Shown here piece by piece: positions 1 through 37,665 of a DNA stretch of 37,665 nt (positions are counted from its first letter, which is position 1; each line of letters opens with the position of its first letter). This DNA is from Curvibacter sp. (GTDB taxonomy: Bacteria; Pseudomonadota; Gammaproteobacteria; Burkholderiales; Burkholderiaceae_C). A model generated the notes under the pieces. The model searched no databases, was not told the DNA's origin, and saw only the letters and a program-made list of their open reading frames with translations. A program made the position numbers and the translations under genes. Where the stretch lies: contig JAHRYV010000007.1 in the NCBI GenBank assembly GCA_020621965.1, forward strand, positions 1-37,665, read 5' to 3'.

Positions 1-70
1 GCTGATCAAGATCATCAACATCGTGGCGCTGCTGATCGTGCCGCTGATGATGAAGTTCCACGGCGGCTGA
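1..70 (+). CDS. hppA: Membrane-bound proton-translocating pyrophosphatase, C-terminal end (partial)
   Basis: Only the last 22 codons are in the window, read from base 2 to the TGA at 68-70. The peptide, LIKIINIVALLIVPLMMKF followed by His-Gly-Gly, is the final membrane helix and tail. It resembles the end of H+-translocating inorganic pyrophosphatases, which usually finish with a segment of the type IKIINIVALLI. These enzymes hydrolyse cytoplasmic pyrophosphate and pump protons across the inner membrane. A strong intrinsic terminator follows 17 bases later, so this is the end of its transcript. The assignment rests on a short but characteristic tail; catalytic residues lie outside the window. 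Confidence 0.72.
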   Translation, partial: LIKIINIVALLIVPLMMKFHGG

Positions 71-86
71 AATCTCCCGTCTCCGC

Positions 87-115
87 AAGCCCGCGCCTTG
101 GCGCGGGCTTTTTTT
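87..115 (+). terminator. Rho-independent terminator after hppA
   Basis: A perfect 10-bp stem (AAGCCCGCGC at 87-96 with GCGCGGGCTT at 101-110) closes a 4-base loop and runs directly into a tract of seven T. It lies 17 bases after the hppA stop codon and isolates it from the next gene. Confidence 0.9.
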
Positions 116-136
116 ATGCCCCGGCGGGCCAAATCC

Positions 137-165
137 TTTACACTGGTCCGGATCGTTGGTAGGGA
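137..165 (+). promoter_or_regulatory. Candidate sigma70 promoter
   Basis: TTTACA (137-142) is followed after 17 bases by TAGGGA (160-165). The -35 box is good and the -10 box weak. Placement between a terminator and the next gene fits. A start point near 172 would leave about 50 nt of leader before the GTG at 222. Confidence 0.35.
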
Positions 166-221
166 AAACCCGGATGCACCGGGCAGAGGAATTGATAGCA
201 GCGTCCCTGGAGGGCTCTACC

Positions 222-749
222 GTGTTCGATTTTTTGAAGCTCCCGCGAGACAGGTCCGCCGGCACGCAAGCCTCTGCTGGACCTGATTCCGACCAGTTTG
301 CATCGCGCACGAGCAAGACGCCGGAGCCAGCGGTCTCCAACCGCGAGCTGGTCCGTGTCGTGCTGCGCGACACCTTGCGCAGGAACGGCATACCGACCGA
401 CTGGATCGGCAGCCAGGTCGCCTCGCGCACCCAGTCCGGACAGCCAGTGACGCACCAGATCCAGCTGGTGATCCTCAAATGGCACGAAGGTCTGTTGCGC
501 TTCGCTCCCCTGCTGGAGCAACAGATCCTGCAGGGCCTGCAACAGTTCGACCCCCAGTCCGACCCCGGCAGCCATACCGTGGTCTGGTCTTTTTCGACCA
601 ACTGCGGCTGTCCCTATACGAGCTTGCCGGCGCCGAACTACTGGAGTGCGACGGCGGAAAAACAGAAATTCGACCTGCCGCCCACGACCCGCAAGTTCCA
701 GGAAGTCGACGACGACTTCGCCACCACCGTGCCCGGCCCCTTGAACTGA
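222..749 (+). CDS. Conserved-looking hypothetical protein of unknown function
   Basis: I do not recognise a family. The frame is open from 156, but the GTG at 222 is preferred because CTGGAGGGC lies about 8 bases upstream and the candidate promoter covers the earlier TTG. An ATG at 174 is an alternative. The 175-residue product has a polar, disordered-looking start (residues 8-37, rich in Ser, Pro, Arg). A folded-looking middle follows, with RNGIPTDWIGSQVASRT and HQIQLVILKWHEGLLRFAPL. A Cys-x-Cys pair sits in STNCGCPYTSLP near residue 128. The acidic tail reads KFQEVDDDFATT. No signal peptide or membrane segment is visible. It is followed by 118 non-coding bases and then by a response regulator in the same direction. 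Confidence 0.6.
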   Translation: MFDFLKLPRDRSAGTQASAGPDSDQFASRTSKTPEPAVSNRELVRVVLRDTLRRNGIPTDWIGSQVASRTQSGQPVTHQIQLVILKWHEGLLRFAPLLEQQILQGLQQFDPQSDPGSHTVVWSFSTNCGCPYTSLPAPNYWSATAEKQKFDLPPTTRKFQEVDDDFATTVPGPLN

Positions 750-867
750 TCCCCTCCCCGCCAACCCGCGCCCGACCGGCCGGATCAGGCCGCGCCATCC
801 CTCAGCGAACCGCCCCTCGGGGCAGCCCAGGGGGTGGCATGGGCTACGATGCCAGACCAACCGTCCC

Positions 868-1539
868 GTGCCGGAACACAATGTGAAGATCCTTGTTGTC
901 GATGACCACGCCCTGATCCGCGAAGGCCTGCGCCAGGTATTGCGCGGCCTGGATGAAGCCATCGAGGTGCTCGAAGCCGGCTCCGGCGCGCGTGCCTTCG
1001 AGCTGGTCCGGGGGGAACCCGACCTGGACCTGGTCCTGCTGGATTACCACCTGCCCGACATGAACGGACTGGAGGCGCTGGACATCTTCGCCCGCCAGCA
1101 CCCTGAGCTGCCCGTCATCGTGCTGTCCGGCTCCGTCAATCCGCGTGTCATGCAGCAAGTCATGGCCAAGGGGGCCGCCGCCTTCCTGACCAAGTCCGGC
1201 ATGAGCGACGAGCTGCTCTCGGTCACCCGCCTGGTGCTGGCCGGTGGTGTGCACATGCCCGCGCAGTCCCTGCCGGCCGCCGACACGGCCAACAACGTCC
1301 TGGCGCCGCCCCTGTTCACGCCGCGCCAGGAGGAAGTGCTGCAACTGCTGCTGGACGGCTACACCAACAAGGCCATCGGGCGTCTGCTCCATCTCTCGGA
1401 GGAGACCGTGAAGAACCACGTCAGCAGCATCCTGCGCGGCTTCGGCGTCACTACCCGCACCCAGGCCGTGCTGGCTGCCGATCGGCACGGCTACGGCCGC
1501 TCCCGCGAGCAGACCGCGACACCGGACGACGCCGCCTGA
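868..1539 (+). CDS. NarL/FixJ-family response regulator (REC plus LuxR HTH)
   Basis: A two-domain transcriptional regulator of about 223 residues. The receiver domain (about 7-122) has the acidic pair D12-D13, the phospho-acceptor D59 in LVLLDYHLPDMNG, S87 in VLSGS and K109 in FLTKSG. The C-terminal domain (about 148-212) is a LuxR-type helix-turn-helix: LFTPRQEEVLQLLLDG, then NKAIGRLLHLSEETVKNHV. Start choice is uncertain: GTG 868 gives a complete receiver but lacks a Shine-Dalgarno; GTG 883 would also work. It converges on a hybrid histidine kinase gene with only 16 bases between the stops. It is therefore the likely output regulator for that kinase (inference). A palindrome (CCGCTCA/TGAGCGG, 1552-1574) sits at the junction. 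Confidence 0.88.
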   Translation: MPEHNVKILVVDDHALIREGLRQVLRGLDEAIEVLEAGSGARAFELVRGEPDLDLVLLDYHLPDMNGLEALDIFARQHPELPVIVLSGSVNPRVMQQVMAKGAAAFLTKSGMSDELLSVTRLVLAGGVHMPAQSLPAADTANNVLAPPLFTPRQEEVLQLLLDGYTNKAIGRLLHLSEETVKNHVSSILRGFGVTTRTQAVLAADRHGYGRSREQTATPDDAA

Positions 1540-1555
1540 ACGCCCCCGGCGCCGC

Positions 1556-3481
1556 TCAGGCCGGCGGTGAGCGGACCATACGGCGCATCAGCGTGCGCAG
1601 CTTGGCCGGCCGCACCGGTTTGTGCAGCAGCGGCAGGCCGGCGTCGCGGCAGGCCTGGATCAGCTGAGGATCGGTGTCCCCGCTCATCAGACAGGCCGGC
1701 AAGGGACGCTGCAGCGCGTCCCGCAGCCCCTGCACCGTCGTCAGGCCGGTCTCGCCGGCCCGCAGGCGGAAGTCGCTGAGGAGCAGGTCGGGCTCGAAGC
1801 CGCCGCCCACCGTGGTCAGGGCCCCTTGCAGCCCCTCGACCACCGCCACCACGCAGCCCCAGGAATCCAGCAGGCCACGCAAGGCCTGGGCCGACTGACG
1901 ATCATCCTCGATCACCAGCACCCGCAACCCGACCACGTCGTCGAGCGGCAAGGCCTCGGCTGTTGTCGACAAGGCATCGGGGCTGCCGGGTTCGGCCAGC
2001 GGCACCTCGATCCGGAAGCGGGTCCCGCGCCCGGGCTGGGAGCACAGCTGCAGGGTATGACCCAGCAGGCGCGCCGTGCGGTCGACGATGTTCAGGCCCA
2101 GGCCCAGGCCCTTGCTGCGGTCGCGCTCCGGATTGCCGATCTGATAGAACTCGCGGAAGATCTGCTGCTGGTGTTGCGACGCGATGCCGATCCCCGTATC
2201 CCAGATCTCGATCCAGACGTGGCTGCCGCCGCGGCTGCGCCGGCAGCCCACCAGCACGCCCCCCTGCCCGGTATAACGCAGCGCATTGCTGACCAGGTTG
2301 AGCAGGATGCGATGCAGCAAGGTCGGGTCGCTCATCACCCACAGGGCGTTGGCGCGCACGCGCAGGCGCAGGCCCTTGTCCGTCGCCACCGGCAGCAGGG
2401 CGCCGCGCAACTGTTCCATCAGCTGCGCCAGCGGGAAGGGCTGCCGATGGACCCGCACCGCGTCCGCATCGAGCCGCGAGATGTCGAGCAAGGCGTCCAG
2501 CAGGTCCTGCATGGCGCGCACCGACGCCTCCAGGTTGGAGATCAGGTGCCGCGTCTCGCGGTCGTGCGGCAGCTGCGCCAAGCGCGCGACGAACATACCC
2601 AGGGCATGGATGGGCTGGCGCAGGTCGTGGCTGGCGGCGGCCAGGAAACGCGATTTGGCCAGGGTGGCCGTCTCCGCTTCCTCCTTCTTGGCGCGCAGTT
2701 CCGCGGTCGCCAGCGCCACGCGCCGCTCCAGTTCATCGCGGCCCTGCTGCAGATGCTCGGCCATCTGGTTCAGGCCGGCCTGCAGGTCGCGCAGCGGATC
2801 GTCGGGCCGCACGGTGCCGCGCACCGACAATTCGCCGCGGCCGATGCGTTCGATCATCTCGGAGACACGCAGGATGGGGCGGATCACCCCCTGGCCGATG
2901 CGCACCGCCAGCACGCCGCCGAACAACAATCCGCCCAGGGTCACCGCCAGGCCGATGTTCAGCATGTCATGCCCGCGCGAGACCAGCGCGGCCGGCGAGA
3001 TTTCCAGCACCACATGGCCCAGGGGCTTGGGCGCCGCCGCGTCCTCGCTGGGCACACCGTAGAACAGGTCGTCCAGCCGCACCTGGGTCGCCGTCACGGG
3101 CTGCACCAGCACGTCGTGTCCGGTGGTCGCATCGCTGGCCTGGCGCTCGCGCGCATCCAGCACCGGCAGCGTGCGGTAACCGGTCAGGCCCGCCATGGCC
3201 AGGGGCTGCCCCTCGGCGTCGAGCACCACGACCGAACGCACGTCCGGCTCGCGCAGCGCGCCGGCAGCGACCGCCTGCAGGCTGGCGGAATTGGCGGAAA
3301 ACAGGCCGTATTCGCTGGCGCTGGCGAGCTGGCGCGCCAGCGACCGGGCTCGCTGCTGGTAGGCCTCGTCGAGATCGGCGTAACGGCCGGCCAGAAAGAC
3401 CGTGGACAGCAGCACGGCCACCAGGGTCACCGGCAGCAGCGCGGCGAGCAGCATGCGATCGCGGATATTGAACAATCTCAT
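1556..3481 (-). CDS. Hybrid sensor histidine kinase with C-terminal receiver
   Basis: 641 residues. Membrane helix about 10-32, a periplasmic sensor region of about 140 residues, a second helix about 172-195, then HAMP (about 196-248) and a coiled coil rich in Glu/Lys. The HisKA domain has phospho-accepting H285 in ASHDLRQPIHALGMF. The ATPase domain has the N box NLVSNALRY (395-403), DTGIGI (428-433) and KGLGLGLNI. The C-terminal receiver (about 518-640) has E525-D526-D527, D570 in LLSDFRLR, and a Lys in LLHKPVRP. There is no output domain, so phosphate is probably relayed or buffered here. The ATG overlaps the upstream stop by 4 bases (ATGA) and GGAGCG lies upstream, indicating translational coupling to the periplasmic protein. 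Confidence 0.93.
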   Translation of the reverse strand: MRLFNIRDRMLLAALLPVTLVAVLLSTVFLAGRYADLDEAYQQRARSLARQLASASEYGLFSANSASLQAVAAGALREPDVRSVVVLDAEGQPLAMAGLTGYRTLPVLDARERQASDATTGHDVLVQPVTATQVRLDDLFYGVPSEDAAAPKPLGHVVLEISPAALVSRGHDMLNIGLAVTLGGLLFGGVLAVRIGQGVIRPILRVSEMIERIGRGELSVRGTVRPDDPLRDLQAGLNQMAEHLQQGRDELERRVALATAELRAKKEEAETATLAKSRFLAAASHDLRQPIHALGMFVARLAQLPHDRETRHLISNLEASVRAMQDLLDALLDISRLDADAVRVHRQPFPLAQLMEQLRGALLPVATDKGLRLRVRANALWVMSDPTLLHRILLNLVSNALRYTGQGGVLVGCRRSRGGSHVWIEIWDTGIGIASQHQQQIFREFYQIGNPERDRSKGLGLGLNIVDRTARLLGHTLQLCSQPGRGTRFRIEVPLAEPGSPDALSTTAEALPLDDVVGLRVLVIEDDRQSAQALRGLLDSWGCVVAVVEGLQGALTTVGGGFEPDLLLSDFRLRAGETGLTTVQGLRDALQRPLPACLMSGDTDPQLIQACRDAGLPLLHKPVRPAKLRTLMRRMVRSPPA

Positions 3482-4413
3482 AAACCACGCTCCATGCGGC
3501 GCAGCCGCTCAGCCAGTGTGGCCGCGTCCAGCTTGAGTCCCAGCGAACGCGCCACATGCTCGTTGACGCTGACTTCGAACTGCAGCGGATACTGCGGCGC
3601 GCCGGGCGCCTGCCCCTGCAACATCCCGCGCGCCAGCACGCCGGCCTGCTGCCCAATCTGCGCGGGCGTCGAGTAGACCGCCATCAGGGCCCCCGCCCGC
3701 ACATAGGCCGGCGAGAAGGCCAGCATCGGAACCTGGGCGCGAAACGACGCCAGCAGGATGTTCTGGATGCTGCTGCTGTTGTAGACATGTGGGTCGGCCA
3801 GGGCCAGCAGCAGATCCGATTCGTCCAGGATCTTCTTCAGGCTGCTGAACATCGGCGCATCCGCCCGCACCGGCACACCGACCACCTTCAGGCCGCGCGC
3901 CTGGGCGGCGGCCTCAAGCATGGTCTCGCTGTGCTGCGAATCCGGCCCCCACAGCACGCCCACGCGGCGGGCCTGCGGCATGGCCAGCCGCATCAGGTCC
4001 AGCTGCCGGCCCGGCGGCTGGTTCAGGTACAGGGCCGTGAAGGCGGGCCCCACGCGGCGCCCGCTCTCGCGCAGCACACGCTCGAAGCTGGCACGCGGCA
4101 GCAGCGCGCACAGCACCGGCGCGCTCAAGGCGCCGCGGGCCAGCTGGGCGCAGGCCTCGGTACCCAGGGCGATGGCGATACGCGGTGCCGGCCCGCGGTA
4201 GGCCGCCCATTCGCTCGCCGCCAGCTGCCACACCTCGCGGCGCGGCTCGCCCGGGCGCGCCAGCTCGGCCAGCACCGCCTCGGTGGCCTCCCGGTAGGCC
4301 GCACTGTGCTCGCTGCTCACGATCACCACCCCGGACTCGCTGGCGTGCAGCGCGCCCGTCAGCGCACTGAGCAGGAGCAGGAGCGGCAACACGCGCCGCG
4401 GCAGGTAGCGCAT
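3478..4413 (-). CDS. Periplasmic ABC_sub_bind-type substrate-binding protein, probably sensory
   Basis: 311 residues with a clear Sec signal peptide (RRVLPLLLLLSALTGALHA). The mature protein has the two-lobed layout of the ABC_sub_bind family: ALGTEACAQLA, then PQARRVGVLWGPDSQHSETM, SSLKKILDESDLLLALADPHVYN and PMLAFSPAYVRAGALMAVY. It ends with VNEHVARSLGLKLDA, as this family often does. No ABC permease or ATPase is nearby. It sits between a TonB-dependent receptor (4-base gap) and a hybrid kinase (4-base overlap). I infer that it hands an outer-membrane-imported ligand to the kinase sensor region rather than to a transporter. The ligand is unknown. Confidence 0.85.
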   Translation of the reverse strand: MRYLPRRVLPLLLLLSALTGALHASESGVVIVSSEHSAAYREATEAVLAELARPGEPRREVWQLAASEWAAYRGPAPRIAIALGTEACAQLARGALSAPVLCALLPRASFERVLRESGRRVGPAFTALYLNQPPGRQLDLMRLAMPQARRVGVLWGPDSQHSETMLEAAAQARGLKVVGVPVRADAPMFSSLKKILDESDLLLALADPHVYNSSSIQNILLASFRAQVPMLAFSPAYVRAGALMAVYSTPAQIGQQAGVLARGMLQGQAPGAPQYPLQFEVSVNEHVARSLGLKLDAATLAERLRRMERGL

Positions 4414-4417
4414 GGCC

Positions 4418-6355
4418 TCAGTTCTCCAGCCTCAGCATCACGTAGGCCTGTTGATGGAAGCGGAACCTGGGCAGGAAGTCCTGATAGGGCTCGCCCAGGT
4501 TCTGCACCACCGCGGACAGTTCGGCGCGGTGCCCTCCCAGGCGCAGGGCCTTGGCCAGCCGCACGTCCGTGCGGCTGGTGGCCGGGGCCGCCTGGTCCAG
4601 GCCCGGGAAATGCGTGGCGTCGGCCTCGGAATACACGAGGCTGAAGTCCAGGCCCGCTGGCAGGTGCTGCATGAACATCAGGCTCTGGCTGCGGTAGGCG
4701 CCGACCGTCCCGTTGCCGACCGATTGCGAGCTGTTGAGCGCCGACTGGCCATAGATCACCCGGCCCTCGCGCCAGGGCTGCCACTTGAGTTGGTACTCGT
4801 AGCCGCGGATGTCGAAATCCTCCTGATTGGTGTAGTCGAAGACCGCCGTGTTCAGGAAGCCGCTGCCGGGCAGGTCATACGCCTGCCGCTTGACCTGCCC
4901 GCGCACGCGCTCCTCGAACACGCGCAGGTCCAGGCTCAGCGCCCGGCCCGGCAGCTCGGCCAGGTAGCCGATTTCCTGCGTCCGCACCTTTTCCGCCGCC
5001 ACGTTGCCGCGCGCCACATCGGTGGAGTCGGCCAGGACACCCCCGAGGTAATAACGGACATTGGCGTGCTTCTCGTAGTTGCTCGGCGGGCGGACCCCCT
5101 CGGTGACGCCGTAGCGCAGCGTGTGCCCCTCGACCAGGCGCCAGTTCAGCATGGCGCGCGGCGACAGGTGCTCGCCGGCGAGGCTGTTGCGCTCGAACAG
5201 GGCACCGGCGTTGAGCAGCAGGTCGGGGTGCAGGCGCCACTCGGCGTTGCCGAACAGGCGGGAAAAGTCCGTCACGAAACTCGCGCCGGTGTCGTAGACC
5301 GGGCGCGAGACGATGGTTTCGCGCCGCAGTTCTCCGCCCCAGACCAGACGCAGCGTCCTGGCAACGCGCAGCGTGTGCTGCAGCGAGAGGTTCTGGTTGC
5401 TCGCCCGACCGCCGGAATCGATGAGCACCGACGGCGCCGGCGCGTAGGTGAAATGATCCTGGATGACCTCTTCCGTATGGGAGACCTGCAAGGCGAGGTC
5501 CTGGTCAGCGCCCAGATTGCGATGCCAGTCGAGTTGCAGGAACGAGGTGTCGATCTGGCGCGTGCGCACGTTGTTGCCGATGTCGCCGGCGAAACCGACG
5601 CCGGCGTCGATGACACTCTGACCGGTGCGCAGTTCGACCATGTCGCGGCTGCTGGCGCGCAGATCGGCCCGCAGGTTGGCGCGCTGCACCCGCGCCGGCC
5701 CGCTGGCCCCGCGCAGGCCGTTGTCGGCGCGACCATCGGCCGTGAAGCGGAAACGGGCGTCGTCATCGCCCCAGCCCAGACGCACCAGGCCGTCCTGGAT
5801 GCCGTTGTCGCCGCCGGCCACCTGCACTTGCGCGCCCTGGGTGTCGACCGGATCGCGCGTCACGATGTTGATCGTGCCCAGAAAGGCCCGGGCGCCGTAG
5901 GACGCCGAATTCGACCCCCGGTGCACCTCGATGCGTTCGATGTCCTCCAGCGCGACGGTCTGCAGGCCCGGGCCGGTACTGCCCTGCATGTAGGCGGAGT
6001 AGACCGAGCGGCCGTCCACCATGACCTGCATGTGGTTGGAGTAGTCGCTCAGGCTGGTGTGGTAGCTGCCCTGCGGCGTATTGCTCTCGAAGGAATTGCT
6101 GACGCGAAAACCCGGCACCAGGCGCAGCAGGTCGGCGACATCGCGCGCACCGCTCATGCGGATCATCTCGCGGTCGATGAGGGTGACCGCCCCCGGCGTT
6201 TCGTCCAGGCGCTGCGGCAGGCGCGAGACGGACAATACGACGGGCACATCGTCCAGGTAGTCCTTCTCGGACACGGTCTCGGGTGATTGGCCGGCGGCCG
6301 TGCCGGCCAGTCCGAACAGGACGGGCAGCCAGAGGATGGGGGGCGTGCGCTTCAT
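4418..6355 (-). CDS. TonB-dependent outer-membrane receptor
   Basis: 645 residues. The signal peptide is MKRTPPILWLPVLFGLAG with a cleavage region near AAGQS. A TonB-box-like stretch (DVPVVLSVSRL, about 36-46) precedes the plug domain: GAVTLIDREMIRMSGARDV, LLRLVPGFRV, VMVDGRSVYS, IERIEVHRGSNSASYG. The rest is a beta-barrel with alternating aromatic strands. The chain ends QQAYVMLRLEN; this family usually ends in an aromatic residue, so the terminal Asn is slightly atypical. There is no extra N-terminal signalling domain, so it does not belong to the FecA-type class that signals through an anti-sigma factor. It is the first gene of the receptor/binding-protein/kinase operon. Similarity is mainly to vitamin B12/siderophore-type receptors, but the substrate cannot be read from sequence. 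Confidence 0.92.
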   Translation of the reverse strand: MKRTPPILWLPVLFGLAGTAAGQSPETVSEKDYLDDVPVVLSVSRLPQRLDETPGAVTLIDREMIRMSGARDVADLLRLVPGFRVSNSFESNTPQGSYHTSLSDYSNHMQVMVDGRSVYSAYMQGSTGPGLQTVALEDIERIEVHRGSNSASYGARAFLGTINIVTRDPVDTQGAQVQVAGGDNGIQDGLVRLGWGDDDARFRFTADGRADNGLRGASGPARVQRANLRADLRASSRDMVELRTGQSVIDAGVGFAGDIGNNVRTRQIDTSFLQLDWHRNLGADQDLALQVSHTEEVIQDHFTYAPAPSVLIDSGGRASNQNLSLQHTLRVARTLRLVWGGELRRETIVSRPVYDTGASFVTDFSRLFGNAEWRLHPDLLLNAGALFERNSLAGEHLSPRAMLNWRLVEGHTLRYGVTEGVRPPSNYEKHANVRYYLGGVLADSTDVARGNVAAEKVRTQEIGYLAELPGRALSLDLRVFEERVRGQVKRQAYDLPGSGFLNTAVFDYTNQEDFDIRGYEYQLKWQPWREGRVIYGQSALNSSQSVGNGTVGAYRSQSLMFMQHLPAGLDFSLVYSEADATHFPGLDQAAPATSRTDVRLAKALRLGGHRAELSAVVQNLGEPYQDFLPRFRFHQQAYVMLRLEN

Positions 6356-6411
6356 GGGCAGAGGGGTCGGGGCTTGGGTTCTTATTTGGGTCCCTGGCCT
6401 GATTCTGCCCT

Positions 6412-6814
6412 GGGTTGGTGTTCAGAACTCGCGTCATGCCCGTTCGAGTCCAAAACGGGATGATTTGACCGCCAACACCTCGCAGCGTGTGCTGTAGCAC
6501 ACGCAAGGGGTTTGGCGGGCAAAGGGCCCGCCGGCACATCCGGTCGGATGTGCCCGCCGGTCCGGCCTTATTGGCCCGCAAACGCGACCGCGTTTGCTCG
6601 GGTTCGAACCCGGAGGGGCGTGGTTTTGCGGGCCAAGCACGGCCGGTCGGCCGTGCCGGCCCATAGGGCGCCATGCGAACGCATCCGCTCAGCGGATGCG
6701 TGACGCCGCGTTGCAAAACCAGGCAAGCCGTCCAGGCTTGCCTTGGGTTTTGCGCCTTCCGGCTCATCCCGCAAAAGCCACGCCGCGCACGGCGCGAGTT
6801 TTGAACACCATCCC
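6412..6814. repeat. MITE-like palindromic element filled with non-identical hairpins
   Basis: The 494-base gap between the receptor gene and moaA has no credible gene and is dominated by this element. Its ends are inverted copies: 6412-6433 and the complement of 6793-6814 match at 20 of 22 positions. Hairpins inside have different sequences. They are 6485-6504 (GCGTGTGC/GCACACGC), 6533-6554 (GGCACATCCG/CGGATGTGCC), 6578-6597 (GCAAACGCG/CGCGTTTGC), 6599-6612 (perfect CGGGTTCGAACCCG), 6637-6656 (GCACGGCCG/CGGCCGTGC), 6680-6700 (CGCATCCGCT/AGCGGATGCG), 6721-6743 (AGGCAAGCC/GGCTTGCCT) and 6781-6794. Longer stems enclose some: TTGGCCCGCAAA 6571-6582 with 6625-6636, and GCAAAACC 6713-6720 with 6746-6753. 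No transposase is present. A non-autonomous mobile element or a structured RNA/DNA element are both possible. Confidence 0.75.
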
Positions 6815-6829
6815 TGCCAGGGGTATCCC
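6801..6829 (+). promoter_or_regulatory. Candidate promoter of the moaA-mobA-moeA operon
   Basis: TTGAAC (6801-6806), 17 bases, then TATCCC (6824-6829). The -35 box lies inside the right terminal inverted repeat of the hairpin element, so the element may supply part of this promoter. The mirror copy at the left end (CTGAAC on the minus strand) points at the receptor gene. Confidence 0.45.
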
Positions 6830-6849
6830 GGCTGGGTCACAATAAGGGC

Positions 6850-8001
6850 ATGTCCGAACGTGTCATCCCCCTGGTCGACCAGCGCATTCCGACGCTGAGC
6901 GCTCCCGCGGCCGCCTTCGACCCGGCCACCCGCATCGCCGCCACCGGCCTGCTGGCCGACCGTCTGGGCCGCCCCCTGCGCGACCTGCGCATCAGCGTCA
7001 CCGACCGCTGCAATTTCCGCTGCAGCTACTGCATGCCCAAGGAAGTCTTCGACAAGGACTACGCCTACCTGCCGCACAGCGCCCTGCTGAGCTTCGAGGA
7101 AATCACCCGCCTGGCCCGCCTCTTTGCCGCCCATGGCGTGCGCAAGATCCGCCTGACCGGCGGCGAGCCGCTGCTGCGCAAGAACATCGAGTCGCTGATC
7201 GAGCAACTGTCGACCCTGCGCACCGTCGATGGCGAGCCGCTGGACCTGACGCTGACCACCAATGGGGCCCTGCTGGCACGCAAGGCCCAGGCCCTCAAGG
7301 CCGCGGGCCTGCAGCGCGTGACCGTCAGCCTGGATGGCCTGGACGACGCCATCTTCCGCCGCATGAACGACGTCGATTTCCCGGTGGCCGAGGTGCTGGA
7401 GGGCATCCAGGCGGCCAAGGACGCGGGGCTGGGGCCGATCAAGATCAACATGGTGGTCAAGCGTGGCACCAACGAGCAGCAGATCCTGCCCATGGCGCGC
7501 CACTTCCGCGGCTCCGGCATGGTGCTGCGCTTCATCGAGTACATGGACGTGGGCGCCACCAACGGCTGGTGCATGGACGAGGTGCTGCCCTCGGCCGAGG
7601 TCGTCAAGCTGATCCACGCCGAACTGCCGCTGGTGCAGCTCGAACCCAGCGCCCCGGGCGAGACCGCAGAGCGCTGGGGCTACGCGGATGCCAACGGTCG
7701 GCATGACCAGGCGGCCGGCGAGATCGGCGTCATCAGCAGCGTGACCCACGCCTTCTGCGGCGACTGCAACCGCGCCCGCCTCTCCACCGAAGGCCGGCTC
7801 TATTTGTGCCTGTTCGCCACCCAGGGTCACGACCTGCGCTCGCTCATCCGCAGCGGCGCCAGCGACACCGACATCGAGTCGGCCCTGGGCCACATCTGGG
7901 GCGCGCGCGACGACCGCTACTCCGAACAACGCGGCGCCCAGCCGCCCGACAGTGGCCACAGCCCGCAGCGCCGCGTCGAGATGAGCTACATCGGGGGGTA
8001 G
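6850..8001 (+). CDS. moaA: GTP 3',8-cyclase, molybdenum cofactor biosynthesis
   Basis: 383 residues. A radical SAM enzyme that converts GTP to 3',8-cyclo-7,8-dihydro-GTP, the first step of molybdopterin synthesis. The N-terminal [4Fe-4S] motif is C54-x3-C58-x2-C61 in [12 protein letters not shown], followed by [12 protein letters not shown]. The second cluster ligands are C303, C306 and C320 in [14 protein letters not shown] and LYLCL. The chain ends MSYIGG, carrying the di-glycine tail needed for activity. It is somewhat longer than E. coli MoaA because of an N-terminal extension of about 30 residues. AAGGG lies very close to the ATG, so initiation may be weak. It leads a Moco operon with mobA and moeA; moaB/C/D/E are not in the window. 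Confidence 0.97.
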
Positions 8002-8101
8002 GGTTGGCACACCCCCAGGCTGCGCGCACTGCGTTCCGCGGCGTCCCCCTCATGACACACTTGCTGTCGACACCTTGCTTTCATCAAAAAGGAATCCTGC
8101 T

Positions 8102-8725
8102 TTGATCGCTCCGGCAGACATCACCGGCCTCATCCTCGCCGGCGGCCGCGGCAGCCGCATGGGCGGCGTCGACAAGGGCCTGCAGAACTTCAACGGCATG
8201 CCCATGGCCCTGCACACCCTGCTGCGCCTGCAGATGCAGGTGGGCCAGGTCATCATCAACGCCAACCGCAACCTGGCGGCCTACGAGTCCTTCGGCGTGC
8301 CGGTCTGGACCGACGTGCTGGCCGACTACGCCGGCCCGCTGGCGGGCTTCCTGACCGGACTGGAGCGCTGCGAGACCCCCTACATGGTCACCGTGCCCTG
8401 CGACTCGCCGCGTTTCCCGCTCGACCTGGTGGCGCGCCTGGCGGCGGCGCTGGAGCGCGAGCAGGCCGACATCGCCATGGCCGCGGCGCCGGAGCAGGAC
8501 CGCGATGGACAGCTGAAGACACGCACCCAGCCGGTGTTCTGCCTGCTGCGTGTCGAGCTGCTGGAGAGCCTGGTCGATTTCACGCACAAGGGCGGCCGCA
8601 AGATCGACGCCTGGACCGGCCAGCACAAGACCGTGGTCGTGCCCTTTGATCTGCCGGGCGACGACCCGCTGGCCTTCTCCAACGCCAACACCCTGGACGA
8701 GTTGAAGCAGCTCGAAGGCTCCTGA
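8102..8725 (+). CDS. mobA: Molybdenum cofactor guanylyltransferase
   Basis: 207 residues from a TTG at 8102, chosen because AAGGA lies 8 bases upstream (8089-8093) and because the conserved nucleotide-binding start follows at the usual distance. An upstream in-frame TTG at 8075 would add nine residues without a better ribosome site. The GT-A loop reads [18 protein letters not shown] (residues 10-27), then [17 protein letters not shown] and [12 protein letters not shown] with the metal-binding Asp. MobA adds GMP from GTP to Mo-molybdopterin, giving the guanine-dinucleotide form used by DMSO-reductase-family enzymes such as nitrate reductase and formate dehydrogenase. It lies about 100 bases after moaA and 2 bases before moeA. 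Confidence 0.95.
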
Positions 8726-8727
8726 GC

Positions 8728-10005
<1,278 letters not shown>

Positions 10006-10032
10006 GGATGGAGTTCCCGGCGCGCGCAGGCC

Positions 10033-11640
10033 CTAGTCAGGCAGAGCGCCTGCCGCGCGCAGGTAGCGCACGAAGGCCTCGATCTCCAGCGGCCGGGCGT
10101 ACAGGAAGCCCTGGCCGTAGCCCACGCCGAAGGCCAGCAGGCGGTCGCGCTGCGCATCGTTCTCGATGCCCTCGGCGATGACCTCGGCACCGACCGCACG
10201 GGCGATGGCGATGATCTCCGGAATCAGCGATGAGCGCACCGTCGCGTCCTCCATCTCGAAAACGAAGGACTTGTCGATCTTGAGAAAGTCGGGCGACACC
10301 GCCTTGACACTGGCGAGGTTGGAGTAGCCGGTCCCGAAATCGTCGATCGACACCCGATAACCGGCCTGCTTGAGGCAGGCGACCTCGGCGAGCAGGCTGC
10401 TCTGGTCGGCCTGCTCGATGACCTCCAGGTCGACACGCAGGCCGCGGTGCGGGTAAAGCGCCAGTTCACCTTCGATCAGGGCGCGCAGGCGGTCGCAGTG
10501 GACGTTCGCCGGAAAGAAGTTGATGGATACCTTCAATTCGCTGGCCTGGGGCAGGCGCGAGCAGAGCTCGCGCAAGGCCTTGCGCACCACCGCCTGGTCC
10601 AGTGCCCACCACAGGCCCGACCGGTCCACGGCCGGCAGGAATTGGGCCGGCTCCAGCACCTGAGCGTCGTCGCGCAGGCGGATCAGCACCTCGCAACCCA
10701 CCGGCCGGCCGCTGCGCATCTCCACGATGGGCTGGTAGAGGCAGAGCAGGTGCTCGTCCCGGATCAGGCTGGCGATGCGCTCGTCGAGCAGGCCCCAACG
10801 CCGCAGCACCGGCACCAGCGCCCCGTACACCAGCAGCCCTGCCAGCAGCGCCAGCGGCAAGGCGATGCCGATCCAGCGCCGGTAGTCGTCCCAGAAGCGC
10901 TCCAGTGGCACCACGAACTGGCTGACGTACTGTGTGCCTGCGATCGGGCGTGACGAGACAAATGCCCGCCCCTCCCAGCTGTAGCCATGCACTGGCTGCT
11001 CGAGCCAGTGCGCCTGCCCCAGTTGGTCCACCATCGCCTGCGTCATGGAAGGGTCCGCATGCACCACGTGGAGGGTGCCGTCGACCATCCGCAGCCGCAG
11101 CGTCCCCTCGTCCACGGAAAACAGGTCATCCAGCACCAGCGGGCTCACCACCGTGTTGAAGTGGCCCTGCCGCACCACCGTGGCTTGGCGGCCCCAGTCC
11201 GCGATCAGCACTGGCAGGGAGAAGTTGATGTAGTGCTCCTCGCCCTGAGGCGTCTTCACGATCGCATCGGGCGGTGACAGCCTGGCCGGCTTGGGCAGCA
11301 CGCCCATCACGGTCGAACACAGCAGCCGCTGCTGCGCGTCCAGCACACCGATTTCGGCCTGGTAGGCCGAGAGGAAGACCTCCTGCCGCAAACGACTCAG
11401 ATTGCGCTCACTGCAGTCCGCCGGATAGCGCCGGTTGAGCCGCAGCAGCAGGTTTCGACTCTCCAGCGAGAAGCCCAGGACCGTGTGGCCCAGGGTCGAC
11501 TGGATGTCGTCGAGCCGGCGCAGCTGGTCCATGGTCATGAGCAATCCGGAGACCAGCATGAACAGGCCCGTGACCAGCAGGCCGGCCAGGGACGCATGGC
11601 GCCGGGGACGCTGGGCCAGCAGGCGCTTTGCAGATCTCAT
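10033..11640 (-). CDS. CSS-motif EAL-domain cyclic-di-GMP phosphodiesterase
   Basis: 535 residues from ATG 11640. An open frame continues upstream, but that part lies inside the ATPase gene. Helix about 17-37, a periplasmic CSS-type sensor region, a second helix about 256-275, then a C-terminal EAL domain. The sensor has C76 (DCSERN) and C108 (LLCSTV), spaced like the redox-sensing cysteine pair of E. coli PdeC. The EAL signature is CEVLIRLR (E317), a common variant. Further catalytic elements are LEVIEQ, IDDFGTGYSNLASV, FLKIDKSFV and VIAEGIEN, so activity is likely. The start codon overlaps the stop of the P-type ATPase (ATGA), implying coupling. The likely role is hydrolysis of c-di-GMP to pGpG under control of the periplasmic thiol state. 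Confidence 0.92.
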   Translation of the reverse strand: MRSAKRLLAQRPRRHASLAGLLVTGLFMLVSGLLMTMDQLRRLDDIQSTLGHTVLGFSLESRNLLLRLNRRYPADCSERNLSRLRQEVFLSAYQAEIGVLDAQQRLLCSTVMGVLPKPARLSPPDAIVKTPQGEEHYINFSLPVLIADWGRQATVVRQGHFNTVVSPLVLDDLFSVDEGTLRLRMVDGTLHVVHADPSMTQAMVDQLGQAHWLEQPVHGYSWEGRAFVSSRPIAGTQYVSQFVVPLERFWDDYRRWIGIALPLALLAGLLVYGALVPVLRRWGLLDERIASLIRDEHLLCLYQPIVEMRSGRPVGCEVLIRLRDDAQVLEPAQFLPAVDRSGLWWALDQAVVRKALRELCSRLPQASELKVSINFFPANVHCDRLRALIEGELALYPHRGLRVDLEVIEQADQSSLLAEVACLKQAGYRVSIDDFGTGYSNLASVKAVSPDFLKIDKSFVFEMEDATVRSSLIPEIIAIARAVGAEVIAEGIENDAQRDRLLAFGVGYGQGFLYARPLEIEAFVRYLRAAGALPD

Positions 11641-14174
11641 GCCTTTTGCGCCGCCACGAGACGTACGAGGTACCCCAGGCCTCGAAACCAGGCCAGGCAG
11701 GCCGCCGCCGCCGCGAGCCCGAGCGCCAGCAATCCGGGCGGCAGCGGCGCCATCTGCAGCACCCGGGTCAGCGGCGCAAAGTACAGCGCCAGCGCCAGCA
11801 GGCTGAGCGTGAACGCCGTCACCCCCCAGAGCATGCCGTTGGGCACGCGCAGCGAGGCCAGCAAGCCGCACGAGCCGGCCCGGTTGGAGAGGATCAGCGC
11901 CAGGTTGCCCAGCACCAGCGCGCTGAAGGCCAGGGCGCGGGCCTGCGGCTCGTCCAATGCCCGGCTACCCCAGACATAAAGAGCCAATACCGCGACCAGC
12001 ACACCCAGGCCCTGCAGCACGGCCTGCACCAGCGTGGCGCCGGCAAACAGCGGCGCGGCCGGGTCGCGCGGCGGCTGCCGCATCACATCCGCATCGGCCG
12101 GTTCGTTCTCGAACACCATGGCGCAGGCCGGGTCGATGGCCAGCTCCAGCAGCGCGATGTGCATGGGAAACAGCACGATGGGCCAGCCCAGCAGCAGCGG
12201 CAGCAGCGCCATGCCGGCGATGGGCACGTGCACGGCCATGATGTAGCTCATGCTCTTGCGCAGGTTGCCGTAGATGCGCCGGCCCTGGCGCACGGCGCGC
12301 ACGATGGAGGCAAAGTTGTCGTCCACCAGCACGATGGCCGCCGCCTCGCGCGCCACGTCGGTGCCGCGCGCGCCCATGGCCACGCCTACGTGCGCCGCTT
12401 TCAGCGCCGGCGCGTCGTTGACGCCGTCGCCCGTCATGGCCACCACCGCGCCCGTGGCCTGCAGGGCCTGCACGATGCGCAGCTTCTGCGCCGGGGTGAT
12501 GCGCGCGCAGATGCCCACCGTGCGCAGGCGCTGCTGCAGCGCGGCGTCCGCCAGACCGTCCATCTCCTCCCCGCTGAGCACGTCCTGCGCCGCCAGGCCG
12601 GCCTGGCGCGCGATGGCGCGCGCCGTGACCGGGTAGTCGCCGGTGATCATCACCACGCGGATGCCGGCCTCATGACACTCGCGCACGGCCTGCGGGATCT
12701 CCTCGCGCAGCGGGTCGGCCAGGCCCAGCAGGCCGACAAACTCGAAATCGAAGTCGTGCTCGCCGGCCGGCCAGGGCGGGCCGGCATGACGGGCGCGCGC
12801 CACCCCCAGCACACGCAGGCCGCGTGCGGCCATGGCATCGACCGCAGCCGCCACCTCGCCGCGCCGCGGCGCATCGAGGTGGCACAGGTCGACGATGGCC
12901 TCGGGTGCCCCCTTGGCCGCCACCACGTGGGCGGCCTGCTCGTCACCCTGCCAGATGTGGGCCATGGCCCGCAACTCGTGCGTCAGGGCGTATTCATGCA
13001 CCAGGGCCCAGTGGTGGTGCAGGTGTTCGGTCTGTGCCAGGAACTGCTGCCCCAGGGCATGGAAGGCCTGCTCCATCGGGTCATAGGGGTCGATGCGGCT
13101 GGCCAGGATGGCGTACTCCACCAGTTCGTGCACCGGCTCGGGCAGTTCGGTGCGGCCGGGGTCGTCCAGCGCCAGGTCCACGCCTTGCGCGTGCAGCTGG
13201 GCCACACGCATGCGGTTGACGGTCAGGGTGCCGGTCTTGTCCACGCACAGCACCGAGGTGGCACCCAGCGTTTCGATGGCCGCGATGCGCCTGGTGAGCA
13301 CCTGCTCGTGCGACAGGCGCCAGGCCCCCAGCGCCGGCAGCACGGTCAGCACCACGGTGAACTCTTCCGGCAACATGGCAATGGCCAGCGCAATGCCGGC
13401 CAGCAGGGCCTGCAGCCAGTCGCCGTGCATCAGCCCCTGGATCAGCACCAGCAGCAGACTCAGGGACAGGCCCAACCAGGCCAGCCGGTGCACCAGCGTG
13501 CGCGTCTGTCGGCGCAGCGGCGACTCCTCGGCCTGCACTGTCTGCAGCGTGTGACCGATCTGGCCCATCTGGCTGCGCGCGCCGGTGGCGGTGACGCGCG
13601 CCAGACCCTGCCCCTGCACCACCAGCGTGCCGGCATGCAGGGCCGCCGTGGCCTGCGGGGTCGCACCCTCCCCCGCCTGCTTGCTGACCGGCACCGACTC
13701 GCCCGTCAGCAGGGACTCGTCCACCTCCAGCACGCCGGCCGACAGCAGCGCGGCGTCGGCCGCCACGCGGTCGCCCTCGGCCAGCAGCATCACGTCGCCG
13801 CGCACCAGTTCGCGCCCGGCGATGGTCTGCACCCGGCCGTCGCGGATGACACGTGCGCGCGGGCTGGACAGATCACGCAGGGCCTGGATGGCGCGCTCGG
13901 TGCGGCCTTCCTGGTAGAGCGTCAGGCCGATCACCACCAGCACCATCAGCGCCAGGCTCAGGCTCTCCTGCAGGTCGCCCAGCAGCAGGTACAGGCCGGC
14001 TGCGGCCAGCAGCAGGGAGAACATCGGATCGCGCACGGTTTCGCGCACGATGTGGTACCAGCGGCGCCCCCCGTCGCCCGGCAGGGCGTTGGGGCCGTCC
14101 GCGGCCAGCTGCCGCGCCGCCTCGGCGGCCGTCAGGCCGCGTTCATCGAACAGGGGCGTCGTCATGCCGATCAT
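11637..14174 (-). CDS. P-type cation-transporting ATPase (P2-like)
   Basis: 845 residues, start at ATG 14174 or 14165 (neither has a clear Shine-Dalgarno). Domain order: N-terminal cation ATPase domain, helices, actuator domain with LLTGES (155-160), M4 with MLPEEFTVVL (267-276), phosphorylation site D312 in CVDKTGTLTVNRM, then the hinge TGDGVNDAPAL and a C-terminal block of six helices. The M4 sequence PEEF replaces the PEGL of classic Ca2+ pumps. It is typical of a bacterial subgroup whose ion is not well established; Ca2+ or Mn2+ are possible. No heavy-metal-binding domain and no CPC motif, so it is not a Cu/Zn/Cd pump. It lies 30 bases downstream of the RND permease and overlaps the EAL gene by 4 bases. 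Confidence 0.92.
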   Translation of the reverse strand: MIGMTTPLFDERGLTAAEAARQLAADGPNALPGDGGRRWYHIVRETVRDPMFSLLLAAAGLYLLLGDLQESLSLALMVLVVIGLTLYQEGRTERAIQALRDLSSPRARVIRDGRVQTIAGRELVRGDVMLLAEGDRVAADAALLSAGVLEVDESLLTGESVPVSKQAGEGATPQATAALHAGTLVVQGQGLARVTATGARSQMGQIGHTLQTVQAEESPLRRQTRTLVHRLAWLGLSLSLLLVLIQGLMHGDWLQALLAGIALAIAMLPEEFTVVLTVLPALGAWRLSHEQVLTRRIAAIETLGATSVLCVDKTGTLTVNRMRVAQLHAQGVDLALDDPGRTELPEPVHELVEYAILASRIDPYDPMEQAFHALGQQFLAQTEHLHHHWALVHEYALTHELRAMAHIWQGDEQAAHVVAAKGAPEAIVDLCHLDAPRRGEVAAAVDAMAARGLRVLGVARARHAGPPWPAGEHDFDFEFVGLLGLADPLREEIPQAVRECHEAGIRVVMITGDYPVTARAIARQAGLAAQDVLSGEEMDGLADAALQQRLRTVGICARITPAQKLRIVQALQATGAVVAMTGDGVNDAPALKAAHVGVAMGARGTDVAREAAAIVLVDDNFASIVRAVRQGRRIYGNLRKSMSYIMAVHVPIAGMALLPLLLGWPIVLFPMHIALLELAIDPACAMVFENEPADADVMRQPPRDPAAPLFAGATLVQAVLQGLGVLVAVLALYVWGSRALDEPQARALAFSALVLGNLALILSNRAGSCGLLASLRVPNGMLWGVTAFTLSLLALALYFAPLTRVLQMAPLPPGLLALGLAAAAACLAWFRGLGYLVRLVAAQKA

Positions 14175-14204
14175 TGTGCGACACGCACGACTCGCGGCCA
14201 GCCG

Positions 14205-17200
14205 CTACCGGGCCGCCGGATCGGCACCATCGTGCCCGGCCGGCGCCTGCACGGCCCGCTTGTCGGCCCCGGGCGCATGTTTGCGCGCCAGCAGGGTGTA
14301 CATGGTGGGCACCACGAAGACGGTCAGCAGCGTGCCCAGGGTCATGCCGCCGACGATGACCCAGCCGATCTGGATACGACTCTCAGCGCCGGCACCGGTG
14401 GACAGCGCCAGCGGCAGCGCACCCAGCACCATGGCGCCGGTGGTCATGAGGATGGGGCGCAGACGCTGGCTGGCAGCCTTGACCACGGCCTCGAACATGT
14501 CCAGACCCTGTTCGCGCATCTGGTTGGCGAACTCGACGATCAGGATGCCGTGTTTGGTGATCAGGCCCACCAGCGTGATCAGGCCGATCTGCGAATAGAC
14601 GTTGAGCGAGCCGTTGCTGAGCTTGAGCGCCAGCAAGGCGCCGATCATGGACAGCGGCACCGAGAGCATGATGACCAAGGGATCGACGAAACTCTCGAAC
14701 TGCGCCGCCAGCACCAGGAAGATGAACAGCAACGCCAGCACGAAGACGATGACCAGCGAGCCCTGCGAGTTGCGGAACTCGCGCGAGGTGCCGTTGAGGT
14801 CGGTGGTGTAGCCGGGCTTGAGCACACGCGCGGCCACCTGGTCCAGGAACTCCAGCGCCTGGCCCAGGGAGTAGTCCGCCGCCAGATTGGCGGTGATGGT
14901 GACGGCGCGGCGCTGGCCGAAGTGGTTGAGTTCGCGCGGCGCCACCGACTCGCGCACCGCGACCAGCGAGGCCAGCGGAATCATGGTGTCGTTGCGGCCG
15001 CGCACGAAGATGCGCTCGATGTCGTCCGGCGTGTCGCGCCCCACCGACTGGGTCTGCACGATCACGTCGTACTGGTCACCGCCCTTTTTGTAACGTGTCA
15101 CCAGCCGCCCGCCCAGCATGGTCTCGATGGCCCGCGCCACCGCGTCGACGCTGACCCCGAGGTCGGAGGCCTTTTCGCGGTTGACGTCGATCCGCAGCTC
15201 CGGCTTGTTCAGCCGCAGGTCCACGTCGGCGCCCTGGATGCCCGGGTTCTTGCCGATCTCGTCGAGGAACTGGCGCACCACCTGGTTCAGGTTCTCGTAG
15301 CTCTCGGAGGTCAGGATCACGAAGTTCACCGGCCGCTCGCGAAAGCCCTGGCCCAGCGAGGGCGGCGTGATCGGAAAGGCCGAGACGCCCGGCAAGGCAT
15401 TGATCTTGGGCTGCATGTCGCGCGCCATCTGCAAGGTGGTGCGCTGACGCAGGTCCCAGTCGACGGCGCGCAGCGAGACGCTGGCCTGGCTCACCGTCGG
15501 GTTGCCGGCGACGACGAAGATGCGGTCGAACTCGGGGTACTGGGCGCCGATCTGCTCGATCGCGCTGGCGTACTTGTCGGTGTAGGCCATGGTGGCGCCG
15601 TCGGGCGCGTTGACCACGTTGAGGATCACGCCGCGGTCCTCCAGCGGCGACAGCTCGCTTTTCATGCCCGGCAGGATGGCCGCAATGGCCAGCACCACGC
15701 CGGCCATGACCAGCAACACCAGCCAGCGCAGGCCCAGCACGCGGCGCAGCAGCCGCTCGTAACCCGCGCTCAGGGCGGTCAGCCGGGCCTCCATCCAGCG
15801 GTCGAAGAACCAGGGCTTGGGGTTGTGGCGCAGCAGGCGCGAGCACATCATGGGCGAGAGCGTCAGCGCGATGAAACCCGAGACCACCACCGCGCCGGCC
15901 AGCGCCAGCGCGAACTCGACGAACAGGCGCCCGGTGCGCCCCGGCGTGAAGGCCAGCGGGGCGTAGACGGCCGCCAGCGTCAGCGTCATCGCCACCACGG
16001 CAAAACCCACTTCCTTCGCCCCGCGGATGGCGGCGCTGAACGGGTCCAGCCCTTCCTCGATGTGGCGGTAGATGTTCTCCAGCACCACGATGGCGTCGTC
16101 CACCACCAGGCCGATGGCCAGCACCAGGGCCAGCAGCGTGAGGGTGTTGACCGTGAAGCCCGCCAGCGCCATCAGGGCGAAGGTGCCCACCAGGCTGACC
16201 GGGATGGTGACGATGGGGATGATGGAAGCGCGCAAGGTGCGCAGGAAGACGAAGATCACCAGCGCCACCAGCAGCACGGCTTCCAGGATGGTGCTGAAGA
16301 CGTTCTTGATCGAGCGGTCGATGAAAACCGAGTTGTCGTTGGCGATGCTGATGCTGATGCCCGGCGGCAGGTCGGCCCGCAGCTTGGGCAGCATCTCGCG
16401 CACGCCGCGGCTGAGCTCCAGCGGGTTGGCCGTGGCCTGGCGGATCACGCCGGCCGAGATCGCCTCGCGCCCGTTCAGGCGCACCGAGGTGCGCTCCTCG
16501 GCCGCGCCCTCCTCGATGCGCGCCACGTCGCGCAGCCGGACCGGAAAGCCGTTGACGGTGCGGATCACGATCTGGCCGAACTGGGCCGGCTGGATCAGGT
16601 CGGTGTTGGAGGTGACGGAGAACTCGCGCTGCCGGCTTTCGATGCGCCCGGCCGGCACCTCCAGGTTGCTGCGCCGGATCGCGTCCTCGGCGTCCTGGGT
16701 GGTCAGCTTGTAGGCGGCCAGGCGGTCCGGGTCGAGCCAGATACGCATGGCGTATTTGCGCTCGCCGAAGATGCGCACGTCGGCCGCGCCGGTCACGGTC
16801 TGCAGGCGCGGCTTGACGATGCGGTTGATCAGTTCGTTGAGCTGCAGCGGGCTGTGCGTGTCGCTGGAAAACGCCAGCCAGATCACGGGAAAGGCGTCGG
16901 CCTCGACCTTGGCAATCACCGGTTCGTCGATGGCCTGCGGCAGCTTGTTGCGCACGCGCGCCGTGCGGTCGCGCACCTCGGCGGCGGCGGCATCGGCGTC
17001 CTTCTCCAGGCGGAAACGCACCGTGATCTGCGCCTGCTCGGCGCGCGAGATCGAGGTGATGACGTCCACCGCGTCGATGCCGGCGATCGAATCCTCCAGC
17101 GGCTTGGCCACCTGCGACTCCACCACCTCGGCCGAGGCGCCGGCATAACGCACGGTGACGGTGACCACCGGCTCGTCGATCTTGGGGTACTCGCGCACCG

Positions 17201-17297
17201 GCAGCTTGATGAGGCTGACCGCGCCGATCAACAGCACCAGCAGCGACAGCACGGTGGCAAACACCGGGCGGCGGATCGCGATTTCGGGCAGTTGCAT
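14205..17297 (-). CDS. RND multidrug-efflux permease (HAE1 type)
   Basis: 1030 residues, the standard RND length, with twelve expected helices and two large periplasmic loops. It starts MQLPEIAIRRPVFATVL, typical of AcrB-like pumps. The proton relay pair of helix 4 is present in LVVDDAIVVLENI. Other family marks are VGTFALMALAGFTVNTLTL and, in the second half, LITLVGLITKHGILIVEFA. The protein should form a trimer in the inner membrane that exports hydrophobic or amphiphilic compounds using proton motive force. The adaptor gene lies 6 bases upstream. No TolC-like outer-membrane factor is encoded in the window, so the pump probably borrows one. Drug specificity cannot be judged from the sequence. 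Confidence 0.96.
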   Translation of the reverse strand: MQLPEIAIRRPVFATVLSLLVLLIGAVSLIKLPVREYPKIDEPVVTVTVRYAGASAEVVESQVAKPLEDSIAGIDAVDVITSISRAEQAQITVRFRLEKDADAAAAEVRDRTARVRNKLPQAIDEPVIAKVEADAFPVIWLAFSSDTHSPLQLNELINRIVKPRLQTVTGAADVRIFGERKYAMRIWLDPDRLAAYKLTTQDAEDAIRRSNLEVPAGRIESRQREFSVTSNTDLIQPAQFGQIVIRTVNGFPVRLRDVARIEEGAAEERTSVRLNGREAISAGVIRQATANPLELSRGVREMLPKLRADLPPGISISIANDNSVFIDRSIKNVFSTILEAVLLVALVIFVFLRTLRASIIPIVTIPVSLVGTFALMALAGFTVNTLTLLALVLAIGLVVDDAIVVLENIYRHIEEGLDPFSAAIRGAKEVGFAVVAMTLTLAAVYAPLAFTPGRTGRLFVEFALALAGAVVVSGFIALTLSPMMCSRLLRHNPKPWFFDRWMEARLTALSAGYERLLRRVLGLRWLVLLVMAGVVLAIAAILPGMKSELSPLEDRGVILNVVNAPDGATMAYTDKYASAIEQIGAQYPEFDRIFVVAGNPTVSQASVSLRAVDWDLRQRTTLQMARDMQPKINALPGVSAFPITPPSLGQGFRERPVNFVILTSESYENLNQVVRQFLDEIGKNPGIQGADVDLRLNKPELRIDVNREKASDLGVSVDAVARAIETMLGGRLVTRYKKGGDQYDVIVQTQSVGRDTPDDIERIFVRGRNDTMIPLASLVAVRESVAPRELNHFGQRRAVTITANLAADYSLGQALEFLDQVAARVLKPGYTTDLNGTSREFRNSQGSLVIVFVLALLFIFLVLAAQFESFVDPLVIMLSVPLSMIGALLALKLSNGSLNVYSQIGLITLVGLITKHGILIVEFANQMREQGLDMFEAVVKAASQRLRPILMTTGAMVLGALPLALSTGAGAESRIQIGWVIVGGMTLGTLLTVFVVPTMYTLLARKHAPGADKRAVQAPAGHDGADPAAR

Positions 17298-17303
17298 GGC
17301 GAC

Positions 17304-18437
17304 TCAGCTGGCCGGACGGCTCAGTTCCAGCACCTTGACCGGGCTGCCGTCGCGCTGCAGGCGCTGCTGGCCGGCCGTCACCACCGTGTCGCCTTCCTTG
17401 AGCCCCTCCAGGATCTCGACCTGGCCCGGGCGGCGGATGCCGACCTTGACCTCGACGCGTTGCGACACCAGGCTGTCCGGCTCGGCCCCCGGCACCAGCC
17501 TGATCACGAACTGCCGGCCGCCCTGCGGCACGATGGCCTCCTCCGGGATCACACGCGCCTTGTCCCGCACGCCGAACACCGTGGTCACGCGCGCGAACAT
17601 GCCCGGGCGCAATTGCAGCTTCTGGTTGACGATGCTGGCGCGCACGCCGATGGAGCGGCCATTGGCGTCGATCAGCGGATCGACGGCCTGGACCTGCGCC
17701 TCGAACCTGCGCCCCGGCAAGGCGTCGAGTTCGACGCTGGCCTTCTGCCCCGGGCGCAGCTGGGTCTGGTAACGCTCGGGCAGGCGGTAGTCGACGTAGA
17801 CCGTGTCGATGTCTTCCAGGTTCACGATGTCGGTGCCGTCCTTCAGGTAGTCGCCCACGTTGACGTTGCGGATGCCGGCGATGCCGTCGAACGGCGCCAC
17901 GATCTTCAGCCGCGCCGCCGTGGCCTGCGCCAGCGCCAGCTTGGCCTGGGCCACCTCCAGGTTGGCCGCGCTCTCGTCGAGCGAACGCTGGCTGACGAAG
18001 TTCTGCGCCAGCAGCTCCTGGTTGCGCTTGTGGTTGGCCAGGGCGATGGACAGCTCGGCCTGGCTCTGTTTGACCTGGGCCTGCGGCAGCTGGTCGTCCA
18101 GCTGCACCAGCAGCTGGCCCTTGCGCACGCGCTCGCCATCGCGGAAGTTGAGCTGCGTGATGCGGCCGCTGACCTCGGGGCGCAGCATCACGCCCTGGCG
18201 CGAGCGCAGGCTGCCCACGGCCTGGGCATCGTCGCTGAGTTTCATGATCTGGACCCGACTGGCCTCCACCGTGACCGGGCGCGCCGGACCGCCCGTTGCG
18301 CCGGGACCGGCCTCCCGGCCCTGCGCAACATCGGCGCTGGACGCGGCCGGCTGCCGGTGCTGATACCACCAGGCGGCCCCGGATGCCGCCGCGATGCCGA
18401 CGACGGCAACGACCGGATAGAGAAATTTGGATGCCAT
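17304..18437 (-). CDS. RND efflux periplasmic adaptor (membrane fusion protein)
   Basis: 377 residues. The N-terminal membrane anchor (FLYPVVAVVGIAAASGAAWW) is followed by a linker. The lipoyl/barrel-sandwich half is GRITQLNFRDGERVRKGQLL, then a helical hairpin (QAELSIALANHKRNQELLAQ and the paired helix), then the second lipoyl half LKIVAPFDGIAGIRNVNVGD. A beta-barrel domain follows, with YRLPERYQTQLRPGQKASV, and a membrane-proximal domain ending GLKEGDTVVTAGQQRLQRDG. No lipobox is seen, so it is anchored by the helix. It is the first gene of the RND/ATPase/EAL operon, 6 bases before the permease. Confidence 0.95.
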   Translation of the reverse strand: MASKFLYPVVAVVGIAAASGAAWWYQHRQPAASSADVAQGREAGPGATGGPARPVTVEASRVQIMKLSDDAQAVGSLRSRQGVMLRPEVSGRITQLNFRDGERVRKGQLLVQLDDQLPQAQVKQSQAELSIALANHKRNQELLAQNFVSQRSLDESAANLEVAQAKLALAQATAARLKIVAPFDGIAGIRNVNVGDYLKDGTDIVNLEDIDTVYVDYRLPERYQTQLRPGQKASVELDALPGRRFEAQVQAVDPLIDANGRSIGVRASIVNQKLQLRPGMFARVTTVFGVRDKARVIPEEAIVPQGGRQFVIRLVPGAEPDSLVSQRVEVKVGIRRPGQVEILEGLKEGDTVVTAGQQRLQRDGSPVKVLELSRPAS

Positions 18438-18462
18438 GGACTTGTTCTGCGTTCAGGCCGCC

Positions 18463-18495
18463 GCTCCCGGCAAGGGAGCAGACGGGACAGCTGTC
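18463..18495 (-). promoter_or_regulatory. Palindromes in the leader of the RND operon
   Basis: Just upstream of the adaptor gene lie a hairpin (GCTCCC 18463-18468 with GGGAGC 18474-18479, 5-base loop) and a perfect 10-bp palindrome GACAGCTGTC (18486-18495). The second has the size of a half-operator for a TetR- or MarR-type repressor. No regulator gene is adjacent, so this is suggestive only. Confidence 0.3.
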
Positions 18496-18532
18496 GAATG
18501 TAGCAGTCCCACCGCCGGTGTGCATGCGCAAT

Positions 18533-18551
18533 AGCCCCTAGCTGCGGGGCT
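18533..18551 (-). other. Hairpin downstream of rnhA
   Basis: AGCCCC (18533-18538) pairs with GGGGCT (18546-18551) across a 7-base loop, 35 bases after the rnhA stop. There is no T tract, so it is a poor intrinsic terminator. It may stabilise the 3' end or mark the rnhA/RND boundary. Confidence 0.3.
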
Positions 18552-18585
18552 GCTTGAGCAGCTTTGCACAAGCTTTACATGCGCG

Positions 18586-19032
18586 TCAGCGGCGCAGCGC
18601 GTGCTCGACGCCGCGATTGGCCAGCGCATCCGCGCGCTCGTTGCCCGGGTCGCCGTCGTGGCCCTTGACCCAACGCCACTCGATGCGGTGGCCCGCGCCC
18701 GCCACCAGCGCATCGAGCCGCTGCCACAGGTCCACGTTCTTGACCGGCTGCTTGGCCGCCGTCTTCCAGCCCCGGGCCTTCCAGCCGGCCAGCCACTCGG
18801 TGATGCCCTTGAGCACGTACTGGCTGTCGGCGTGCAGGATCACGTGGCAGGGCCGCTTGAGCGACTCCAGCGCCATGATCACGGCCAGCATCTCCATGCG
18901 GTTGTTGGTGGTCTCACGCTCGCCGCCAAACAGCTCTTTCTCCACGCTGCCGGACTTGAGCAGCACGCCCCAGCCGCCGGGACCGGGATTGCCCTTGCAG
19001 GCGCCATCGGTGTAGATCTCGACCGTATTCAC
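18586..19032 (-). CDS. rnhA: Ribonuclease HI
   Basis: 148 residues from a GTG at 19032. RNase H1 cuts the RNA strand of RNA-DNA hybrids, removing primers and R-loops. All catalytic residues are visible: D9 in [18 protein letters not shown]47 in NNRMEML, D69 in HADSQYV and D135 in NERADALA, with H125 in VKGHDGDPG. The basic helix with KARGWKTA corresponds to the substrate-binding handle. The GTG overlaps the stop of the upstream methyltransferase gene (GTGA, 4 bases), so the two are translationally coupled. The order rnhA - yafS-like - gloB - mltD matches E. coli; dnaQ, which follows rnhA there, is absent here. Confidence 0.96.
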
Positions 19033-19814
19033 TCGTTGTTTCCGTTTGTCATGTGCATCCGATTGTCGCCGCTGCGACGCGCCAGGGTCGCGGTCGCCGC
19101 CGACTTGGCGCCGATCTTCTTCCAGGCGGGCTCCAGCAGCCGCATGCCATGCACGCGCTTGACCGCCACCAGGAAGTACACCGCACCGAAGAAGGGCCAC
19201 CAGCGCGCACCCGCACGGTCCATCCAGCTCCAGCGCTTGAGCCACGGCTCGCTGCCCAGCAGGGGCCGGTAGCAGCCGTAATGACCGATCTCGATCTCGA
19301 AGTCCAGCAGGTGCAGCCAGTCGCGCAGCCGCCTGGAGCCGATGAAGTCCAGTTGTGGCGGCAGCCGCGGCGTGCCCAGATTGAGACGCCGGCACAGATG
19401 CTCGTGCCGCTGGCGCAGCCCCCACAGACTGACCGGGTTGAAGCCGCTGATCACCACCCGGCCGCCCGGCACCAGCACGCGCGCCACCTCGCGCAGGGTC
19501 GCGTGCGGGTCGCAATGGCTGTCCAGCGCGTGCGGCAGCACCACCAGGTCCAGGCTGGCCTCGGGAAAAGGCAGCGCCGCATAGTCGGTGCGCAGCACGG
19601 CCGCCGTGCCTGGCGCCTCTTCGGTGGTAGCCAGCCAGCGGTGCGGCATGCGGTTGGTCGCCAAGGCGTCGAGCGCGGGCAGGCCCAATTGCAACGCGTG
19701 GTAACCGAAGATGTCGGCCACCCCCAGTTCGAACTGCTGTTGTTCCCAGGCCAACAGGTAAAGACCCGCGGGAGACTCAAACCAGTCCTGCAAACCTATA
19801 ATTCCGTCATTCAT
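19029..19814 (-). CDS. SAM-dependent methyltransferase-like protein (YafS family)
   Basis: 261 residues from ATG 19814, chosen because homologues begin near [13 protein letters not shown] and AGGG lies just upstream; an ATG at 19847 would extend far into gloB. The protein has a Methyltransf_11-like core: [20 protein letters not shown] (motifs II-IV), [20 protein letters not shown] and [12 protein letters not shown]. The usual glycine-rich motif I is degenerate ([15 protein letters not shown]), so SAM binding is not certain. The C-terminal part is hydrophobic ([14 protein letters not shown]). The position between gloB and rnhA is the same as E. coli yafS, whose function is not established. Its start codon overlaps that of gloB on the other strand. 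Confidence 0.85.
19797..19802 (+). promoter_or_regulatory. Perfect -10 box immediately upstream of gloB
   Basis: TATAAT lies 10 bases before the gloB ATG (19813). A start point about 7 bases downstream would fall near 19809, giving an mRNA with almost no leader. No good TTGACA is seen 16-18 bases upstream (GACTCA at 19774-19779). The box lies inside the methyltransferase gene, close to its start. Confidence 0.5.
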
Positions 19815-20580
19815 GACCCTGATCCCATTGCCTGCCTTCGACGACAACTACATCTGGATGCTGCATGACGGGCGCCAGGCACTCGTCGTCGACCCCGGTG
19901 ATGAGCAACCGGTGCTGCAGGCACTGCAGACCCACGGTCTGCAGCTCAAGGCGATTCTAGTCACCCACCACCACATCGACCACGTCGGCGGCGTCGACGA
20001 GTTGCGCGCGGCCACCGGCGCCGCCGTCTACGGCCCCGCGGGCGAGGCCATGCCCGAACCGCTGCAGCGCTTCAGTGATGGCGACACACTGGAGCTGCTG
20101 GGCCTGCACTTCACCGTGCTCGACGTGCCCGGCCACACTGCCGGCCACATCGCCTGGTACACCGCAGATTGCGACGGCCAGCCCCTGCTGTTCTGCGGCG
20201 ACACGCTGTTCTCCGGCGGCTGCGGGCGCCTGTTCGAAGGCACGCCGGCGCAGATGCTGGCCTCGTTGGACAAGCTCGCCGCCCTGCCCGGCCAGACGCG
20301 CGTGTGCTGCGCGCATGAATACACCCTGGGCAACCTGCGCTTTGCGCGCGCCGTCGACCCCGACAACGCCGCCCTGCAGCACTACACCCGGCAGTGCGAG
20401 GCGCAGCGCGCGCGCCAGCTGCCCACCCTGCCCTCCACCATCGCGCTGGAGCGCGATATCAATCCCTTCCTGCGCTCGCGCCAGCCCGCCGTGGCCCGCG
20501 CCGTGCAGGCCCGCAGCACGGCCCGCGACGAGGTCAGTGTGTTCGCCGCCTTGCGCGAGTGGAAGAACGAATTCAGATGA
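19813..20580 (+). CDS. gloB: Hydroxyacylglutathione hydrolase (glyoxalase II)
   Basis: 255 residues. A metallo-beta-lactamase-fold enzyme that hydrolyses S-D-lactoylglutathione to D-lactate and glutathione, the second step of methylglyoxal detoxification. The start [15 protein letters not shown] is the family norm and fixes the ATG. Metal ligands are in [10 protein letters not shown] (H52, H54, D56, H57), [26 protein letters not shown] and [14 protein letters not shown]. The C-terminal glutathione-binding domain ends with [11 protein letters not shown] and [13 protein letters not shown]. It overlaps the following mltD start by 4 bases (ATGA). No Shine-Dalgarno is seen, in line with a leaderless transcript from the TATAAT just upstream. 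Confidence 0.96.
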
Positions 20581-22058
20581 AATTTTTCAGCTACGCCACC
20601 CTGGCCGCCGTGCTGCTCGCCCTGGGCGGCTGCGCCGGCCTCGGCCCGACCGACGCCTCCTCCAACCAGGCCGGCCCGGCGACCACCAGCGAGCCGGCGG
20701 CCACGCCCAGCCACACCCCGCAATATCCGGACGGCGCCCTGACGCCCATCTCCGAGCTTGACGCCGCACCACGCACGGTCACGGCCCTGACGGCGCCCGC
20801 CGACCTGTGGGAACGCATCCGGCGCGGTTTTGCCATGCCTGATCTGCAGAGCGAGCTGGTGCCCGGGCGCGAGCAGTGGTACGCCGCGCGCCCCGAGGAA
20901 CTGGAGAACATGGCCGAGCGTTCGCGCAAATACCTGTTCCATATCGTCGAGGAACTGGAGCGGCGCAACATGCCGACCGAGCTGGCCCTGCTGCCCTTCA
21001 TCGAGAGCGCCTACAACCCCCAGGCCTACTCACGGGCCCGGGCCGCCGGCATGTGGCAGTTCATCCCCAGCACCGGCAAGCTCTACCAGTTGAAGCAGAA
21101 CGCCTTTCGCGACGACCGCCGCGACGTGCTGGCCTCCACCCGCGCCGCGCTGGACTACCTGGAGCGCCTGCACGGCATGTTCGGCGACTGGCACCTGGCG
21201 CTGGCGTCCTACAACTGGGGCGAAGGCAGCGTGGGCCGCGCCATCGCGAAGAACCAGCGCCAACACAAGGGCACCGGCTACCTGGACCTGAACATGCCCA
21301 TGGAGACGCGCTACTACATCCCCAAGCTGCAGGCCATGAAGAACATCGTGGCCCAGCCCGAGAAGTTCAAGGTCAAGCTGCCGGTCATCGACAACCACCC
21401 CTATTTCGACAGCGTCACCATCACACGCGACATCGACGTCGCGCTGGCCGCCAAGCTGGCCGAAGTGCCGCTGGAGGACTTCAAGGCGCTCAACCCCTCG
21501 CTGCACCGCCCGGTGATCCTGGCCGCCGGCACGCCGCAAATCCTGCTGCCCTGGGACAACGCCGCGATCTTCCAGCGCAATATGGACGCCTACGCCGGCT
21601 CGCGCCTGTCGAGCTGGACGGTCTGGATCGCCCCCAGCACCATGAAAACCGCTGAGGCCGCCAAGCGCGTGAAGATGGATGAGGCCGATCTGCGCCACGC
21701 GAACCAGATCCCGCCCAACATGATCATCCGCGCCGGCTCCACGCTGCTGGTGCCGCGCCCGACCCACCAGGAACGCGACGTGACCGAGCGCATCGCCGAC
21801 AACGGCCAGCTCGCGCTGACCCCCGAGATGGCCCTGCGCCGCGTCGTGTACAAGGCCGGCAAGCGCGACACGGTAAACACCATCGCCCGGCGCTTTGGAT
21901 TGGCGCCGGCCAAGGTGGCCGAATGGAACCACGTCAGCCCCTCGGCCAGCTTCAAGCCCGGCCAGCAGATCGTGGTCCACCGCTGGATGCCCTTGCATCC
22001 GACCACGGCCTACCGGCCGCCGGCGGCGGCCAGGTCGACCCGGGTGGTCAAGCGTTAA
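20577..22058 (+). CDS. mltD: Membrane-bound lytic murein transglycosylase D
   Basis: 493 residues. A lipoprotein (lipobox LGGC, C19) followed by a Thr/Pro/Ala-rich linker. The transglycosylase domain (about 100-250) has the catalytic E143 in [13 protein letters not shown], then [12 protein letters not shown] and [20 protein letters not shown]. MltD cleaves peptidoglycan glycan strands to 1,6-anhydromuropeptides at the outer membrane. The C-terminal region holds LysM-like repeats: a degenerate one around [19 protein letters not shown], and a clearer one around [20 protein letters not shown] with [11 protein letters not shown]. The ATG overlaps the gloB stop. The stop (TAA at 22056-22058) shares two bases with the stop of the convergent permease gene. 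Confidence 0.94.
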
Positions 22059-22900
22059 AGTTTTTCGGTTTCACCGGCGCGCGGCTGCCACTTCATCAGC
22101 CGGCGCTCGATGCGCCCGACCAGGCCGTCGAGCAGCAAGGCAAACGTGGTCAGCACCACGATGCCCGCGAACACGGTGTTGACGTCGAAGGTCCCTTCGG
22201 CCTGCAGGATCAGGTAACCCACCCCGCGCGCCGAGCCCAGGTACTCGCCCACCACCGCCCCGACGAAGGCCAGCCCGACCGAGGTGTGCAGGCTGGAGAA
22301 CACCCAGGCCGTGGCGCTGGGCAGGTAGACGGTGCGCAACAGCTGGCGCTGGTTGGCGCCCAGCATGCGGGCGTTGGCCAGCACCACCGGACTGACCTCG
22401 CGCACGCCCTGGTAGACGTTGAAGAAGACGATGAAAAACACCAGCGTCACCGCCAGCGCCACCTTGCTCCAGATGCCCAGCCCGAACCACATGGCGAAGA
22501 TGGGCGCCAGGATCACGCGCGGCATGGCGTTGGCGGCCTTGATGTAAGGGTCGAGGATGGCGCTGGCCAGCGGCGACAGCGCCAGCCACAGCCCGCCGGC
22601 CAGGCCCAGCACGGTGCCGATGCCGAAGGCCAGGAAGGTCTCCAGCAGCGTGGTGCCCAGGTGGCGGTAGATGTCGGCGTTGCCGCTCAGGCCGTCGGGA
22701 AACAGCGCATTGGGCGCCAGCCCCCAGGGCAGGAACCAGGACCAGATGCGCCCGGCCACGGTGACCGGTTCACCCAGGAAAAACGCCAGCTGCGCGTCGC
22801 GCGAGGCGACCTGCCACAGACCCAGGAAGACCAGCAGCACGCCCAGCTGCCACCAGCGCAGGTTGCCGGCGTGGGGTTGGAGGCGGCGCCACAGGCTCAT
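22055..22900 (-). CDS. ABC transporter permease (SsuC/TauC/NrtB type)
   Basis: 281 residues with about six membrane helices. The binding-protein-dependent transport signature (EAA loop) is present around EVSPVVLANARMLGANQRQL, where it contacts the ATPase. The N-terminus (LRWWQLGVLLVFLGLW) and the helix GTVLGLAGGLWLALSPLA are typical of nitrate/sulfonate/taurine-type importers. The ATG overlaps the ATPase stop by 4 bases. The stop overlaps the mltD stop on the opposite strand in the shared TTAA at 22055-22058. Confidence 0.93.
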   Translation of the reverse strand: MSLWRRLQPHAGNLRWWQLGVLLVFLGLWQVASRDAQLAFFLGEPVTVAGRIWSWFLPWGLAPNALFPDGLSGNADIYRHLGTTLLETFLAFGIGTVLGLAGGLWLALSPLASAILDPYIKAANAMPRVILAPIFAMWFGLGIWSKVALAVTLVFFIVFFNVYQGVREVSPVVLANARMLGANQRQLLRTVYLPSATAWVFSSLHTSVGLAFVGAVVGEYLGSARGVGYLILQAEGTFDVNTVFAGIVVLTTFALLLDGLVGRIERRLMKWQPRAGETEKL

Positions 22901-23721
22901 GCCGCCCGCCGCAGCTGCTGCTGGTAGCCCTTGAGCACTTCCTCGCGCAGCACCTCCCAGATCCGGGTGTGCAGGTCGATGAAGCGCGGCAAGGTGCGCA
23001 CCTCCGCCACATTGCGCGGGCGCTCCAGGTCGATGCCGAACTCGCCGATCGGCCGCGTGGCCGGACCGGCGGAGAGCACCACCACGCGGTCACTCATGGC
23101 GATGGCCTCGTCCAGGTCGTGGGTGATGAACAGCACCGCCTTCTTGCGCGCGCTCCACAGCTCCAGCACCTCGTCTTCCATCAGCTGGCGGGTCTGGATG
23201 TCCAGGGCGCTGAAGGGCTCGTCCATCAGGATGATGTCCGGGTCCAGCGCCAGGGTCTGGGCCAGCGCCGTACGCTTGCGCATGCCGCCCGAGAGCTGGT
23301 GCGGGTAACGGTCGCCGAAGCCGGCCAGGCCCACGCGCGCCAGCCAGTCCTGCGCCTGGGCCCGCGCCTCGGCATCCGGCAGACCGCAGTACTGCAGCCC
23401 CAGCAGCACGTTGTCCAGCGCGCTGCGCCAGGGCAGCAGCGCGTCGGCCTGGAACATGTAGCCGGCGCGCCGGTTGATGCCCTGCAGGGGCGCACCGAAC
23501 ACGCGCACCGTGCCGGCGCTGGGCGCCAGCAGGCCGGCGCCGACATTGAGCAAAGTGGATTTGCCGCAACCGGTCGGGCCGACCACGGCCACGAACTCAC
23601 CGGCGCCCACACGCAGCGTGGTGTCGGCCACCGCGGTGTAGGACGGCCCACCGCCGGGCGCCGCGAAGGTGCAGGTGATGTCCAGCAGTTCGAGTGCGAA
23701 CTCCGACGCGGTGGCGACCAC
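22897..23721 (-). CDS. ABC transporter ATP-binding protein (SsuB/TauB/NrtD type)
   Basis: 274 residues from a GTG at 23721, with TGAGGT (which contains the stop of the binding-protein gene) serving as ribosome site. Walker A is GPTGCGKST (48-56), Q-loop MFQADALLPWR, signature LSGGMRKRTALAQ (143-155), Walker B IILMDEPFSALD, and the switch His is in FITHDLDEA. The GGM in place of GGQ is usual in this subfamily. Two copies drive import through the permease encoded just downstream. An open frame continues upstream of 23721 but lies in the binding-protein gene. Confidence 0.93.
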   Translation of the reverse strand: MVATASEFALELLDITCTFAAPGGGPSYTAVADTTLRVGAGEFVAVVGPTGCGKSTLLNVGAGLLAPSAGTVRVFGAPLQGINRRAGYMFQADALLPWRSALDNVLLGLQYCGLPDAEARAQAQDWLARVGLAGFGDRYPHQLSGGMRKRTALAQTLALDPDIILMDEPFSALDIQTRQLMEDEVLELWSARKKAVLFITHDLDEAIAMSDRVVVLSAGPATRPIGEFGIDLERPRNVAEVRTLPRFIDLHTRIWEVLREEVLKGYQQQLRRAA

Positions 23722-23734
23722 GGGAGCGCGGACC

Positions 23735-24784
23735 TCAGGCCTTGAAGCGGGCCTTGGCCCGCAGCGCGAACTGGTTGGTATAGGTCCTGGCCAGGTCGAT
23801 CTTGTCGGCCTTGAGCGTGGTGTCGAAGCTCGCCAGCGCGCGCAGCGCCGTCTTGCCCCCCTCGTCCGGGAACGCACCGTCGAGGGCTATGGCCTCGCGC
23901 ACCTTGTCGAAGGACGCCAGGTAAAGCCCGCGGTCGCCCAGCAGATAGGCCTCGGGAACGGTCTTGATGATGTCGCCCGGCCCCGCCGTCTGCAGCCACT
24001 TGAGGCCGTGCACGATGGCATTGGTCAGCGCCTGCGCCGTGTTCGGATTCTTCTGCACGAAATCCAGCGGCGCGTACAGGCAGGCCGCCGGCATGGGGCC
24101 GCCGAAGACCTCGCGTGTGCCCTTGAGCGTGCGGGTGTCGAAGACGATGCGCACATCGCCCTTCTGCTCCAGCATGGTCATGACCGGGTCGATATTGCTC
24201 ATGGCATCGATCTGGCCCGAGCGCAGCGCGGCCAGCGCGCCGGCCGCGGTGCCCACGCCGATGAAACTGACATCGCTGGCCTTGAGACCGGCGCGCGACA
24301 GCACCAGGTTGGCCATCATGTTGGTGGAGGAGCCCGGTGCCGTGACGCCGATTTTCTTGCCCTTGAGGTCGGCCACCGACTTGTAGTGGGGCATGGTCTT
24401 GGTGGACACGCCCAGCGCAATCTGCGGCGCGCGGCCCTGCAGCACGAAGGCCTGGAAGAACTGGCCCTTGTTCTGCAGATTGATGGTGTGCTCGTAGGCG
24501 CCGCTCACCACGTCGGCCGAGCCACCCACCACGGCCTGCAGGGCGCGGGCACCGCCGGCGAAGTCGCTGATCTCCACCTCCAGCCCTTCGGCCTTGAAGT
24601 AACCCAGCTGCTCGGCGATGGTCAGCGGCAGGTAATAGAACGAGGCCTTGCCGCCCACGGCGATGGCCACCCGGGTCTTCTCCGGCTTGCCGGCCTGGGC
24701 CTGCACGCCCGGCGCGACCAGCGAGGCAGCGGCCAGCGCGGCCCCGGCAGAAAAAACACGGCGATTGATGACGATGCTGGACAT
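23735..24784 (-). CDS. ABC transporter substrate-binding protein (NitT/TauT/SsuA type)
   Basis: 349 residues from ATG 24784, chosen because a strong GGAGG lies 7 bases upstream. The signal peptide begins MSSIVINRRVFSAGAALAAA; the twin Arg followed by x-Phe suggests Tat export, though Sec cannot be excluded. The mature part is an NMT1/SsuA-like fold: FYYLPLTIAEQLGYFKAEGL, DFAGGARALQAVVGGSADVV, KIGVTAPGSSTNMMANLVL, and ALRSGQIDAMSNIDPVMTML. Such proteins bind nitrate, sulfonates, taurine, aromatic acids or thiamine precursors; this one cannot be assigned. It leads a three-gene importer operon. Confidence 0.92.
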   Translation of the reverse strand: MSSIVINRRVFSAGAALAAASLVAPGVQAQAGKPEKTRVAIAVGGKASFYYLPLTIAEQLGYFKAEGLEVEISDFAGGARALQAVVGGSADVVSGAYEHTINLQNKGQFFQAFVLQGRAPQIALGVSTKTMPHYKSVADLKGKKIGVTAPGSSTNMMANLVLSRAGLKASDVSFIGVGTAAGALAALRSGQIDAMSNIDPVMTMLEQKGDVRIVFDTRTLKGTREVFGGPMPAACLYAPLDFVQKNPNTAQALTNAIVHGLKWLQTAGPGDIIKTVPEAYLLGDRGLYLASFDKVREAIALDGAFPDEGGKTALRALASFDTTLKADKIDLARTYTNQFALRAKARFKA

Positions 24785-24851
24785 TTTGTTTCCTCCCACT
24801 GACACGAATATCCCGGTGGAAGCAGCCTAACAAAGCGATGAGGGAACCGCA

Positions 24852-24867
24852 TCGGGAAACATCCCGA
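24852..24867. promoter_or_regulatory. Inverted repeat upstream of the importer operon
   Basis: TCGGGA/TCCCGA with a 4-base loop, 68 bases before the binding-protein ATG. Nearby is the palindromic CCTAGG (24879-24884), and GTACCT occurs twice (24876 and 24896). Together they look like a regulator-binding region in the 124-base gap before the MAPEG gene, but no known operator is recognised. Confidence 0.3.
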
Positions 24868-24908
24868 GCGGGTTAGTACCTAGGGTGCCCTGCCCGTACC
24901 TGTGACCG

Positions 24909-25322
24909 TCAGCGATAGCCGACGAACAGGATGGCGATGTTCACCACGAAGCCCGCGGCCCAGACCAGGGAGCGCGCCGAGCCCATGCCGGCCACGTAGG
25001 CCATGATGTAGATCAGACGCAGGAAGACAAAGAGGAAGGCCAGCACATCCAGCCGCGCCTGATGCGCGCCGAGCTGGTGGGCGATGATGACCGCCCCGAT
25101 GAAGAAGGGCAAAGCCTCGAAGCTGTTCTGCTGCGCGCCGTTGGCACGGGCCCGCCAATCGGTCTGCCGGGCCAGCCAGGCGCGCGGATTGTCGTTGTCG
25201 TAGCCGCCATCACGGCGCGCGACCCTGTACATGCCCGACTTGGCAATACCGGCACAGATGATGGGCAGCAGGGCGGCAACCAGGACACACCAGTAAGCCA
25301 GGGTGAAACGGACAAAAGTCAT
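24909..25322 (-). CDS. MAPEG-family membrane protein
   Basis: 137 residues with four hydrophobic segments: about 8-27 (YWCVLVAALLPIICAGIA), two in the middle around FEALPFFIGAVIIAHQL and LAFLFVFLRLIYIMAYVAGM, and the C-terminal LVWAAGFVVNIAILFV. The motif RARANGAQQNSFEALP matches the conserved loop of the eicosanoid/glutathione-metabolism (MAPEG) family. In that loop the Glu and Asn-rich region contribute to glutathione binding in eukaryotic members. Bacterial homologues are largely uncharacterised. No Shine-Dalgarno is evident; GATAAT about 55 bases upstream of the ATG could be its -10 box. It probably stands alone, downstream of recR. Confidence 0.85.
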   Translation of the reverse strand: MTFVRFTLAYWCVLVAALLPIICAGIAKSGMYRVARRDGGYDNDNPRAWLARQTDWRARANGAQQNSFEALPFFIGAVIIAHQLGAHQARLDVLAFLFVFLRLIYIMAYVAGMGSARSLVWAAGFVVNIAILFVGYR

Positions 25323-25396
25323 GATGATTGGATCGATGAGAGGAGTCGTGACGGGTTCTTCGGCTGCGGCGCATTATCCCTGATCACCCGCGGGCC

Positions 25397-25987
25397 TCAG
25401 CGCCGGTCGACCAGCGCGTGCGCAATTGTTCCGAGGTCCACATACTCCAGTTCACTGCCGATCGGCACGCCGCGCGCCAGCCGGGTGAAGGCCACGCCGC
25501 GCGCCTTGAGGGCCTCGCCGATGACATGCGCCGTGGCCTCGCCTTCGGCGGTGAAATTGGTGGCCAGGATGACCTCGCGCACCGTACCGTCGCTGGCGCG
25601 CTCGAACAATGATTTAAGACCGATGTCCTTGGGGCCGATGCCGTCGAGCGGGCTGAGCTTGCCCATCAGCACGTAATACAGGCCTTTGTAGGCCCCCGTG
25701 CGCTCCAGCGCCATCTGGTCGGCCGGGGTTTCCACCACGCACAGTTTGCTGGCGTCGCGCGCCGGATCGCGGCAGGTGGCGCAGACCTCGGTCTCGCTGA
25801 AGGTGTGGCAGCGGGTGCAGTGGCGCACGTTGGTCGCGGCCTCCTGCAGCGCGCGGGCCAGCAATTGCGCCCCTTCGCGGTCGTGCTGCAGCAGGTGGAA
25901 AGCCATGCGCGAGGCTGACTTCACGCCCACGCCCGGCAAGCGGCGCAGGGCCTGGATCAGGGCATCAAGGGAGTGGGCGTCGGACAT
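25397..25987 (-). CDS. recR: Recombination mediator RecR
   Basis: 196 residues, normal length. RecR works with RecF and RecO to load RecA onto SSB-coated gaps. The N-terminal helix-hairpin-helix is [21 protein letters not shown]. The zinc finger has four Cys in [17 protein letters not shown]. The Toprim domain has [17 protein letters not shown] and [15 protein letters not shown], and the chain ends with the usual [14 protein letters not shown] segment. It is the last gene of dnaX-ybaB-recR. No good Shine-Dalgarno is visible before the ATG. The preceding 138-base gap contains a long stem-loop. Confidence 0.97.
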
Positions 25988-26035
25988 GGAACGAGAAAAT
26001 GCAGCGCGGCGTAGCGAGCGGGCTCAGGGCAAGGC

Positions 26036-26096
26036 GCGGGTGTCAGGCCACCGGAATGGACTGAACGTCCATGAGGATGGCCTGAACGGGACCCGC
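26036..26096 (-). other. Three-tier stem-loop between ybaB and recR
   Basis: Three nested helices: GCGGGT (26036-26041) with ACCCGC (26091-26096); CAGGCCA (26044-26050) with TGGCCTG (26078-26084); ATGGAC (26056-26061) with GTCCAT (26067-26072) closing a 5-base loop. The middle internal loop is symmetric, five bases on each side. No T tract follows. It could set recR mRNA level or translation within the operon. Confidence 0.45.
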
Positions 26097-26125
26097 AACG
26101 CCGCCATGTGCCCGCGCAGTAGCCG

Positions 26126-26458
26126 TCAGAAGGGAAACTTCATGCCGCCAGGCAGACCCGGCATGCCTGCGGTCAGCTTACCCATCTTCTCCTGGCTGGT
26201 CTCCTCGGCCTTGCGCACGGCGGCGTTGAAGGCGGCGGCTACCAGGTCTTCGAGCATGTCCTTGTCGTCGGCCAGCAGGCTGGGGTCGATGGTCACGCGC
26301 TTGACGTCGTGTTTGCAGGTCATGACGACCTTGACCAGGCCGGCGCCGGATTCACCGGTGACTTCGACGAAGGCCAGTTCCTCCTGCGCCTTCTTCAGGT
26401 TGTCCTGCATGGCCTGGGCCTGCTTCATCAGGCCGGCGAGTTGTCCTTTGTTGAACAT
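26126..26458 (-). CDS. ybaB: Nucleoid-associated protein, YbaB/EbfC family
   Basis: 110 residues. A small dimeric DNA-binding protein. The family signature is seen in [20 protein letters not shown] at the start, then [38 protein letters not shown] and [17 protein letters not shown], ending with a Gly/Pro/Met-rich tail ([16 protein letters not shown]). AAGGATAG upstream of the ATG is a good ribosome site and overlaps the end of dnaX (8-base gap). Position between dnaX and recR is the standard arrangement and points to co-transcription. Confidence 0.97.
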
Positions 26459-26466
26459 GTCTATCC

Positions 26467-28332
26467 TTAAGTGTTGGGGTCGATGGGCTTGATGCTGCCG
26501 GGCACGATTTTCGCGCCGAAGTCACGCATCATGGTTTGCACGAAGGGGTCTTCGTAAATCAGTTTTTCCGCCGCCTGCTGTTTCTCGGCCGCGGCGGCGG
26601 CATTGCGTCTGGCCGGGCTGTCGCCCACGCGACCGATCTCCACGGCCAGCGTCACGCCATGGCCCGCGGCCTGCAGCGCGGCCTGCAGGCGCTCGCGGCT
26701 GGAGGCCGAGTTGAGCGACTCGCGCTCCACGCGCAGCAGCCACTGGTCGCTGTCGCGCGCCACCAGCTGCGACTGCAACGCCAGTTCGCGCACCAGCGCC
26801 GTCACCGCCTCGCTGGCCACCAGCTGCTGGACGGTCAGGTGCCAGAAGGCACCCTCTTCGGTCGGCACCAGCGCAGCGCCCGCGCCGGCGCCGGGCGCCG
26901 GGGTGTCGACACGCGATTCAGGCGCCACGCGTACCGGCACAGCCACCACCTGGGCGGTGGCCGGCGCGGTGGCCCGCGGCACGGCCGGCGCAGCGGGGCG
27001 CACGCCATCGACCACCGGCAAGACCTGGCCGGGCGGTGGCGTGCCAGGCGTCGCCGGGCGCGCAGCCGCTGGCGCAGTGGCCGCTGTGGGTGTGATCGGG
27101 CGTGCCGCCGGTGGCGGTGTGGGAGCGGCTGCCGGGGCGGCGACCGCAGGACGCAGCGGCTGTGCCGGCGCTGCTACCGACGCCTCAGGCGATTTCAGTG
27201 TTTTTTTTTCAGCCGAAGCCGCAGGCCACATGCCGGGCTTGAAGGCCAGCAGGCGCAACAGCACCATGGTCAGCGCGGCGTATTCGTCGGGCGCCAGGCC
27301 CAGCTCGCCGCGGCCGTGCAGGCACAGGCTGTAGAGCAGTTGAGTCTCGTCGGCCGGCAGCAACGCGGCCAGGCGCGCCGTTTCGGCCGCCTCGGGGTCG
27401 GCGTCGGCGCCGCCGCTGTCGGGCACGGCCTGCAGCACGGCCATGCGCTGCAGCACCACGCTCATCTCCTCCAGCGTGGAGGCGGCGCTCAGGCCATTGA
27501 CGCGCAGGGTCTCGGAGGTCTCCACCACCGTCTTGCCGTCGCCGCGCGCCAGCGCGTCGATGAGACGAAACACATGCGAGCGGTCTACGCTGCCCAGCAT
27601 CTGGCGCACCGTGGCCTCTTCCAGGTTGCCGGAGCCGAAGGCGATGGCCTGGTCGGTCAGCGACAACGCGTCGCGCATGGAGCCGCGCGCCGCGCGCGCC
27701 AGCAGGCGCAGGGCCTGCGGCTCGGCCGGCACGTTCTCGGCCGCCAGCACCTTGCCCAGGTGCTCCAGCACGGTCTCAGGCGCCATCGGCCGCAGGTTGA
27801 ACTGCAGGCAGCGCGAGAGCACCGTGACCGGCACCTTCTGCGGGTCGGTGGTGGCCAGCACGAACTTGAGGTACTCGGGCGGCTCCTCCAGCGTCTTGAG
27901 CATGGCGTTGAAGGCCGTGTTCGAGAGCATGTGGACTTCGTCGATCATGAAGACCTTGAAGCGGCCCTGCACCGGCTTGTAGACCGCCTGCTCCAGCAGG
28001 GCCTGGACTTCGTCCACGCCGCGGTTGGAGGCGGCGTCGAGCTCGGTGTAGTCGACAAAACGGCCGGCATCGATGTCGGTGCAGGCCTGGCAGACGCCGC
28101 AGGGCTGATCGGTGATGCCGCCCTGCCCGTCCGGCCCCACGCAGTTGAGTGACTTGGCCAGGATGCGCGAGACCGTGGTCTTGCCCACACCGCGCGTGCC
28201 GGTAAAGAGGTAGGCATGGTGCAGACGCCCGGTCTGCAGCGCATTGCCCAGCGCCCGCACCACGTGCTCCTGCCCCACCATTTCGGTGAAGCTCTTCGGC
28301 CGGTATTTGCGGGCGAGCACGAGATAGGACAT
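26467..28332 (-). CDS. dnaX: DNA polymerase III subunits tau/gamma
   Basis: 621 residues from ATG 28332 ([12 protein letters not shown], the family start). The clamp-loader ATPase subunit. Walker A is GTRGVGKTT (45-53); zinc ligands C64, C78, C81 and C84; Walker B area [11 protein letters not shown]; sensor region [17 protein letters not shown] with the SRC motif. Domain III ends near residue 370, followed by a long Ala/Pro-rich linker and a C-terminal tau domain ([19 protein letters not shown]). At E375-K376-K377 the mRNA carries GAAAAAAAAAC (nine A). Slipping either way leads to a stop within a few codons, so a gamma-like form of about 380 residues is possible. The frame stays open upstream of 28332, but nothing conserved lies there. 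Confidence 0.96.
27201..27210 (-). promoter_or_regulatory. Nine-A slippage site inside dnaX
   Basis: On the coding strand the sequence is G followed by nine A, reading GAA AAA AAA ACA in frame. One extra A (or a -1 ribosomal shift) gives KKNTEIA then TGA; one A fewer (or +1) gives KKH then TGA. Poly-A slippage makes gamma in Thermus dnaX and a shift at A AAA AAG makes gamma in E. coli. Use of the site here is inferred. Confidence 0.6.
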
Positions 28333-28380
28333 GGACTGGATTCTAAAGGTCCCGGGCAGTCCTCCATGAACAGTGGAGAC

Positions 28381-28410
28381 AAAAAAAGGCAGGCCCAACG
28401 GGCCTGCCTT
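28381..28410 (-). terminator. Rho-independent terminator of the lipoprotein gene
   Basis: An 11-bp perfect stem (28386-28396 with 28400-28410) closes a 3-base loop. Read on the minus strand it is followed by seven T. It lies 24 bases after the lipoprotein stop and upstream of dnaX, so dnaX needs its own promoter between here and 28333. Confidence 0.9.
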
Positions 28411-28433
28411 GCGCGATCCGATTCCGCCTCGCG

Positions 28434-29450
28434 TCAGTTCCTGATCGTGCTCCAGAGCACGTTCGGCGTGCTGGACTCGTAGGTGCCGTCGCCATTGGCG
28501 TCCACCTCCAGCGTGACGTACTGATTGTCCTGGGCCGTGATGCGCAGCTTGGTATTGTTCATGCCGGTCAAGGTCATCTGCCCAGTGTAGGGATAAACAT
28601 CGGCGGCACGCCGGATGAAGCGCGTTGCATGCGGAGCACTGAACGTGACCGTCACGGATGCCAAGGTGTTCGATCCCGTCACCATCCCGCCACCCTCATA
28701 CGAGTCGAGGTAGGTGTAGGTCGCATCCGGCACCCGGTCATGCACCAGCATATAGCCATTCAGGCTGCGGCTGCGGGTTACGCCTGCATAGGTGGCCGAC
28801 ACCGTCAGCGACGGGGCGGAGATGGACTCGCTGATGCTGTTGACGCCATTGACGGCCGTGCTCAGGGTCACGTTGCCATTGGCGCTCAGGCTGTAACCCG
28901 GACCGGACAGCACGAGGTTGCCGAAACTCATCGTCATCTGCCCTGCATAGGGGTAGGTGCCATAGGTGCCGGTCACGCTGTTGACGACAAAGCCCAGGCT
29001 GCCGTTGGCCGTCTGGCTGCCGGTCACGCAGCTGTTGAAGGCGATCGACACGCTGTCACCCGTGGTCACGCCATCGCCGCTGTCATCGGCATCGTTGGCC
29101 GTGATCACCACCGTGCCACCATTGGCGCAGTTCGCGGACACGGATGCGACCGCCCCGCCGATCACCTTGGGAGCCTGGGCCAGATAAGACGGCAGCTTGG
29201 CCATCTCGGCCCACGCCAGTTGCATCAAAGCGCTTTCGTCCGGTGCTTCGGCGGCAGCGCTCATCGGCGACTTCACACTGCTGTCAAACAACTGGAAGGA
29301 AGTCGCCACGGCATCCTGCGCCACGGTCGTCTGATTGGCGGCCGAGATGGGAGCCGCGGGCCCGGCCGAGCTGCCGCCGCCGCTGCCACCACCGCCGCCA
29401 CAAGCACTCAGCAGGACTGCCGTCGCCAGAACGATTGCCGTATTCTTCAA
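28434..29450 (-). CDS. Uncharacterised Gly-rich lipoprotein with internal beta repeats
   Basis: 338 residues from a TTG at 29450. The upstream ATG (29462) contains within it the GGAGG that serves this TTG (6-base spacing), and the TTG start yields a textbook lipoprotein signal (MKNTAIVLATAVLLSAC, lipidated C17). A Gly/Ser linker follows (GGGGGSGGGSS). The mature part is rich in Ser, Thr, Gly and Val and looks all-beta, with a segment YPYAGQMTM repeated later as YPYTGQMTL, suggesting an internal duplication. It has few charges and two Cys (SANCANGG, NSCVTG). I recognise no family. It is a single-gene unit with its own terminator, divergent from ffs. Confidence 0.75.
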   Translation of the reverse strand: MKNTAIVLATAVLLSACGGGGGSGGGSSAGPAAPISAANQTTVAQDAVATSFQLFDSSVKSPMSAAAEAPDESALMQLAWAEMAKLPSYLAQAPKVIGGAVASVSANCANGGTVVITANDADDSGDGVTTGDSVSIAFNSCVTGSQTANGSLGFVVNSVTGTYGTYPYAGQMTMSFGNLVLSGPGYSLSANGNVTLSTAVNGVNSISESISAPSLTVSATYAGVTRSRSLNGYMLVHDRVPDATYTYLDSYEGGGMVTGSNTLASVTVTFSAPHATRFIRRAADVYPYTGQMTLTGMNNTKLRITAQDNQYVTLEVDANGDGTYESSTPNVLWSTIRN

Positions 29451-29537
29451 GATCGCCTCCATGGAAAAGTATTTAGAACCACGGCGATCCTAGGACATGC
29501 CGGTGCAACACTCAGCGCAAAAAGGTATCCATTCGTT

Positions 29538-29543
29538 TACAAT
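29538..29543 (+). promoter_or_regulatory. Candidate -10 box for ffs
   Basis: TACAAT ends 6 bases before the predicted 5' end of the SRP RNA at about 29550, the correct spacing for a -10 box. No convincing -35 box is seen. Confidence 0.5.
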
Positions 29544-29549
29544 CAAAAG

Positions 29550-29645
29550 CGACGGGCCTTCCCGCATGGTGAAGCGGCCAACCGGGTCAGGTGGGGAACC
29601 AAGCAGCCCTAACTGTGGAGCCAGTGCCGGGGTCGAGGTCCGTCA
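29550..29645 (+). ncRNA. ffs: Signal recognition particle RNA (4.5S type)
   Basis: The conserved core GGGTCAGGTGGGGAACC followed by AAGCAGCC (29583-29608) matches the 4.5S RNA apical domain that binds Ffh: symmetric loop, short stem and GGAA tetraloop. The closing pairs of the tetraloop stem read GG/CC here rather than CC/GG as in E. coli, a compensatory swap. The 5' end GACGGGCCTT (29551-29560) pairs with 3' GAGGTCCGTC (29635-29644), closing the hairpin. A length of about 96 nt suits the small bacterial form. Placement just upstream of dnaX is common in bacteria. An intrinsic terminator follows within 10 bases. Ends are approximate. Confidence 0.9.
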
Positions 29646-29653
29646 CCTCATTC

Positions 29654-29686
29654 AAAAAAAAGCCGCCTACGTGGGCGGCTTTTTTT
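29654..29686. terminator. Bidirectional terminator between ffs and the flavoprotein gene
   Basis: AAGCCGCC pairs with GGGCGGCTT around a 5-base loop, flanked by a run of A on the left and a run of T on the right, so it can stop transcription from both directions. It serves ffs (plus strand) and the flavoprotein gene that ends at 29690 (minus strand). Confidence 0.9.
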
Positions 29687-29689
29687 CGC

Positions 29690-31012
29690 TCAGACCTTGA
29701 GGTAACGCAACACTCCCGCGCCGGCTCGCCGGCCGCTGGCAAAGCAGGCGGTCAGCAGGTAACCGCCGGTCGGTGCTTCCCAGTCCAGCATCTCGCCGGC
29801 ACAGAACAAACCAGGCAGGGCTTCGCACATCAGGTCGGCGTTCAGCACCTCGAACAGCACGCCGCCGGCGCTGCTGATGGCCTCGTCGATCGGCCTGGCC
29901 GCCACCAGCTGCAGCGGCAGCGCCTTGATGGCCCGCGCCAGCGTGGTCGGGTCGTGCATCTCTTCCTTGCTCAACAGCTCATGCAGGATGGCGGCCTTGA
30001 TGCCCTCGAGGCCGAGCCGGCTCTTGAGGTGGCTGGAGAGCGAACGCGAGCCGCGTGGATAGGACACTTCGGCCAGCACGCGCGCGGCCGGCATGTCCGG
30101 CAGCAGGTCCAGATACAACGTGGCGTGGCCGGTGCGGATGATCTCCTCGCGCAGCAGGCCGGAGGCCGCATAGACCAGGCTGCCCTCCACGCCCGTGGCC
30201 GTGGCGACGAACTCGCCCTTGCGTTCGAAAAGACGACCATGCCCGTCCGTGCAACGGATGGCCACGGTCTTGAACGGCATGCCGGCGTAGCGGCTGGCGA
30301 AGAACTCGCTCCACCCAGCCGGCGCCGACACGGCCTGCACCGGCAGGGTCTGGCCCTCGGGCGGCAGCCTGCGCTGCGCGGCCACATCGAAACCGCAGTT
30401 GGCCGGCAGCAGCGGCGCCACCGCCACACCGCGCTCCACCAACAACGGCACCCAGGCGCCGTTGGAGCCCAGCCGCGCCCAGCTGCCGCCGCCCAGGGCC
30501 AGCACCACGGCATCGGCGCTCACACGCACTTCGCCCTGCGGCGTTTCGAAGCGCAAGGCACGGCCGTCCTCGCTCCAGCCGGTCCAGCGGTGCCGCATGT
30601 GGAACTGCACGCCCCTCCCATCATGTTTCGCGCCGTGCGCCGGATGGCGCAGGCGCTGCAACCAGGCGCGCAGCAGTGGCGCAGCCTTCATGTCCTTGGG
30701 GAACACGCGGCCCGAGCTGCCGACAAAGGTCTCGATGCCCAGGCCCTGCGCCCAGGCCCGCAGCTCGGGGGCGCCGAAGTCGCGCAGCAGGCCCTCGATC
30801 TGCACGCGGCGCGTGCCATAACGTTCGGCAAAACGGTCGGCCGATTCGGAATGCGTGAGGTTCATGCCGCCCTTGCCGGCCAGCAGGAACTTGCGCCCCA
30901 CCGAAGGCATGGCATCGTACAGGTCCACCGCCACGCCGGCCTCCACCAGCACCTCGGCCGCCATCAGGCCGGCCGGGCCGCCGCCGATCACCACCACTTT
31001 TTTGTTCTGCAT
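29690..31012 (-). CDS. FAD-dependent oxidoreductase, PP_4765/HI0933-like flavoprotein
   Basis: 440 residues from ATG 31012 (MQNKKVVVIGGGPAGLMAAE), with an alternative ATG three codons earlier at 31021. The FAD-binding Rossmann motif VVVIGGGPAGLMA is at the N-terminus, followed by the family segment GRKFLLAGKGGMNLTHSE. A second signature is VLALGGGSWARLGSNGAW near the middle, and the C-terminal FAD contact is GLFCAGEMLDWEAPTGGYLL. The layout matches the HI0933-like/BaiN superfamily, more precisely the PP_4765-type group, whose substrate is unknown. It stands alone, ends at the bidirectional terminator, and is not translationally coupled to anything. Confidence 0.9.
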   Translation of the reverse strand: MQNKKVVVIGGGPAGLMAAEVLVEAGVAVDLYDAMPSVGRKFLLAGKGGMNLTHSESADRFAERYGTRRVQIEGLLRDFGAPELRAWAQGLGIETFVGSSGRVFPKDMKAAPLLRAWLQRLRHPAHGAKHDGRGVQFHMRHRWTGWSEDGRALRFETPQGEVRVSADAVVLALGGGSWARLGSNGAWVPLLVERGVAVAPLLPANCGFDVAAQRRLPPEGQTLPVQAVSAPAGWSEFFASRYAGMPFKTVAIRCTDGHGRLFERKGEFVATATGVEGSLVYAASGLLREEIIRTGHATLYLDLLPDMPAARVLAEVSYPRGSRSLSSHLKSRLGLEGIKAAILHELLSKEEMHDPTTLARAIKALPLQLVAARPIDEAISSAGGVLFEVLNADLMCEALPGLFCAGEMLDWEAPTGGYLLTACFASGRRAGAGVLRYLKV

Positions 31013-31081
31013 TTCAATCATTCCATTCACCGGCGCGCGACACCCACGCCATGCACCCACCCAGACCAGGGGCACCACGGA

Positions 31082-31140
31082 CCCGGCTCAGCCGGGCCGT
31101 TGGTGCCGCCCCCCCTCCCGCCGCAGGCGAGAGAGGGGGG
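31082..31140. repeat. GC-rich hairpins downstream of the AddA-like gene
   Basis: Two adjacent structures in the 159-base gap between the helicase and flavoprotein genes: CCCGGC/GCCGGG with a 3-base loop (31082-31096), and CCCCCCTC (31110-31117) with GAGGGGGG (31133-31140). The second resembles in style, not in exact sequence, the C/G-run hairpins of the 34415-34741 element. It may be an interspersed REP-like repeat. No T tract follows. Confidence 0.45.
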
Positions 31141-31171
31141 AGACGCGCAGCGGCTCAGGGGGTGTTTCACC

Positions 31172-34100
31172 TTATTCGATCTCTTCCAGGGTTCCCTGTG
31201 CGCTCAGGAAGGCGGCCCGCACCGTCTCCCCCGGGCAGGCGGCCTGCACCGCTGTGCGGTAGCCGCGCAGCTGCGCTCGCAATTCGTCCTGCAACAGCGG
31301 CTGCGCCGCCGATTTGTAGTCCAGCACCCACCAGGCGCCGTCCTTGCGCTGCACCAGCCGGTCGACGCGGCGCACGCTGCCCTGCAGCGTGACCGGCACC
31401 TCATTGCCCTGCCAGGCCAGCTCGGCAGCGCGCCAGGCCCAGGCGCCTTCACCGCGCAGGATGCGTTGCGCCATGGCTGCCGCCTGAGCGGCCTGCGCCT
31501 CCTCCAGGCCGAACTCGGCGCCGGCGCGCTGCACCTGGGCCGCGGACCAGCCGGTGGCGTCCAGCGCCGCCCACTCCAACAGGCGGTGCATGGCCTGGCC
31601 GATCAGGGCTTCGGGCGTGGCCGGCTCCGGGGTTGCTCCTTTGTTGATAGCAACGACTTCGGCGGGCGGCATCACCGGCAGCACGGGCAGCACAACCGTG
31701 TCCGCGGCCTGGGTCGTGCCGACGCCCGCCGGCTCCGGAATGTCCTGCAGCGCCAGTGGCTCCGTGCCCGCCGCCAGGCGCTGCCACCAGCTCGCACCGT
31801 TCGGATGGTGCGGCTGCACCGAAGACAACACCAGACGCTGCTGGGCCCGTGTCAGCGCCACATACAGCGCGTTGAGTTCCTCGCGCTGGCGCGCCTGTTC
31901 TTCCACCACCATCGCCTCGCGCACGCTGGGCGGCACGCGGCTTTCGCTGGCCAGGAAGATGAAACTGCGCGGGGCCGCGGCCTCACCCGGCCAGTCCAGC
32001 AGCACACTCATGGTCTGGGCGCGCTGGGCCGGGGCATCGGTGTCCAGCAGCAGCACGAGTTCGGCCTCCAGCCCCTTGGCGCCATGCACCGTCAGCAGGC
32101 GCACGGCGTCGGCGTCGGCCTGCGTGGGCGCCGGCACGCCGCCGGCCTTGAGCGCGCGCACGAAGGCGTAGGGGGTGGCGTAACGCGCGCCGTCCACCTG
32201 CAGGGCCGCGGCCAGCAGCGCCTGCAGCCGGGTGCGTACCGCCTCGCGCAGTGTCGGCGGCGCGGCGGCGACGAAACGCGCCAGCACGTCGCCGTCCTCA
32301 AAAATGGCGTCCAGGGCATCGTGCGGCGGCAGCGTGTCCAGCCAGCGCTTCCAACGCTGCAGCTGCAGGCCACAAGCCTGCAGGGCCGGCGGCAGCCCCT
32401 GCCCTTGCGACAACAGGTCGAACCAGGGTTGCTTGAGTTCACGCTGGCGCAGCGCCAGCTGGATCAGCTCCTCGTCGCTGGTGCCGAACAGCGGTGACTT
32501 GAGGGCACGCGCCAGGGACAGGTCATGCGCCGGCGAGACCAGTGCATCGAGCAGGGCCACCAGGTCCTGCACCTCGGGTGCTTCGCCGAGGTCGGTCTTT
32601 TCGGGCTGTTGCGCGGGGATGCCCAGCTCGCGCAGCTCCTGCTGCATCACCGCCAGGCGGTCGCGCTTGCGCGCCAGCACCATGATGTCACGCGGATGCA
32701 GGCCACCGGCCACCTGGGCGGCCAGCCAGCGTGCCGCCTGGCGGCACTCGAGTGTGCGCAGTGTCTCCTCGGGGGTGACACGCGGCTGGGTCAGGCTGTC
32801 GCGCCAGCCCTGCGGGCCCGCTGTGCCTTCGTCTTCCTTCCCGGGCCGCGGGATCTGCGGCAGGGCCCACACACGGCCCGGCTCGTTCGACTCGGTCGTG
32901 TGCGGGCGGAAGCCGGCGTATTCACCCTGCGCCTGCGCCTGCCCCATGGCCTGGTTCACCAGGGCCAGCACGGGCGGCGCGTTGCGCCGCGTGTGGTCGC
33001 AGCTCAGCAGGTCGCCGCCGAGCGCACGCACAAAACCCTGCGCCGCGATGAAGACCTGCGGCTCGGCGCGGCGAAAGCGGTAGATGCTCTGCTTCGGGTC
33101 GCCGACGATGAACAGTCTGGGCGCCTGCGCGCCGCCGCCGCTGCCCGCGTAGCCGCTGAGCCAGGCGTGCAGGGCCTGCCACTGCAGCGGGTTGGTGTCC
33201 TGGAACTCGTCGATCAGCAGGTGGCGCGTGCGCGCATCGAGTCGCTCCTGCACCCAGCCGCCCAGCACGGGGTCGGCCAGCAGATGCAGCGCCGCGCGTT
33301 CGATGTCGCTCATGTCGACCCAGCCGCGCTCGCGCTTGAGCGCGGCGTATTCCTCCACCAGCGCGCGCGTGAGGCGCGTCATGCTCTGCTGGTAGCACCA
33401 GGCCTCGTGCTGGGTGTCGGCCTCCAGCACGCGCAGCACCTGCTCCTGGACGCCGCGCACCTCTTCGATGCCGGCGACCTTGTCGCTGAACTTGCGGGAA
33501 CTGCCGGTCTGCGTCAGCAGCGCGGCCAGCACACCCTGGGCATCACCATTCGTCAGGGCGGTTTCCAGCTCGACGCCCTTGGCGCTGAACGTGGCCTGGC
33601 TGGCCTGCCCCAGCAGCCGCGCCGCCTGCTGCAGGGCCTGGCGCAGCGGACCTTCAGCCAGCAACACGGCGCGCGGCTCCTCGACGCCGGCCCATTCGGG
33701 GTAGTGGTCACGGAAATGCGGCACCGACGCCGCCACCGCACCCTGCGCGTCCGCCAGCGTGAATTCCACCCGCCGCTGCAAGGCGGCGGTCAGCGCGTTC
33801 TCAGTCTGAAAGCGCCCATGGCCGGCCACCACGTCCTGGTAGTCCTGCCGTGCCGCGGCATCCTGCAGTAGGCGCGCCTGGAACGGCCGCCACACCTGGG
33901 CCACCGCCGGCGCATCGTCCTCCAGCAGTTCGTAGCCCGCCGGCAAACCCAGGGTCTCCAGCACCGACAGCGGCGCGTTGCGCAGCAGCGCGGCGAACCA
34001 GCTGTGGAAGGTGCGGATCTGCACCGGCCGGCCTTGCGCCAGCAGCTGGCCATAGAGCTGGCGCAGGGGCTCGCACAAATCCCGCGCGCGGGCCGGCTCC

Positions 34101-34392
34101 ACGCCGCGGATCAGCAACTCCTGGTACAGCTGCTCGTCGCCTTCGTGAGCAAATTTCTCCAGCCACTCCATCAGGCGCTGACGCATCTCGCCGGCCGCCT
34201 TCTTGGTGAAGGTGATGGCCAGGATCTCCTGCGGCGCCGCGCCTTCGAGCAAGGCGCGCAGGATGCGCGAGACCAGCATCCAGGTCTTGCCGGCACCGGC
34301 ACAGGCTTCACCGCACGTGACGGCTCGGTGCAGGCGATCTGTAGAAGTCTTCGCGTGACGGGGTGGCAGTTGAGTTCGTAGGCCGGGGTCAT
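31172..34392 (-). CDS. addA: AddA-like helicase-nuclease (UvrD family) with disrupted N-terminus
   Basis: A RecBCD/AddAB-type repair helicase with all motifs from motif I on intact: CAGAGKTWML, ITFTKKAAGEM, LIDEFQDTNPLQW, IVGDPKQSIYRFRRAE, LLTVHGAKGLEAELVLLLD, LNALYVALTRAQQRLVLS, and a C-terminal nuclease WWVLDYKS with QLRGYRTAV. The natural start is ATG 34392 (GGAGG 7 bases upstream; MTPAYELNCHPVTR). That frame does not connect to the rest: between 34308 and 34352 the expected chain hops among three frames, as if about three small indels had occurred. The main frame stays open to 34636, so an unusual start (for example GTG 34408) could still make protein. Decay, sequencing error or alternative initiation are all possible. 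Confidence 0.85.
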
Positions 34393-34414
34393 TGTTTGCC
34401 TCCGGCACGGTTTT

Positions 34415-34741
34415 TATCCCCCTATCTCCCCGCCCTTCCCACCCGCCGGGCGGAAGGGAGCCGATTGGCTTCTGGTTGCTGGATGCTTCTACGACGCCAA
34501 CGTCACCACTGTGTTTTGGGCACCAGCATTCCATGCCGATGGTCGTAGAGAACGCGGATGTATGTGCACGCCCCGGCTGCGCTGCGCGCCAGCTATCGAG
34601 CCATTGACTACGACCGTAGCCGAGCAATCTCAGCACACCACTGCCGTTGCGCCGCCTCCCACGTAGAAGCAGCCGCGCGACGAAACAAAATCGGCTCCCC
34701 TTCCCGCCCCGGCGGGGGTGGGAAGGGGGCGGGGGGGGATA
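34415..34741. repeat. Large imperfect inverted repeat between the addB- and addA-like genes
   Basis: The 380-base spacer has no credible gene. Its arms (34415-34493 and 34662-34741, about 80 bases each) are inverted copies. Shared blocks are TATCCCC with GGGGATA at the outer ends, a CCTTCCCACCC-type core, AGCCGATT (34459-34466) with AATCGGCT (34689-34696), and TGCTTCTACG (34484-34493) with CGTAGAAGCA (34662-34671). The last two pairs are separated by exactly 17 bases on both sides. Each arm carries its own C/G-rich hairpin. The 168-base centre has a further pair GGTCGTAG (34541-34548) with CTACGACC (34608-34615). It resembles a REP doublet or a MITE. The normal neighbours would be expected almost back to back. 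Confidence 0.7.
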
Positions 34742-34772
34742 GAAAGCAACGCCCTACGTGAGTAGAAAAGTC

Positions 34773-37298
34773 TCAAGACTCACTCCAAAAATCCCGCCGA
34801 CACAATCCCCGCGCCGCACAGAACTCGCAGACCGCCCCCTCGCCCAGGGCCGGCAGGGCCGCCCCATCGGCGATGCGTTGCAGATCATCCACGATGCCGT
34901 GAATCAAGGCATCACGCACCTCGACCACGTCCTTCTGCTCGAAAGTCGCGGTGCCATCGCGCTCACCCACATTGACGTAGGCGGCACGCAGCGTGTCCTG
35001 CGGCAACAGCGCGGCATAAAAGGCCAGCTGCGTGTCCTCGAACGGTTCCTTGACGCGCTGGCGCGTCACGCCGGGTGATTCCGTCTTGTAGTCGATCACC
35101 ATCACCTCGCCGCGGCCGCCCTGGTCGACGCGGTCGAGCCGACCGATCAGCGTCAGAGCACCCAGCGGCTGCGCGGCATCGCGCTCGCCTTCGGCGAAGC
35201 GCAGGCCCTCGGCCTCGTGCTGGCCCAGCCATTCGAGGTAGCCCTCGCGCACGCGCGGCCAGGCGGCCTGGAAAGGCAGGAACTCGTCCTCGGCCAGGCG
35301 CTGCGCTGCGGTGACCTCGCGGGCCGCGGCATCCAGCAGCTCGCGTCGCGCCGCCAGGTCCGCCGCCGCCTGGTCCCTGAGCTGGTCGTGGAAGCTCTTG
35401 AGCACCGCGTGCAGCCAGAGGCCGAAATCGCGCTTGTCGAGTTCGCCTTCCAGCTCCTCGGCCTCCTTCAAGCCGAGCTGGCGCAGGGCGAAAAAGCGAT
35501 AGGGGCAGTGGCGCAGGTCCTGGTAGGCGCTGGCGGACAGCCGGGTCAGGCCCAGTTGCGGCGCGGCCGGCGCCGGGCAGCGCCCCGGCGCGGCGGCCAC
35601 CGTGCGCTGCGCCCGCGGGTCGCTCGCCTGCCCGTCCCCCGATTCGAGCCGGATCTGCTGCACCAGCGCACTGGGCAGCAGGGGCTCGCCGCCCTCGTCG
35701 CTGCTGCGCCAGAGCAGGTCGACCTGCGGCATGGACAAGGCGTAATGCCAGGCCGCGCGTAACGCGGCATCCAGCGTCTCGCGCGCCGGCAGGCCGAGCG
35801 CGGCGCGTTGCGCCGCGGTCCACGGGCCGGGCGGCTCGGGGGATGGGTTCAGGCGCAGCTCGTCGCAGCCGGGCAGCACGGCCGCCGCGAAAGGGCGGCC
35901 CAGCATCTGCGCCAGCGGCAGGATGACGGCCTGCTCCTGCGCGGGATAGTCGGGCTTGAAGCTCACCGCCTCCAGCACCTGGTCGACCCAGTGCGTGAAC
36001 TCGCTCAGCGACAGGCGCCGGCGTGCCCACAAGGCATCGTCGGGCAAGGTGGCGCCGCCCTGGGCCAGGCGCAGCGCGGCCAGCACCGCGTCGCCCGCCA
36101 CGTCGTCCTGCAGCAGGGCCCACAGGCCCGTGCGCTGCAGCAGCTCGCGCAGTGCCGGCAACCATTGCGCCAGGGGCCGGCCGCGCTGCAGCGGCTCGCG
36201 CAGCGCCTCCACCTCGGCCAGCAGCGTGACGAGGGCCGGCTGCTCGCGTGTGTCCAGCGCGCCCGCCACGTTGCGCCAGGCGCGCTGGGGCTGGCGGCGC
36301 AGCGCGGCCTCCAGCTGGCGCACGCCCAGGGCGTCGAAGGCGGGCGCGTTCTTCAGCCAGTCCAGCACGACGTCGCTGCTGGCGTTCCAGGCGCCGGCCC
36401 GCAGGGCGCCCATCAGCTGCGCGCCGGCGCGGCTGGTGGACAGCTTCCAGCCGGTCTCGTCGCGAATCTGGATGTCCTGGCTGGCCAGCATGGCACGCAC
36501 ACGCCGCGTCAGGGCCCGGTCGGTGACCACCAGCGCCACCGGCGTGCGCCCGGCCTGCACGTGCCGCAGCACGCAGGCGGCGGCACGCTGCGCCTCGTCC
36601 TGGGCGTCGCGGGCGCGGTGGAAGGCGGGCACGGCGGCGCGGGCCGGCGGCTCGCCGTCGAGCGTGAGCACGGTCATGCGCTCGCCCCACACCGTTTGCA
36701 GGGCGGCGGGCAGCGGGTCGGGCTGGAAACCGGGCACCGCGATCAGCGCATCAGTGGCCGCGATCACACGCGGCTCGTAGAGCACGTCACTGGCGTAGGA
36801 AGAGTTGGCCGCCCAGGCCACGGCCAGCTGGGCCACGACCGCTTCCAGCAGCAGGGCGCCGGCCTCCATGCCGGTCGCTGCGGCGCTGCGGGCACGGGCC
36901 GCCCAGGCCGCGCGTTGCGCGGGGGGCACGGCCGCGGCCAGCGGCCCCAACTGCTGCGCGGCTTCGAGCAGCAACGGCGTGGCGGCCTCGGCGCGGGCCC
37001 CGAGCCCGGCCTCTTCCAGCAGGGCGCGCGCCGTCAGCACGTCGAGCGCCGCCTCGAAGCTCAGGTCGGTCGGCCCCGGCGTGAAACCGCCCAGGCTGCG
37101 GCACCAGTTCTGCGTAGTCTCGAAGCGCGGCGCAAAGCCGTCGGGGTGCTGGCGGGCCCACAGGCGCGCGGCCTGCGGCATCAGTTGCGCATAGGGCAGC
37201 AGGACCACGGTGCGGGCCGGATGCGCGGCGCGCGCGCGCATGTGGGCATCGATGCCGGCCAGCCACTGCTGCCAACGAGAGTCCGGGGTTTCTGTCAC
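34773..37298 (-). CDS. addB: AddB-like PD-(D/E)XK nuclease with iron-sulfur cluster
   Basis: 841 residues from a GTG at 37298 (VTETPDSRWQQWL); the frame is open further upstream but runs into trxA. The N-terminal half is a degenerate UvrD-like domain without a Walker A motif (TVVLLPYAQLMPQAARLW), as usual in proteobacterial AddB-type proteins. The C-terminal nuclease has GEVMVIDYKTESPG and DTQLAFYAALL. The four cysteines expected for a [4Fe-4S] nuclease clasp are present: one in LRHCPYRFFALRQLGL and three in CEFCAARGLCRRDFW. It pairs with AddA to process double-strand breaks. It lies divergent from trxA with 46 bases between start codons, and the addA-like gene follows after the inverted-repeat spacer. 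Confidence 0.9.
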   Translation of the reverse strand: MTETPDSRWQQWLAGIDAHMRARAAHPARTVVLLPYAQLMPQAARLWARQHPDGFAPRFETTQNWCRSLGGFTPGPTDLSFEAALDVLTARALLEEAGLGARAEAATPLLLEAAQQLGPLAAAVPPAQRAAWAARARSAAATGMEAGALLLEAVVAQLAVAWAANSSYASDVLYEPRVIAATDALIAVPGFQPDPLPAALQTVWGERMTVLTLDGEPPARAAVPAFHRARDAQDEAQRAAACVLRHVQAGRTPVALVVTDRALTRRVRAMLASQDIQIRDETGWKLSTSRAGAQLMGALRAGAWNASSDVVLDWLKNAPAFDALGVRQLEAALRRQPQRAWRNVAGALDTREQPALVTLLAEVEALREPLQRGRPLAQWLPALRELLQRTGLWALLQDDVAGDAVLAALRLAQGGATLPDDALWARRRLSLSEFTHWVDQVLEAVSFKPDYPAQEQAVILPLAQMLGRPFAAAVLPGCDELRLNPSPEPPGPWTAAQRAALGLPARETLDAALRAAWHYALSMPQVDLLWRSSDEGGEPLLPSALVQQIRLESGDGQASDPRAQRTVAAAPGRCPAPAAPQLGLTRLSASAYQDLRHCPYRFFALRQLGLKEAEELEGELDKRDFGLWLHAVLKSFHDQLRDQAAADLAARRELLDAAAREVTAAQRLAEDEFLPFQAAWPRVREGYLEWLGQHEAEGLRFAEGERDAAQPLGALTLIGRLDRVDQGGRGEVMVIDYKTESPGVTRQRVKEPFEDTQLAFYAALLPQDTLRAAYVNVGERDGTATFEQKDVVEVRDALIHGIVDDLQRIADGAALPALGEGAVCEFCAARGLCRRDFWSES

Positions 37299-37344
37299 AA
37301 TGCCGCAACTGTAGCCGCATTGCCACAATGAAAAAGGAGCCCAC

Positions 37345-37665
37345 ATGGCCAGCGACCTGATCAAGCATGTTTCCGACGCCTCCTTCGAAAGCGACGTCCT
37401 CAAGGCCAGCCAGCCGGTGCTGGTCGACTACTGGGCCGAGTGGTGCGGCCCCTGCAAGATGATTGCCCCCGTGCTGGACGAAGTGGCCGGCACCTACCAG
37501 GGCAAGCTGCAGGTCGCCAAGATGAACGTGGACGAGAACCGCGACATCCCCGCCAAGTTCGGCATCCGCGGCATTCCCACGCTGATGATCTTCAAGGGCG
37601 GCCAGCTCGCCGCCACCAAGGTCGGCGCCATGAGCAAGGCCCAGCTGACCGCCTTCATCGACCAG
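37345..37665 (+). CDS. trxA: Thioredoxin 1 (partial at window end)
   Basis: 107 codons are present; the usual length is 108-109, so only the final residue or two and the stop are missing. The catalytic site [13 protein letters not shown] has the classic WCGPC, with the cis-Pro in [14 protein letters not shown]. It starts [14 protein letters not shown], with AGGAG 5 bases before the ATG. Thioredoxin reduces protein disulfides in the cytoplasm using electrons from thioredoxin reductase. In many betaproteobacteria rho follows directly; that lies outside the window. Confidence 0.97.

Follow-up and report, generated by a model that had tools for sequence, protein, structure and literature searches.

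The window, that is the whole stretch of 37,665 nucleotides analysed here, carries a palindromic intergenic region upstream of moaA, next to a gene of the TonB-dependent receptor type (Table 1). The best NCBIfam match of the latter was the TOL_0244 family TonB-dependent receptor (182 bits, below cut-off). The palindromic region was real and corresponded to an insertion of 401 bp (6413-6813). No transposase-sized open reading frame confined to it was present among the frames of at least 80 amino acids.

Table 1. Coordinates of the element upstream of moaA, its parts and the neighbouring genes.
Feature	Position	Strand	Remarks
Gene of TonB-dependent receptor type	4418..6355	-	23 NCBIfam matches, all below cut-off
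Left CTG, probable target-site duplication	6410..6412	.	Sequence compared with the empty sites of G015, G009, G018 and G013
Whole element, 401 bp, long form of the subfamily	6413..6813	+	Ends 36 bp upstream of the moaA start
Outer stem, left arm, terminal inverted repeat (TIR) type GGGATGGTGTTCAAAACTC	6413..6442	+	Pairs with 6784-6813
Arm A region, long form: stem GTTCGAGTC.../GGTTCGAAC, motif GGGATGATTTGACCGCCAA/TTTGGCGGGCAAA, terminal hairpin 6485-6504	6442..6609	+	Homologous to A3 columns 31-135
Extra hairpin cassette 1: CCGGTCGG-apex hairpin 6524-6563, GGCC hairpin, GCAAACGCG hairpin 6578-6597	6531..6598	+	Missing from short-form copies
Arm B: GGCGTGGTTTTGCGGG paired with CCCGCAAAAGCCACGCC	6617..6784	+	Homologous to A3 columns 145-248
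Extra hairpin cassette 2: CCGGTCGG-apex hairpin 6637-6656, GCATCCGCT hairpin 6679-6701	6634..6707	+	Found in L093 and L117
Core hairpin GCGTTGCAAA-hairpin(6721-6743)-TTTTGCGCCTT	6708..6760	+	Core scan; R1 match 6680-6786, 38 bits (R1 has the window among its 52 rows)
Outer stem, right arm, matching TIR	6784..6813	-	Pairs with the left arm
Right CTG, probable target-site duplication	6814..6816	.	Same empty sites; imperfect if a 4-bp duplication is expected
moaA (GTP 3',8-cyclase)	6850..8001	+	TIGR02666, 376 bits, cut-off 284

The outer ends (6412-6433 against the complement of 6793-6814) were identical at 20 of 22 positions when read directly from the sequence, as the initial annotation had stated, and a repeat search stretched these arms to 31 nt with 84% identity (6412-6442 / 6784-6814). 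The block said to recur in mirror position 21-22 bases inside each end was recovered as CGGGATGA at 6456-6463 (22 bases inside the left end) and TCATCCCG at 6764-6771 (21 bases inside the right end). At least seven hairpins, as had been counted before, were seen at 6485-6504, 6524-6563, 6578-6597, 6600-6613 (this one by eye), 6637-6656, 6679-6701 and 6721-6743, and the second and fifth of them have the CCGGTCGG apex in common. The description of the region as one large imperfect palindrome is right for the pairing ends but not for the shape, which is an outer stem plus two long arms. This shape, with a tiny hairpin between the arms, was given by RNAalifold on alignment A3, which holds 18 short copies of the window's subfamily and excludes the window itself; the CGGGATGA and TCATCCCG blocks are not mutually paired in the short-copy consensus. 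Outward-facing promoter-like boxes had also been claimed for the element. No outward sigma-70 promoter was found in it, and the sole promoter-like site (6866 to 6839, minus strand) lies outside. Cassette 1 was missing from all 18 short copies of A3; it was found with base changes in three copies of G023 (L093, L095 and L117) and partially in L092, a copy truncated at the end of its contig. Where cassette 2 stands in the long form, the short copies have about eight bases (CGATCCGC). In the core of the window copy the consensus-final TTGC reads TTCC.

The element upstream of moaA is a mobile insertion, and among the sampled genomes it exists only in that of the window. The moaA gene was found in all 26 genomes of the genus, the window's own included, and BLAST found no element upstream of it in any of 26 loci from the 25 other genomes, the upstream sequence compared being 900 bases for 24 loci and 180 and 322 bases for the other two. 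The site reads straight through in genomes G015, G009, G018 and G013, and CTG stands on both sides of the window's element. The target-site duplication of the IS5 family is CTAG (YTAR). A perfect CTAG duplication was observed in two sister copies of G015, a near-closed genome of four contigs: copy L060 has clean empty sites in G018 and G013, and copy L066 has one in G013, while in the window copy only CTG is common to both flanks. More copies were present in the window's own genome (86% complete, 82 contigs), in which the core model R1 described below gave 12 matches at E<=1e-4, and the C74 copy was matched by DNA similarity in 17 of 60 genomes, the own one counted. The multiple copies, the empty sites, the target duplications and the ends of IS5-family type bear out the non-autonomous mobile element that the initial annotation had offered as its first option. 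In addition, assembly breaks fall inside such elements in contigs of G010 (L100-L106, L283, L288-L290) and in L022 and L117, so short-read genomes probably undercount the copies.

Copies that are alike inside differ in their ends, although the two ends of each copy match. In a set of 24 copies from the window's subfamily (18 short and six longer, two of these of intermediate length), TIR identity was 0.92 within a copy versus 0.57 between copies, and the observed mean was reached by 0 of 5000 permutations; L091 and L094 were dropped for their decayed ends, L064 was not caught by the anchors, and a one-base register shift at the right end of L093 depresses the within-copy mean. Interiors were at least 93% identical in 124 of the 276 pairs (over the shorter one, gaps not counted), and in 28 of these 124 the TIR identity was 0.5 or less. 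In the G015 pair L063/L065, for example, the interiors are 95% identical and the TIRs 40%. The long form with both cassettes likewise has the window's TIR here and GGAAGGTCTGAACAAG in G023 (L093, L117).

Three IS5-family insertion sequences were revealed in the genus, namely a 1160-bp one in G002 with TIR GGGAAGGTCTGAACAA (L272/L312), one in G011 with TIR GGGATGGTCTGCAAAAGTC (L314) and one in G006 with TIR GGGCCTGTTAACAC (L269), the last TIR type being also that of the Ideonella core element L164. Their transposases scored above the NCBIfam cut-off, and their flanks are CTAG or CTAA. The TIR type of the window was found in four of the 26 genomes, its own included, and was seen in G000, G010 and G015. 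It stands also on two contig ends of G013, which read as the two ends of one insertion sequence whose interior is missing from the assembly; an intact autonomous insertion sequence with this exact TIR was not recovered. Since ends of these kinds are found on IS5-family insertion sequences of the same genus, the window element, as far as sequence can tell, is an IS5-type MITE, short, without a transposase gene and in several dispersed copies. Its ends match over about 30 bp, whereas those of the autonomous insertion sequences do so over roughly 15-20 bp as judged by eye.

From the ends and the duplications, IS5-type transposases are the best candidates for the mover, which would act in trans. 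The IS5 transposase of G002 has no match in the window's own genome and is present in nine of the 26 genomes, and PF01609 has one match in the own genome. PF01609 was found in four of the eight copy-holding genomes tested; G009, G010, G015 and G017 hold copies and gave no PF01609 match at E<=1e-5. Its absence from half of these eight genomes indicates that the transposase donors are often absent or lost, and mobilisation in these four would be past or by other enzymes.

One part of the element is distributed far more widely, a GGCGTTGCAAA-stem-TTTGCGCCTTGC hairpin on one arm, here called the core. The core hairpin is found again, joined to unrelated arms, in Beta-, Gamma-, Alpha- and Deltaproteobacteria. 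When one genome per species was scanned with the pattern GCGTTGCAAAN{18,48}TTGCGCCTTGC, at least 118 stretches were obtained (L118-L235). Among the 80 titles listed, most were Burkholderiales, together with Methylobacillus, Alteromonas, Lujinxingia (Deltaproteobacteria in the NCBI taxonomy) and MAGs labelled Desulfuromonas and Bacteroidetes; the Kosakonia one (L189) looked like a chance match within coding sequence. A flanking inverted repeat of at least 14/16 surrounded 93 of 112 cores versus 11 of the 266 control points taken within these loci (all 118; L189 left out, and 10 of 122 cores too near an end), and 62 of 73 cores among the first 80 loci. The flanking arms and TIRs vary from group to group among the 80 listed loci, as judged from rows with ends near the core, since a wrong outer pair had been chosen in many of the 118 rows of the end finder. 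The model R1 was built from alignment A1 with 52 rows (51 scan loci and the window), from which L181, L189, L190, L193 (coding-looking or odd), L154 and near-duplicates were left out; it has two-sided changes at 11 of 20 pairs, and its invariant columns are partly forced by the search pattern. At E<=1e-4 it matched 44 of 299 Pseudomonadota genomes, other classes included, and the counts of R1 matches are lower bounds with at most 13 candidates scored per genome.

Plasmids carry the core too. A two-armed element with a long outer stem and a fold z of -15.0 was identified on a Martelella plasmid (Alphaproteobacteria), and an Acidovorax element was matched in seven plasmid records and no phage record. 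A gammaproteobacterial core had no match among E. coli records, and the window element had none in the plasmid collection. No annotated feature lay under the listed plasmid matches (7, 4 and 4 records), according to a gene table which is itself incomplete. On a Cupriavidus plasmid (pRK1-5, L356 2501-2671), some 170 bp next to an IS481 transposase gene form a core element that has no annotation and shows CTAG/CTTAG at the ends; an empty site for the Cupriavidus plasmid copy was searched for and none was found.

In some members the core occupies both arms (by eye in L366, and by eye in G243, where the two are mutually inverted), and in L357 R1 found an inverted arm at 14.2 bits. Local alignment of arm A with the inverted arm B, against 500 shuffles, scored 42 versus 22.2 (sd 4.3, best shuffle 43) in L357 and 44 versus 21.9 (sd 4.2, best shuffle 44) in L068. 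The same relation was unsupported in L021 (24 versus a shuffle mean of 23.4) and in the window (49 versus 33.6, sd 6.2, best shuffle 55). A two-core origin is thus likely for some members, and is not demonstrable in the window copy. Some R1 matches, among them those after groEL, lack an evident TIR, so that the core may serve some further purpose, independent of transposition. In L127 (1954-2058), L340 and L363 (about 230-336), the core hairpin comes right after a frame with a GroEL-like GGMGDMGM tail (by eye), and such a post-groEL core is perhaps a domesticated copy. The window itself contains a second core hairpin at 26020-26113 on the minus strand (GGCGTTGCGGGTCCC...CCCGCGCCTTGCCCTG, R1 21.8 bits, E 4.9e-5) with no obvious TIR, adjoining recR- and ybaB-like genes (by eye).

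The bulged bases of the core, and the two inverted core arms of L366 (by eye) and L357, recall REP/REPIN elements, which are moved by RAYT transposases through single-strand insertion and leave no target-site duplication. The element could then be moved by a single-strand (Y1, RAYT-type) transposase which recognises the core hairpin, the TIRs being incidental. PF01797 has four matches in the window's own genome and was found in 29 of 44 core-bearing versus 111 of 255 other genomes (Fisher p = 0.008, kinship not corrected); this modest enrichment makes another mobiliser possible. This reading is nevertheless improbable, since the perfect 4-bp CTAG duplications in two copies and the matched TIRs of IS5-family type argue for a DDE enzyme, and 15 of the 44 core-bearing genomes have no PF01797 match, including G128 and G190 with 8 and 12 core matches. 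Y1/RAYT was not supported as a required partner. An integron attC hairpin is framed by an R' box GTTRRRY and an R'' box RYYYAAC, and no such pair was visible by eye in alignment A1.

The predicted fold of the element is very stable. For 6405-6820 the z value was -13.0 as DNA and -14.4 (+) and -12.4 (-) as RNA, and 0 of 100 dinucleotide shuffles folded as well in each case. In A3, 98.8% of cells pair, and two-sided changes were found at 27 of 108 pairs, 20 of the 27 sitting in the outer stem; the pair counts were above those of all 500 shuffles and of every slid register, the last comparison being favoured by a structure derived from A3 itself. A second subfamily (A2, TIR GAGCCTGTTCACGG; 12 of 16 copies, the long-form and partial ones left out) had two-sided changes at 30 of 112 pairs. 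Against the findings that the initial annotation had named as refuting, the element is not single-copy, its structure is conserved and compensatory changes are present. In the outer stem, two-sided cells stood against one-sided or unpaired ones as 88 to 20 in A3 and 27 to 12 in A2, whereas they did not prevail in the inner helices (28 to 29 in A3, 27 to 53 in A2). G-T pairs were not discriminating, with 18/504 (A3) and 14/348 (A2) cells in the outer stem and 49/1439 (A3) and 85/992 (A2) in the inner helices. The outer changes of A2 are isolated pairs inside one TIR type, so not all of them are wholesale end swaps. The changes in the outer stem speak for copying from arm to arm, or for the exchange of whole ends, at the level of DNA, and selection alone could also produce the pattern. 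The initial annotation had proposed a structure under selection and not simple copying; the structure is indeed kept with many compensatory changes, but the pattern of the outer stem suggests copying or exchange.

The stable folds on both RNA strands and the compensatory changes in the inner arms would also suit a structured non-coding RNA, or a cis-acting element of the moaA mRNA, with helices kept by selection on the transcript, and the seemingly conserved place of the core hairpin after groEL in L127, L340 and L363 agrees with that. Two Burkholderia sRNAs gave full-length matches below threshold, ncS037 with 22.1 bits (112 needed, E 0.2) and again with 15.8 bits (E 3.8), and ncS011 with 14.1 bits (48 needed, E 0.33). 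An RNA of this kind is very improbable, because the insertion at moaA is missing from the other genomes of the genus, no Rfam family matched at the gathering score, and orientation to the neighbouring genes shows no bias: the 30 of 81 cores with resolved neighbours include 4 co-oriented with both neighbours, 6 anti-oriented to both, 10 convergent and 10 divergent ones, as counted with a crude ORF caller on the 80 listed loci, which placed 39 other cores within one of its mechanical ORF calls and 12 at edges. At the gathering score, Rfam 15 gave only the SRP RNA in the window, outside the element; seven matches within 6300-6900 were all far below it (best E 0.2), and none lay over the element in copies L021-L024. 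The structured RNA that had been listed among the first options thus found no functional-RNA evidence. The sub-threshold ncS037 and ncS011 matches lie at 6505-6647 (-), 6609-6750 (+) and 6627-6804 (-) of the window, and these two sRNAs may themselves be palindromes of a similar sort.

A cruciform-forming host site, such as a transcription terminator or a signal for replication or the nucleoid, which the host would keep for its own benefit and which chance would have duplicated, is hardly credible: the z value of the DNA fold, two terminator-like sites in 6356-6870 where 0.7 are expected (one of them the stem 6721-6743) and the intergenic position at moaA are in line with it, but the precise insertions with CTAG duplication, the TIRs of IS5-family type and the presence/absence polymorphism within the genus are not.

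The explanation held with good confidence is that of a non-autonomous IS5-type element, the core of which re-equips itself with the ends of various DDE insertion sequences and copies arm onto arm. Whichever DDE (IS5-like) transposase recognises the current ends would cut and paste the element in trans. One arm may then change, either through mutation or because it recombines with an end of some resident insertion sequence, and fold-back copying, either through template switching in the hairpin or through repair of an extruded hairpin, would carry the change to the other arm. A matched pair would thereby be kept, and the core could pass between transposases. The core probably promotes folding or binds some factor. 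The copying step is what we infer from the outer stem, and strong selection or independent replacement of the ends could give the same pattern. A wider version appears doubtful: a transposase-agnostic element, the core of which would be ancient, spread over Proteobacteria and perhaps beyond, swapping its TIRs among the DDE insertion sequences of its hosts, with fold-back copying (Y-shaped single-strand or cruciform) renewing both ends and the core acting as the copying engine.

As IS5-family MITEs are generally defined, the element resembles them in being short, without an evident transposase gene, with matched TIRs of IS5 kind, CTAG duplications and dispersed copies. It is unlike them in that similar interiors are common to copies with unrelated TIRs, and in that the interior, folded into two long arms, contains a core hairpin which recurs in several classes. 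The usual view takes a MITE for an internally deleted copy of one insertion sequence and binds it to a single transposase. What sets the element apart is that its ends differ between copies around a hairpin core that is widely shared; otherwise it belongs to the known IS5-type MITE kind. REP/REPIN elements are similar in the conserved hairpin with bulges and, for some elements here, in the inverted hairpin pair; they differ from the element here, which is TIR-bounded with a CTAG duplication and whose core occurs in genomes in which the Y1 gene was not found. TIMEs, according to the available part of PMC4133298, are Tn3-derived miniature elements, mostly of 262 bp, with Tn3-family ends, duplications of 5-6 bp and usually a single copy. 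As far as that part goes, they share with the element a non-autonomous nature, a stable predicted fold, proposed movement in trans and the making of mosaic elements, whereas a common core with exchanged ends is not described for TIMEs there. The rhizobial RIME elements, which PMC2573895 names, are likewise intergenic repeats, the likeness being one of description and not of sequence. No description of the family was found in searches of an open-licence PMC library (PMC9012009, PMC4133298 and PMC2573895, each available in part), which counts as weak evidence.

If true, a core which outlives its ends and is re-equipped would represent a different way to persist, and the spread of a single small palindrome to many bacterial classes would then have an explanation. 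It would also provide a natural system for arm-to-arm correction in palindromes. Since the core seems un-annotated in many genomes, it may confuse the annotation of repeats, sRNAs and terminators.

Some further sequences related to the ends or the core were observed. In the window's own genome, L360 and L361/L362 (C70, C33, C13) show more TIR types around the core, CTAGATCCGCTGAACCACC and GGGTCTGCCCACACTA. About 50 bp before moaA, a GCGC(G/C)(T/G)TTTG(A/G)ACACCCC-like sequence which resembles the right TIR was noticed by eye in L242, L244, L246, L247 and L249, and a simple pattern for such a sequence flagged L242, L244, L249 and also L253; in these five related genomes it may be an old remnant or chance. 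Palindromes of about 45-54 bp, consisting of a facing pair of TIRs plus a few GC bases and lacking the core, occur in G010 (L283, L284, L285), G012 (L286) and G023 (L287), and they may be deletion products or precursors of the element.
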